Positions 1 to 50,181 of a DNA stretch of 50,181 bases are shown here, in pieces. The notes beneath the pieces were generated by a model. The model worked only from the letters and a program-made list of their open reading frames with translations, ran no database searches and was not told where the DNA came from. How positions within the stretch are numbered: the stretch's first letter is position 1; every line of letters begins with the position of its first letter. The translations under genes were made by a program, and so were the position numbers. The stretch comes from Alistipes sp. (GTDB lineage Bacteria > Bacteroidota > Bacteroidia > Bacteroidales > Rikenellaceae), in the NCBI GenBank assembly GCA_017624955.1, contig JAGAMA010000014.1, positions 1 to 50,181 on the forward strand, read 5' to 3'.

Positions 1-46
1 CAGCCTTCTAAGCTGCCGGTCGAGCGTTCGAGCCGCTCCGCGATCA
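1..46 (+). tRNA. tRNA-Arg(TCT), 3' part only
   Basis: The window opens inside a tRNA. Bases 1-4 (CAGC) pair with 12-15 (GCTG) as the anticodon stem around the 7-nt loop CTTCTAA, so the anticodon at 7-9 is TCT (reads AGA). The T arm is 22-26 GAGCG, loop TTCGAGC, 34-38 CGCTC. Bases 39-45 are the 3' acceptor strand and A46 the discriminator. CCA is not encoded. The D arm and 5' acceptor strand lie before base 1. Confidence 0.9.
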
Positions 47-50
47 CAAG

Positions 51-75
51 AAGCACTCCGCAAGGGGTGCTTTTT
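51..75 (+). terminator. Rho-independent terminator of the tRNA-Arg unit
   Basis: A 9-bp stem (AAGCACTCC with GGGGTGCTT, one T-G wobble) closes a GCAA tetraloop and runs into TTTTT, directly after the tRNA. Confidence 0.9.
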
Positions 76-80
76 GTGTA

Positions 81-129
81 AGAGGGAAGAGCGAAGAGGA
101 AAGAGAAGAGAGCAAAGAGGAGAGAGGAA
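81..129. repeat. Seven in-phase heptamers of type AGAGNNN
   Basis: From base 81 the sequence reads as seven consecutive 7-mers that all begin AGAG (AGAGGGA, AGAGCGA, AGAGGAA, AGAGAAG, AGAGCAA, AGAGGAG, AGAGGAA). No gene covers it. The same kind of heptamer recurs at 28814-28891 and 34217-34251. Confidence 0.8.
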
Positions 130-130
130 A

Positions 131-230
131 AGTTCCTTAAAGTGCCTTAAGGGAGCTTAAGGGGGCTTAAGGGATTCCTTTAGCAACCTTTAGTTTCCTT
201 TAGCAACCCTTTCTCGCCTTTTCTCGCCTT
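131..230. repeat. Decamer array, ten units in exact 10-nt phase
   Basis: Ten consecutive 10-mers keep exact phase: a first set containing CTTAA (AGTGCCTTAA, GGGAGCTTAA) is followed by a set of type TAGNNNCCTT (TAGCAACCTT, TAGTTTCCTT) and then TTCTCGCCTT twice. The two halves are loosely complementary, so the array could fold as a weak hairpin. It fills the 47-382 gene-free stretch together with the heptamers and the rpsP promoter. No coding potential is seen. Confidence 0.8.
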
Positions 231-289
231 TTCTACCCCCATCTGAAATCAAATTTCCCTTATTTTTCAACGATTTTTCGATTCAGAGT

Positions 290-321
290 GTTGGATTTTT
301 GATTTTATCGCATTATCTTTG
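290..321 (+). promoter_or_regulatory. rpsP promoter
   Basis: Bacteroidota-type promoter: GTTG at 290-293, TTTG at 298-301, and the -7 element TATCTTTG at 314-321. Gaps are 4 and 12 nt. The predicted leader before rpsP is about 57 nt. Confidence 0.7.
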
Positions 322-382
322 CACCCGAAATAAGCCGAAAGGCTGAGCGTTTTTTATTAACCTTACAAAATTTTATAGCAAA

Positions 383-913
383 ATGGCTGTTAAAATTCGT
401 CTGGCACGTCACGGTAAGAAGGGTTATGCCTTCTATCACATCGTTGCCGCAGATAGCAGAGCGCCACGTGATGGTAAATTCATCGAGAAGTTGGGTACCT
501 ACAACCCCAACACGAATCCTGCTACGATCGACCTGAACTTCGAGCAAGCACTGGGTTGGTTACTCAAAGGCGCACAACCTACGGACACCTGCCGTGCCAT
601 CCTCTCGTACAAGGGTGTACTCTACAAGAAGCACCTGCTGGGTGGTGTAGCCAAGGGCGCATTCACCGAGGCTGAGGCTGAGGCTCGCTTCAACAAGTGG
701 GCAGAGGCCAAGTCGGGCAAGATCGAGGCCAAGACCTCGAAGCTCGCATCGGATGCCAAGTCGGCCGAGAAGGCTCGTCTGGCTGCCGAGGCTAAGGTAA
801 ACGAGGAGCGTGCCAAGGCTATCGCCGAGAAGAAGGCTGCCGCTGAGGCTGCTGCTGCCGAGGCTGCTGCTGAGGCTGCCGAGGAGGCTACGGAGGCTGC
901 TGTTGAGGAGTAA
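383..913 (+). CDS. rpsP: 30S ribosomal protein S16 with long Ala/Glu tail
   Basis: Structural protein of the small ribosomal subunit. The first 80 or so residues are the S16 fold, starting [11 protein letters not shown] and including the GTYNP segment. At 176 aa it is about twice the usual length. The rest is a low-complexity, highly charged and Ala-rich tail, probably helical and ending in repeated AAEAAEEA-type sequence; such extensions are known in Bacteroidota S16. It has its own promoter (290-321) and terminator (932-975), so it is likely transcribed alone, just ahead of rimM. Codon use is strongly biased, as expected for a highly expressed gene. Confidence 0.97.
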
Positions 914-931
914 TTCCTTGACCGCTTACCG

Positions 932-975
932 AAAAAGAGGCTGTTCCGAAAGGAGCGGCCTCTTATTTTGTTTTT
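932..975 (+). terminator. rpsP terminator
   Basis: An 11-bp stem, GAGGCTGTTCC (937-947) with GGAGCGGCCTC (952-962) including two T-G wobbles, around a GAAA loop, followed by a T-rich tract that also holds the upstream part of the rimM promoter. Confidence 0.85.
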
Positions 976-998
976 TTGTTCGAAATTCACTAATTTTG
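967..998 (+). promoter_or_regulatory. rimM-mnmA promoter
   Basis: TTTG at 967-970, TTTG at 975-978 and TAATTTTG at 991-998, with gaps of 4 and 12 nt. The outer TTTG sits 20 nt from the -7 element, as in the known Bacteroidota consensus. It overlaps the T-tract of the rpsP terminator. Confidence 0.75.
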
Positions 999-1027
999 AA
1001 TGCTGAATTCTAAACTTTGAATTTGTC

Positions 1028-1540
1028 ATGACGCTTTGTGGTCGCATCAATAAACTCTTTGGCACGGGCGGAGGCCTGCGCCTGACACTCTACGAGTCGT
1101 TCCCCGAGGATTTCAACCCCCAAACCACCCCGCTCATCGTCGAGATCGACGGGCTGGAGGTGCCCCTCTACTGCGACGAATTCGACTATGTAGGGGCTTC
1201 GGGAGCCTCGGTGCGCTTTGCCGACATGGACACCGAGCGCCGAGCCGAGGAGCTGCTGGGCAAGGAGTTCTCGATCGAGCTGGAGGCCGAGGAGCGCGAG
1301 GAGGATGAGTTCTACCTCGAAGACCTCATCGGCTTCCGTGCCACAATCCTCGAAATGGGCACGGAGCGCACCTTCTCGGGCGAGGTGGCGGACTACATCG
1401 ACAGCGAAATCAACCCCCTGTTCGAACTCGACATCGAGGGGCGCGAGGTCCTCGTTCCGGCGGTGGACGAGATGATCGGCGGCATCGACTTCGAGCGTGA
1501 GCAAATCAAATTCATCCTCCCCGAAGGACTTATCGATTAA
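1028..1540 (+). CDS. rimM: 16S rRNA processing protein RimM
   Basis: Ribosome maturation factor that acts on the 30S head and binds S19; it often neighbours rpsP, as here. The 170-aa length is normal. The N-terminal RimM domain covers about residues 1-85 and the C-terminal PRC-barrel domain about 95-170, with the conserved region around YLEDLIGF and a typical ending before ILPEGLID. It is acidic overall. The start is the ATG at 1028, about 30 nt after the -7 element. The mnmA start lies 6 nt after the stop, so the two form an operon linking ribosome maturation and tRNA modification. Confidence 0.95.
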   Translation: MTLCGRINKLFGTGGGLRLTLYESFPEDFNPQTTPLIVEIDGLEVPLYCDEFDYVGASGASVRFADMDTERRAEELLGKEFSIELEAEEREEDEFYLEDLIGFRATILEMGTERTFSGEVADYIDSEINPLFELDIEGREVLVPAVDEMIGGIDFEREQIKFILPEGLID

Positions 1541-1546
1541 CAAGTT

Positions 1547-2752
1547 ATGGCGCGCGTAGTAGTTGGACTTTCGGGTGGCGTGGACTCCTCGGTAGCGGCC
1601 TATCTGCTCAAGGCGGAGGGGCACGAGGTGATCGGCCTCTTCATGGTCAATTGGCACGACACGACCGGCACGTTGGAGGGCGACTGCCCCTGGCACGACG
1701 ACCGCGTATTTGCCGAGCTGGTGGCCAAGAAGCTCGATATTGCGCTGCGCGTCGTGGATCTCTCGGAGGAGTATCGTCGGCGCGTGGTCGAGTACATGTT
1801 CGCGGAGTACGAGGCGGGGCGCACCCCCAATCCCGATGTGCTCTGCAACCGCGAAATCAAATTCGACGTCTTCCTAAAAGAGGCGCTCAAGCTCGGTGCC
1901 GACTATGTTGCTACGGGCCACTACTGCCGTAAAACGACCACTACCCTCCCCGACGGCACGGAGCGTTACCACCTCCTCGCCGGCTCGGACCCCAACAAAG
2001 ATCAAAGTTACTTCCTCTGCCAACTCACGCAGGAACAGCTCCGCTATGCCCTCTTCCCGATCGGTCACCTCTTAAAGCCCGAAGTTCGGCGCATCGCCAC
2101 CGAGCAGGGGCTTGCCACGGCCAAGCGCAAAGATTCGCAGGGCATCTGCTTTGTGGGCAAGGTCGATCTGCCTACCTTCCTCCAGCAAAAGCTCGCCAAG
2201 AAGGTGGGTAACGTCCATGAAATCAAGCAGGAGTGGCCGAAGTTCGACCGCCGTCCCCACTATACACCATCCGATGATGAGCCAAGCGATGAACTCCTCG
2301 AAGCACTCGCCGAGGGGTGGCACTACACGGTGCGCGACGGCAAGAAGATCGGCACACACAACGGCGCCCATTTCTACACGATCGGGCAGCGCAAGGGGCT
2401 TGGCATCGGCGGGCGCAAAGAGTCGCTCTTCATCCTCGCCACGGATGTTGCCGAGAATGTGATCTATGTGGGCGAGGGGGATAGCCACCGCGGTCTGTGG
2501 CGACCCACGTTGAAGATTGAGCGTGAGGCGATGCATTGGGTCGATCCCGATCGCGCCATTGCGGAGGGCGAGACGCTCCGCTGCCTGGTGCGCATCCGCT
2601 ATCGCCAGCCGCTGCAAGGGGCTGTGCTCTACCGCCGTGCAGGGGGCTTCTACCTGCTGTTCGACGAACCGCAACGCGGCATCACGGCCGGCCAATTTGC
2701 CGCCCTGTACGACGACGAGGAGCTGATCGCCTCGGGCGTGATTTGCGAATAG
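1547..2752 (+). CDS. mnmA: tRNA-specific 2-thiouridylase MnmA
   Basis: Adds the 2-thio group to U34 of tRNA-Lys, -Glu and -Gln in the cytoplasm, using sulfur passed from a cysteine desulfurase. The PP-loop SGGVDSS is at residues 9-15, and the two catalytic cysteines are C100 (DVLCN) and C201 (GICFVG). The motif GQRKGLGIGG follows. Between GICFVG and that motif there is an insertion of roughly 35 residues compared with the E. coli enzyme (charged, containing PSDDEPSDELLE), which makes the protein 401 aa. It is the second gene of the rimM operon. No hairpin terminator follows directly; the composite palindromic element starts 41 nt downstream. Confidence 0.95.
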   Translation: MARVVVGLSGGVDSSVAAYLLKAEGHEVIGLFMVNWHDTTGTLEGDCPWHDDRVFAELVAKKLDIALRVVDLSEEYRRRVVEYMFAEYEAGRTPNPDVLCNREIKFDVFLKEALKLGADYVATGHYCRKTTTTLPDGTERYHLLAGSDPNKDQSYFLCQLTQEQLRYALFPIGHLLKPEVRRIATEQGLATAKRKDSQGICFVGKVDLPTFLQQKLAKKVGNVHEIKQEWPKFDRRPHYTPSDDEPSDELLEALAEGWHYTVRDGKKIGTHNGAHFYTIGQRKGLGIGGRKESLFILATDVAENVIYVGEGDSHRGLWRPTLKIEREAMHWVDPDRAIAEGETLRCLVRIRYRQPLQGAVLYRRAGGFYLLFDEPQRGITAGQFAALYDDEELIASGVICE

Positions 2753-2793
2753 ATTCGCAAATTCAAAATTATTGCGGTCACAATAAAGCGTGT

Positions 2794-3008
2794 CAGCCTT
2801 TTGGTTGCCAATGGCAACCGATTTGAAAAAGAGAAATCCACCTTCCCAAGCAAGGCTTGGAGGTGGATTTCTCTTTTTCAAAGCCACCTAAAGGCGGCTA
2901 CACAAGGCTGAAAAAAGATTTGACAAAGTCAATCAATATAAAAAAAATATAGACAATCCTCCCAAACCCTCCTTTGATAAGGAGGGCTTAGTCGCTTCGC
3001 TCCTTGGG
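2794..3008 (+). repeat. Composite palindromic element, copy A (cloverleaf plus GGAGGG hairpin)
   Basis: Outer arms CAGCCTTTTG (2794-2803) and CACAAGGCTG (2901-2910) can close a junction that holds three hairpins: 2803-2819 (7 bp, AAT loop), 2822-2882 (22-bp perfect outer stem, then 6 bp around AAG) and 2883-2898. A second part, 2956-3008, has CCCTCC pairing with GGAGGG and then GCTTAGTCGCTTCGCTCC. The same two parts occur at 16544-16759 in reverse orientation at almost equal total length. With its flanks it fills the 390-nt gap after mnmA. The long hairpin may also end mnmA transcripts. Confidence 0.8.
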
Positions 3009-3116
3009 TAATACTATGAACGGTTGGGGAGCTGCGACAAAATTCTATCCCTCGCAAAATGTTAGGCAGAACTAACATTGCAAGGTATACCGATGCATAT
3101 AAAATGGCATGATATT

Positions 3117-3124
3117 TAGCTTTG
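3117..3124 (+). promoter_or_regulatory. -7 element of the HTH regulator
   Basis: TAGCTTTG fits TAnnTTTG and lies 18 nt before the ATG at 3143. No good -33 TTTG is seen at the usual distance. Confidence 0.5.
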
Positions 3125-3142
3125 TGAGAAAGAAAGTATGCC

Positions 3143-3370
3143 ATGATTTCGCCAATCGATCAATACATTATTGATGCTGTCCGCAAGATGCGACGCGAGC
3201 AACATATCTCGCAAGCGATGTTGGGAAGCTGGATTGGTGTATCGCGTGGTTTCATCGGGCAGGTTGAAAGTCCGAAATGCGATGTAAAGTACAGCCCGAC
3301 ACACCTCAACGAAATTGCCAAATATCTTGGTTGCTCGCCCCGCGATTTTCTACCCGAAAAGCCGCTCTAA
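3143..3370 (+). CDS. Small XRE/Cro-type HTH regulator
   Basis: A 75-aa protein that is almost entirely one helix-turn-helix domain of the Cro/C1 type. Residues about 8-62 carry the pattern RREQHISQAMLG, IGVSRGFIGQVE, then LNEIAKYLGCSPRDF. No other domain is present, so it probably binds DNA as a dimer. Its target is unknown. The next gene starts 2 nt after its stop, so the pair is likely co-transcribed. Similar single-domain regulators occur as stand-alone autoregulators or as remnants of toxin-antitoxin or phage modules. No toxin-like partner is seen. Confidence 0.85.
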   Translation: MISPIDQYIIDAVRKMRREQHISQAMLGSWIGVSRGFIGQVESPKCDVKYSPTHLNEIAKYLGCSPRDFLPEKPL

Positions 3371-3372
3371 CC

Positions 3373-4176
3373 ATGTGGCGTATTCTCCTATCACTCACAC
3401 TGATTACCATCACGCAACCCCTCGTTGCGCAACTGCGGTTTGGCTATTACGATGTCGATCGGCTCTATGATACCGAGCCGTCGCTCTTCTACGACGATAC
3501 GGAGTTCACGCCCGAGGGGCGCTACAAGTGGGACTCGACACGTTACGAACGAAAAGTAAATCAGGTTGTTGCCGTCATCGACTCGCTCCGATGCGATGCC
3601 GTGGCGCTCTATGGCGTGGAGAGTGAGCAGGTGGTGCGCGATATCGCCCTGCGCCTGAAGGGCGACTACACCTATCTCCACCGCACAATCAACTCCTTCG
3701 ACGGCATGGACTTTGCCCTGCTCTACCTGGCCGATCGGCTGGAGCCCCTGCATGCCGAGGCACAACGAGCGGCCCTGATCATCGAGGCGCTCATCGGCAG
3801 GGATACGGTCAATCTTGTGCTATGCTCCGACAGTCGCTTTGCCGACCTGCACATCGAGGAGCTGATCGAGCGCCATCCCGAGCGGGGCATGCTGGTAGCA
3901 GGAAAGCTCTACAACCTCGATGCTACAGCCTACGGGCTGCATGACTGCCTCGCTGCGGCGGCTCGTCGCGGGCAGGGCAACCGCATCTACCGCGGGCGTT
4001 GGCGGATGCGCGATCGCATCTTCACACGCCCGCCCCTCCGTGGTCATGAGGGGGCGGTAGTGATTCGCCGCGAGTGGCTCGATGAGCGCACCGCAGAGCC
4101 GCTTCCCACCTACCGCGGCAACCGCTACACCAAAGGTGTAGGGGCTTACCTGCCCCTCTGGTGCGAGATTGAGTAG
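3373..4176 (+). CDS. Exported EEP-fold protein, probably catalytically dead
   Basis: A 267-aa protein related to the endonuclease/exonuclease/phosphatase-like exported proteins of Bacteroidales. Residues 1-20 are a signal peptide ending LVAQ. The usual opening YNVENLFD is degenerate (YDVDRLYD, 26-33), though TEFTPEGRYKW and the GMDFALLY segment (111-118) support the family. The metal-binding Glu segment (EVEN type) reads GVES at 81-84, the GDFN-type motif reads GKLYN at 177-181, and the terminal SDH motif is replaced by GAY before LPLW. I infer that nuclease or phosphatase activity is lost. The longer upstream reading of this frame overlaps the HTH gene, so I chose the ATG at 3373 in front of the signal peptide. 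Confidence 0.7.
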   Translation: MWRILLSLTLITITQPLVAQLRFGYYDVDRLYDTEPSLFYDDTEFTPEGRYKWDSTRYERKVNQVVAVIDSLRCDAVALYGVESEQVVRDIALRLKGDYTYLHRTINSFDGMDFALLYLADRLEPLHAEAQRAALIIEALIGRDTVNLVLCSDSRFADLHIEELIERHPERGMLVAGKLYNLDATAYGLHDCLAAAARRGQGNRIYRGRWRMRDRIFTRPPLRGHEGAVVIRREWLDERTAEPLPTYRGNRYTKGVGAYLPLWCEIE

Positions 4177-4183
4177 TTTTTTC

Positions 4184-4214
4184 TTGCACAGACCAAAAAA
4201 ATATACTATATTCG
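4184..4214 (+). promoter_or_regulatory. ppdK promoter
   Basis: TTG at 4184-4186, a 20-nt gap, then TATATTCG at 4207-4214, one mismatch from TAnnTTTG. The leader before ppdK would be about 85 nt and A/T-rich. Confidence 0.55.
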
Positions 4215-4302
4215 CAATCCGCAGTTTGTGGAGCAAGATTTTTAGCAAAAAGATAAAAACAACAAACAATTTTCAATATTTTTTTAATAACACTATCATT
4301 TT

Positions 4303-7032
4303 ATGGCAGACGTAAAACGAGTTTATACCTTCGGTAACAAAGAGGCCGAGGGTAATGGTAAGATGCGTGAGCTGCTGGGTGGTAAGGGTGCAAACCTCGC
4401 TGAGATGAACCTCATCGGTATGCCCGTACCTCCGGGTTTCACGATCACGACGGACACCTGCGCCGAGTACTACGCACAGGGTAAGGAGGCAGTCGTAGAG
4501 CTGCTCAAGCCCGAGGTAGAGAAGGCCGTGGCTAACATCGAGAAGCTGACCGGCCGCAAGTTCGGTGACAAGCAGCAGCCCCTGCTGCTGTCGGTACGTT
4601 CGGGTGCTCGCGCTTCGATGCCCGGTATGATGGATACGATCCTCAACCTGGGTATGAACGACGAGGCTGTAGAGGCTATGGCCAAGCTCAGCGGTAATCC
4701 CTGGTTCGCATGGGACTCGTACCGCCGTTTCGTACAGATGTACGGTGACGTAGTACTCGAGATGAAGCCCGCTTCGAAGGAGGATCAGGATCCCTTCGAG
4801 GAGATCATCGAGAAGCAGAAGGAGAAGCGCGGTATCACGAAGGATACCGACCTCACGGTAGAGGATCTGAAGGAGCTGGTAGCTTCGTTCAAGGCCGCCG
4901 TAAAGGCTTCGACCGGCAAGGATTTCCCCGCTTGTCCCTGGGAGCAGCTTTGGGGTGCTATCTGCGCCGTGTTCGGTTCGTGGATGAACGATCGCGCCAT
5001 CCTGTATCGTAAGCTCAACAACATCCCCGCCGAGTGGGGTACGGCCGTATCGGTTATGGCCATGGTATTCGGTAACATGGGTGACAACTCGGCAACGGGT
5101 GTAGCCTTCTCGCGTGACGCCGCAACGGGTGAGGACATCTTCAACGGTGAGTACCTGATCAACGCTCAGGGCGAGGACGTGGTTGCCGGTATCCGCACGC
5201 CGCAGCAGATCACGATCGAGGGTTCGCGTCGTTGGGCCAAGGCTCAGAACATCTCGGAGGAGGAGCGCGTAGCCAAGTATCCTTCGCTCGAGGAGGTAAT
5301 GCCCGAGGTTTACAAGGAGCTGGATGCTATCCAGAACCACCTCGAGGATCACTACCGCGATATGCAGGACATCGAGTTCACGATCCAGGACGGTAAGCTC
5401 TGGATGCTGCAGTGCCGCAACGGTAAGCGTACGGGTGCTGCCATGGTGAAGATCGCCATGGATATGCTCCGCGAGGGTATGATCGACGAGAAGACGGCCG
5501 TACTGCGTTGCGAGCCCGCCAAGCTCGACGAGCTGCTCCACCCCGTATTCGATAAGAAGGCCATCGCTTCGGCCAAGGTGATCACGAAGGGTCTGCCCGC
5601 ATCGCCGGGTGCCGCTACGGGTCCCGTTGTATTCTTCGCCGACGATGCCGCCAAGGTTCTGGCCGAGACGGGTCAGCGCGCTATCCTGGTGCGTATCGAG
5701 ACCTCGCCCGAGGACCTGAAGGGTATGTTGGATGCTGCCGGTATTCTGACCGCTCGCGGTGGTATGACCTCGCACGCAGCCGTAGTTGCCCGTGGTATGG
5801 GTAAGTGCTGCGTATCGGGTGCCGGTGAGCTGGAGATCGACTACAAGGCTCGCACGATCAAGGTTGACGGTGTAACGGTTAAGGAGGGCGATTGGATTTC
5901 GCTCAACGGTTCGACGGGTGAGGTTTACCTCGGTGAGGTAGCTACGCGCGCTGCCGACCTGAGCGGTGACTTCGGTAAGCTGATGGAGCTGGCCGGTAAG
6001 TACTCGGTACTGAAGGTTCGCGCCAACGCCGATACGCCGAAGGATGCAGCCCAGGCATTTGAGTTCGGTGCCGAGGGTATCGGTCTCTGCCGTACGGAGC
6101 ACATGTTCTTCGAGGGCGACCGTATCAAGGCTATCCGCGAGATGATTCTGTCAGACGATGAGGCCGGCCGTCGTGTAGCACTGAACAAGCTGCTGCCGAT
6201 CCAGCGTGGCGACTTCGAAGGTCTGTTCAAGGCCATGAAGGGTCACCCCGTAACGGTTCGTCTCCTGGATCCCCCCTTGCACGAGTTCGTTCCGCATGAC
6301 CTGAAGGGTCAGCAGGAGATGGCCGACGAGATGGGTGTACCCGTTGAGAAGATCATCGCCAAGGTAGAGGCTCTGGCCGAGTTCAACCCGATGCTGGGTC
6401 ACCGTGGTTGCCGTCTGGGTAACACCTATCCGGAGATTACCGAGATGCAGACGCGCGCCATCATCGAGGCTGCCATGAACGTAAAGGCTACGGGTATGGA
6501 TGTACACGTAGAGATCATGGTTCCGCTGGTTGGTAACCACAAGGAGCTCCGCTACCAGAAGAACATCATCGACAAGACCGCCGAGCAGGTATTCTCGGAG
6601 CGCAACGATAAGATCGACTACATGGTAGGTACGATGATCGAGGTTCCCCGTGCAGCCGTTACGGCTAACCAGATCGCCGAGGTTGCCCAGTTCTTCTCGT
6701 TCGGTACGAATGACCTGACGCAGATGACGCTTGGCTTCTCGCGTGACGATATTTCGAAGTTCCTGCCGATCTACCTCGAGAAGGGTATCCTGAAGAACGA
6801 CCCGTTCCAGATCCTGGATCGCAACGGTGTAGGTCAGCTGATCCGTGAGGCCGTATTCAAGGGTCGCGGTACGCGCGATAACCTCAAGTGCGGTATCTGC
6901 GGTGAGCACGGTGGTGAGCCCTCGTCGGTAGAGTTCTGCCACTATGCAGGTCTGAACTATGTAAGCTGCTCGCCCTTCCGCGTGCCCATCGCACGCCTGG
7001 CTGCGGCACATGCTGCCCTGAACCAGAAGTAA
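4303..7032 (+). CDS. ppdK: Pyruvate, phosphate dikinase
   Basis: Interconverts pyruvate, ATP and phosphate with phosphoenolpyruvate, AMP and pyrophosphate; in anaerobic Bacteroidales it links glycolysis and PEP formation. The 909-aa length is typical. The N-terminal ATP-grasp domain covers about 1-340. The swivelling phosphohistidine domain carries GGMTSHAA with catalytic H491. The C-terminal TIM barrel binds pyruvate/PEP, with the acid-base cysteine C866 in GICGEHGG. Codon use is very biased (GGT, GAG, AAG, TCG), which indicates high expression. It is a single-gene unit with its own promoter and a strong terminator at 7053. Confidence 0.98.
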   Translation: MADVKRVYTFGNKEAEGNGKMRELLGGKGANLAEMNLIGMPVPPGFTITTDTCAEYYAQGKEAVVELLKPEVEKAVANIEKLTGRKFGDKQQPLLLSVRSGARASMPGMMDTILNLGMNDEAVEAMAKLSGNPWFAWDSYRRFVQMYGDVVLEMKPASKEDQDPFEEIIEKQKEKRGITKDTDLTVEDLKELVASFKAAVKASTGKDFPACPWEQLWGAICAVFGSWMNDRAILYRKLNNIPAEWGTAVSVMAMVFGNMGDNSATGVAFSRDAATGEDIFNGEYLINAQGEDVVAGIRTPQQITIEGSRRWAKAQNISEEERVAKYPSLEEVMPEVYKELDAIQNHLEDHYRDMQDIEFTIQDGKLWMLQCRNGKRTGAAMVKIAMDMLREGMIDEKTAVLRCEPAKLDELLHPVFDKKAIASAKVITKGLPASPGAATGPVVFFADDAAKVLAETGQRAILVRIETSPEDLKGMLDAAGILTARGGMTSHAAVVARGMGKCCVSGAGELEIDYKARTIKVDGVTVKEGDWISLNGSTGEVYLGEVATRAADLSGDFGKLMELAGKYSVLKVRANADTPKDAAQAFEFGAEGIGLCRTEHMFFEGDRIKAIREMILSDDEAGRRVALNKLLPIQRGDFEGLFKAMKGHPVTVRLLDPPLHEFVPHDLKGQQEMADEMGVPVEKIIAKVEALAEFNPMLGHRGCRLGNTYPEITEMQTRAIIEAAMNVKATGMDVHVEIMVPLVGNHKELRYQKNIIDKTAEQVFSERNDKIDYMVGTMIEVPRAAVTANQIAEVAQFFSFGTNDLTQMTLGFSRDDISKFLPIYLEKGILKNDPFQILDRNGVGQLIREAVFKGRGTRDNLKCGICGEHGGEPSSVEFCHYAGLNYVSCSPFRVPIARLAAAHAALNQK

Positions 7033-7052
7033 TTCTGCAAGTTCAGCATACG

Positions 7053-7090
7053 AAAAGAGGTCGCTCGAATGAGCGACCTCTTTTGTTTTT
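7053..7090 (+). terminator. ppdK terminator
   Basis: A 14-bp perfect stem, AAAAGAGGTCGCTC with GAGCGACCTCTTTT, around GAAT, then G and TTTTT. Confidence 0.95.
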
Positions 7091-7100
7091 GGATGAGAAG

Positions 7101-7230
7101 GGCGAGAAAGGGGACTAAAGGATACTAAAGGTGGCTAAAGGGAGCTAAAGGATATAAAAAAAGAGATTAAAGAAACCTCTTTAATCTCCTTTAGTAACCT
7201 TTAGTAACCCTTAGTCGCCCTTAATCTCCT
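7101..7230. repeat. Decamer array, thirteen phased units forming a long inverted repeat
   Basis: Exact 10-nt blocks run from GGCGAGAAAG through GGGACTAAAG, GATACTAAAG, GTGGCTAAAG and GGAGCTAAAG, then flip to TTAATCTCCT, TTAGTAACCT, TTAGTAACCC, TTAGTCGCCC. Left units contain CTAAAG and right units CCTTTAG. The centre is a 10-bp stem, GAGATTAAAG with CTTTAATCTC. The whole can fold as one imperfect hairpin of about 125 nt. It lies just past the ppdK terminator. Confidence 0.8.
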
Positions 7231-7240
7231 TTTATAGCGA

Positions 7241-7397
7241 GGCAGATGCCAAAAGAGCCTTGTACCACACTTCGATTAAAAAGGTTTTAACAAGAGCTAT
7301 TTTGAAGCTGCTCGAAGTCTGCGAAGTCCGAAGCATACTTTTTGGTATGTGAGGATTTCGCAGGCAAGGCAGATGCCGAAATAGCCTTGTTAAAACC
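7241..7397. repeat. Structured intergenic block: long hairpin plus direct repeats
   Basis: GGTTTTAACAAG (7283-7294) pairs perfectly with CTTGTTAAAACC (7386-7397) and, after one bulged A, GCTATTT pairs with AAATAGC, giving a 19-bp stem. Inside lies CTGCGAAGTCC (7318-7328) with GGATTTCGCAG (7353-7363), capped by CATAC/GTATG. GGCAGATGCC followed by AGCCTTGT-like sequence occurs twice (7241 and 7368). With the decamer array it fills the 368-nt gap between the convergent ppdK and def genes. No ORF is supported here. Confidence 0.75.
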
Positions 7398-7400
7398 ATT

Positions 7401-7946
7401 TTATTTGGTTTTGTAGGCCGCACGATACTTACCCTTCGACATGGCCAGCAGCTTGCTCTTTAAGAGCTGGCGGCGCAGCGGTGCCAGGCGGTCGGTAAAG
7501 ACCGTGCCGTCGAGGTGGTCGTACTCGTGCTGAATGACGCGGGCACGGAAGCCCTCGAAGAGTTCGTCGTGCTCCTCGAAATTCTCATCCAGGTAGCGCA
7601 TCCGGATCGCCAACGGGCGACGCACATCCTCGTGCAGACCCGGCAGCGAGAGACACCCCTCGTTAAAGAGACCGGTCTCCTCCGACACCTCGTAGATCTC
7701 GGGATTGATGAAGGCGCGGCGATAATCCTTGCACGCTTCATCCTCCTCGCCCCAAGGCGAGCAATCCACCACAAAGAGGCGCAAATTTTTGCCAATCTGC
7801 GGGGCAGCCAGACCCACACCCTCGGCTGCATCCATCGTCAGGAACATATCCTCGATGAGCTTCTTCAGATCGGGATAATCCTCCCCGATCTCCACGGAGG
7901 GTTTACGCAACACCTCCGAGCCAAAAATCACAATTGGGTAGATCAT
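7401..7946 (-). CDS. def: Peptide deformylase
   Basis: Removes the formyl group from the N-terminal methionine of new proteins, as a metal-dependent enzyme in the cytoplasm. All three family motifs are intact: GVGLAAPQIG (43-52), EGCLSLPG with metal ligand C98, and HEYDHLDG with H140, E141 and H144. The 181-aa length is usual. The start codon overlaps the end of ruvX by 4 nt, a sign of translational coupling. It is the last gene of the glyS-ruvX-def unit. The structured block at 7241-7397 directly follows its stop and may act as its transcript end. Confidence 0.97.
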   Translation of the reverse strand: MIYPIVIFGSEVLRKPSVEIGEDYPDLKKLIEDMFLTMDAAEGVGLAAPQIGKNLRLFVVDCSPWGEEDEACKDYRRAFINPEIYEVSEETGLFNEGCLSLPGLHEDVRRPLAIRMRYLDENFEEHDELFEGFRARVIQHEYDHLDGTVFTDRLAPLRRQLLKSKLLAMSKGKYRAAYKTK

Positions 7947-8359
7947 TTCGTTCCAAATTGCATGTAATCCTCCAAAATAATCGTGGCCGCAATCTTATCC
8001 ACCACCGCCTTATCGCGGCGGGCCATCTTCTTCATACCTCCGTCAATCATCGCCCGATGGGCCAAGACCGAGGTGAATCGCTCGTCGTAGAAGAGCACCT
8101 CCTTATCGGGATAGGCGGCCTTCAGACGGCGCGAAAGAGGCTCGATAAAACGCCAGGTCTCCGACGGGCTGCCGTCCATCTGCTGGGGCTTACCCAGCAC
8201 GATGGTCGTCACATCCTCACGGCTGAAGTAGTCGGCCAAAAAGCGTTCCAACTGCTTCGTCTCGACCGTAGCCAATCCCCCCGCAATGAGGCGCAGGGGA
8301 TCACTCACGGCCAAGCCCGTGCGGCGCACGCCGTAGTCGATGGCAATGATGCGGCCCAT
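7943..8359 (-). CDS. ruvX: Putative pre-16S rRNA nuclease / Holliday junction resolvase RuvX (YqgF)
   Basis: An RNase H-fold nuclease of 138 aa that in E. coli helps process the 5' end of 16S rRNA; a role in recombination has also been proposed. The first strand carries the catalytic-type Asp in AIDYGVRRTGLAVSD. The middle has VLGKPQQMDGSPS, and the end holds the FYDERFTS motif and the KIAATIILEDYM helix. It lies 7 nt downstream of glyS and overlaps def by 4 nt, so all three are probably one transcript. Nothing odd is seen in length or motifs. Confidence 0.93.
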   Translation of the reverse strand: MGRIIAIDYGVRRTGLAVSDPLRLIAGGLATVETKQLERFLADYFSREDVTTIVLGKPQQMDGSPSETWRFIEPLSRRLKAAYPDKEVLFYDERFTSVLAHRAMIDGGMKKMARRDKAVVDKIAATIILEDYMQFGTK

Positions 8360-8366
8360 CGGCGTT

Positions 8367-9911
8367 TTAGAGGTTCAGTTTCTTAAAGAGTTTACGGTAC
8401 GAGCACTCCTCGTCCACCATGCGGCGCAGCTCCGAGATCGCAACACGCTCCTGCTGCATCGTATCGCGGTGGCGTACCGTGACAGTGCCATCCTCGAGGG
8501 TCTGGCCATCGACCGTCACGCAGAACGGCGTACCGATGGCATCCTGGCGGCGGTAGCGCTTACCTACCGAGTCCTTCTCGTCGTAAACGACGTTGTAGTC
8601 GTACTTCAGCTCATCGACGATCTTACGAGCCACCTCGGGCATACCGTCCTTCTTCACGAGCGGCAGCACGGCCACCTTAACGGGAGCCAACGCAGCGGGG
8701 AACTTCAGCACGATGCGCTGATCGCCACCCTCCAGCTGCTCCTCGGTATAGGCTGCCGACATCACCTGCAGGAACATACGGTCCACACCGATCGAGGTCT
8801 CTACGACATAGGGAACGTAGCTCTCGTTCGTCTCGGGATCGAAGTACTGAATCTTCTTGCCCGAGAACTTCTGGTGGTTCGACAGGTCGAAATCCGTACG
8901 CGAGTGGATACCCTCCACCTCCTTGAAGCCGAAGGGGAAGTTGTACTCTACGTCGGTGGCGGCGTTGGCGTAGTGGGCCAGCTTGTCGTGGTCGTGGAAG
9001 CGGTAGTTCTCATCACCGAAGCCCAGGGCACGGTGCCAAGCCATACGCGTCTCCTTCCACTTGTTCCACCACTCCATCTCGGTACCGGGGCGCACGAAGA
9101 ACTGCATCTCCATCTGCTCGAACTCGCGCATGCGGAAGATGAACTGACGGGCTACGATCTCGTTGCGGAAGGCCTTACCGATCTGTGCAATACCGAAGGG
9201 GAGCTTCATGCGGCCCGTCTTCTGCACATTGAGGAAGTTCACGAAGATACCCTGTGCCGTCTCGGGACGGAGGTAGATCGTGTTGGCACCCTCGGCCGTC
9301 GAACCCATCTGGGTCGAGAACATGAGGTTGAACTGGCGCACCTCGGTCCAGTTGCGCGTACCCGAAATGGGGCAGACGATCTCGCAATCGAGGATGATCT
9401 GGCGCAGCTCGTTCAGGTCGTTGTTGTTCAGTGCCTCGGCAAAGCGGTTATGCACCTCATCGCGCTTGGCGGCAACCTCCAACACGCGGGGCGAGGTGGC
9501 ACGGTACTGCTCCTCGTTGAACTGATCCTTGAAACGCTTCCGCGCCTTCTCGACCTCCTTCTCGATCTTCTCGTCCTGCTTGGCCATCCAATCCTCGATC
9601 AGCACATCGGCACGATAGCGTTTCTTCGAGTCCTTGTTGTCGATCAGCGGGTCGTTGAAAGCGCCCACATGGCCCGATGCCTCCCACGTCTTGGGGTGCA
9701 TGAAGATAGCGGCATCCAGACCCACGATATTTTCGTGGAGCTTCACCATCGAATCCCACCAATAGCGCTTGATGTTATTCTTCAGCTCGACACCGTTCTG
9801 ACCGTAGTCATACACAGCGCCCAGACCATCGTAGATCTCGCTCGAGGGGAATACAAAACCGTACTCCTTGCAGTGAGCGACCAATTTCTTAAAGAGTTCT
9901 TCCTGTGTCAT
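8367..9911 (-). CDS. glyS: Glycine-tRNA ligase, homodimeric type
   Basis: Charges tRNA-Gly. At 514 aa in a single chain this is the dimeric, eukaryote/archaea-like class II form rather than the alpha2beta2 enzyme of E. coli. It opens with the typical region containing SSEIYDGLGAVYDYG. The catalytic core has RPETAQGIF and FRNEIVARQFIFRMREFEQ, and the C-terminal anticodon-binding domain begins near APVKVAVLPL. The -7 element TACCTTTG lies 35 nt upstream on this strand. It is first of three genes, followed by ruvX and def. Confidence 0.97.
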   Translation of the reverse strand: MTQEELFKKLVAHCKEYGFVFPSSEIYDGLGAVYDYGQNGVELKNNIKRYWWDSMVKLHENIVGLDAAIFMHPKTWEASGHVGAFNDPLIDNKDSKKRYRADVLIEDWMAKQDEKIEKEVEKARKRFKDQFNEEQYRATSPRVLEVAAKRDEVHNRFAEALNNNDLNELRQIILDCEIVCPISGTRNWTEVRQFNLMFSTQMGSTAEGANTIYLRPETAQGIFVNFLNVQKTGRMKLPFGIAQIGKAFRNEIVARQFIFRMREFEQMEMQFFVRPGTEMEWWNKWKETRMAWHRALGFGDENYRFHDHDKLAHYANAATDVEYNFPFGFKEVEGIHSRTDFDLSNHQKFSGKKIQYFDPETNESYVPYVVETSIGVDRMFLQVMSAAYTEEQLEGGDQRIVLKFPAALAPVKVAVLPLVKKDGMPEVARKIVDELKYDYNVVYDEKDSVGKRYRRQDAIGTPFCVTVDGQTLEDGTVTVRHRDTMQQERVAISELRRMVDEECSYRKLFKKLNL

Positions 9912-9946
9912 GTTCTATGTAGTGTTAATATTTTTTCTCTAAAGGG

Positions 9947-9954
9947 CAAAGGTA
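9947..9954 (-). promoter_or_regulatory. -7 element of the glyS unit
   Basis: Read on the minus strand the bases are TACCTTTG, a match to TAnnTTTG, 35 nt before the glyS ATG. No clear -33 element is seen. Confidence 0.5.
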
Positions 9955-9965
9955 CGAAAAAGTGT

Positions 9966-9991
9966 ATAAAAAAAGGGACTAAAGTCCCTTT
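9966..9991 (-). terminator. Terminator of the acpP-fabF-rnc-radC unit
   Basis: AAAGGGACT (9972-9980) and AGTCCCTTT (9983-9991) form a 9-bp stem. On the minus strand it is followed by a T-run (A-run at 9968-9974 on the plus strand), as expected after radC. Confidence 0.85.
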
Positions 9992-10015
9992 AATTTTTAT
10001 GCCTATCGATCGATT

Positions 10016-10648
10016 TTACAACAAGCCTCCCCGTTTGAAGGAAAAATCGCCTTCGCGGGCAATAATCAGATGATCCAGCAGCCGAATATCGAAGAGCGCG
10101 GCAGCCTCCTTCAGGCGGCGTGTCAGGCGACGATCCGCCTCGCTCGCCTCGGCCGCTCCCGAGGGGTGATTATGCACCAGGACAAGCCGCGTGGAGAGCA
10201 ACTCCAAAGCGCGCTTGACGATCAGTTTATGATCCACAACCGTCCCCTGTACACCGCCCTGGCTCACCTTTTGGCACTCGATCACGCGGTTCGAATGGGT
10301 CAGGTAGATCGCCCAGCACTCCTCGTACTTCAGCCCCTCCAGGCGCGGGCGCATGATGCGCACCACATCGTCGCTTGTCGTGATCACCTCGGCGATGCCC
10401 TCTCCCTCGGCAGCCGCTACCCTACGCCCCAGCTCCGCAGCCACATGCAAACGACGAGCCCGCGAGAGCCCCAGCCCGCCGATCATCCGCAGTCGGGCAC
10501 GCTCCTCGCGCACCAAAGCCGTGAGCGACCCACAAGCCGCCAACAGCTCATGCGCCACCCGCTCGTCCTCCACCAGGAGGGCGACAAGCTCCTCATCGCT
10601 CAGCGTTTGCACGCCTCGCGCATCCATCTTATCGGTGATATGATTCAT
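10016..10648 (-). CDS. radC: RadC family protein (JAB/MPN domain)
   Basis: A 210-aa member of the RadC family. The N-terminal helix-hairpin-helix-like region (about 15-75) contains LRMIGGLGLSRARRL. The JAB1/MPN metalloprotease-like domain holds VHNHPSG followed by a Ser and Asp (SEADRRLT) and then LDHLII. The cellular role is unclear: the name comes from a DNA repair phenotype that was later reassigned to another gene. It is the last gene of the acpP-fabF-rnc unit, 15 nt after rnc, and a terminator follows. It is not a mobile-element-linked copy as far as the neighbours show. Confidence 0.92.
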   Translation of the reverse strand: MNHITDKMDARGVQTLSDEELVALLVEDERVAHELLAACGSLTALVREERARLRMIGGLGLSRARRLHVAAELGRRVAAAEGEGIAEVITTSDDVVRIMRPRLEGLKYEECWAIYLTHSNRVIECQKVSQGGVQGTVVDHKLIVKRALELLSTRLVLVHNHPSGAAEASEADRRLTRRLKEAAALFDIRLLDHLIIAREGDFSFKRGGLL

Positions 10649-10663
10649 ATAAAAAAAGGCGCA

Positions 10664-11473
10664 TTATTGCGCCATACGTTGCTCTTCGTCACCACCCTTG
10701 CGACGCTCCATGCGGTCCACGCGGTCCAGCATCGAGGCGCACTGTTCGTCGCTCATAAAGGATGCCACCGAGAAGGCGGCCTTCTGCTCGGCCTCCTTTT
10801 TCGAGTCGCCTGCACCGTGCCCCATCTCCATCCCGTCGATCATGACCTTCGTGTAGAAAACCGGATGGTTCGGCTTGTAATCCTTGTCGCGCTCCGTATC
10901 GAAACGGATCTGGTGGTGGTTCTTCTGACACCACTCAATCAGGCGGCTCTTGAAGTCGGTCTCCGAATCCGAGAGGCGCTCGACATTCAGATACCGGGCA
11001 TAGATCTTATTGATCAGCAGGCGATTGACAAAATCATAACCCTGATCCAGGTAGATCGCCCCCATCATCGCCTCAAAGGCATCGCCGAAGATGTGTTTTT
11101 GCGAAGCGCCCTGTACATGGTTCGAGATCACATAGCGATCCAGCCCCAGCTCCTCGGCCAGGTGGTTCAACGATTGGCGCGAGACGATCTTCGAGCGCAG
11201 CTGCGTCAGGAAGCCCTCGTCGCGGTCGGGATATTCGATAAAGAGGTAGTCCGAAGTCACGGCCTCGATGACCGCATCGCCCAGATACTCCAAGCGTTCG
11301 TTGTTGATGGGTTGGCGACCCTCCACAGTGACCGAAGCCGACTTGTGGATCAGAGCCAATTTGTAAAGCTCGATGTTGCTCGGCAGGAAACCGAACAGAT
11401 CATCGACCATGGCATAGAATTGCTTATCCTGCCCGAAACGACGACGGATAGGCCGTAACAAAAAATCAAACAC
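10664..11473 (-). CDS. rnc: Ribonuclease III
   Basis: Cuts double-stranded RNA, including the rRNA precursor and structured mRNAs. The catalytic signature NERLEYLGDAV is at 58-68, and the second acidic site lies in the GDAFEAMMGAIYLD region. A double-stranded RNA-binding domain covers about 170-250, with NHPVFYTKVMIDG and SKKEAEQKAA. The 269-aa length is slightly above the E. coli enzyme (226) because of N- and C-terminal extensions. It lies 4 nt after fabF; the acpP-fabF-rnc order is widespread in bacteria. Confidence 0.97.
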   Translation of the reverse strand: MFDFLLRPIRRRFGQDKQFYAMVDDLFGFLPSNIELYKLALIHKSASVTVEGRQPINNERLEYLGDAVIEAVTSDYLFIEYPDRDEGFLTQLRSKIVSRQSLNHLAEELGLDRYVISNHVQGASQKHIFGDAFEAMMGAIYLDQGYDFVNRLLINKIYARYLNVERLSDSETDFKSRLIEWCQKNHHQIRFDTERDKDYKPNHPVFYTKVMIDGMEMGHGAGDSKKEAEQKAAFSVASFMSDEQCASMLDRVDRMERRKGGDEEQRMAQ

Positions 11474-11477
11474 GGCG

Positions 11478-12743
11478 CTACTCGGCTTTTTCGGGTTGGT
11501 ATCTCTTCAGAATGAGCGTCGAGTTATGGCCACCGAAACCGAACGTGTTGCTCAGCGCGTAGTTCACCTTGCGGCGCTGGGCCTTGTCGAGCGTCAGGTT
11601 CAGGTTCTCGGGAATCTCGGGATCGCGCTCACGGCAATTGATCGTCGGAGGCACCACGCCACGCGTGAGGGCCATCACACAGGCCAGCGCCTCCACAGCG
11701 CCCGTAGCGCCCAGCAGGTGGCCGTGCATCGACTTCGTGGAGGAGATGTTGATCGAGGGCAGCGCCTCGCCAAAGACCTCCATCAAAGCCTTGATTTCGG
11801 CTACATCGCCCAGCGGGGTCGAAGTGCCGTGTACGTTGATGTAGTCGATCTTGTCGGGCGTGATGCCGGCATCGCGCAGGGCATCGCGCATCGACTTGAT
11901 TGCACCGCGACCCTCGGGGTGCGGAGCCGTAAAGTGGTAAGCATCAGCCGAGTTGCCACCGCCGACCACCTCGCAATAGATCTTTGCACCGCGCGCCAGG
12001 GCGTGCTCCAACTCCTCGAAGACGAAGGCTCCGGCGCCCTCGCCCACCACAAAACCGTCGCGGTTCTTATCGAAGGGGCTTGAGGCATGCTCGTAGTCGT
12101 CGTTGCGGGTCGAGAGGGCCTGCATGGCGTTGAAGGCACCGACGGTCACCTCATTGACCGTGGCATCCGAGCCGACCGCCACAATCACATCGGCGCGACC
12201 GTAACGGATCGTCTCCATGGCGTTGATCATGGCGTGGTTCGACGAGGCGCAGGCCGAAACTACCGAGTAGTTGGGGCCCATGAAGCCGTGCTTCATCGAG
12301 ATAAAGCCGGCCGCAATGTCGATGATCATGCGGGGTACAAAGAAAGGGCTAAACCGAGGGGTGTTACCACCCTCGGCATAGCCCACAGATTCGTCAAAGA
12401 AGGATTTTACGCCTCCTATACCCGAACTCGAAATCACACCGCACTGCTCCAGATCGAGCTTCGAAAAATCGAATGCGGCATCCTCGATCGCCTGATCGGC
12501 TGCGATCAGGGCATACTGCGTAAAGAGGTCGTAGCGACGGGCCTCCTTGCGATCGAAGTAGTCGTTCGGATCGTAATCTTTGATTTCGCAAGCAAATTTG
12601 GTCTTAAACTTTTCGGTATCGAAATGGGTTATCGGGGCGGCAGCCGAATGGCCCGCCTCCAAATTCGTAAAGTACTCTTCAATGGTCTTACCCAGGGGGT
12701 TAATCGTGCCAATTCCGGTAATTACAACTCGTCTCTCTGCCAT
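11478..12743 (-). CDS. fabF: Beta-ketoacyl-ACP synthase II
   Basis: Condenses malonyl-ACP with an acyl-ACP in the elongation cycle of fatty-acid synthesis. The thiolase-fold catalytic triad is complete: C165 in VVSACASS, H305 in NVHGTSTPLGD and H342 in KSMHGHLLGATG, with K337. The 421-aa length is normal. It lies 55 nt downstream of acpP, its substrate carrier, and 4 nt upstream of rnc, so all are probably one transcript from the promoter ahead of acpP. No unusual residue is seen around the active site. Confidence 0.98.
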   Translation of the reverse strand: MAERRVVITGIGTINPLGKTIEEYFTNLEAGHSAAAPITHFDTEKFKTKFACEIKDYDPNDYFDRKEARRYDLFTQYALIAADQAIEDAAFDFSKLDLEQCGVISSSGIGGVKSFFDESVGYAEGGNTPRFSPFFVPRMIIDIAAGFISMKHGFMGPNYSVVSACASSNHAMINAMETIRYGRADVIVAVGSDATVNEVTVGAFNAMQALSTRNDDYEHASSPFDKNRDGFVVGEGAGAFVFEELEHALARGAKIYCEVVGGGNSADAYHFTAPHPEGRGAIKSMRDALRDAGITPDKIDYINVHGTSTPLGDVAEIKALMEVFGEALPSINISSTKSMHGHLLGATGAVEALACVMALTRGVVPPTINCRERDPEIPENLNLTLDKAQRRKVNYALSNTFGFGGHNSTLILKRYQPEKAE

Positions 12744-12798
12744 GATAAAAGTTTAAGTATACAAAGAACTTGCCGCGAAAAGCTTCGCTAAAGCTAAA

Positions 12799-13035
12799 TT
12801 ATTTCTTCTGAGCCTCGATGAAAGCGATAGCATCGCCTACGGTCGAGATCTTCTCGGCTGCCTCATCGGGAATCTCGAGGTCGAAAGCGCGCTCGAACTC
12901 CATGATCAGCTCTACGGTATCCAGCGAATCGGCACCCAGATGGTTCGTGAAGCTGGCTTCGGGTACTACCTCCGACTCCTTAACACCCAGTTTGTCAACG
13001 ATGATCTCGACAACTTTAGCTTGAATTTCAGACAT
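12799..13035 (-). CDS. acpP: Acyl carrier protein
   Basis: A 78-aa acidic carrier of growing fatty acyl chains. The phosphopantetheine attachment serine is S37 in [15 protein letters not shown]. Length and motif spacing are standard. It is the first gene of the acpP-fabF-rnc-radC unit, with the promoter at 13099-13132 giving a leader of about 60 nt. It is divergent from pepE, and their promoters share the same 174-bp region. Confidence 0.98.
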
Positions 13036-13098
13036 GACTTTAAGTTTTTAGTTAAACAAATATTTGGTATAGAATCTATTTTCCTACCCAATTTGGGG

Positions 13099-13132
13099 CA
13101 AAAATAACACTTTTTTTATTACTTTTGACAAA
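13099..13132 (-). promoter_or_regulatory. acpP promoter
   Basis: On the minus strand TTTG (13129-13132), a 22-nt gap, then TATTTTTG (13099-13106). It overlaps the pepE -7 element on the other strand. Confidence 0.6.
13120..13127 (+). promoter_or_regulatory. -7 element of pepE
   Basis: TACTTTTG fits TAnnTTTG. A TTTG lies at 13092-13095 but 24 nt away, longer than usual. It sits inside the acpP promoter, so the two divergent promoters may compete. Confidence 0.45.
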
Positions 13133-13209
13133 AGAGCACGATTTTTTTATGCCAATTTTTTCGACATTTAGAACAATCGAACGCAAAACAAACTAAACAA
13201 CAGATACTT

Positions 13210-13917
13210 ATGAAACTGCTGCTTATCTCAAATTCTACCAACGCAGGGGAGGAGTACCTGCGCTACCCGCTTCCCCAGATCGAAAATTTCCTGCAGGGCA
13301 TCCGCGAGATCGTCTTTGTTCCCTACGCCGCCGTCACCTTCTCCTACGCCGCTTACGAAAAGAAGGTGCAGGCTCGTCTGGCCGAGATCGGCATCCGCGT
13401 TAAGTCGGTACACCGCGCCAAGGATCCCGCAAAGATGATCCGCGAGGCGGAGGCGATCTGTGTCGGTGGCGGTAACACCTTTGCCCTGACCAAGAAGATG
13501 CAGGAGCAGGGTCTCATGAAGGCCATCCTGAAGAAGATCAAGGCCGGAACGCCCTATGTCGGTTGGTCGGCAGGTTCGAACGTAAGTTGCCCGACAATCT
13601 GCACGACGAACGACATGCCGATCGTGGAGCCCGAGTCGTTCCGCGCCATTGGTGCCATCCCCTTCCAGATCAACCCCCACTACCTCGATGCCAATCCCGA
13701 GGGTCATGCCGGCGAGACGCGCGAGCAGCGCATCCTGGAGTACATCGAGGCCAACCCGAAGCGTTGGGTGGTGGGTCTGCGCGAGGGTTGCATCCTGCGT
13801 TACGAGAATGAGAAACTGGAGCTGATCGGTCAGCGTCCGATGCGCATCTTCAAGAAGGGCATCGCCCCCTATGAGGTGCAGGCGGGCGACGATCTGTCGT
13901 TCCTATTTAATAAATAG
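13210..13917 (+). CDS. pepE: Dipeptidase E (alpha-aspartyl dipeptidase, S51)
   Basis: Cleaves dipeptides with an N-terminal aspartate in the cytoplasm. The catalytic residues fall at the same numbers as in the Salmonella enzyme: S120 in GWSAGS, D135 in TTNDMP and H157 in NPHYLD. The 235-aa length is typical, and ICVGGGNTF (83-91) is the conserved stretch before the nucleophile. The next gene starts 2 nt after its stop, so pepE, the prephenate dehydrogenase gene and yraN are likely one transcript. Aspartate release fits amino-acid metabolism in a peptide-using gut anaerobe (inference). Confidence 0.95.
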   Translation: MKLLLISNSTNAGEEYLRYPLPQIENFLQGIREIVFVPYAAVTFSYAAYEKKVQARLAEIGIRVKSVHRAKDPAKMIREAEAICVGGGNTFALTKKMQEQGLMKAILKKIKAGTPYVGWSAGSNVSCPTICTTNDMPIVEPESFRAIGAIPFQINPHYLDANPEGHAGETREQRILEYIEANPKRWVVGLREGCILRYENEKLELIGQRPMRIFKKGIAPYEVQAGDDLSFLFNK

Positions 13918-13919
13918 GT

Positions 13920-14762
13920 ATGAAAGTTTTTATTGCCGGTCTGGGTCTGATCGGAGGTTCGCTGTCGTTGGCGCTCAAGGATCGCGGCCTGGCCGATGAG
14001 ATCCTGGGCATGGAGATTGGCCGGGAGCGCGCGGCCGAGGCGTTGGAGCTGGGTCTGGCGGATCGCATCGTCTCGTTCGAGGAGGGTGTCGAGGAGGCCG
14101 ACCTGACGGTGCTGGCCACCCCCGTCGATACAATTCCGCTCATGGCCGTCAAGGCGCTGAACCGTGTGCGTGAACCGCAGGTAGTCATCGACCTCGGCTC
14201 GACGAAGGGCGAGTTGTGCGAGGTGATCGAGCAGCACGCCAATCGCGGTCGCTTTGTCGCCGTGCACCCGATGTGGGGTACGGAGTACAGCGGTCCGCGT
14301 GCCGCCGTACATGGTGCTTTTGCAGGGCGCACGACGGTCATCTGCGAGCGTGAGAAGTGCGACGAGGATGCCCTCTACACGATCGAGGAGCTCTTCCGCG
14401 CCCTCGAAACGCCGCTGATCTACATGGGTGCCGAGGAGCACGACCTGCACACGGCCTACGTTTCGCACATCTCGCACATCACCTCCTTTGCGCTGGCCAA
14501 CACCGTCCTGGAGAAGGAGCGCGAGGATCGCCACATCTTCGATTTGGCGGGCGGTGGTTTTGAGAGCACGGTACGTCTGGCAAAGAGCTCTTCGACAACC
14601 TGGGTGCCGATCCTCCTGCAGAACAAATACAACGTGCTGGATGTCCTGCGCGAGCACATTCATCAGCTGCAACTCATGCGGCGCATGATTGAGCGCGACG
14701 ACAAGGAGGGGCTCGGGGAGATGATCGATCGAGCCAACTCGATCCAGCGCATCATTCACTAA
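13920..14762 (+). CDS. Prephenate dehydrogenase
   Basis: NAD(P)-dependent enzyme of tyrosine synthesis that turns prephenate into 4-hydroxyphenylpyruvate. The Rossmann motif GLGLIGGSLSLAL is at about 7-19. The substrate region HPMWGTEYSGPRAA and the helical C-terminal domain with HTAYVSHISH follow. At 280 aa it is the single-domain form, without fused chorismate mutase or a regulatory ACT domain. It could be named tyrA, but I leave the symbol open because of the naming differences in this phylum. It is between pepE (2 nt) and yraN (10 nt). Confidence 0.9.
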   Translation: MKVFIAGLGLIGGSLSLALKDRGLADEILGMEIGRERAAEALELGLADRIVSFEEGVEEADLTVLATPVDTIPLMAVKALNRVREPQVVIDLGSTKGELCEVIEQHANRGRFVAVHPMWGTEYSGPRAAVHGAFAGRTTVICEREKCDEDALYTIEELFRALETPLIYMGAEEHDLHTAYVSHISHITSFALANTVLEKEREDRHIFDLAGGGFESTVRLAKSSSTTWVPILLQNKYNVLDVLREHIHQLQLMRRMIERDDKEGLGEMIDRANSIQRIIH

Positions 14763-14772
14763 AGTTCACGCC

Positions 14773-15159
14773 ATGGAGCGGCACGAAACAGCGCGTGGGC
14801 GCATCGGACGGCTCGGCGAGGAGGCAACAGTCAACCACCTCCGCAGGCTGGGCTATGAGATTTGCGCCCGCAACTGGCGCAGTGGCTCTTACGAGATCGA
14901 TATTGTGGCACGTCGCTACGATGTGTTGCACATCATCGAGGTCAAGACCCGCCAAGCCGATGGCCTCACCACCCCCGAGGAGGCGCTCACCGAGGATAAG
15001 ATCCGCTCGCTGCATCGTGCGGCGCGGATCTACATGGGCGTTTATGCCCGCCGCTATGAGGGGTTTGAGGTGCAGTTCGACCTGGCCTCGGTGCTTGTCG
15101 CCAAGGATGAAACGATGCAGGTCGAGCTGACCGAACGGGTGGCCGACTTTGGTTGGTAG
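14773..15159 (+). CDS. YraN family (UPF0102) nuclease-fold protein
   Basis: A 128-aa protein of the UPF0102 family, which has a restriction-endonuclease-like fold but no firmly assigned function. Seen are the opening GRLGEEATVNHLRRLGYEI, the acidic SYEIDIVARR segment and the EVKTRQ motif (about 56-61), together the D-ExK core of the fold. It is third in the pepE unit. After its stop comes a promoter for waaA rather than a terminator. Confidence 0.88.
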   Translation: MERHETARGRIGRLGEEATVNHLRRLGYEICARNWRSGSYEIDIVARRYDVLHIIEVKTRQADGLTTPEEALTEDKIRSLHRAARIYMGVYARRYEGFEVQFDLASVLVAKDETMQVELTERVADFGW

Positions 15160-15168
15160 GGCCGTTTG

Positions 15169-15200
15169 TTTGCCTTTTTGATTTATTTGTATTATTTTTG
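15169..15200 (+). promoter_or_regulatory. waaA promoter
   Basis: TTTG at 15169-15172, TTTG at 15177-15180 and TATTTTTG at 15193-15200, with gaps of 4 and 12 nt. The outer TTTG stands 20 nt from the -7 element. Confidence 0.75.
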
Positions 15201-15229
15201 CCACGCAAATTAGCAACAAGGTAGTTAGC

Positions 15230-16465
15230 ATGTGGTTGTACGACTTGATCATGAAACTCTACGCCGGAGCGATTCGTCTCGTTGGTATGAAGAACGAGAA
15301 GGCTCGCTTATGGCACGAGGGACGCAAGGATCTCTTTGAGCGGATGCGCGCAAAGATCGACCCGAAGGATCGCGTTGTCTGGATACATGTCGCCTCGCTG
15401 GGTGAGTTCGAACAGGGTCGTCCGATCATCGAGGAGCTGCGCCGCACGCACCCCGAATACAAGATTCTGCTCACCTTCTTCTCCCCCTCGGGTTACGAAA
15501 TCCGCAAGAACTACGCCGGAGCCGACTACATCTTCTACCTGCCGATCGACACGCGCCGGAATGCGCGCCAATTCCTCGACATCGTACACCCCGAGGTGGC
15601 CATCTTCGTCAAATACGAGTTCTGGCTCAACATGCTCTACGAGCTGCGCCGCCGTCGTGTGCGCACCTTTGTTATCTCGGCCATCTTCCGCCGCAATTCG
15701 ATCTTCTTCCGCTTCTACGGAGGCCCGTGGCGCGAGGCGCTGGAGAGCTTCGAGCTGCTCTTCGTGCAGAACGAGGAGTCGAAACGACTGCTCTCGGAGC
15801 TGGGCTTCGACAATGTGGCCATTGCAGGAGATACGCGCTTTGACCGCGTGGCTGCGATTGCCCGCGAGGCGAAACGAGTGGAGTTAATCGAGCGCTTCAA
15901 GGGGGATAAGAGGCTCTTTATTGCCGGCTCGACGTGGGCACCGGATGAGGAGCTGCTGATTCGTCTGATGTACGACAATCCTTCGCTGAAATTTGTCATC
16001 GCCCCGCACGAAATGCACGAGGGGCGCATCGAACACCTGATTGCCGCTACGCATGGTGGCGCTGTGCGCTATACGCAATGTACCCCGGAGAGCGACCTCG
16101 AATCGCCCCAACTGCTGATCCTCGACACGGTGGGTCTCTTGGCTTCGGCCTATGGCTACGCCTCGTGGGGCTACATCGGTGGCGGTTTCGGTGTCGGCAT
16201 TCACAACACGCTGGAGGCAGCCACCTTCGGTCTGCCGATTGCCTTCGGCCCGAACTACAAGAAGTTCAAGGAGGCCTGCGACCTGATTCAGCTCGGTGCT
16301 GCCGCCTCGATTACGACCTACGAGGAGCTGGCCGCCTGGTTTACGCCTCTGCGCGATGAGGAGCAAACCCTCGCAGAGCGCTCCCGCATTGCCCGCGACT
16401 ACACGCGCCTCCACCAGGGAGCTACGCAACTGATCACAAGCACCATCTTCCCGCACAAAGCATAA
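15230..16465 (+). CDS. waaA: 3-deoxy-D-manno-octulosonic acid transferase
   Basis: Glycosyltransferase (GT30) that attaches Kdo to lipid A at the inner membrane, so the cell makes lipopolysaccharide with Kdo. The hydrophobic N terminus is the membrane anchor. The N-terminal domain has WIHVASLGEFEQGRPII (with E48-type acceptor Glu) and the C-terminal domain carries AGSTWAPDEE, IAPHEMHEGRIE and GGGFGVGIHNTLEA, the Kdo-binding loop. The 411-aa length is usual. It has its own promoter and no terminator hairpin directly after the stop; the composite palindromic element lies 79 nt downstream and may serve. Confidence 0.96.
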   Translation: MWLYDLIMKLYAGAIRLVGMKNEKARLWHEGRKDLFERMRAKIDPKDRVVWIHVASLGEFEQGRPIIEELRRTHPEYKILLTFFSPSGYEIRKNYAGADYIFYLPIDTRRNARQFLDIVHPEVAIFVKYEFWLNMLYELRRRRVRTFVISAIFRRNSIFFRFYGGPWREALESFELLFVQNEESKRLLSELGFDNVAIAGDTRFDRVAAIAREAKRVELIERFKGDKRLFIAGSTWAPDEELLIRLMYDNPSLKFVIAPHEMHEGRIEHLIAATHGGAVRYTQCTPESDLESPQLLILDTVGLLASAYGYASWGYIGGGFGVGIHNTLEAATFGLPIAFGPNYKKFKEACDLIQLGAAASITTYEELAAWFTPLRDEEQTLAERSRIARDYTRLHQGATQLITSTIFPHKA

Positions 16466-16543
16466 AGCCACAAAACGCTTTTTACGCGCTTTGGCTATTT
16501 CCTATATTTATTTGGAGGGAATCCACCGCGATTTTTAGCACCA

Positions 16544-16759
16544 CCCATGGAGCGAAGCGACTAAGCCCTCCCTTTCTCAAAGGGAGGGTTTGGGAGGGAA
16601 TGTAAGTATCTTTTTATTTAAGTAGGGTTCCTATCTGCTCATCTCTTTCAGCCTTTTGCGACCTCCGAAGGAGGTTATGAAAAGAAAATCCACCACCAAG
16701 ACTTGCTTGGATGGTGGATCTACTTTTCATAAGAATTGCCTTTAGGCAACAAAAGGCTG
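16544..16759 (-). repeat. Composite palindromic element, copy B (inverted relative to copy A)
   Basis: Reading the minus strand from 16759: CAGCCTTTTG pairs perfectly with CAAAAGGCTG (10 bp), enclosing hairpins TTGCC/GGCAA, a long one with ATCCACC and CCAAG paired to CTTGG and GGTGGAT, and ACCTCC/GGAGGT. Then comes the CCCTCCC/GGGAGGG hairpin with GCTTAGTCGCTTCGCTCC. Order, orientation and length (216 versus 215 bp) match 2794-3008, while several stems differ in sequence on both arms. It fills most of the 306-nt gap between the convergent waaA and aroB genes; the remainder shows nothing clear. Confidence 0.8.
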
Positions 16760-16771
16760 CATGACAACCTA

Positions 16772-17797
16772 TCAGTGCGCCATAAACAGCGCAGCCAACT
16801 GCTCCTTCTCAATTTGTCGCACCTCGCATCGTCCGATCGTACGCGGCACCACGAGGTGGATCGTTCCTCCCGAGCTCTTCTTATCCTTGCCCATCTCTTT
16901 GACGAGTTTCTGCATCGCCACGGGCGGTTCGGTCGGAAGTCCCAGGCGCTCAATCACGGCCCGCACACGATCCCGCTCCGAGGCCGAGAACCACCCCTGG
17001 CGCACCGCCACATCGGCTATGGCCACCGTGCCGACAGCCACCGCCTCGCCGTGAATCATCGCCGGACTGCACTTCTCGATGGCGTGTGCCAAGGTGTGGC
17101 CGAGATTCAGCAGACGGCGATCGCCCGCCTCACGCTCATCGCGCTCCACAATCTCGACCTTAACCCGCACGGCCGAGCGCACGGCCGCCGCAAGCAGCTC
17201 GTGATCGCGCCTTAACTCCTCGATCGTAGCCCCCTCCAGACGGCGGAACATCGGCTCGTCGGCAATGATCGTCGCCTTGATGACCTCCGCCATGCCGGCA
17301 CGAAACTCGCGCTCGGGGAGCGTACGCAACATCGCAGGGTCGCAAATCACAAATTCGGGTTGCGTGAAGCACCCCACCATATTTTTATAGCCGTCGAGGT
17401 TCACGCCGTTCTTGCCGCCCACCGAGGCATCGACCTGCCCGAGCAGGGTCGTGGAGATAAAGCCGAAGCGCACGCCACGCATATAGATCGAGGCCACGAA
17501 GCCCGTAATGTCGGAGATTATTCCCCCACCCACGGCCAGCAGGAAGCACTCGCGGTCGGCACCCAGGGCAACCAAGCGACGGATAATCTGCTCGACGGTT
17601 TGGAGTGTCTTGATCGTCTCGCCTCGTCCGATGAGAATCTTCTCATAGGGGGACAACAACTCCTGGTAGAGCCGGTCGATCGTGGCATCGGTAACAACCA
17701 CAACACGCCTACCCTCCACCAAACGAGGCAGTAACTCCATGGCCGAAGCGATGTAAACACGGCTCGCAGCGCGCACCGTAAAATCGGGATTCATCAT
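16772..17797 (-). CDS. aroB: 3-dehydroquinate synthase
   Basis: Second step of the shikimate pathway, turning DAHP into 3-dehydroquinate with NAD and a divalent metal. Seen are AVGGGIISDITGFVAS (nucleotide site), then STTLLGQVDASVGGKNGVNL and the metal-site region with AEVIKA and the His residues in NLGHTLAHAIE and IHGEAVAVG. From the first ATG of a double ATG at 17797 the protein is 341 aa; a longer reading begins 22 codons upstream but would run through the -7 element, so I reject it. It is divergent from typA and convergent with waaA. Confidence 0.95.
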   Translation of the reverse strand: MMNPDFTVRAASRVYIASAMELLPRLVEGRRVVVVTDATIDRLYQELLSPYEKILIGRGETIKTLQTVEQIIRRLVALGADRECFLLAVGGGIISDITGFVASIYMRGVRFGFISTTLLGQVDASVGGKNGVNLDGYKNMVGCFTQPEFVICDPAMLRTLPEREFRAGMAEVIKATIIADEPMFRRLEGATIEELRRDHELLAAAVRSAVRVKVEIVERDEREAGDRRLLNLGHTLAHAIEKCSPAMIHGEAVAVGTVAIADVAVRQGWFSASERDRVRAVIERLGLPTEPPVAMQKLVKEMGKDKKSSGGTIHLVVPRTIGRCEVRQIEKEQLAALFMAH

Positions 17798-17817
17798 TCG
17801 TTGTGTTTTTACGCCCT

Positions 17818-17825
17818 CAAATTTA
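17818..17825 (-). promoter_or_regulatory. -7 element of aroB
   Basis: Minus-strand TAAATTTG, 20 nt before the aroB start. It faces the typA -7 element across 22 nt. Confidence 0.45.
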
Positions 17826-17847
17826 GTATATTTTCGAAGAAAATAGC

Positions 17848-17855
17848 TACATTTG
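17848..17855 (+). promoter_or_regulatory. -7 element of typA
   Basis: TACATTTG fits TAnnTTTG, 19 nt before the typA ATG. A TTTA at 17822-17825 lies near the -33 position. Confidence 0.5.
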
Positions 17856-17874
17856 TGCGTCAAAAAATTTCTCT

Positions 17875-19683
17875 ATGCAAAAACTGCGTAATATTGCCAT
17901 CATCGCTCACGTCGATCATGGCAAGACGACTCTGGTCGATAAGCTCATTCAGGCAGGCAACATCCTACGCGAAAACGCCAAGACCGGAGGCGAACTCATT
18001 CTGGACAACAACGACTTGGAGCGTGAACGCGGCATTACGATTCTTTCGAAGAATGTCTCGGTCATCTACAAGGATTACAAAATCAACATCATCGACACCC
18101 CGGGACACGCCGACTTCGGTGGTGAGGTGGAGCGTGTGCTGAACATGTGTGACGGCGTGCTGCTCCTGGTCGATGCCTTTGAGGGCACAATGCCCCAGAC
18201 CCGCTTCGTACTGCAGAAGGCCCTCGCACTGGGCAAGAAGCCGATCGTGGTGGTCAATAAGGTCGATAAGCCCAACTGCCGCCCCGAGGTGGTCAATGAG
18301 CAGGTCTTCGATCTGATGTTCACGCTCGATGCCACGGAGGAGCAACTCGACTACAAGACCATCTACGGCTCGGCCAAGCAGGGCTGGATGTCGCACAAAT
18401 GGAACGAGCAGACCGACTCGCTCGTGCCGCTTCTGGATGCCATCATCGACGAGATTCCCGAGCCGGCCTCGGTGGAGGGTACGCCCCAGCTGCTGATCAC
18501 CTCGCTGGAGTATTCGGCCTATACGGGTCGCTCGGCCGTGGGTAAGCTCACGCGCGGCACGCTGAAGGCGGGTCAGCCCGTAACACTCGCCAAGCGCGAC
18601 GGAAAGACGATGCTCAAGAGCCGCATCAAGGAGCTGATGGTCTTCGACGGCCTCTCGAAGCGCAAGGTCGAGGAGGTCCAGTGCGGCGAAATTTGCGCCC
18701 TGCTGGGTATCGAGGGTTTCGAGATCGGCGATACGATCTGCGACTTCGAGAATCCCGAGCCCCTGCCCCCGATTGCCATCGACGAGCCGACGATGTCGAT
18801 GCTCTTCACTATCAACAACTCCCCCTTCTTCGGCAAGGATGGTAAGTATGTCACCTCGCGCCACATCAAGGAGCGCCTGGATCGTGAGTTGGAGAAGAAC
18901 CTCGCCCTGCGCGTTACGCCCGGTCCTTCGGCCGATTCGTTCAATGTCTTTGGTCGCGGTGTGCTGCACCTCTCGGTGCTGATCGAGACGATGCGCCGCG
19001 AGGGGTATGAGTTGCAGGTTGGTCAGCCGCGTGTGATCATCAAAGAGATCGACGGCGTGAAGTGCGAGCCGATCGAGGAGATGACGGTCGATTGCCCCGA
19101 GGAGTATTCGGGTACGGTCATCGAACTTACGACACGCCGCAAGGGTGTGATGACCAACATGATCTCGAATGGCGACCGCGTACGCCTCGAATTCGATATT
19201 CCCTCGCGCGGTATCATCGGTCTGCGTTCGAACATGCTCACGGCCACGGCCGGCGAGGCGATCATGACCCACCGTCTGAAGGGCTTCGAGCCGTGGGTGG
19301 GCGAGATCGAGATGCGCACCAACGGTTCGATCATCGCCTCGGAGACTGGTACGGCCTACGCCTACTCGATCGACAAGTTGCAGGATCGCGGCCGCTTCTT
19401 CATCGCCCCGATGGATCCCGTCTATGAGGGTCAGGTCATCGGCGAGCACACGCGCCAGAACGATATTGCCGTCAATGTCACGAAAGCCAAGCAACTCACG
19501 AACATGCGCGCCTCGGGATCGGACGACAAGGCGGTCATCGTACCCCCGAAGGTCTTCACGCTGGAGGAGGCACTGGAGTACATCAAGGAGGATGAGTATG
19601 TGGAGGTTACGCCCCACTCGATGCGCCTGAGAAAGATCCTCTTGCACGATGTGGATCGCAAGCGTGCCGCCAAGACCGAGTAA
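17875..19683 (+). CDS. typA: Translational GTPase TypA/BipA
   Basis: Ribosome-binding GTPase of the EF-G type, tied to 50S assembly and stress growth. The G domain has AHVDHGKT (11-18), the effector stretch [20 protein letters not shown] and NKVDK. Domain II, the EF-G-like domain V and the TypA-specific C-terminal domain follow to 602 aa, the usual length. It is the first gene of a two-gene unit with rpiB 31 nt downstream. Its promoter is divergent to that of aroB. Confidence 0.97.
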
Positions 19684-19714
19684 GCCGAAAAACCTTAAAA
19701 CATCAACCAACGAT

Positions 19715-20149
19715 ATGAAAAAAGTAGGTATTGCCAGCGACCATGCCGGCTACGAAATGAAAGAGTTTGTCGTGGGCTATCTTCAGGCCAAGGGCTTTGA
19801 GGTCTACGACTTCGGTACGCACTCGCCCGAGAGCGTCGATTACGCCGATTTCGGCCACCCGCTGGCCGAGGCTGTCGAGAAGGGCGACGTGGCGTGCGGC
19901 GTGGGCCTTTGCGGCTCGGGCGAGGGTATCTCGATGACGCTCAATAAGCACCAGGGCATCCGTGCCGGTCTGTGCTGGTTGCCCGAAATCGCCCACCTGA
20001 TTCGTCAGCACAATGATGCCAACGTAGTGGTACTTCCCGCCCGATTCATTACGAACGACGAGGCCGTAGCGATCCTCGACGAGTACTTCTCGACCGAGTT
20101 CGAGGGGGGTCGCCACGAGGCCCGCGTAGCCAAGATTCCGGTGAAGTAA
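19715..20149 (+). CDS. rpiB: Ribose 5-phosphate isomerase B
   Basis: Interconverts ribose 5-phosphate and ribulose 5-phosphate in the non-oxidative pentose phosphate pathway. Seen are IASDHAGYEMK (6-16), the catalytic cysteine C66 in GLCGSGEGISM and the HQGIRAGLCW stretch. The 144-aa length is normal. The start is the ATG at 19715, in front of MKKVGIAS; a longer reading overlaps the end of typA and is not needed. A strong terminator follows 16 nt after the stop. Confidence 0.96.
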   Translation: MKKVGIASDHAGYEMKEFVVGYLQAKGFEVYDFGTHSPESVDYADFGHPLAEAVEKGDVACGVGLCGSGEGISMTLNKHQGIRAGLCWLPEIAHLIRQHNDANVVVLPARFITNDEAVAILDEYFSTEFEGGRHEARVAKIPVK

Positions 20150-20165
20150 GTTTTGAGAGATAATT

Positions 20166-20203
20166 AAAAAGATGGCTGTTCTTTTCGAACAGCCATCTTT
20201 TTT
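20166..20203 (+). terminator. typA-rpiB terminator
   Basis: A 16-bp perfect stem, AAAAAGATGGCTGTTC with GAACAGCCATCTTTTT, around a 5-nt loop and ending in a T-run. Confidence 0.95.
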
Positions 20204-20250
20204 AGTCCCCTTTAGCCCCCATTAGTTTCCTTTCGCAACCTTTTTTTACA
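20201..20250. repeat. Decamer array, five units, single arm
   Basis: Five exact 10-nt blocks follow the rpiB terminator: TTTAGTCCCC, TTTAGCCCCC, ATTAGTTTCC, TTTCGCAACC and TTTTTTTACA. Only the CCTTTAG-type arm is present, and the last block runs into the 3' end of ispE (stop at 20246). Confidence 0.7.
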
Positions 20251-21052
20251 ACCGATACACATAGGGCGTATCAATTTGGCGCGCCTTGGTTTCGTCGTCG
20301 AAGAGGCCGAAGACGGTCGAACCGCTGCCCGACATCGAGGCGTAAACGGCTCCTGCCTCCAGCAATGCCTCTTTGGCCTGGCGAATCGTGGGATGCGTCT
20401 CAAAGATGTGGGGTTCAAAGTCGTTCTTCACACTCCCCTGCCACTCCTCGACGGGGCGCAGGATGCGCTCACGGAGCGGCACGGCAGGCACATGCGGCTT
20501 CACACCGCCATAGGCTTCGCGGGTCGAGACCCCCTCTTCGGGCTTAACAAGCGCTATCCAAAGCCCCGCAAGCGGCAGTTCGATCGGCACCATCTTTTCG
20601 CCACGCCCCGTGCAGAGTTGGGGGGTATTGCGGACAAAGAAGGCGGTATCGCTCCCCAGCCGTGCGGCCAGGTCGATCAGGGTCTCTTCGTCAAGGTTCA
20701 GCGCGAACAACTCGTTGAGTGCCAGGAGGGTCATCGTACCATCGGCCGAGCCGCCACCCAAGCCCGCACCAAACGGCACGCGCTTATCAAGGGCGATGCG
20801 CACCCCATCCACGCCATAGCGGTCGCGCATGAGGTGGAAAGCCTTAAGGCAGATGTTATCCTCCGCAGGACAATCGACCGCCAAGCCGCGATTCTCAAAG
20901 ACCGCTCCCGTACCCACAATGCGCTCCACCTCCAACTCATCGTAGAGCCCCATGACGGGTACCATCACCGTCTCCAACTCATGAAAACCATCCGCGCGAC
21001 GGCGCAGGACATCCAAGCCAAGATTAATTTTACAGTTTGCCTTCCACTTCAT
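20246..21052 (-). CDS. ispE: 4-diphosphocytidyl-2-C-methyl-D-erythritol kinase
   Basis: Phosphorylates CDP-methylerythritol in the non-mevalonate route to isoprenoids. It is a GHMP kinase: K8 in NCKINLGL, the ATP loop PFGAGLGGGSAD at 93-104 and the C-terminal SGSGSTVFGLF stretch. From the ATG at 21052 the protein is 268 aa, the usual size. A longer reading adds 52 residues that overlap the divergent GSCFA gene, so I reject it. The -7 element (21057-21064) ends only 4 nt before the ATG, which suggests a leaderless mRNA. Confidence 0.95.
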   Translation of the reverse strand: MKWKANCKINLGLDVLRRRADGFHELETVMVPVMGLYDELEVERIVGTGAVFENRGLAVDCPAEDNICLKAFHLMRDRYGVDGVRIALDKRVPFGAGLGGGSADGTMTLLALNELFALNLDEETLIDLAARLGSDTAFFVRNTPQLCTGRGEKMVPIELPLAGLWIALVKPEEGVSTREAYGGVKPHVPAVPLRERILRPVEEWQGSVKNDFEPHIFETHPTIRQAKEALLEAGAVYASMSGSGSTVFGLFDDETKARQIDTPYVYRL

Positions 21053-21056
21053 ATCA

Positions 21057-21082
21057 CAAAGGTAAGAAATTTTGTAAATTTG
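21057..21082. promoter_or_regulatory. Divergent promoter pair of ispE and the GSCFA gene, probably leaderless
   Basis: TACCTTTG on the minus strand (21057-21064) and TAAATTTG on the plus strand (21075-21082) each end exactly 4 nt before their start codons. With initiation a few nt past the -7 element, both mRNAs would begin at or next to the AUG. The intergenic space is only 34 nt. Confidence 0.5.
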
Positions 21083-21086
21083 TCCC

Positions 21087-22058
21087 ATGAAATTTCGCAC
21101 AGAAGTAAAAATAGCCCCCTTCAGCCGCCCGATCGCCCTCAACGAGCAGATCGTGGCTCTCGGTTCGTGCTTTGCCTCGGAGCTGAGCGAGGCGCTCACG
21201 GCACGCAACCTTCAGGTACTTTGCAACCCACTTGGCCCGCTCTATAACCCACTTTCGATCGCGGCCGCCGTGGAGCGTGCCTTGAGCAAAAGGGCCTTCT
21301 CGGCCGAGGAGATTGCCACCAATGGCGAGGGGGAGCGCTTCTCGTTTGATGCCTCAACCCGCTTTACCGACCCCTCCTGCGAAGAGCTCTTAAAGCGGCT
21401 CAACACGACCAATGACCGCCTCTGCGCGGCAATCGAAAGGGCCGATCGGCTGATTCTGACCTTCGGCACGGCGTGGGTCTTCCGCCTCGCGGAATCGAAC
21501 GAGGTGGTAGCCAACTGCCACAAAGAGCCGGCCGTGCGTTTTCGTCGTGAGCGGCTCTCCGTAGGCGAGATTGTCGAGCGGTGGAAGGCACTCCTGCAAG
21601 GTCCCCTGGCCGAGAAGCAGATCATCCTGACCCTCAGCCCGATTCGCCATCTGGGAGATGGTCTTGAAGGCAATGCGGTCAGCAAGGCGACCCTGCGCCT
21701 GGCCATCGAGGAGTTGGTGGCGGCCTGTCCGAATGTCAGCTACTTCCCCGCCTATGAGCTCCTGCTGGATGACCTGCGCGACTACCGTTTCTATGCCGAA
21801 GACCTCGTGCACCCCTCGTCGCAAGCCGTGAAATATATCCTGGAGTGCTTCATCGAGGCGGCCTTCACGCCCCTCGACCGCGCCTACCTCGCCCGCATCG
21901 ACCGCGCCTTAGCCTTCTGCCGTCATCGTCCAACGAATCCCCGCTCGGCAAGCTACCGACAAGGCATCGAGCAGACCCTCGTCGAGCTGCGCGCCCTCGA
22001 GGAGGAGGTAAAAATCGACTTTTCGGCACAAATCCAAGCGCTCGAAGCACTACTATAA
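21087..22058 (+). CDS. GSCFA domain protein
   Basis: A 323-aa protein of the GSCFA family, named after the motif seen here as LGSCFASEL (25-33). Other conserved stretches are LTFGTAWVFRL, ANCHKEPA, LTLSPIRHL and DLVHPSSQAVKYI. The Ser after GS and the late DxxH-like HPS segment suggest a relation to SGNH/PC-esterase-type hydrolases, but the substrate is unknown. No signal peptide is seen, so it is probably cytoplasmic. It is divergent from ispE and followed after 44 nt by the gene for the alkaline-phosphatase-like protein, which has its own -7 element. Confidence 0.88.
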   Translation: MKFRTEVKIAPFSRPIALNEQIVALGSCFASELSEALTARNLQVLCNPLGPLYNPLSIAAAVERALSKRAFSAEEIATNGEGERFSFDASTRFTDPSCEELLKRLNTTNDRLCAAIERADRLILTFGTAWVFRLAESNEVVANCHKEPAVRFRRERLSVGEIVERWKALLQGPLAEKQIILTLSPIRHLGDGLEGNAVSKATLRLAIEELVAACPNVSYFPAYELLLDDLRDYRFYAEDLVHPSSQAVKYILECFIEAAFTPLDRAYLARIDRALAFCRHRPTNPRSASYRQGIEQTLVELRALEEEVKIDFSAQIQALEALL

Positions 22059-22070
22059 CGCGAAATTCGT

Positions 22071-22078
22071 TATCTTTG
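22071..22078 (+). promoter_or_regulatory. -7 element of the 22103-25390 unit
   Basis: TATCTTTG, 24 nt before the ATG at 22103. No clear -33 element is seen at the usual distance. Confidence 0.5.
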
Positions 22079-22102
22079 TCACTTGAATTTCAATTTCGCA
22101 CG

Positions 22103-23662
22103 ATGAAACGTCTTTTAACCATATTGCTACTGCTCTCGATCGGCCTGCAGGCCACGGCCAAAGCGCCCCGTCTGGTGGTGCAGATTGTCGTAGGCTCGAT
22201 GCGCGCCGGAGATCTGGAGCGCTATGCCGACAACTTCACCGAAGGTGGCTTTAAGCGCCTGATGGAGGGCGGTGTCTACTTCACCGAAGGTCGTTACGAC
22301 TACCAGCAGACCACCACCCCCGTATCGTTGGCAACCCTCACGACGGGAGCCATGCCCTCGATGCACGGCGTGATTGGCGACTATTGGTTTGACTACACCG
22401 ACAACTCGATTGTTCGACTCACCGCAGGACGACGTGGCGATGGCGGCTACCACCTCGTAGCCCCCACCTTAGCCGAGACGCTCTGCCACCACAACGCCCA
22501 AAGCAAAGCCGTATCGTTGGCCCTGGAGCCCACGTCGGCGATTGTCATGGGCGGTCGCAAGGGGGAGATCTTCTGGATCGAGCCCACGGAGGCCGAGTGG
22601 ACCACCTCGCTCTACTACACCAACTCGATGCCCGAGTGGATTGCCCGCAGCAACCGCGAGGGGTACAACCTCTCGTACCTGCTGCCCGACTGGCGACAGA
22701 TTCTCTCCAAGGAGCAGTACCACAACACGCGCCACTCGGATATCCGCCTTGTGGTGGGCGGTAAGCGCCAGGCGAGCACCGAACCGCGCCGCGCCAATCC
22801 GCAGAACTATGGCGAGCGCCTCTGCTTTACGCCGGCCGGCAACAGCGTCGTGATCGGCATGGCCAAGCAGGTGATTGCCCAATATGGCCTCGGCAAAGAT
22901 GAGCATGGCGACCTGCTGAACATCTATTTCGACTCCTCGCGCCACATCAACCAGATCTACGGCCCCGAGTCGATCGAGGTGGAGGATATGTACTACCGCC
23001 TGGACAAGGAGCTGGAGGATTTCCTGACCTTCCTCTTTGCGCAGGTCAAGGAGGAGGATTGCCTGGTGATCCTCACTTCGGACCACGGCACCAGCTCGTC
23101 GTATGACCTGAAGGAGGATCAGCCGGCTGATCGCTTCAATGTGCAGCAATTCCGCGTTATTGTCAATGGCTTTCTCAACGTGCGTTACGGTACGGGCAAC
23201 TGGGTGTTGGGCTACCGCGACCAGTCGATCTACCTGAACCACAACCTCATCTACGAGCGTAACCTGCGCCTGGACGAGGTGCAGAACGAGGTGGCCATCT
23301 TCGCCCAGCAGTTCAGCGGCGTATCGCATGCCCTGGCCGCCACGGCGCTCCGCACGAGCTACTTCGGCAGTGGCTATGCCCGCCGCATACAGAACAGCTT
23401 CTACCCCCGCCGTTCGGGCGATGTGATGCTCAACCTGCAACCCGGTCAGATCGAAGAGCGCGACCTGATGCGCTCCTCCTCCGGCTCGATGTACGGCTAC
23501 GATACGCAGGTGCCGCTGATCTTCTTTGGCAACGGCCTCGCAGCCCGCGAGATTCGCCGTGAGGCAGATATGACCTCCGTAGCCCCCACGGTGGCCTACT
23601 TATTGGATATTCCGGAACCCGAAGCCTCCGAGGGCGCTCCGCTCGAGGAGTTGATTCGATAA
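22103..23662 (+). CDS. Exported alkaline-phosphatase-superfamily protein lacking most metal ligands
   Basis: A 519-aa protein with a signal peptide (1-19) and the fold of type I phosphodiesterases and PafA-type alkaline phosphatases. The family layout is clear: FTEGGFKRLMEGG, then TTTPVSLATLTTG, GVIGDYW, GPESIEVEDMYYRLD, TSDHG (327-328 Asp-His) and YGYDTQVPLIFFG. By remembered alignment with PafA, four of six zinc ligands are lost: the N-terminal Asp is G31, the TDY..GH pair is R280 and Q284, and the THG histidine is S460. The GPGHAS stretch after the nucleophile is also altered. I infer a pseudoenzyme or a binding protein. It is first of four genes with sufE, the SufT-like gene and DUF2851. 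Confidence 0.8.
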   Translation: MKRLLTILLLLSIGLQATAKAPRLVVQIVVGSMRAGDLERYADNFTEGGFKRLMEGGVYFTEGRYDYQQTTTPVSLATLTTGAMPSMHGVIGDYWFDYTDNSIVRLTAGRRGDGGYHLVAPTLAETLCHHNAQSKAVSLALEPTSAIVMGGRKGEIFWIEPTEAEWTTSLYYTNSMPEWIARSNREGYNLSYLLPDWRQILSKEQYHNTRHSDIRLVVGGKRQASTEPRRANPQNYGERLCFTPAGNSVVIGMAKQVIAQYGLGKDEHGDLLNIYFDSSRHINQIYGPESIEVEDMYYRLDKELEDFLTFLFAQVKEEDCLVILTSDHGTSSSYDLKEDQPADRFNVQQFRVIVNGFLNVRYGTGNWVLGYRDQSIYLNHNLIYERNLRLDEVQNEVAIFAQQFSGVSHALAATALRTSYFGSGYARRIQNSFYPRRSGDVMLNLQPGQIEERDLMRSSSGSMYGYDTQVPLIFFGNGLAAREIRREADMTSVAPTVAYLLDIPEPEASEGAPLEELIR

Positions 23663-23677
23663 AAACCATCATAAGCA

Positions 23678-24094
23678 ATGGATGCAATTCAAGAGGAAAT
23701 CATCGAGGAGTTCTCGATTTTCGATGACTGGCTCGACAAATACGACTACCTGATCTCGCTGAGCGAACAGCTCCCAGCGATCGACCCCGCACACCGCACC
23801 GAGCAGTACCTGATCAACGGTTGCCAATCGCGCGTGTGGATCGATGCGCGCGAGGAGGAGGGCAAACTCTTCTTCTCGGCCGACAGCGATGCGATCATCA
23901 CCAAGGGAATCATCTCCCTCTTAATCCGCGTGATGAACGGCCGCACGGCCCGCGAGGTGCTCGATCTGGAGCTCTACTTCATCGAGGCGATCGGCCTCCA
24001 GGCCAACCTCTCGCCCACGCGCTCGAATGGTCTTTTGGCCATGATCAAACAGATGAAGCTCTACGCCCTGGCCTACGCCAATAAAACCCACTAA
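23678..24094 (+). CDS. sufE: SufE family sulfur acceptor
   Basis: Accepts sulfur from the cysteine desulfurase SufS and passes it on for Fe-S cluster assembly. The acceptor cysteine is in INGCQSRVW (about residue 49), and the family pattern FDDWLDKYDYLISLSEQLP opens the protein. The 138-aa length is normal. The SufT-like gene starts 4 nt after the stop. The other suf genes are not in this window, so the two are a separate piece of the pathway, in a unit with the pseudo-phosphatase and DUF2851. Confidence 0.93.
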   Translation: MDAIQEEIIEEFSIFDDWLDKYDYLISLSEQLPAIDPAHRTEQYLINGCQSRVWIDAREEEGKLFFSADSDAIITKGIISLLIRVMNGRTAREVLDLELYFIEAIGLQANLSPTRSNGLLAMIKQMKLYALAYANKTH

Positions 24095-24098
24095 GAAG

Positions 24099-24422
24099 AT
24101 GATGACCCCCGAAGAGATTTTACAGGTTGAGAAGGATATTGTCCTGACACTGAAGAACATCTACGACCCCGAGATTCCGGTCAATATCTACGATCTGGGC
24201 CTCATCTACGAGATCGACTTCACGCCCGACGGTGTGGCCACGATCCGCATGACCCTCACGGCCCCCAACTGCCCGATGGCAGACATGCTGGTCGAGGATG
24301 TGAATGTGCAGGTGGGCAAGGTGAAACATGTCAAGGAGGTAAACGTGATCCTGACGTTCGAACCCGTCTGGGATAAGAGCATGATGTCGGAGGAGGCGCT
24401 GCTCGAACTCAACCTCTTTTAG
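24099..24422 (+). CDS. SufT-like / MIP18 (DUF59) Fe-S maturation protein
   Basis: A 107-aa single-domain protein of the DUF59/MIP18 family, whose members help load Fe-S clusters onto client proteins. The family signature is DPEIPVNIYDLGLIY (about 23-37), followed by TLTAPNCPMADML with the conserved cysteine. It starts 4 nt after sufE, and this pairing supports a role in cluster delivery. No P-loop domain is fused, unlike Mrp/ApbC proteins. DUF2851 starts 11 nt downstream. Confidence 0.9.
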   Translation: MMTPEEILQVEKDIVLTLKNIYDPEIPVNIYDLGLIYEIDFTPDGVATIRMTLTAPNCPMADMLVEDVNVQVGKVKHVKEVNVILTFEPVWDKSMMSEEALLELNLF

Positions 24423-24433
24423 CCCCCAAAGCG

Positions 24434-25390
24434 ATGTCCGACGAGCGAGATAACGCCCTGATTGAGCGCCTACGGCGCGATGCCGAAAACGGTTCGCCCC
24501 GTTGCGGACAGTTTCTTGCCGCACTCGATCCGTTGTTTCGCACCCAGCTCTACACGACACTGCTCTACGAGCGCCTGGAGCGCAAAATGCAGCTCGTCCA
24601 TGACCTCTATGTGGAGAGTGGCGAGAATTGGAATCAGACCTTCTACCTGCTCTACTTCCGCACCCTGGGCGACAGCCTGAACCAGGAGGCCTACCTCGAG
24701 TTGGCACGTCGCGTACCCTACCGCATTGTCCTTCGTGAACGGCTCACGCCCCACGGCATCGAGGCGATGTTGATGGGCGCATCGGGGCTGCTGACCCTCT
24801 ACCCGCACGACGAATATACCCGCATGCTCGAAAGCGAGTTCTTCCACCTCAAGGGTAAGTACCAAATCGAGCCGATGGCCGTGTCGGACTGGGTGTTGCG
24901 CGAGATTCGCCCCGCCAACCACCCCACCCTGCGCCTGGCACAAGCGGCCGAATTTTTCCGCCAAGACGACTTCGTCTTCAACCGCATGCTCTGTTGCCAC
25001 AACGAGGAAGAGGTCGAACGCCTCTTCTGCATCGAGGCCGACCGCTATTGGCGCGACCACTATGTGCCGGCCGTCAAGCAGGAGAACTCCCGTCCGAAAC
25101 GGCTCGGTGCCTTCAAGGCCCACATCCTGGCCATCAACCTGGTGGCGATGCTCCAATTTGCCTACGGATCCTACACGGGCAAGGAGCACCTGCGCGATCA
25201 GGCACTCTCGCTGCTCGAAAAGCTCCCTGCGGAGGATAACCGCTACATCCGCGCCTGGCAAAATCGGGGACTCGATCCGCGTGATAGTTTCGAGACGCAG
25301 GCGCTGCTGCAACTCTCGACCATGCACTGCCTGAAAAAGGGGTGCAAAGATTGTCCCGTTGCGCGGCGCATCCTGCACACAGTCAAATAA
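24434..25390 (+). CDS. DUF2851 family protein
   Basis: A 318-aa cytoplasmic protein of a Bacteroidota family with no known function. The conserved parts seen are RERLTPHGIEAMLMGASGLL, RPANHPTLRLAQAAEFF and a C-terminal four-cysteine-like cluster, CLKKGCKDCPVARRIL. That Cys-rich end could bind a metal or Fe-S cluster, which would fit its position after sufE and the SufT-like gene, but this is inference. It is the last gene of the unit, followed by a terminator at 25410. Confidence 0.85.
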   Translation: MSDERDNALIERLRRDAENGSPRCGQFLAALDPLFRTQLYTTLLYERLERKMQLVHDLYVESGENWNQTFYLLYFRTLGDSLNQEAYLELARRVPYRIVLRERLTPHGIEAMLMGASGLLTLYPHDEYTRMLESEFFHLKGKYQIEPMAVSDWVLREIRPANHPTLRLAQAAEFFRQDDFVFNRMLCCHNEEEVERLFCIEADRYWRDHYVPAVKQENSRPKRLGAFKAHILAINLVAMLQFAYGSYTGKEHLRDQALSLLEKLPAEDNRYIRAWQNRGLDPRDSFETQALLQLSTMHCLKKGCKDCPVARRILHTVK

Positions 25391-25409
25391 TTTGTACAAA
25401 GAGGACAAA

Positions 25410-25452
25410 AACAAGAAAAAGAGATCTGCACGGGGTCTCTTTTTTGTTGTTT
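25410..25452 (+). terminator. Terminator of the 22103-25390 unit
   Basis: AAAAAGAGATC pairs with GGTCTCTTTTT (one T-G wobble) and is followed by TGTTG. The T-tract also supplies the TTTG boxes of the secA promoter. Confidence 0.8.
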
Positions 25453-25474
25453 TGAGTTTTTATTCCTATCTTTG
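25443..25474 (+). promoter_or_regulatory. secA promoter
   Basis: TTTG at 25443-25446, TTTG at 25451-25454 and TATCTTTG at 25467-25474, with gaps of 4 and 12 nt. Confidence 0.75.
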
Positions 25475-25516
25475 GAGGATTTATAGCCATTACGCAAAAA
25501 TAACAAAACCAACGAT

Positions 25517-28500
25517 ATGGACATTTTAGCCAGTCTGATTAAATTGGTCTTCGGTTCGAAAGCCGACAAAGACCGCAAACAAATTGAGCCTTACATCCAG
25601 AAGATCAAGGCCATATACCCCTCGATCGAGCAGCTCTCGAACGATGAGTTGCGCGCACGCAGCGAGGCGCTGAAAGCAAAGATTGCCGCCTTTATCGCCG
25701 CAGACGAGGAGCGCAAAGCAACGCTCAAAGTAGAGCTCGAGAAGCCCGAAACGGCCCTGGAGCAGAAGGAGAAGCTCTCGAAGGAGATCGACCAGCTGAC
25801 GAAGACGATCGACGAGAAGATCGAGCAGGTGCTGGACGAGATTCTGCCCGAGGCCTTCGCCATCATGAAGGATACGGCACGCCGTTTTGCCCAGAACGAG
25901 ACGGTGGTCGTAACGGCCAACGACTTCGACCGCAACCTGGCGGCCGAGAAGGAGTTTGTCACCATCGAGGGCGACAAGGCCATCTACCAGAACCACTGGA
26001 TTGCCGGCGGTAACGACCTGAAGTGGGACATGGTGCACTACGATGTGCAGCTCTTTGGTGGTGTCGTACTGCACAAGGGTAAGATCGCCGAGATGGCTAC
26101 GGGTGAGGGTAAAACCCTTGTGGCTACGCTTCCCGTATTCCTCAACGCCTTGGCGTGCAAGGGTGTACATGTGGTAACGGTGAACAACTACCTGGCGAAG
26201 CGTGACTCGGAGTGGATGGGCCCGATGTACCAATTCCACGGCCTCTCGGTCGCCTGCATCGACGATACGCAGCCCAACTCGGAGGCGCGTCGCCGTGCCT
26301 ACATGGCCGACATTACCTTCGGTACGAACAACGAGTACGGCTTCGACTACCTGCGCGACAACATGGCCTCGTCGCCGGCCGACCTGGTACAGCGCAAGCA
26401 CCACTTCGCCATTGTCGATGAGGTCGATTCGGTGCTCATCGACGATGCCCGAACGCCGCTCATCATCTCGGGTCCCGTGCCCAAGGGCGATGACCAGCTC
26501 TTCGAGGAGTACCGCCCCGCCATCGAGCACCTGCACAACCTGCAGAAGAACCTCGTCACGAGCCTGCTGGCCGAGTCGCGCAAGCTGATCTCGGAGGGCA
26601 ACGAGGTGGATGGTGGCGTGAAGCTCTACCGCACGCACAAGGGTCTGCCGAAGTACAAGCCGCTGATCAAGTACCTCTCGGAGCCGGGTGTGAAGGTGCT
26701 GATGCAGAAGACCGAGAATATCTACATGCAGGACAACAACCGCCGCATGCACGAGATTACGGACGATCTGTACTTCATCATCGATGAGAAGCTCAACACG
26801 GTAGAGCTTACGGATAAGGGTCACGAGGCCCTCTCGAACTACTTCCATGAGGATGGTTTCTTCGTGTTGCCCGACATCGGTTCGGCCGTAGCCGAGATCG
26901 AGAAGAGCGACATGACGGCCGAGGAGCGTGCCGCCAAGCGCGACGAGGTGATCAACGAGTACTCGATCAAGTCGGAGCGCGTACACACCGTGCACCAGCT
27001 GCTGAAGGCTTACGCCATGTTCGAGAAGGATATCGAGTATGTCGTGATGGACAACAAGGTAAAGATTGTCGATGAGCAGACGGGCCGTATCCTGGAGGGT
27101 CGCCGCTACTCGGATGGTCTGCACCAGGCTATCGAGGCCAAGGAGCGCGTGAAGGTCGAGGCTGCTACGCAGACCTTCGCCACCATCACGCTCCAGAACT
27201 ACTTCCGCATGTACCACAAGCTGGCCGGTATGACCGGTACGGCCGAGACGGAGGCATCGGAGTTCTGGTCGATCTACAAGCTCGACGTAGTCGTTATTCC
27301 GACCAACCGTCCGATCCTGCGCCACGACCGCGAGGATGTGCTCTACAAGACCAAGCGCGAGAAGTACAACGCCGTCATCGACGAGGTTGTGAAGCTCGTA
27401 GGCGAGGGTCGTCCCGTGCTGGTGGGTACGACCTCGGTGGAGATTTCGGAGCTTCTGAGCCGCATGCTGAAGATTCGCGGCATAAAGCATAACGTACTGA
27501 ATGCCAAGCAGCACGCCCTGGAGGCCCAGGTAGTGGCCGAGGCGGGTCGTGCCGGTCAGGTGACCATCGCAACGAACATGGCCGGTCGTGGTACCGATAT
27601 CAAGCTCACGCCCGAGGTAAAGGAGGCCGGAGGTCTGGCCATCATCGGTACGGAGCGCCACGAGAGCCGTCGTGTTGACCGCCAGCTGCGCGGTCGTTCG
27701 GGTCGTCAGGGCGACCCGGGTTCGTCGCAGTTCTTCGTCTCGTTGGAGGATGACCTGCTGCGTCTATTCGGTTCGGGGCGCATCGCCTCGATGATGGACC
27801 GCATGGGCCACCAGGAGGGCGAGGCCATCCAGTCGGGCATGATGTCGAACGCCATCGAGCGCGCCCAGAAGAAGGTCGAGGAGAACCACTTCGGTACGCG
27901 TAAGCGCCTCTTGGAGTACGATGATGTGATGAACTCGCAGCGCGAGGTGATCTACTCGCGTCGTCGCAACGCCCTCTACGGTGAGCGCATCGAAATCGAC
28001 CTGAACAACATCATGTACGACTACGCCGGCGATTTCGTTGATCGCAACGAGGGTGCCGAGTATGAGGACTTCAAGTTTGAGTTGATCCGCGAGGTGGCTG
28101 TCGAGCCTTCGTTCGATGCTGCCGCCTACGGCAAGTTCAAGCGCGATGAGCTGCTCGATGCCATCGTCAAGGATATCAAGGCAACGACGGCGCGCCGTGC
28201 GAAGGCCGTGGCCGATACGGTGCGTTCGACCATGGAGCGCATCTACGAGGATCGCAAGGATCAGCTCGATATGAAGATGTACTTCCCGATGACGAACGGT
28301 CACCTGGGTTACAACATCCCCGTTGAACTGCGTAAGTGCAAGGAGACGGATGGTGCCGAGATCTACCGCGTATTCTCGAAGGTGGTGATGTTCACGACGA
28401 TCGACGATGCTTGGCGTGAGCACCTGCGCGAGATGGATGACCTGCGCACCAGCGTACAGAACGCCACCTACGAGCAGAAAGACCCGCTCCTGATCTACAA

Positions 28501-28810
28501 GTTCGAGTCGTTCGGCCTGTTCCAGAAGATGCTGACGAAGGTCAATCGTGACACGCTCGCCATCCTCTGCAAGGCCTATATTCCGGTCAATGACCAGCGC
28601 GCCGAGTCGGCAGCCCAGCGCCAGCAGCAGCGCGCCAAGGTGGATGTGAACAAGCTCCAGGCTTCGCGCATGCAGGCGGCCGCCCAGGCAGGTCAGGCCG
28701 AGAAGTCGAAACCGATGCCGATCCATGTCGAGAAGAAGGTAGGCCGCAACGATCCCTGCCCCTGCGGATCGGGCAAGAAGTATAAGAACTGCCACGGTAA
28801 AGGAATGTAA
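25517..28810 (+). CDS. secA: Preprotein translocase ATPase SecA
   Basis: Motor that drives unfolded proteins through SecYEG at the inner membrane. Walker A is MATGEGKT with K199, and the DEAD-type motif is [12 protein letters not shown]. The preprotein cross-linking, helical wing and second motor domains follow, with GRGTDI and the [16 protein letters not shown] motif VI. The C-terminal zinc motif [14 protein letters not shown] is complete. At 1097 aa it is about 200 residues longer than E. coli SecA, with extra sequence in the N-terminal region (charged, about 60-130) and around 300-400; this length is usual for Bacteroidota. It is a single-gene unit with its own promoter. Confidence 0.98.
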
Positions 28811-28813
28811 CAA

Positions 28814-28891
28814 AAGAGATAAGAGGAGAGAGGAAAGAGGCAAGTTTTCACCATAAAACACTTTGCTCTTCGCTCTTTCCTCTTTGCTCTT
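28814..28891. repeat. Heptamer inverted repeat
   Basis: The left arm (28814-28844) is AAGAGAT, AAGAGGA, GAGAGGA, AAGAGGC, AAG. The right arm (28861-28891) is CTTTGCT, CTTCGCT, CTTTCCT, CTTTGCT, CTT. Both arms have four 7-nt units plus three bases and are imperfect complements. It lies just after secA and could act as its transcript end. Confidence 0.75.
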
Positions 28892-28927
28892 ATTACAAAT
28901 CGATAAACCGACAACAGAAAGCGCATT

Positions 28928-29359
28928 ATGGGATACCAAGAGGAGAAGCAGCGACAGCTGGATATTCGCTACCTGAAGATGGCCCGCATCTGGGCCGAGA
29001 ACTCCTATTGCGTACGTCGCAAAGTGGGAGCCTTGATCGTCAAGGATAAGATGATCATCTCGGATGGCTACAACGGTACGCCGTCGGGGTTTGAGAACAT
29101 CTGCGAGGATGAGGATAACCGCACGAAGGCCTATGTCCTCCATGCCGAGGCCAACGCCATCACGAAGGTCGCCAAGTCGGCCAACAACTGTGACGGCTCG
29201 ACCCTCTACATCACCGCCGCCCCCTGCATCGAGTGCTCGAAGCTCATCATCCAGGCAGGCATCAAACGCGTGGTCTATGCCGAGGAGTACCGCTCGGAGG
29301 AGGGCATCAACCTGCTGAAGCGTGTCGGCATCGAGTGTGTGCAGTACGACGAAGCGTAG
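28928..29359 (+). CDS. dCMP deaminase
   Basis: Zinc enzyme of the cytidine/deoxycytidylate deaminase fold. The zinc and proton-shuttle residues are H72 and E74 in LHAEANAI and C100 and C103 in APCIECSK. At 143 aa with the opening YLKMARIWAENSYCVRRKVGA and the DGYNGTPSGFENICE insert, it matches the dCMP deaminases, which make dUMP for thymidylate synthesis. It is a single gene between two inverted repeats. The -7 element is not clear. The terminator at 29396-29452 follows. Confidence 0.92.
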   Translation: MGYQEEKQRQLDIRYLKMARIWAENSYCVRRKVGALIVKDKMIISDGYNGTPSGFENICEDEDNRTKAYVLHAEANAITKVAKSANNCDGSTLYITAAPCIECSKLIIQAGIKRVVYAEEYRSEEGINLLKRVGIECVQYDEA

Positions 29360-29361
29360 GT

Positions 29362-29502
29362 AAGTTGAAAGTTGAGAGTTGAAAGTTGAAAGTTAGCTCA
29401 ACAAAAAGGGAGATAGCCACCGGTTTAGGCTATCTCCCATTTTTTGTTGAGCGGATGAAAGCAAGAAAAAACTTTCAACTTTCAACTCTCAACTTTCAAC
29501 TT
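29362..29502. repeat. 33-nt perfect heptamer inverted repeat flanking a terminator
   Basis: The left arm 29362-29394 is built of TTGAAAG-type heptamers (TTGAAAG, TTGAGAG, TTGAAAG, TTGAAAG). The right arm 29470-29502 is its exact reverse complement over 33 nt. The 75 nt between them hold the bidirectional terminator. It lies between two convergent genes. Confidence 0.95.
29396..29452. terminator. Bidirectional terminator between convergent genes
   Basis: Inner 11-bp perfect stem GGGAGATAGCC / GGCTATCTCCC around a 9-nt loop, extended by A-run/T-run and GCTCAACA/TGTTGAGC. It serves the dCMP deaminase gene on the plus strand and the acyl-CoA synthetase gene on the minus strand. Confidence 0.93.
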
Positions 29503-29503
29503 A

Positions 29504-31189
29504 TTAATCCTTGATCTCCTCGGCGCGTTCGATCGACTCGTCCTCCTTCGGAGGTTCGGGATGGAGGTTGTTCTTATAGAGGAAGCGGCGAATCTTCATC
29601 GAGGGGGTCTTGATAAACTCCTCCTTCTGCTCGACCACCTCCGAGAGGCGCGAGAAGCGGCTAACCTTCTCATTCACATACTCCTGGATCTCCTTGCGAA
29701 GCTCCTCGGTCTTGGCCTCGATGGCCTCCTTCTTCGTGCGCCACTGATCACGCCAATCCTCCAGCGTGCGCTCCACCTGCTCCTTATTGAACTGCACGAG
29801 CGCCACCAGACGACCGTCCAACTCCGTCACGAGCGACTCGCTCACGGTCACATGCTGGTTGATCACATTCTCGATATCCTCGGGGTAGATATTCTCACCA
29901 CCCGGGCCCAGAATCATATTCTTCAGGCGGCCCTTGATATGCAGGCGATTCTCCGAGTCGAACTGACCCAGGTCGCCCGTATGGAACCAGCCATCCTTGT
30001 CGATCACCTCGGCCGTAGCCTCCGGATTCTTGTAGTAACCCATCATCAGGCAGGGGGTCTTGGCAACCACCTCACCCTGCTTTGTTTCGGGGTTGATGTT
30101 ATCCAGGCGCAGCTCGACATAGGGGACTACAACGCCCGTCGAACCAACCTCCTTCTTAATAGGTACAGCACCTGCCAACAAGGGGGCAGTCTCCGTAAGG
30201 CCATAGCCGATACCGTGCGGGAAGGAGGCATCGACCAGGAACTGCTCGGTCATCGCATCGAGTTTTGCACCACCCACGCCCAGGAAGCGCAGACGGCCAC
30301 CAAAGACCTCCATGAGCTTCTTACCGGCCACCTTATGCAGCAACTTCTGCGTGGGGCGAATGCCGTAGAAGAACTTCATCACGGCGTTGGCATTGAACTT
30401 CGTAAGCACCTGCGAGCGGAAGATCTTCTCGATGATGAGCGGCACGATGAGCATAATCGTCGGGCGCACCTGACGCAGCGCCGGCAGCAGCGCCGAAGCT
30501 ACGGGCGGACGATCCAGGTAGTAGACCGGCACACCCTGCGAGAAGGGGAAGATCAGACCCAGCGAGCACTCGTAGACGTGCGACATCGGCAGCACCGAGA
30601 AGAACGAATCCTCGAGGTTGATCGGGAAGAGCTTCTGGCAGAGGTCGGCATGGATAGCCAGCGCCTGCTGCGAGAGCATCACGCCCTTGGGCGACGAGGT
30701 CGTACCCGAGGTGTAGATGATCGAGGCCAGGTCCTCAGGCTGAGGTACAGCCATCGAGCCTTCGCCCTCGACACGCTGCGAGAGCACCTTGAGATTCTTC
30801 GTGCGAATCACAATGTTTAGCGCCTCGACCGAAGCCTTGGGAAGTTTTGCATAGAGTTTATCCGAGACCAGCAGGGCCTTCGATTCGGAGTGTTCCAGGA
30901 TTTTGGCCACCTCCTCGCCCGAGAAACCGGGAAGAATCGGTACCACCACCATTCCGGCCGTCACGACCGAGAAGTAGCTGACACCCCAATTCGGCATACT
31001 GCTGCTGTAAAGAGCCACCTTATCGCCGGGCTTCAAGCCGGCCGAGGTAAGCATCTGCTGGACCTTTTTGATGCGCTCGCCCACCTCGGAGAACGAAACC
31101 TCCTCGCCGTCGAGCATCTTAAACGCCAAACGATCCGAGAACTTCTCGATGCTTTGGCGCACCAGGTCATACATGGTTTTGAATGCCAT
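29504..31189 (-). CDS. AMP-forming acyl-CoA synthetase (long-chain type), copy 1
   Basis: Activates a fatty acid with ATP to an acyl-AMP and then acyl-CoA. It is an ANL-family adenylating enzyme of 561 aa. The P-loop-like motif YTSGTTSSPKG is at 159-169, with GYGLTETAPL, then GDLGQFDSENRLHIKGR, and the hinge/C-terminal lysine region ENIYPEDIENV. It looks cytoplasmic or peripheral, without a signal peptide. The upstream neighbour on the same strand is a paralogue, but a terminator and a promoter separate the two, so they can be controlled apart. Substrate length is not readable from sequence. Confidence 0.9.
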   Translation of the reverse strand: MAFKTMYDLVRQSIEKFSDRLAFKMLDGEEVSFSEVGERIKKVQQMLTSAGLKPGDKVALYSSSMPNWGVSYFSVVTAGMVVVPILPGFSGEEVAKILEHSESKALLVSDKLYAKLPKASVEALNIVIRTKNLKVLSQRVEGEGSMAVPQPEDLASIIYTSGTTSSPKGVMLSQQALAIHADLCQKLFPINLEDSFFSVLPMSHVYECSLGLIFPFSQGVPVYYLDRPPVASALLPALRQVRPTIMLIVPLIIEKIFRSQVLTKFNANAVMKFFYGIRPTQKLLHKVAGKKLMEVFGGRLRFLGVGGAKLDAMTEQFLVDASFPHGIGYGLTETAPLLAGAVPIKKEVGSTGVVVPYVELRLDNINPETKQGEVVAKTPCLMMGYYKNPEATAEVIDKDGWFHTGDLGQFDSENRLHIKGRLKNMILGPGGENIYPEDIENVINQHVTVSESLVTELDGRLVALVQFNKEQVERTLEDWRDQWRTKKEAIEAKTEELRKEIQEYVNEKVSRFSRLSEVVEQKEEFIKTPSMKIRRFLYKNNLHPEPPKEDESIERAEEIKD

Positions 31190-31238
31190 AGTTTATTGGG
31201 TTTATGATTGTGAAAAATTGCGTGGCTACACCACCCGA

Positions 31239-31270
31239 CAAATGTACGAAAAAAAGGGTAATTATGGCAA
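31239..31270 (-). promoter_or_regulatory. Promoter of acyl-CoA synthetase copy 1
   Basis: On the minus strand TTG (31268-31270), a 21-nt gap and TACATTTG (31239-31246), about 50 nt before the start codon. Confidence 0.6.
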
Positions 31271-31290
31271 TTTCAATGCAATAATCCGAC

Positions 31291-31330
31291 AAAAAAAGGT
31301 CGCACCGACAGGATAAATCCTCGTGCGACC
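31291..31330 (-). terminator. Terminator of acyl-CoA synthetase copy 2
   Basis: GGTCGCAC (31298-31305) pairs with GTGCGACC (31323-31330), with inner AGGAT/ATCCT pairing. On the minus strand it is followed by a run of seven T. Confidence 0.9.
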
Positions 31331-31358
31331 CGAATAGCGGAAATTATTCCACCCTACG

Positions 31359-32993
31359 CTATGCGTAGAGGTGGCGTTTGATGGAGTGTTTCGGCGTATG
31401 AACAAAGCCACCCTCAACCTGCTCGATCTTGGCAATCTGGCTGTAAGCCGGAAGCTCGGCATTGGCCAGCTGACGAGCCTGCTCCATAAGCACCTCAAAG
31501 GGCTCGGTGGCCGTCTTCATCTGCTCCTCATGGGGCGTTACAAGAGCCACCAGGCGCTTCTCACGCTCTACGATGAGCGACTCACCGACGTAGGGCATCG
31601 TGTTGAGCTTGGCCTCGATCTCCTCGGGGTAGATGTTCTGACCGTTCGAGGTCAAAATCATGCACTTCGAGCGACCACGGATAAAGATGTTACCCTGTGC
31701 ATCGATTACGCCCAGGTCACCCGTGCGCAACCAACCATCCTCGGTAAAGGCCTCCTTCGTGGCCTGCTCGTTCTTGTAGTAGCCCATCATGACATTCGAG
31801 CCACGCACCTGCAACTCGCCAACCACCTTCTGGGGATCCTTCGAATCAACACGCATCTCGGCGCAATATACGCAACGACCGCACGAACCCGGAGCGAAGG
31901 TCGACCAGTGCTCGTAAGCTACCAGCGGAGCGCACTCGGTCATACCGTAACCCACCGTGTAGGGAATCTTGGCAGCGCGCATCACCTTCTCAACGGCCTT
32001 GCTCAGCGCAGCACCACCCATCACGATCATGCAGGCGTTGCCACCGAAGGCGTTCATGATCTGCTCGCGGATCTTCTTGTAGATCACATTCTTCAACACG
32101 GGAATCGAGGTCAGCACACGCATCATGGGCTTCTTCAGCACGGGCATTACCTTACCCTTAATCACCTTCTCCATCACCAGAGGCACCGTGATCAGGATGT
32201 AGGGCTTCACCTCCTGGAAGGCGGCCATCAGCACCGTGGGCGACGGGGTCTTACCCAGGAATGTCACATGCGCACCACCGCAGAAGGGATAGAGGAACTC
32301 AAAGGCCAGACCATACATGTGGGCCATCGGGAGCATCGACATCATCGTTGCATCCTTCGGCACGGGAATCTTATTGAGGGCGAACTCGATGTTGGCGGCG
32401 ATGTTACGGGCCGTCAGCATGATACCCTTCGGCGAACCGGTCGTACCCGAGGTGTAGTTGATCACGGCCAGCTCATCGAGCTTGTCGTAGGCGAGATTCA
32501 GGTTATCCTTCTGCACACCCTTCGGGTAGGCCTTCTTGAAGGCATCCTCCAGACCGTCGTAGGCAGCCTTTACCTCCTCGTTAGCGGCATACATCAGCGT
32601 AAAGTTGTCGATGTTGATGGCAGCCAGCAGGTGGGGCAACTTCTTGGGATCGAGATTCTCCCACTTCTTGGCCTCGGTGAAGAGCACCTTGCTCTCCGAG
32701 TGGTGCGTCAGATCCTGCAAACCCTCGTTCGTGAAGTCGGCCAGGATCGGCACGGCAACACCGTGGAAGGTATTCACAGCCAGGAAAGCCATGGCCCAGT
32801 GAGCCGAGTTGTTACCCGAAAGGGCGATCTTATCACCCGGCACAAGACCGAAGCCTTTGAAAAGGAGGTGCAGGCGGGCAAATTGCTCGGCCACCTGGGC
32901 GCTCGTGAAGGTTGCACCACGGTAGTCGCTCAGGGCAGGTTTCTCCCAGTTGCGACGCAGGCGATTCTCAAGAAGAGTGCAATAATGTTCCAT
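31359..32993 (-). CDS. AMP-forming acyl-CoA synthetase (long-chain type), copy 2
   Basis: A 544-aa ANL-family enzyme in tandem with copy 1. The adenylation motif YTSGTTGSPKG is at 180-190, then GYGMTECAPLVAYE, GDLGVIDAQGNIFIRGRSK and NGQNIYPEEIEAKL. It differs from copy 1 in having a full TSGTTGSPKG motif, where copy 1 reads SSPKG, and in the N-terminal third. The two are therefore old paralogues, not a recent duplication. Both may take host or dietary fatty acids into phospholipid or storage pathways (inference). Its promoter is not clear. Confidence 0.9.
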   Translation of the reverse strand: MEHYCTLLENRLRRNWEKPALSDYRGATFTSAQVAEQFARLHLLFKGFGLVPGDKIALSGNNSAHWAMAFLAVNTFHGVAVPILADFTNEGLQDLTHHSESKVLFTEAKKWENLDPKKLPHLLAAINIDNFTLMYAANEEVKAAYDGLEDAFKKAYPKGVQKDNLNLAYDKLDELAVINYTSGTTGSPKGIMLTARNIAANIEFALNKIPVPKDATMMSMLPMAHMYGLAFEFLYPFCGGAHVTFLGKTPSPTVLMAAFQEVKPYILITVPLVMEKVIKGKVMPVLKKPMMRVLTSIPVLKNVIYKKIREQIMNAFGGNACMIVMGGAALSKAVEKVMRAAKIPYTVGYGMTECAPLVAYEHWSTFAPGSCGRCVYCAEMRVDSKDPQKVVGELQVRGSNVMMGYYKNEQATKEAFTEDGWLRTGDLGVIDAQGNIFIRGRSKCMILTSNGQNIYPEEIEAKLNTMPYVGESLIVEREKRLVALVTPHEEQMKTATEPFEVLMEQARQLANAELPAYSQIAKIEQVEGGFVHTPKHSIKRHLYA

Positions 32994-33224
32994 GTTGTTC
33001 GCGTTGTTTATCTTTTTTTACTAAATTTGCTTCTCGAATAGCAGGCTGATATCCTGCAAAATTCAGGACGAAGGTCGGACAAAATTTCGAATTCGTAAAA
33101 TTTAAGGGATAGAAGCCCCGACGAAGGGCAAAAAACCGAAATACGGGGCGAAAATCGCTATTTAGGGGCGAAATTTACACCTAAAGCATTGATTGAGGTA
33201 AAACGAGGGGCGAAAAGAGGGGTT

Positions 33225-34175
33225 ATGTTACAACCGGAAGAGATCAAAAAAGCGGCTGCGGCGATCGGTTTCGATGGCTGCGGCGTGGTCGCTGCGCGAA
33301 GGCTCGATCACTCCCTGGAGCGCTTCCGCGACTGGCTACAGGCCGGGCATCACAGCTCGCTCGGCTACTTGGAGCGCAACATCGAGAAGCGCTTCGACCC
33401 CGCGTTGCTGGTCGAAGGTGCGCGCACGGTCATCGTGTGTGCCGTGAGTTACAAAAGCCCGATTAGCGAGGGCTACCCGACCGATCACCGTACCAAGGTA
33501 GCCTCCTATGGCTGTAATCGGGATTACCATGTCACGCTCAAAGAGATGCTCCGTGAACTGCTCGCCTCGCTCCAAAAGGGCCATCCCACGCTTTCGGGCC
33601 GTGCGTTTGTCGATTCGGCACCCGTGGCCGAGAAGCAGTGGGCGGTGGAGGCCGGTCTTGGGTGGATTGGTCGCCAATCGCTCTTAATAACCCCGAAATT
33701 CGGCTCGTTTATCCACCTGGGGGTACTGATCATCAACGAGACTTGCGAAAGCTACGACAGTCGCTTTGAGGGGTCACGATGCGGCACCTGCCGTGCCTGC
33801 CTGGAGGCCTGCCCCACGCACGCCATTCTGGAGGGGGAGCGCATGATCGACACGGGCCGCTGCATCGCCTGCCACACGATCGAAAAGCAACCGACAACCG
33901 ACATTGACCTTGACGGCTGGATCTTCGGTTGCGATGCCTGCCAAAGTTGCTGTCCCTACAACCACCACGCCCCGATGCACCGCCACACGGCATTCGATCC
34001 CCTCTTCGATCCACGCACCCTCGCGCCTTCGGATTGGCAACTTATGACCGAAGAGGAATTCAAAAACCACCTCGGCACCACCCCGCTCACGCGCAGCGGA
34101 TTAGCACGCATCCAAGAGAACATCAAGAGCAAAGAGATAACTTTGCGATTAAGGCGAGCGCACACGCTTGCGTGA
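33225..34175 (+). CDS. queG: Epoxyqueuosine reductase
   Basis: Last step of queuosine synthesis: reduces epoxyqueuosine in tRNA to queuosine, using cobalamin and two [4Fe-4S] clusters. Eight cluster cysteines are visible in the order CGTCRACLEACP, CIAC and then CDACQSCCPYN. The N-terminal cobalamin-binding part has DSAPVAEKQWAVEAGLGWIG with the catalytic Asp. From the ATG at 33225 the protein is 316 aa, near the short end for the family. A longer reading starts at a TTG at 33189, which I do not favour. It is a single gene followed by repeats. Confidence 0.94.
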   Translation: MLQPEEIKKAAAAIGFDGCGVVAARRLDHSLERFRDWLQAGHHSSLGYLERNIEKRFDPALLVEGARTVIVCAVSYKSPISEGYPTDHRTKVASYGCNRDYHVTLKEMLRELLASLQKGHPTLSGRAFVDSAPVAEKQWAVEAGLGWIGRQSLLITPKFGSFIHLGVLIINETCESYDSRFEGSRCGTCRACLEACPTHAILEGERMIDTGRCIACHTIEKQPTTDIDLDGWIFGCDACQSCCPYNHHAPMHRHTAFDPLFDPRTLAPSDWQLMTEEEFKNHLGTTPLTRSGLARIQENIKSKEITLRLRRAHTLA

Positions 34176-34216
34176 TGCCGAGCCGGAGCAAAGTCAAGCC
34201 ACCGAAGGTGGGTTAA

Positions 34217-34251
34217 AGAGGAAAGAGAGAGTTGAGAGTTGAGAGTTGAGA
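34217..34251. repeat. Five phased heptamers, mixed types
   Basis: AGAGGAA and AGAGAGA are followed in phase by GTTGAGA three times. This joins the AGAGNNN type seen at 81-129 with the TTGARAG type seen at 29362-29502. Confidence 0.75.
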
Positions 34252-34330
34252 GGGTAAAGATTTGAAAGAAATTAAAGAGAATAACGATATTAAAGAGGGC
34301 CTGCCCTTAATTTCCTTACTATCATTAAAT

Positions 34331-34382
34331 GCTTTAATCTCCTTTAGTCGCCTTCATCCCCTTCAGCAACCCTTTCCCGCCC
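34331..34382. repeat. Decamer array, five units
   Basis: GCTTTAATCT, CCTTTAGTCG, CCTTCATCCC, CTTCAGCAAC, CCTTTCCCGC in exact 10-nt phase. A less regular purine-rich left arm with TTAAAGAG lies at 34262-34300, around a short GGGC/GCCC hairpin. Together with the heptamers and the leader RNA it fills the 537-nt gene-free stretch 34176-34712. Confidence 0.65.
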
Positions 34383-34475
34383 TACATCGGGGTTGTTCGG
34401 TGCCGTTCATCCCGAAAATCGGGCTTTTCGTCCGATTTTTTCGGCTCTACATACCTATATTTGACAAAGATTGTC

Positions 34476-34483
34476 TATCTTTG
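34476..34483 (+). promoter_or_regulatory. -7 element of the leader RNA
   Basis: TATCTTTG with TTTG 12 nt upstream (34460-34463). There is no TTTG at the 20-nt position. The first possible start codon of the leader ORF is 9 nt downstream. Confidence 0.55.
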
Positions 34484-34491
34484 CAACCATT

Positions 34492-34557
34492 ATGAACAAA
34501 AACACCACGCATAGCACACGCTATTCCACCCATAACTTGCTGAGGGGGGGGATTTAG
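34492..34557 (+). CDS. Putative leader peptide, 21 aa
   Basis: Begins ATG AAC AAA AAC and ends ATT TAG. It is rich in Thr (4), His (2), Ser (2) and Arg (2). If the ribosome slips back by one base on the eight-G tract, or if one G is inserted, reading continues as DLACTNANLV, then AMAAKRFVRI, and stops at TAA 34611-34613, exactly at the foot of the terminator stem. I have no homologue to cite; translation is inferred from position only. Confidence 0.4.
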   Translation: MNKNTTHSTRYSTHNLLRGGI

Positions 34558-34611
34558 CATGTACTAACGCGAACTTGGTCGCCATGGCGGCCAAGCGATT
34601 TGTTCGGATAT

Positions 34612-34654
34612 AACGACAAACTGCATCAGAGGGTGCAGCTTGTCGTTTTTTTTT
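34612..34654 (+). terminator. Terminator/attenuator in the leader
   Basis: AACGACAA pairs with TTGTCGTT and, after one A-C mismatch, CTGCA with TGCAG, followed by nine T. It lies upstream of, not after, the lipoprotein genes. Confidence 0.9.
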
Positions 34655-34712
34655 ATGCATTGTAAAACAAAAAAAACTACTACAACATTAAACAATTCAA
34701 AAAACTAAAATT

Positions 34713-34844
34713 ATGAAGAAAAACAGCTATGTAGCTCCCGAGCTGGAGCTTTTGGAGCTTGCCGTAGAGGCAGGTTTCGCCGCAAGCACCTTTGATGGTG
34801 ACGAAGATGATCAGACACCTGGTTATGATCGTGAAGAATATTAA
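34713..34844 (+). CDS. Conserved-type small peptide, 43 aa
   Basis: A short gene that reads MKKNSYVAPELELLELAVEA, then GFAASTFDGDEDDQTPG and YDREEY. The first half alternates hydrophobic and acidic residues (PELELLEL), the second is very acidic. Peptides with a KxYxAPExExLEL-like start are common in Bacteroidales, and their function is not known to me. It has no clear signal peptide and no modification enzymes nearby. It starts 59 nt after the terminator and stops 17 nt before the lipoprotein ATG, so the two are probably co-transcribed. Confidence 0.7.
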   Translation: MKKNSYVAPELELLELAVEAGFAASTFDGDEDDQTPGYDREEY

Positions 34845-34861
34845 TAGATAAGCCTACGCAC

Positions 34862-36655
34862 ATGAAGAAGTTTTATTCGTTCTTGGTTGCCGCCGCAATG
34901 GTATTGGGCGCAACCTCGTGCCAGCAGGAGGCTGTCAATGAGCCTTCCGAAAATGCCGGAATCAAAAGTTTTGTCGCTTCGGTGAATACCACTCGTACCG
35001 AGTTGGGTGCGAACGATAAAGTAATGTGGAATGCGAACGATAAGATTCGCATCTACTCGCAGGAGAACACCGCCGGTGTCGTATTTGAGGGTGATGCAGA
35101 AGAGGCCTCTACGGTTGCCACCTTTACCGCAACCGAGCAATTCGCAACCTCGTCAACAGGTTATTTTGCCGTATATCCTGAGGTGAAGCACTATTACAAC
35201 GCAGGTGCAGCCGACAATCAAAGCGTGGCTGCTACTGCATCATTTGCAAACGATGTTTGGAGCGTACCTGTGCATATTAGCGAATTCCAGGAGCCTGCTG
35301 CTGGCGCATGGGACGAGCGTTTCAACATTATGGCTGCTTACACGACGAATAACAAGCTTGCTTTCAAGGCTTGCACTGCTTTGCTCGAGTTCACTTGGAC
35401 CGGTGTTTCGAACCCGATGGGAGGTGTATCATTCACTGCGACTGGCGCTAACCTGGCTGGCGAGGGTACGTTAAGCTACAGCACAGCTGACGGAAAGATT
35501 TCGGTTACTACCGAAGGTACAGAAACCTTTATTTCGCTGATGGGTATTGAGAATGGTCAGACCTATTACATTCCTCTCTTCCCCGGTAAAGTAACCGGTT
35601 TCAAATTGACAGCTCTCAACGCCTCATGGATGGCGGAGGATTACATCTCGTATGAAGGTGAGTTTGAGTTTAAGGCTGGCGTTATCTATTCTAAGAAAGC
35701 AGGCGACGAGCCCGTTGCAACGCCCAGCCCTTATCAACTTATTTCCGGTGATATGGAAAGTCAGTTCCCGATGGTCATTGAGAATGGCTATCATGTAGCC
35801 AAAGGCATTTGGTGCTCGGATAAGGGTTTCTGTTTCTTTGATGGCGAGAATGCCTATACCGCAACAACAGATGTCACCCCCAACGAGTGGCAGGCTACAA
35901 AGAACGGTTGGACGGAAGACTACGCACTGATTCCATTCCTCACCAATTGCGACCAAGCCGATATCTACCTTTCGGAGGATGCTTCGATGATGTGCGTAGT
36001 GGAAGCTGGTAAACCCGTTCCCGCTATGCCCGAGCCGCAGTATCATATCTACGTTTACAACTCGTCTAACTGGAGTCCGCTGAATCTCTATGTATGGGAT
36101 GCAGGTGGGCCTATCAATGGCGCATGGCCGGGTACGGCACTGACCTCGACGAAATGGATTGGCGAGGGCGAGTACTTCGTATATGACATTCCGACCGAGT
36201 ACAACGGTCAGACCATCAACTTCATCATCAACAACGGCTCGGCTCAGACGGCTGACCTTTCGACGGTGGTAGAGGGCGATGTATATTACTACACGAATGG
36301 AACGGTTGTAGAAGACCCCGAGTATCCGGTAATCCCCGAGGCTAAAAAACTTTACCTCGTTCCCAATGCCAACTGGAAGAGTGACAACGCGCGTTTCGCT
36401 GCTTACTTCTATGGTTCGGGTGAGAAATGGGTTGGCATGACCGATGAGGATGGTGACGGCATCTATGAGTGCGAGTTACCCGAGGGTTATCCCAACGTAA
36501 TCTTCTGCCGCATGAATCCCGGCACAACCGATAATAACTGGGACAACAAGTGGAATCAGACCGCAGACCTGACTGTTCCGACCGATGGCACGAACTGCTA
36601 CACCGTTAAAGAAGGCACCTGGGACAATGGTGGTGGTACCTGGAGTACGAAATAA
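34862..36655 (+). CDS. Modular surface lipoprotein with fimbrillin-like start and carbohydrate-binding-type C terminus
   Basis: A 597-aa lipoprotein: signal with lipobox ending GATSC (C20). Residues about 35-270 resemble the Mfa-like/fimbrillin N-terminal domain (TRTELGANDKVMWNANDKIRIYS). About 385-485 contain a starch-binding-like module (YHIYVYNSSNWSPLNLYVWD, AWPGTALTS). About 490-597 form a second module (LYLVPNANWKSDNARFA, FCRMNPGTTDNNWDNKW), common in Bacteroidales polysaccharide-binding lipoproteins. It probably sits on the cell surface and binds glycans, but no Sus-type transporter is next to it. A shared bidirectional terminator separates it from the TlpA-like gene. Confidence 0.75.
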   Translation: MKKFYSFLVAAAMVLGATSCQQEAVNEPSENAGIKSFVASVNTTRTELGANDKVMWNANDKIRIYSQENTAGVVFEGDAEEASTVATFTATEQFATSSTGYFAVYPEVKHYYNAGAADNQSVAATASFANDVWSVPVHISEFQEPAAGAWDERFNIMAAYTTNNKLAFKACTALLEFTWTGVSNPMGGVSFTATGANLAGEGTLSYSTADGKISVTTEGTETFISLMGIENGQTYYIPLFPGKVTGFKLTALNASWMAEDYISYEGEFEFKAGVIYSKKAGDEPVATPSPYQLISGDMESQFPMVIENGYHVAKGIWCSDKGFCFFDGENAYTATTDVTPNEWQATKNGWTEDYALIPFLTNCDQADIYLSEDASMMCVVEAGKPVPAMPEPQYHIYVYNSSNWSPLNLYVWDAGGPINGAWPGTALTSTKWIGEGEYFVYDIPTEYNGQTINFIINNGSAQTADLSTVVEGDVYYYTNGTVVEDPEYPVIPEAKKLYLVPNANWKSDNARFAAYFYGSGEKWVGMTDEDGDGIYECELPEGYPNVIFCRMNPGTTDNNWDNKWNQTADLTVPTDGTNCYTVKEGTWDNGGGTWSTK

Positions 36656-36675
36656 TTTCGGGCTCATAGCCTAAC

Positions 36676-36715
36676 AAAAAAAACCGACGCTCAACGATGA
36701 GCGTCGGTTTTTTTA
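36676..36715. terminator. Bidirectional terminator
   Basis: A 17-bp perfect stem, A-run plus CCGACGCTCA with TGAGCGTCGG plus T-run, around ACGA. It lies between the convergent lipoprotein and TlpA-like genes. Confidence 0.95.
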
Positions 36716-36743
36716 TGAATGGTTAAACGGCCTTTGCAAGTGT

Positions 36744-37292
36744 TCAATGCGTAGCGAGACGAGCAATTTGGGCAAAGAGCGCATCGAGTTCTTCAGGGGA
36801 TGGTTCGGTAGCTGTGGCGACGATACGGCCATCACGATCGACCACATAATTGCGCGGGACGTAGCGCGTGGCATAGCGTTGATAAGTGGATTCGTCCGCA
36901 TCCAATCCTAAATCGATCGTAAGACCTAATTCCTGACGATAAGGCGCAATCGTCGTGTGATCCTCTCCACGAGCAATGGCAAGCAGCACGAAATCGGAGG
37001 TCGAGAGGGGGGCGATACGTTGTTCTATCCCGGAAAGCTCGGCGCGACAATCGGGGCACCACGAGTTAAAGAAGAGCACCAGAACCACCTTCCCACGCTC
37101 CGCAGAAAGGGTCATACGCTCGCCATCGAGTGTCGGCACCGAAAAATCGGGAGCCATATCCCCCACCCCAACGCGCGATGTAGCCTCATAGGTGGGGTTC
37201 TCCTCCTCGATACACCCAAACAAGCCTATCATCAGGAGCACCACCGTCACACGGCGCAGAAATCTATTTATGGTCACTATCCGCATCCTCAA
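36744..37292 (-). CDS. TlpA/ResA-like thioredoxin-fold lipoprotein
   Basis: A 182-aa thioredoxin-fold protein of the AhpC-TSA/TlpA type. The lipobox is MIGLFGC with C27, so it is membrane-anchored on the periplasmic side. The redox motif WCPDC (78-82) is intact, after FFNS. The fold continues with the cis-Pro segment RYVPRNYVVDRDGRIV. It probably reduces or exchanges disulfides in envelope proteins. It lies 53 nt downstream of the last fimbrial gene, past a terminator, so it may be independent. The fimbrial subunits here have few cysteines, and no functional link is proven. Confidence 0.88.
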   Translation of the reverse strand: MRMRIVTINRFLRRVTVVLLMIGLFGCIEEENPTYEATSRVGVGDMAPDFSVPTLDGERMTLSAERGKVVLVLFFNSWCPDCRAELSGIEQRIAPLSTSDFVLLAIARGEDHTTIAPYRQELGLTIDLGLDADESTYQRYATRYVPRNYVVDRDGRIVATATEPSPEELDALFAQIARLATH

Positions 37293-37296
37293 GGAT

Positions 37297-37324
37297 TAAA
37301 AAAGCAGGCCCATAAAGACCTGCT
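37297..37324 (-). terminator. Terminator of the fimbrial operon
   Basis: AGCAGG (37303-37308) pairs with CCTGCT (37319-37324) and is followed on the minus strand by six T. Confidence 0.8.
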
Positions 37325-37345
37325 CTAAAAAATTTCTTGGCCCTC

Positions 37346-40300
37346 TTAATTCACGACACAACGAATATAAGCCATATCACTATCGCCACTGCCTCCATCA
37401 GCCTCTACCGAGTTAGCGCCATAGGTATCAAGACCCATGGTAAAATAGTTGAAGTCGTGTGCGTAATTGTAATTGCTATGTGTAGTGGGATTTGATATAG
37501 ATGCCTTGCGCACTCGATACCAATAGATCACACCCTTGCGCAGCCACAAATCGTAGAATACGGGAAGCGAAGAGGCGATAGTAATTCCACTGCCGTTACC
37601 ATCCCATCCATTCGGCGAATCAGGGAAATAGTAGCTTCGCTGACCATACTGCAACACGCCATACTTGATATTCGCAGGATTCAAACCCCACGAATAACTA
37701 TACAGGTCAGCCGCTTTTCGGTGACCGAAGCCCGTAGCAGAGAGGGGGAAGAAGGTGTGATTGCCACCCTGCGAATCGTCCCAAATAAAGATACCCTGCA
37801 TACCCTTGGTTTGCCCCTCCGCCATATACATATAGGCATCTGTTCCTGCAGGATCATAGGTCGCCACCGTTCGATCGATGGTTGAGGTACACTCATCACC
37901 ATACATCACGCCATAATAGCGACGCAACGCCTCCAAAGCTTGCCATTGATCCTGCGTAGGAGGAACACCGCCCTCGACATTCATCAGGTTAAAACCACCC
38001 GTAGGATCCCATTCTGCGCTACGCCATGTGTAATCGGTATGTTTCACGGGAGTACCGGACGAGGTGTCGATCACATCGTACTTATAGTTGTTGTAGCTGT
38101 TCGGATTATCCGTCTCGACCTTCCAGCCCCAACGAATGTTATTGATGGGCAAATAGGCCTTATTTGAGCAGCCAAACTTAAACATACCGCCCTCTAAAAG
38201 CGGATTATTCACCAACTTGCCGTTGTACTCCACATTACGGGTGTGCCAGGTTGTTCCGGCCAGATTTACCGTACCCAAACCCTGACTCACAAAAATATAG
38301 TGGACACAATTCAGGTTGTGGTACAAGACCTTGATCACACCACATCGATAAGCTGTCTTCGCAATGGTGCTTCCGGGACGATAATCGAAACAAATCTCCG
38401 AACCCGTACCACCTGTTACCTTGGCGTTTCCCCATGTCGAAGAGCTCTTGGACTTAATCTGCACCCAGTCGGAACCCTCGATAATCTCGGCACTCCAAGG
38501 ACCGTCGGAGATCGTTGGGAAGAACTCCTTGGCAAGGTAACCCGTGGCATCTGTATCCTCGCCATCCATCTCCATCAGCGTTACCTCAAAGGGGGTCTGC
38601 TTATCTCCCGAGCGCCATATACCGGCCGGATTCACGGCTCGACGCACCTGAATCACCTTCGTATCCATGGTACGCTTCACACCATCAACCGTAGCCGTAA
38701 CACGAACCGTAGCAATACGCTGGTGACCCGTAAAGGGATTATGTCCCGTAAAGGAGGTTTGCAACGTCAGCGGACGAGTCCAAACACGGACTTTATAGTT
38801 CCAGCCGGTGGCAGTCTCGGTTTTCGAGGTAGGAGCCGTTATCTTTTGTTCGGTAGAGTTAGCCCATGCCTTACGGGTATCCGCCGAAATGGTCACTGCT
38901 GTTCGCTTCTTAAACGAGAGGAAACCGTTGTAGTTCTCCGTTTGATAGGCCGAATACTTATGCTCGTCATATCCCCACGGGTTATCGATAATCTCGGCAC
39001 TGAAGTCGGAAACAGTATTGCCTTGAATCACAATGGGAATATCCATGTATTCATTATAGCCATACGAAATATACAAGGGGTTCGGGACGGACAATTCGGG
39101 CGACTCCGGCTCATACACAATATGCCAATCGGGGTCGTTGGCGTTGTTCTTAAAGCACAGGGTAAGTTTGAAGTGGTTGTTTCGCTCGGTATTGAAATCG
39201 CTCGTCACATCCTTACCCAGCATAAAGCGGTAGATAATCGGGCCCTGCGATGCGTTATCGGCCGATTTATTGACATAATAGCCCTTGACCTCGATATAGG
39301 AGCCAAAGGGCTTATTATCCTTCGAATCGTAGTTCTTGTATTGGTGTTTATCCGTGCTCGTGCCCTGCATATTCTCGAACAGGTAGAGCGCATTGGCAAC
39401 CTCGTGGTGCACACCCTCGGCAACCTCGTCCGAATTGTTCAGACCTCCCGTCGGATTACCCTTCGTAATCATCAAACCGGCAGTCTCCTCTTTGGACGAA
39501 GCAGCGCGATGGTAGATCGTCTCGCCATCGGCAATCAGTTGCGAAGTGGCCGTCGGCGTATTGGTTTCACCCAGCAGGCACGAAGTCGGGATGTCTTTAA
39601 TCTGCACCGTATGGATATAGATATAGACATTCTCGTAGAGATTCGTACCGTCAAAGGCAACCGTCACCTTCGAGGCCAAACGACGCACCCAGGCGTAGAG
39701 CGACATCTTGGCCTGATTGATCGTAACGAGAGGAGCACGCTCACGCAGATCATTCACCATGGGCACTTGTGCAGTTGCAGTAAAGAAGCCGAACATGGCA
39801 TTATTGGCCGCCACATTCGTCTTGTTCCACGAAATAGAGACATTACGCAAACTCTCCTCCGAGGCAACCTGCGCTTCGGTCGGTGTGTAGTTGGCTACCA
39901 CATAGAAGCGATACTTACCGAAGGGCAGTTTCTCCTGCAAGGCAAATTGTGCACGGCAGGTTTTGCTCTCGGCAAAGTCTGTAGGGTCGGTATTGGGGTT
40001 AGCCGGCGAATCGGGCTCATCGGTCGTAAACGACTCGACCGGGAAGCGCCCAAAGAGCGAACCGTCCTCGCGATAGATCACCATGCAAAGCGATTCGATG
40101 TGTTTGATGGCATCGCCTGCCGTACGCGTCAGTTGCGAAGCCATAGGGCGGAATTCGACATCAAACAAGAGCTCACTCTCCCCCTTGCCGATCGGATTTA
40201 CCTCCTCATCGAGGCTCTCGGTACAACCAACAGCACCGAAAACCAACCATATCGTGCTTAACAAGTATAACAGCCAGCGTTTCATCTGCATCGATTCCAT
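37346..40300 (-). CDS. Large minor/tip fimbrial lipoprotein (DUF4906-like)
   Basis: A 984-aa lipoprotein, the last and largest gene of the fimbrial operon. The signal ends in the lipobox FGAVGC (C26). The early segment DVEFRPMASQLTRTAGD looks like the N-terminal strand and trypsin-like cleavage site of type V fimbrillins. The C-terminal half has many aromatic residues and a segment with the pattern YAHDFNYFTMGLD. By position and size it corresponds to the tip-associated subunits of Mfa-type fimbriae. The family call DUF4906 is from memory. The start at 40300 lies directly after the preceding stop; the ATG at 40285 is an alternative. Confidence 0.65.
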   Translation of the reverse strand: MESMQMKRWLLYLLSTIWLVFGAVGCTESLDEEVNPIGKGESELLFDVEFRPMASQLTRTAGDAIKHIESLCMVIYREDGSLFGRFPVESFTTDEPDSPANPNTDPTDFAESKTCRAQFALQEKLPFGKYRFYVVANYTPTEAQVASEESLRNVSISWNKTNVAANNAMFGFFTATAQVPMVNDLRERAPLVTINQAKMSLYAWVRRLASKVTVAFDGTNLYENVYIYIHTVQIKDIPTSCLLGETNTPTATSQLIADGETIYHRAASSKEETAGLMITKGNPTGGLNNSDEVAEGVHHEVANALYLFENMQGTSTDKHQYKNYDSKDNKPFGSYIEVKGYYVNKSADNASQGPIIYRFMLGKDVTSDFNTERNNHFKLTLCFKNNANDPDWHIVYEPESPELSVPNPLYISYGYNEYMDIPIVIQGNTVSDFSAEIIDNPWGYDEHKYSAYQTENYNGFLSFKKRTAVTISADTRKAWANSTEQKITAPTSKTETATGWNYKVRVWTRPLTLQTSFTGHNPFTGHQRIATVRVTATVDGVKRTMDTKVIQVRRAVNPAGIWRSGDKQTPFEVTLMEMDGEDTDATGYLAKEFFPTISDGPWSAEIIEGSDWVQIKSKSSSTWGNAKVTGGTGSEICFDYRPGSTIAKTAYRCGVIKVLYHNLNCVHYIFVSQGLGTVNLAGTTWHTRNVEYNGKLVNNPLLEGGMFKFGCSNKAYLPINNIRWGWKVETDNPNSYNNYKYDVIDTSSGTPVKHTDYTWRSAEWDPTGGFNLMNVEGGVPPTQDQWQALEALRRYYGVMYGDECTSTIDRTVATYDPAGTDAYMYMAEGQTKGMQGIFIWDDSQGGNHTFFPLSATGFGHRKAADLYSYSWGLNPANIKYGVLQYGQRSYYFPDSPNGWDGNGSGITIASSLPVFYDLWLRKGVIYWYRVRKASISNPTTHSNYNYAHDFNYFTMGLDTYGANSVEADGGSGDSDMAYIRCVVN

Positions 40301-40301
40301 T

Positions 40302-41417
40302 TTATTGTCCGAAGCCGGGATTGAGCCAATATTCGCCATAGGGATAGACTCGCACCGAGCAGTTGAGCTCCTTAAGTTCCGTATTGAGTTTCACATCGAC
40401 TACGACATGCGTATTACGCGGCAGCGCCTCCAGATTATCGAAGAAGCCGTTTTCGTAGGTCTCGCCATTGAGCGTCAAGGAAATCTTGTAGTTGCGACCC
40501 TCCACACCAGGCTGATCATCGTAGTTGCTCTCCAGCAAATAGATCGGATCGAGCGTCAGGGTGGTATTGGCATTCAACTGCGGATATTTATCGGTCAACG
40601 ATAATTTGAAATTATAGTGCTCGTTGTTGCCCACCATCGGCACATCATACGACTTAATGTATTGTACCTCAGTTTTACTGTCCTCTTCGCTTATCTCCGA
40701 GCCATAGACCACATTTTTAGGCAGCAAATACTCGCGACGAGCCAACTTCGAGATCGTCAGCTCCTCCAGCGGGAGATTCTCGCTACTCTCGTTCTTGAGC
40801 ATGAAGGTAAACTTCACGGCCGCACGCACAATGATCAACTCGACATCGTGATCCGCCTTGGGCATAGCAACCTCATGCGCCTCGCTCATAAAGAGCGGTG
40901 TAGCAATCTGGGTCAGCGCATCATTTACCTCAATGAGCGAGGTCTCGATATCCTGCCCTGTCACCTCATCGGTCGGGAAGGGTTTTCCGACTTTGATCGC
41001 GCCGAAATCGTAGTCGGCAACTTTGTGACCCGTTGTGAATGTGGTGTTTTCATTCGCAAACAGGTAAATCTTTTTTTGCTCGCCACCCTCCACCTTAAAC
41101 TTCTCGGTGGTAAAATAGGTGGTCGGTGCTTGGTGGAAGTCGTAGTAGCGGTTATGCTCCACCGTGCCATCGGGGCGCACGATGATAATACGCAGCGTCT
41201 GCATCTTCTCATCGTCGCTCACCGCATCGGCTAACGGGCCGCGCGACTGCAAGCCGAGGAAGGCCGCACCATCGGTTACAGCCACTCGGACACCCAACTC
41301 CACCTTTTGCGATGTCGGCTCTTGAGGCTCTTGAGGCCCATCCTCACAGATCGAGCAACCAACCAGCAAGAAGCTGATCAGCAACGCCATGAGGTTATGT
41401 CTGAAGATGAAAGACAT
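40302..41417 (-). CDS. FimB/Mfa2-like or accessory fimbrial lipoprotein
   Basis: A 371-aa lipoprotein with a short signal and lipobox LLVGC (C21). It has two beta-rich domains, with stretches such as MQTLRIIIVRPDGTVEHNRYYDFH, IYLFANENTTF and IVRAAVKFTFMLKNES, the alternating pattern of Mfa/Fim minor subunits. It ends in SVRVYPYGEYWLNPGFG. It starts 15 nt after the preceding gene and its stop abuts the tip gene, so translation may be coupled. It could be an accessory or adaptor subunit between the shaft and the tip. Confidence 0.7.
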   Translation of the reverse strand: MSFIFRHNLMALLISFLLVGCSICEDGPQEPQEPTSQKVELGVRVAVTDGAAFLGLQSRGPLADAVSDDEKMQTLRIIIVRPDGTVEHNRYYDFHQAPTTYFTTEKFKVEGGEQKKIYLFANENTTFTTGHKVADYDFGAIKVGKPFPTDEVTGQDIETSLIEVNDALTQIATPLFMSEAHEVAMPKADHDVELIIVRAAVKFTFMLKNESSENLPLEELTISKLARREYLLPKNVVYGSEISEEDSKTEVQYIKSYDVPMVGNNEHYNFKLSLTDKYPQLNANTTLTLDPIYLLESNYDDQPGVEGRNYKISLTLNGETYENGFFDNLEALPRNTHVVVDVKLNTELKELNCSVRVYPYGEYWLNPGFGQ

Positions 41418-41432
41418 CGCGTTTTAGTAGGT

Positions 41433-42452
41433 TTACAATCCGTCAATATGGTTCAGACGCACCGTCCAACCATTGATAATAATCTCGACATTGATCCAGC
41501 GGAATCCATCGTCGAGGAAGAAGATCATCGACCACTCACTCTCGCGATCGAGGAACTCCTGTGCCGACATATCGGCATAAAGGTCGCTCTTGAGCAGCAA
41601 CAGGTACTCCTTGAGCGGGATGCTGAAGACCACCTCGCCCGTCTCACGATTCGTGATCGTCAGACGCGGATTGTTCTCCACCACCAGGCGGGCGGTTGAA
41701 AGCTCGGCCCAGGCTACCGATACGGGGGTATCGTTATCCTCCCAGCTACCCACAATCTCCTGACCCGTGGTCCAAGGGGTGTAGGTCACCATGCCCTTCG
41801 GTACGACGCGGTTGTAGCGATCCATGTAGGAGTTGTCGTCCGTGATCTCGAACTTGAACTGCGAGGCGGCAATCGTCTTACCGTTGATCTGCTGCAACGC
41901 GATTTTGATGTTGTTCGTATCCTTGATCATGTAGACCGTACCCTCGACAAAGTCGTCCTCCTCGATCGTTACATTGAGCGTACCGTAATAGAGGCCGTGC
42001 AGGGCCTCGTTGCTGAGGAAGTTTGTATGCTTCAGCTCGACTCTCAGGTCGTCGATATGGCTGTAAGCGCGCGTGGCAAAGTCGGGAATCGTAAACGACG
42101 ACTCGGCGCAGGCTAAACCTCCGTAAGCTACCAATGTATAGTCACCCGCATCGAGCTCCACATTCATGCGGTAGGCCTCATCGGCCAACACATCGCTCGT
42201 CTCGGTGAGGGTGGTGACATAGTTACCCGCCTCATCGAAGACATAGAGCGAGAGGCAATCTACCTTCTTGGGGAAGGCATTTGCATACTCCATGTTGTAG
42301 TCATACACGAAACGCAGTGACAAACCCCTGAGACAGTCACTTTGATCGGTGAATATGCTATCTTCACACGAAAGACACCCGAAGGCTGCTGCCAAGAGGC
42401 ACAAAAGCCTCTTGGCGACAGCACAAGGTGAAACTATACTGAAAAGTTTCAT
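41433..42452 (-). CDS. FimB/Mfa2 family fimbrial anchor subunit
   Basis: A 339-aa lipoprotein with signal and lipobox FGCLSC (C29). It fits the FimB/Mfa2 family: CLRGLSLRFVYDYNMEYANAF near the mature start, then LSLYVFDEAGNYV and DAGDYTLVAYGG. The second domain has LTITNRETGEVVFSIPLKEYL, and the protein ends WINVEIIINGWTVRLNHIDG. In Porphyromonas, proteins of this family anchor the fimbria to the outer membrane and limit its length. The gene follows the major subunit by 24 nt. Confidence 0.85.
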   Translation of the reverse strand: MKLFSIVSPCAVAKRLLCLLAAAFGCLSCEDSIFTDQSDCLRGLSLRFVYDYNMEYANAFPKKVDCLSLYVFDEAGNYVTTLTETSDVLADEAYRMNVELDAGDYTLVAYGGLACAESSFTIPDFATRAYSHIDDLRVELKHTNFLSNEALHGLYYGTLNVTIEEDDFVEGTVYMIKDTNNIKIALQQINGKTIAASQFKFEITDDNSYMDRYNRVVPKGMVTYTPWTTGQEIVGSWEDNDTPVSVAWAELSTARLVVENNPRLTITNRETGEVVFSIPLKEYLLLLKSDLYADMSAQEFLDRESEWSMIFFLDDGFRWINVEIIINGWTVRLNHIDGL

Positions 42453-42476
42453 TTGATTTGGTTTTCGATGCTCAAA

Positions 42477-44030
42477 TTAGAACTCGATGTGATTTACACG
42501 AACTACCCAAGGCAGCACCTTAACCGTAACGGTGAAGTAGTAGTTCAGCTCCTCATCGGGATCGGTCGGATTCTCCGGATCGGGATCAGGATCGTTACCA
42601 CCGGGAGTCGGGTGGCCATAACGAGCGATCTTATCTACACAAAGCTTGTAGACATTGTTACGAACAACGGCGAACTCCATCTGACCCATCGTATCATTCT
42701 CCAGATTGTCGTTGTGACGGTTCCAGTAGTAGTAGTAAGCGTAGAACTTACCATCAGCCTCAGGCGAATAACCCGTGAAGCCGGCATCAGCATAGGTCTG
42801 AGCCGTAGCGTTCTCACCGGCAGCAACAACAGCGTTGTAAGCAGCAGCCAGCTCGGCATCGGGCTCAGTATTCGTCTCCGACTTCACGGCAGCAGCCGTT
42901 ACATCTGCCCAAGTACCATAGAGCTGGTTCTTGAATACATAAATCGTTTCTTTACCCTTCAGAGCATTCTGCAAAGCCTCAGATGCTTTATCGGTAGCCT
43001 TAATCTCGCCCTTGAATACAACACCCGTCGAAATACCATGCTCCTGAGCATTGATATTGGGAATCGTATTCTCGATTGCATAGCGCCATACCTTGTAGTC
43101 GCTGGGATTGTGATCCTTGTCACCCTCACCGGTCCAATTATCATCCGTAGTCAGCGTAGCAAGCTTCGTCCACTCCCAATCTGCGGGCTTGGTCATATGG
43201 TAGTAGAAATTAGCAACCTGAGCCTCGGTGTAACCGGCAGCCTTAGCAGCATAATCCGTGTCAACTACATAGTTCTTGGGGGTTTCAGCACCACCAATAG
43301 TCCAACCATTATTCGTACCATCATTCGAAACACGACGCAGCATGTAGAAGTTCTTGCTCATATTGATCAGAGCAACATCCGTCAGTTGGAGATTTACCGT
43401 TGCGGCATTCTCTGCATCAACAGCCATCGGATAGATGTTATCAGTCTTCGATGCCATGTAGTCGAAACGAGCCATCACACGCTCAACATAGTGCGACTGA
43501 AGGTTCAGCGGGTTGTTGGGCTGGGTGTAGAGCGACAGATCCGAAGGCAACGTAATAGACTGAGCAGCATAAGCATTGGTCATCCAAAACTTATTATCCT
43601 TCGTGATGTTCTCAATCGTCTCAGCCGAGGTTGCATCTAAATTCTGATCAGCCTTGCAGTTTGCATAGATGTAAACATCATAAGTAGCATTAGCCTTCAA
43701 TTCCAATGTGTTGAACGAAGCCACATAAGTATCCGTAGCAGCCTTTGCGGGGACAACATCTTCTGCTACGACATAGTCATCAGCATTACGAAGCACGACA
43801 TCTACAGTCGAGATAGCGTTCTCCTTGTCAAAACCGACCTCATAGTCGGGGTTAGCGTTCGAGTTCGTGTCACCGGTCTCGTCGGTCTCGCTACGCGAAG
43901 TCTCCATCTTCACAGAGAACTGCATGTAGACCTGGCCATTCTCGTTCGGCTTCACTTGCTCCTCATCAGCACCACTGCTGCATGCGCAGAAGGCTGCCAG
44001 TGCAAATGCACAGATCAAATACTTCTTCAT
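42477..44030 (-). CDS. Mfa1-type major fimbrillin
   Basis: A 517-aa shaft subunit of a type V fimbria. The lipoprotein signal ends near CACSS (C17). The conserved mature start follows: GQVYMQFSVKMETSRSETD, in which R45 is a candidate site for the trypsin-like cleavage that frees the donor-strand groove. The C-terminal part has the family ending NVYKLCVDKIARYGHPTPGG, a DPDPDPENPTDPDEE linker and a last strand YFTVTVKVLPWVVRVNHIEF. In this family the last strands serve as donor for the next subunit. The linker is acidic and repeat-like. It is the third gene of the operon. Confidence 0.88.
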   Translation of the reverse strand: MKKYLICAFALAAFCACSSGADEEQVKPNENGQVYMQFSVKMETSRSETDETGDTNSNANPDYEVGFDKENAISTVDVVLRNADDYVVAEDVVPAKAATDTYVASFNTLELKANATYDVYIYANCKADQNLDATSAETIENITKDNKFWMTNAYAAQSITLPSDLSLYTQPNNPLNLQSHYVERVMARFDYMASKTDNIYPMAVDAENAATVNLQLTDVALINMSKNFYMLRRVSNDGTNNGWTIGGAETPKNYVVDTDYAAKAAGYTEAQVANFYYHMTKPADWEWTKLATLTTDDNWTGEGDKDHNPSDYKVWRYAIENTIPNINAQEHGISTGVVFKGEIKATDKASEALQNALKGKETIYVFKNQLYGTWADVTAAAVKSETNTEPDAELAAAYNAVVAAGENATAQTYADAGFTGYSPEADGKFYAYYYYWNRHNDNLENDTMGQMEFAVVRNNVYKLCVDKIARYGHPTPGGNDPDPDPENPTDPDEELNYYFTVTVKVLPWVVRVNHIEF

Positions 44031-44088
44031 AAAGTAAAAAATTAGAAAAGGTTAATAAATAAATATAGGTATATATGTTGTTGTTTGT

Positions 44089-45501
44089 TTATTCGGTCAA
44101 TTTTGCCAACTGCTCCAGGGCATCTGCCGCCTCGGGGATACACCCCTCAACCAGGCGGAAATAGTCGGCGGCCGCATCGTAATCCTTCTGCAGGGCAGCC
44201 AGCACACCGCGCGCATAGAGCGCCTCATCGCTCTTACCCGACTTCTCCAAGAAGCGCTCGGCACCCTTCAGGTTGCCCTCGCTCATCGCCGAGTTGGCAG
44301 CATTGAGGTTAGCCACCTCGTCGTTGGGGTACATACGCACCGCAACATCGAAGATCTGGCAGAACTCCTCACTACCCGGCTCCAAGCCCTGGGCTGCCAC
44401 ATAGAACTCCTCCAGGCTGAGCTTCTGCGGGCGCTCCTTGACGATGCGACGAATCTCCTCGGGATCCGAGAAACCACGGATCACATACTCGATACGGTAA
44501 TCCGAACGACGCAACGCCGGGTAGCAGTTCTGCAACAGGAAGCGATACTCATCGGGGTAGGTCGATTTGATCTTCCACTCCTTGTTATCGGGCTCGCGGT
44601 CGCCATCAATCAGGGCGATGATCTCACGGCGATGCGGCAGCGACGACTGCTCGACATAGGCACGCAGGCCCTCCCAGTTCTCCGGCTCGTAATCCGTAGC
44701 GATAAAGTCCTCGGGGAAGAGGTAGAGCTGGTTTACATAGACGCGCAACGCCTCGGTACGACCCTTTGCCAGGCGCGTATTGTTCGAATAGGGGCTCTCG
44801 GGCGAGGCAAAACCCTTGATCGAAATGGCCGTTACGGTAATATCCTTATCGTTACGCACCGAATCAATCGTACCGGTAATCTTGGCCAGCTCCACGCGGT
44901 TGTTGCGGTACTCGGGGCGGATAATGGTCTGCGAGACAGGGAAATCGACAAAGGCCGAGCCCGACAACTCGCGGGTCTTGACCGCCTCGGCCGTCGGGCG
45001 CACAAAGGCGAATTTCGGCGTATATACCCAGTTGTGGTAAGCGCCCAGGCGCTCAAAACGCTCATCGAGCATCTTATTGCAGCAACCATAGGTACGGTTA
45101 CCGATCACGATCTGCGAGCCATCCATCCACTCCTCAAAGGGAACCGTTGCACGGTAATTGAGGATTTCGGGGCAATCCTTCTCCTTATAGATCAGATCCT
45201 TCTCCCCACCCAGCGTACTCCAACCGTTGCGGACATAGGTAAAATAGCGACGGCGGCCATAGATACCTACCGAATGCAGATCCACCGACTCGTTCTCCTT
45301 GACGATCTTCGGCGAGAGAATCGTTGCACGGTTGTTGTGGACATCGAACTCGGCAAGGTCAATATTCATATTGAGGTACATGTAGTCGCCATTGCGCGTA
45401 TAGGAGAAGTCGCGGATGGTCACATCACCATCAAAAATCTCTTGAGCATTCACCTCTGCGAGGCAGCAAAACAGGGCAAATAAAGTAATGATTCGTTTCA
45501 T
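44089..45501 (-). CDS. DUF3868 / OmpA-like envelope protein of the fimbrial operon
   Basis: A 470-aa exported protein with a signal peptide of 20 residues ending VNAQ. The N-terminal half (about 21-150) matches the DUF3868 type that precedes Bacteroidales fimbrillin genes. The middle has ITVTAISIKGFASPESPYSNN and TEALRVYV, an OmpA-like peptidoglycan-binding pattern. The C-terminal 150 residues look like tetratricopeptide helices (VANLNAANSAMSEGNLKGAE, YARGVLAALQKDYDAA). It may secure the fimbrial machinery to the cell wall (inference). The gap to the preceding DUF3575 gene is 12 nt. Confidence 0.8.
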   Translation of the reverse strand: MKRIITLFALFCCLAEVNAQEIFDGDVTIRDFSYTRNGDYMYLNMNIDLAEFDVHNNRATILSPKIVKENESVDLHSVGIYGRRRYFTYVRNGWSTLGGEKDLIYKEKDCPEILNYRATVPFEEWMDGSQIVIGNRTYGCCNKMLDERFERLGAYHNWVYTPKFAFVRPTAEAVKTRELSGSAFVDFPVSQTIIRPEYRNNRVELAKITGTIDSVRNDKDITVTAISIKGFASPESPYSNNTRLAKGRTEALRVYVNQLYLFPEDFIATDYEPENWEGLRAYVEQSSLPHRREIIALIDGDREPDNKEWKIKSTYPDEYRFLLQNCYPALRRSDYRIEYVIRGFSDPEEIRRIVKERPQKLSLEEFYVAAQGLEPGSEEFCQIFDVAVRMYPNDEVANLNAANSAMSEGNLKGAERFLEKSGKSDEALYARGVLAALQKDYDAAADYFRLVEGCIPEAADALEQLAKLTE

Positions 45502-45513
45502 TGCGGCGAGGTT

Positions 45514-46113
45514 TTAGAAGAGATAGACAATACCAACAGCTATTTTCGTAATTCCCCAGTAGTGATAGGGGACATCCGACTCGAGCTGACGACCACACTC
45601 GGGGCACTCAAATTTATCGTACACGGTATAGACATAACCGGCACCCAGTTCTAACTCCAGATTCCAGTGACGACCCAACACAAATTGGTAACCATAGCCC
45701 AAACCTACGCCGGCATACCATCCCTGATAGCGATAGTCTCCCAGCTTGGAGAAGTCGGTACCAAAAATTTTGATATCATTATCCAGATTGCTGAAATTGT
45801 ACTTGCCACCCAGACCGTGCAAGCCGAGGAAATGACCCGAGAAACGGTCGCAGAACCAGTAGCGAAGTTCGGGTTGTACGAGGTAGTGTTTCCACATGGT
45901 GCGACTCGACTTGTTTGCCCACCAAGCGTTGTAGTTCCCCGAAAGATCGATTGTCCAACGAGGAGCGAGTCCTACCTCGATTCCGGCATTGATGGTTTTG
46001 GTTGCATCGTAGAGCAGGTTGGTTTTCAAGGCCACATCCTGTCCCTTTGCCGTATCAACGAAGCATATTGCGCTGACGGCCATGACCAACAAAAGAGTTA
46101 GTTTTCTATACAT
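45514..46113 (-). CDS. DUF3575 outer-membrane-barrel-like protein
   Basis: A 199-aa exported protein with a signal peptide ending near TAKGQ. The body is made of alternating amphipathic strands with aromatic girdles (WTIDLSGNYNAWW, LRYWFCDRFSGHFLGLHG, YQGWYAGVGLGYGYQF, LELELGAGYVY), ending in a strand with terminal Phe (IAVGIVYLF), typical of an outer-membrane barrel. It has two Cys pairs (CPEC, and C in WFCD). It is the first gene of the fimbrial operon and is found with DUF3868 in many Bacteroidales fimbrial loci. The 5' leader holds three 11-nt tandem repeats. Confidence 0.82.
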   Translation of the reverse strand: MYRKLTLLLVMAVSAICFVDTAKGQDVALKTNLLYDATKTINAGIEVGLAPRWTIDLSGNYNAWWANKSSRTMWKHYLVQPELRYWFCDRFSGHFLGLHGLGGKYNFSNLDNDIKIFGTDFSKLGDYRYQGWYAGVGLGYGYQFVLGRHWNLELELGAGYVYTVYDKFECPECGRQLESDVPYHYWGITKIAVGIVYLF

Positions 46114-46145
46114 AAAAGTGAACTAAAAGTCCACTAAAAGTCCAC
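46113..46145. repeat. Three tandem 11-mers at the fimbrial operon start
   Basis: TAAAAGTGAAC, TAAAAGTCCAC, TAAAAGTCCAC, abutting the start codon of the first fimbrial gene. On the mRNA strand the 5' leader reads GTGGACTTTTA twice and then GTTCACTTTTA, whose final A is the A of the ATG. Confidence 0.8.
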
Positions 46146-46258
46146 AATGTCGCCCAATTGTTATAAGTAATCCATATAGTTCTTGTGATTTTTATAAAAA
46201 ATAAAACAAAACGGCAAATTTTATCAACGAAATTGATTACATTTTGGACGAAATTTTA

Positions 46259-46546
46259 TATTTTTGGACATAAATGCGTACGCGTGCTTGCGTGTGAGAA
46301 AATGTACGCATGAATTAAACGAAAAAACAGAGAGACAAAATTGCTTTTTTATGTATAAAAAGATGATGATATAGCGCAGTATATCGGCTGGAGAAATCGA
46401 GACGGGGAAACAATTAAGATTTTGGCTGTCAAACAATTGCGCAACCAACCACAAAGAAACATTCCTAACACGACCTATTCAATGGCCCTTTTCACCAATC
46501 CTAACAAAACAAAAAGGGAGCACCTCGGTTTGACCGAGGTGTTTTT
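46259..46546 (+). ncRNA. Candidate orphan ncRNA upstream of the fimbrial operon
   Basis: A -7 element TATTTTTG (46259-46266), with TTTG 12 nt upstream, is followed by an inverted repeat ATGCGTAC / GTACGCAT (46274-46281, 46304-46311) and ends in a good plus-strand terminator (46521-46546). No believable ORF lies between. The 557-nt gap 46114-46670 has no other gene. It could instead be a leader of something degraded, or the terminator could simply insulate the neighbours. Confidence 0.4.
46521..46546 (+). terminator. Orphan terminator
   Basis: CACCTCGG pairs with CCGAGGTG around TTTGA, followed by TTTTT. The nearest genes on both sides are on the minus strand, so it ends no annotated gene. 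Confidence 0.85.
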
Positions 46547-46607
46547 GTATGAATATTCCACCAAACGAATCGAACCAACGCATCGCATGCAACGACACGC
46601 ACAATAA

Positions 46608-46642
46608 CAAAAAGAGGCCTCGAACCATGCGTTCGAGGCCTC
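46608..46642 (-). terminator. Terminator of the TPR protein gene
   Basis: GAGGCCTCGAA and TTCGAGGCCTC form an 11-bp stem. On the minus strand it is followed by TTTTTG. Confidence 0.9.
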
Positions 46643-46670
46643 CAGAATACGGGAAAAACCGTTGAATTTT

Positions 46671-47609
46671 CTACTTATTCAGCTCGGCGAGAGCGGCCTT
46701 GGCGTTCTCGGCAGCGGGGCCGGCCGTAACCTTCTGGAAGGCGGCGATAGCCTGATCGCGCTGCGAGAGGGCATTATGAGCGGCACCTACCTGGAAGTAA
46801 GCCATGCTCTTGTCGGCCTCGTCGGTCTGAGCGGCAGCAGCCTCCTCACCCAGCTCGATGACCTTCTTATAGTCCTTCTTGCCGAGGTAAGCCTGCAGAC
46901 GAACCAGCTGGAACGTGGGGCTTACGGGGTTCTTGGCCAGCTGCTTGTCAGCCATGGCGATAATACCGTCGAAATCGCCGGCACCCTGCAACTTGGCAAC
47001 CTCGTTGTTCGTGTAGAGGGCCATCTGCTCCTTAGCCTTGGCTGCATCGGCAGCGTACTTGGGGTGCTTCTTGGCAGCTACCACCTCGTAGATGTCCATA
47101 CCCTTCTCGAACTCGCCCAGCTCGCAGTAGCTCATAGCCAGGTTCAGTGCCATAGCCGTATTGTTCTGGTCGGCAGCGTAGCCCTTCTCAAATACGGCAA
47201 CAGCCGTAGCGTAGTCCTTCGAGTTGAAAGCCTCACCACCCTTCATCTGGTAGATGCGGCCAACCCATACCTTGTACTTGTCGGCGTTCGTAGCGTCGCC
47301 ATACAGCTCGGCCTTGTCGGCAGCCTTCGTGAAGTTTTCCAAAGCTACATCGAGGTTCTTGGCCTGTGCGGCACGACCTCCCAGCATGTAGTAGCACTTG
47401 GGCAGATAGGTCTTGGCCGAAGCGACCGTCGACTCCATGTCGGGCATATCCATACCCTCGGCGATAACCTGCTCGAACTTCTCAGCGGCGAGCTGGAAGT
47501 TCTTAGCCGTATAAGCAGCACCACCCTCGTTGAACACCGTCTTCAGATCCTGCGCCGAAAGCGAGCATACAGCGAAGAGCGCAGCTACCAATACAAAAAG
47601 TTTTTTCAT
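46671..47609 (-). CDS. Exported tetratricopeptide repeat protein
   Basis: A 312-aa periplasmic protein with a signal peptide of about 19 residues (ending SLSAQ). The mature part is a run of helical pairs of about 34 residues with TPR signs: AYTAKNFQLAAEKFEQVI, AQAKNLDVALENFTKAA, AFNSKDYATAVAVFEKGY, LGEFEKGMDIYE and ALSQRDQAIAAFQKV. TPR proteins act as docking scaffolds; the partner is unknown. It has its own promoter with the extended TTTG-N4-TTTG pattern and a strong terminator, so it is a single-gene unit, likely well expressed. Confidence 0.88.
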   Translation of the reverse strand: MKKLFVLVAALFAVCSLSAQDLKTVFNEGGAAYTAKNFQLAAEKFEQVIAEGMDMPDMESTVASAKTYLPKCYYMLGGRAAQAKNLDVALENFTKAADKAELYGDATNADKYKVWVGRIYQMKGGEAFNSKDYATAVAVFEKGYAADQNNTAMALNLAMSYCELGEFEKGMDIYEVVAAKKHPKYAADAAKAKEQMALYTNNEVAKLQGAGDFDGIIAMADKQLAKNPVSPTFQLVRLQAYLGKKDYKKVIELGEEAAAAQTDEADKSMAYFQVGAAHNALSQRDQAIAAFQKVTAGPAAENAKAALAELNK

Positions 47610-47675
47610 AGTTTTATAAAGTTTTTGGTTATTAAATTTGCTTTTCCGTGCCTTTCAAAAACGGCAACAATGCGA

Positions 47676-47707
47676 CAAAATTATACAAAAGTTTTCAAAC
47701 TTTCAAA
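47676..47707 (-). promoter_or_regulatory. Promoter of the TPR protein gene
   Basis: On the minus strand TTTG (47704-47707), TTTG (47696-47699) and TAATTTTG (47676-47683), with gaps of 4 and 12 nt. Confidence 0.75.
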
Positions 47708-47729
47708 TTTCACCCCCACTTCGCGGCAT

Positions 47730-48179
47730 CTAACGCCTGAGCGAAGCAAAAAAATCGCTCATCAGCGCCTCGCACTCCTCCACCAATACGCCGCTGCAAA
47801 CCTCGGTCTTGGGGTGAAAAACCCGCTCCGAGTAGGTTCGGTAGCCCTTCTTCGGGTCGTCGGCTCCCCAGACGACCCTGCCGACCTGTGCCCAGGAGAT
47901 CGCTCCGGCGCACATAATGCACGGCTCGACGGTCACATAGAGCGTACATTTGGGGAGGTACTTTCCGCCCAGGGTCTCGGTGGCAGCCGTCAGGGCCTGC
48001 ATCTCGGCATGGGCCGTAGGGTCTTGCAACGTCTCGACCAAATTATGGCCTCGACCGATAACGCGCCCCTCGCTCACGATAACCGCACCAATCGGGACCT
48101 CCTGCTTATCAAACGCCGCTCGGGCCTCGTTTAGTGCCTGACGCATGAAATTTTCATCAATTAGCCGTTGCTCCACCAT
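47730..48179 (-). CDS. tadA: tRNA-specific adenosine deaminase
   Basis: Zinc deaminase that turns A34 of tRNA-Arg(ACG) into inosine. The zinc site is H57 and E59 in TAHAEMQAL and C87 and C90 in EPCIMCAGAI. From the ATG at 48179 the protein is 149 aa; a reading from an upstream TTG would add four residues and is not favoured. The sequence after PCIMC (SWAQVGRVVWGADDPKKG) fits TadA better than guanine deaminase, but the latter cannot be fully ruled out. It is divergent from aspS. Confidence 0.88.
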   Translation of the reverse strand: MVEQRLIDENFMRQALNEARAAFDKQEVPIGAVIVSEGRVIGRGHNLVETLQDPTAHAEMQALTAATETLGGKYLPKCTLYVTVEPCIMCAGAISWAQVGRVVWGADDPKKGYRTYSERVFHPKTEVCSGVLVEECEALMSDFFASLRR

Positions 48180-48220
48180 ATTTTTTCGCAATTTTCGGCA
48201 AAATTAACACTTTTAATGAT

Positions 48221-48228
48221 TACCTTTG
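48221..48228 (+). promoter_or_regulatory. -7 element of aspS
   Basis: TACCTTTG fits TAnnTTTG, 52 nt before the aspS start. No clear -33 TTTG is seen. Confidence 0.5.
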
Positions 48229-48279
48229 CTCGTTAAATCGCATTTTTTAGCGTTAAAGACGAACAAAACACATACAACC

Positions 48280-50031
48280 ATGTACAGAACTCATACCTGT
48301 GGCTCGCTTCGTATCGAGCACAAGAACGAAACCGTCACCCTCGCCGGATGGGTGCAGAAGGTGCGTAACCTGGGTGCCATGACCTTCATCGACCTGCGCG
48401 ACCGCTACGGTCTGACGCAGATCGTCGTAGAGGAGAACTCGGCTGCCGAGGTGCGCGAGACGGCCCTCAAGGTGGGTCGCGAGTGGGTACTCCAGGTGAC
48501 CGGTACGGTCTTGGAGCGCCAGTCGAAGAACCCCAAGATGCCGACGGGCGATATCGAGGTGGCCGCTACGGCTATCACGGTGCTGAACGAGGCACAAACG
48601 CCCCCCTTCACGATTGAGGAGAACTCGGACGGTGGCGACGACCTGCGCATGAAGTACCGCTACCTCGACCTGCGCCGTCCGCCCCTGCAGCGCAACATGA
48701 TCCTGCGCCATAAGATGGCCCAGGAGATTCGTCGCTTCCTCGACCAGGAGGGTTTCCTCGAGATTGAGACCCCCTACCTCGTAGGTTCTACGCCCGAGGG
48801 TGCGCGTGACTTCATCGTGCCGAGCCGCATGAACCCCAACCAGTTCTACGCCCTGCCGCAGTCGCCCCAGACGCTGAAGCAGCTCCTGATGGTGGCCGGT
48901 TACGACCGCTACTTCCAGATCGTGCGCTGCTTCCGTGACGAGGACCTGCGCGCCGACCGTCAGCCCGAGTTTACGCAGATCGACTGCGAGATGGCCTTCG
49001 TCGAGCAGGAGGATGTGATCTCGACCTTCGAGAATTGGGCCAAGCACATGTTCCGCGAGGTGATGCATATCGACTTCACGGAGCCCTTCCGCCGCATGCC
49101 CTGGATCGAGGCGATGGAGAAGTATGGTTCGGATAAGCCCGACCTGCGTTTCGGCATGGAGTTCGCCGACCTGACGGAGTTGGCCAAGGGTCACGGTTTC
49201 TCCGTTTTTGACGATGCGGAGTACATCACGGGCTTCGCCGCCACGGGTTGCGCCACCTATACGCGCAAGCAGATTGATGCCCTCACGGAGTTCGTAAAGC
49301 GCCCCCAGGTGGGTGCCAAGGGTCTGATCTGGATCCGCGTGGAGGAGGGCGGCGTGAAGTCGTCGATCGACAAGTTCTACACGCCCGAGGAGGTCAAGGC
49401 GATGGCCGAGAAGTGTGGCGCGAAGGCCGGCGATATGGTCTTCATCCTCTGCGGCAAGAAGTTCAAGGCCCTCACGCAGCTCTGCGCCCTGCGCCTCGAG
49501 GTGGGTCAGCAGCTCGGTCTGCGCGATCCGAAGAAGTTTGCCCCGCTGTGGGTAGTCGATTTCCCGATGTTCGAGTGGGATGAGGAGACGGAGCGCTACT
49601 ACGCCATGCACCACCCCTTCACCTCGCCCAAACCCGAGGATGTCGAGTTCCTCGAGAGCGATCCGGGTCGCGTGCGTGCCAACGCCTACGACTTTGTCTG
49701 CAACGGTACGGAGATCGGCGGTGGTTCGATCCGTATCCACGATGCCAAGCTGCAGGCTACGATCTTCAAGTGCCTCGGCTTCACGCCCGAGCGCGCCCAG
49801 GAGCAGTTCGGCTTCCTGATGAACGCCTTCAAGTTCGGTGCGCCCCCGCACGGTGGTCTGGCGTTCGGTTTCGACCGCCTCTGCTCGTTGTTCGGCGGCT
49901 CGGAGTCGATCCGCGACTACATCGCCTTCCCGAAGAACAATGCCGGCCGCGATGTGATGCTCGATGCACCGGGCTATGTCGATCAAACACAGCTCGACGA
50001 GTTGTATTTGAGCCTCGTTAAACCGGAGTAA
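48280..50031 (+). CDS. aspS: Aspartate-tRNA ligase
   Basis: Class II synthetase that charges tRNA-Asp. It has an N-terminal OB-fold anticodon domain ([21 protein letters not shown]), the class II core with motif 2 [18 protein letters not shown], the bacterial-type insertion (about 280-420) and motif 3 in GLAFGFDRL. It ends in the typical [10 protein letters not shown] segment. From the ATG at 48280 the length is 583 aa, the usual bacterial size; an upstream in-frame start adds 18 residues within the leader and is rejected. The 150 bases after it show nothing clear before the window ends. Confidence 0.97.
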
Positions 50032-50181
50032 GTAAAAAAATAGTTAATATATCACAGGTGAACACTAAAATAATCTAACTGATTGGTAACCATTTCAATA
50101 GATGAGATTGTTCCCAGCTATATGTTTATTATTATTCTCTCACAATCTCTCTATTTCTCTATAAATCACCGAGTTAAATTA

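Follow-up and report, generated by a model that had tools for sequence, protein, structure and literature searches.

The 50,181-nucleotide stretch of Alistipes sp. DNA analysed here (the window, contig C3 of a 2.1 Mb genome) carries two copies of a composite palindromic element that we consider probably to be a non-autonomous, mosaic, MITE/BIME-like mobile DNA element of about 300–370 bp, with a core in which an intrastrand triplex motif comes after a cloverleaf palindrome. The element is dispersed and inserts, some of its insertions duplicate 10–80 bp of their target, and its copies, one subfamily excepted, mostly follow a stop codon closely and in one orientation. Its stems flip, and blocks are exchanged between copies. 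The element has so far been found only in Rikenellaceae, no title in a search of openly licensed literature names it, and the family looks unrecorded among mobile elements.

Architecture and distribution of the element

Copy A occupies positions 2794–3008 on the forward strand and copy B positions 16759–16544 on the reverse strand, as given in the preliminary description of this DNA, which also correctly placed both copies 3′ of genes: copy A lies behind mnmA (1547–2752, forward strand; NCBIfam NF001138, 416 bits, over cut-off), which ends 41 nt ahead of it, and copy B behind aroB (16772–17863, reverse strand; NCBIfam TIGR01357, 338.6 bits, over cut-off), which ends 12 nt ahead of it. Copy A begins with the cloverleaf palindrome (2794–2910; covariance-model score 119.2 bits), in which the outer stem CAGCCTTTTG/CACAAGGCTG encloses three hairpins, the second of which (hairpin 2, 2823–2881) folds into a long stem with the apex CCAAGCAAGGCTTGG. 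The calculated folding energy of this cloverleaf is −69.4 kcal/mol compared to a shuffle mean of −29.9 kcal/mol (z −11.0), and that of the copy B cloverleaf (16649–16759, reverse strand; 95.5 bits) is −54.5 kcal/mol compared to a shuffle mean of −24.9 kcal/mol (z −9.7), with no shuffle equalling the native value in either case. The cloverleaf of copy A is followed by an A/T-rich spacer (2911–2957), to which by eye the spacer of locus L076 is similar, by the triplex motif CCTCCC-AAA-CCCTCC-loop-GGAGGG (2958–2986), and by a conserved tail, CTTAGTCGCTTCGCTCC plus the first bases of TTGGGTAATACTA (2987–3008). The corresponding reverse-strand parts of copy B are the motif CCCTCCC-AAA-CCCTCCC-loop-GGGAGGG (16566–16598) and the tail CTTAGTCGCTTCGCTCC plus the first bases of ATGGGTGGTGCTAA (16544–16565). 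The window contains exactly two occurrences of the tail sequence GGCTTAGTCGCTTCGCTCC, where 0.02 would be expected. The extent of 215 and 216 bp assigned earlier to the two copies is accurate as a pair of coordinates, but not as a mobile unit ending at 3008: insertions bounded by repeats are longer, and sequence homologous to the right end of copy A runs on in other copies. We note that a small helix-turn-helix gene (3143–3370) behind copy A weakly resembles the Y4mF family of antitoxins, at a score below the curated cut-off.

A covariance-model search of the kind proposed in the preliminary description yielded many further copies, both in the same genome, with 23 cloverleaf places at E values up to 1.1e-4, and in related genomes. 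Within the genus Alistipes, 24 of 180 genomes carry matches at E values up to 0.01, eight of these carriers having a single match, which in five of the eight lies at E 4e-5 to 0.0033. Across the family, 24 of 268 genomes match at E values up to 0.001, 20 of them belonging to the genus and the remaining four to three further genera, where the matches are weaker than those within the genus. A degenerate 24-base pattern combining tail and triplex motif retrieved 15 stretches from a one-genome-per-species collection, all titled Alistipes or Rikenellaceae. The 84 cloverleaf places used below (81 unique sequences) were obtained from 157 matches in 82 loci by keeping the better strand, with L082 and L093 counted once, and the 60 sampled from relatives are a subset of those matched in the genus search. 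Two near relatives of carriers, G091 and G097, are among the closest genomes for each of the two flanks tested and show no cloverleaf match, in contrast to G000, G035 and G051, and thereby offer a good contrast for finding a mobilising gene.

Subfamilies can be wholly unlike in their outer stem (CAGCCTTTTG, TAGCCTTTCG, CGGATTTAGG, CAACTTTCA and others) and nevertheless keep the branched plan, with the hairpin-2 apex CAAGC..GCTTG being, by eye, the sequence most widely shared across them. The compensatory stem changes reported earlier are real: in an alignment of 21 copies, both sides have changed in 15 of 33 consensus pairs, and the covariation score of 0.213 exceeds that of all 500 shuffles and of six slid versions. 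The expectation that additional copies would preserve both pairing and boundaries is borne out for the pairing, whereas the outer boundaries vary.

The triplex motif and the pairing of the stems

The second hairpin, noted previously as a CCCTCC/GGAGGG stem, is present in both copies but is not unusually stable by itself (z −1.7 in copy A and −1.1 in copy B). Its remarkable feature is instead a mirror-image third block, which had been missed: on the purine strand, TTT separates the stem block from its mirror image, which comes after it, as in GGAGGG-TTT-GGGAGG, GGGAGG-TTT-GGAGGG, GGGGGA-TTT-AGGGGG and GGGGAGA-TTT-AGAGGGG. Among 60 instances (with orthologues counted separately), 52 are informative because their block differs from its own mirror; in these, the third block is the exact mirror in 44 and a direct copy in none, while 1000 shuffled pairings gave 12.8 mirrors of 52 on average and at most 21. 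As the mirror-image block is kept through changes, the hairpin can be classified, by sequence, as a predicted intrastrand triplex motif of the type presented in PMC4666352.

The loop of the triplex hairpin contains, at L006, L012, L017, L024, L043, L050, L090, L094, L108, L113 and L144, a structured insert of about 70–95 bp with the composition GCCGAG.GCAGAG-hairpin-CTATGCCGAGGCGCG, and an insert of the same type is found in another hairpin at L060. This insert, which has no match in Rfam, looks like a second, nested element. Genome G035 additionally carries a second class of triplex motif, comprising free-standing mirror repeats (AAGTCCCCCTCACAGGAGGGGGATTTAGGGGGTGGG and similar) with a different flank, near positions 5418, 5589 and 179732 of contig C8, 1799 of C6 and 45066 of C15. 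At L040, on a contig of 3796 bp, half a triplex motif with its second arm missing adjoins a LysR-type gene with upstream tandem repeats.

Covariation of this kind had been read as favouring selection on structure, either as RNA or as a palindromic DNA substrate, and the RNA reading is not supported by our data. Folding the 81 unique copies without G-U pairs leaves 82 isolated mismatches beside 3677 Watson–Crick pairs; on the sense strand, 16 of these mismatches are G-U and 26 are A-C, such that there is no excess of G-U. When G-U pairs are allowed, they account for 73 of 3741 pairs (2.0%) on the sense strand and 137 of 3775 (3.6%) on the other strand, compared to 52 of 372 (14.0%) in a control set of 15 tRNAs of relatives and 20 of 334 (6.0%) when the same tRNAs are read on the wrong strand. 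This rarity suggests that the pairing is not kept by RNA rules, although an antisense RNA is conceivable, given the slightly higher share on the antisense strand. No match at gathering level was found in Rfam for either the window or 20 loci, and we therefore rejected an RNA gene or riboswitch; the sub-threshold hits (E values up to 10) are mixed and include many microRNA hairpins.

The stems also flip in place. Hairpin 2 of L091 is reverse-complementary to that of L092 at 62 of 63 bases, an arm comparison shows hairpin 2 of copy A to match that of its G035 orthologue (L098) better when flipped, and the whole cloverleaf is, by eye, reversed relative to the triplex motif in L089, L092, L113, L114 and L124, which form part of the TAGCC subfamily. 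Such flips suggest that the two arms are rewritten from each other and, in combination with almost purely Watson–Crick pairing, point to a DNA process. Thus, the compensatory changes are genuine, but selection on structure need not follow from them. In line with exchange of blocks between copies, the cloverleaves of L116 and L117 are 100% identical at different loci with the left flank at background, and of 29 within-genome pairs with at least 90% cloverleaf identity, 27 have members that resemble each other more in the cloverleaf than in either flank, a likeness that could also reflect selection.

Insertion behind genes and its possible routes

Comparison between strains, likewise suggested in the preliminary description, revealed both empty sites and, for some copies, target duplications. 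Copy A is present in G035 and absent in G051, while copy B is absent in G035, G097 and G091; more broadly, 12 of the 23 copies in the own genome can be compared with G035, where eight are absent and four present. G035 itself contains a 304-bp insertion between a gene end and the next gene, probably pgk, with a perfect 25-bp direct repeat (CTGGAAGTGGATGCGGTACAATTAA) on each side; at the empty sites in G000 and G051 CTGGAAGTGGATGCGGTACAATTAA occurs once and the insertion is missing. Similarly, 368 bp lie between two copies of GCAAGAAAAG, a 10-bp duplication, at L088 in G000, where G035 has one copy of GCAAGAAAAG and no insertion. L078 is flanked by a 20-bp repeat with one mismatch, with no orthologous site within the stretches compared. 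The orthologous insertions L097 and L106 are bounded by imperfect repeats of about 79 and 60 bp at a gene end that stands element-free in G097, G143 and G091; in G000 the third orthologue, L080, breaks off within the triplex motif and has no right repeat. Three insertions bounded by direct repeats measure 304, 354 and 368 bp, and the duplication lengths (10, 20, 25 and about 60–80 bp) vary, with no fixed length. These observations show that the element inserts, and the many copies, the empty sites and the target duplications of some copies bear out the earlier suggestion of a non-autonomous MITE- or REP-like palindromic DNA element.

Several observations count against this explanation. For most copies, including A and B, the repeat test gave no direct repeat scoring above background (most control scores were 9–16, and three, of 58, 34 and 22, are taken as related or orthologous loci); the empty/filled pairs L046, L077 and L079 show no clear duplication; L080 is cut; and the outer ends are not constant between copies. 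The left end GTGCTGATGC recurs while right ends are variable, no shared terminal inverted repeats were found, with a possible 14-base one in L076 only, and the cloverleaf outer stem is itself an inverted repeat, yet the insertions reach beyond it. A direct repeat in the TAGCC subfamily, AAAGATAGTG, is found again at unrelated loci; it probably belongs to the element and was therefore not taken for a target duplication, and a 37-bp repeat at L154 was not counted since this locus is a tandem duplication.

Copies outside the TAGCC subfamily show a marked bias in their position relative to genes. In 54 of 63 assigned cases (7 of the 70 copies have no assigned left gene, and gene calls are open-reading-frame heuristics), the gene next to the cloverleaf end is oriented towards the element; the median distance from stop codon to cloverleaf is 35.5 nt, and co-directional contexts number 22 versus 5. 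No such bias is seen for the 13 TAGCC-type copies, of which 4 follow this orientation, 4 oppose it and 5 are unassigned. This position behind genes may reflect an insertion preference, selection against other positions, or function, and its strict orientation, which random insertion does not explain, counts against a mobile element. The outer end of TAGCC-type copies at L089, L091, L092, L108, L109 and L124, TTTTTTTGGCAGTGCGCTCGGCTTTCACTATCTTTG, resembles a Bacteroidetes promoter (TTTG, about 20 bases, TAnnTTTG), and some TAGCC copies stand ahead of gene starts, where, judging from this resemblance, they may deliver a promoter.

Taken with the short distance from the stop codon, this orientation could instead indicate a cis-acting 3′-UTR RNA element (a terminator, insulator or stabiliser) that is co-transcribed with the gene preceding it, retained because of its RNA fold, and spread by occasional duplication. 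In its favour, relatives without copy B have, by eye, hairpins and then T runs between aroB and the next gene, and at one convergent gene pair the first gene is followed by a CGGATTTAGG copy in G052 and G169, and in G066 the other gene is followed by a CAACTTTCA copy, from a different subfamily and in opposite orientation. We consider this explanation unlikely in light of the scarcity of G-U pairs, the stem flips, the absence of an Rfam family, the empty sites in close relatives, and the missing orientation of the TAGCC subfamily. Retroposition as in a SINE, with an RNA copy reverse transcribed at a nicked target, would explain the long, variable duplications and the shortened right ends opposite a recurring left end; it is, however, improbable, as no poly-A-like tail was seen, both pairing and flips are DNA-like, and RVT_1, present in 61 of 180 genus genomes, occurs in 7 of the 24 carriers and is absent from the other 17 (incomplete) assemblies, that of the own genome included.

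Movement in trans by the DDE transposase of a resident IS, as for a classical MITE, accounts for the size, dispersion and empty sites of the element and possibly for the terminal repeat of L076, but the variable duplication length and the lack of a shared terminal inverted repeat speak against it, and we consider it improbable. The palindromic, dispersed, mosaic and intergenic character of the copies also recalls REP/BIME sequences, which a Y1 (RAYT-type) transposase would move, or repeats associated with DUF559 nucleases. We regard this as very improbable, and as already contradicted unless both genes were missed by the assembly of every carrier, through a gap or by lying outside it: Y1_Tnp is found in 2 and DUF559 in 10 of the 180 genus genomes, neither in any of the 24 carriers, and a mirror scan of the ten DUF559 loci found no such triplex motif. 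None of Y1_Tnp, DUF559 and RVT_1 fits as a general mobiliser, and no partner enzyme emerged among them. An origin from phages or plasmids was rejected, as copy B has no blastn match in phage or plasmid collections, and two exact element patterns gave no match in viral contigs; integron attC sites were set aside on the basis of their core-site consensus.

Returning to a mobile DNA element, the most economical mechanism would comprise three steps, of which we infer the first two: a single strand folds, template switching rewrites its arms, and the element inserts behind genes. The region would become single-stranded during replication or repair, allowing the strand to fold, and the arms would be copied from each other by template switching, which would yield near-perfect pairing without wobble, in-place flips, and cloverleaves that are alike at different loci. 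New copies would then enter staggered breaks behind genes, either via an enzyme recognising the fold, whose most widely shared sequence is the hairpin-2 apex, or via replication template switching itself. A host function is not needed for this explanation, although a mild role at gene 3′ ends is possible. A bolder proposal, which we put forward tentatively and with clearly less confidence, is that the family constitutes a new class of bacterial mobile DNA whose mobile unit is the folded single strand itself, with its cloverleaf and triplex, entering widely staggered breaks behind genes with duplications of 10–80 bp, its stems rewritten by template switching such that structure outlives sequence, and its enzyme neither a Y1 transposase nor an RVT_1 reverse transcriptase.

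Relationship to known systems

Intrastrand triplex motifs (TM, PIT) occur in many bacterial genomes according to PMC4666352, which reports triplex formation in vitro but not stably in vivo and links the E. coli motifs to variable loci; neither Alistipes nor any term in Bacteroid- occurs in its main text. The motif described here, predicted from sequence whereas triplex formation was demonstrated in vitro for TM/PIT, shares with them three blocks of which the third mirrors the second, a G/C-rich composition, intergenic placement and many copies, and TM/PIT are linked to unstable loci. In E. coli, however, no mobile elements were reported close to the motifs and no orientation bias was seen, whereas here the motif is one module of a cloverleaf element with insertion evidence and keeps a fixed side towards genes. 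Triplex motifs being abundant in bacteria, their presence in an inserting unit, a mobile context not reported in the passages of PMC4666352 considered here, provides a testable route for their spread. The family also documents, in natural sequences, how palindromes flip their stems and exchange blocks, and it cautions that compensatory stem changes alone are no proof of a selected RNA structure.

As in REP/BIME systems with RAYTs (PMC2817692, PMC3733652 and PMC3116915), the element is an intergenic mosaic of palindromic modules. It differs in size, at 215–370 bp compared to REP units of 20–40 bp (abstract of PMC3733652), in its target duplications, and in the lack of a Y1 transposase in the 24 carriers. 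Prokaryotic MITEs (PMC10969869, PMC4596501 and PMC9769881, among others) are likewise short, non-coding and dispersed, with empty sites and some target duplications, and the multiple dispersed non-coding copies found here (23 places, with 8 of 12 absent in G035) agree with this. The long and variable duplications, together with the position behind genes, call for an enzyme or repair pathway yet to be named. The element falls short of a MITE proper because it has neither shared terminal inverted repeats nor a fixed duplication length, and it has no partner transposase among the families searched (Y1_Tnp); in its workings, it resembles a hybrid of MITE and BIME.
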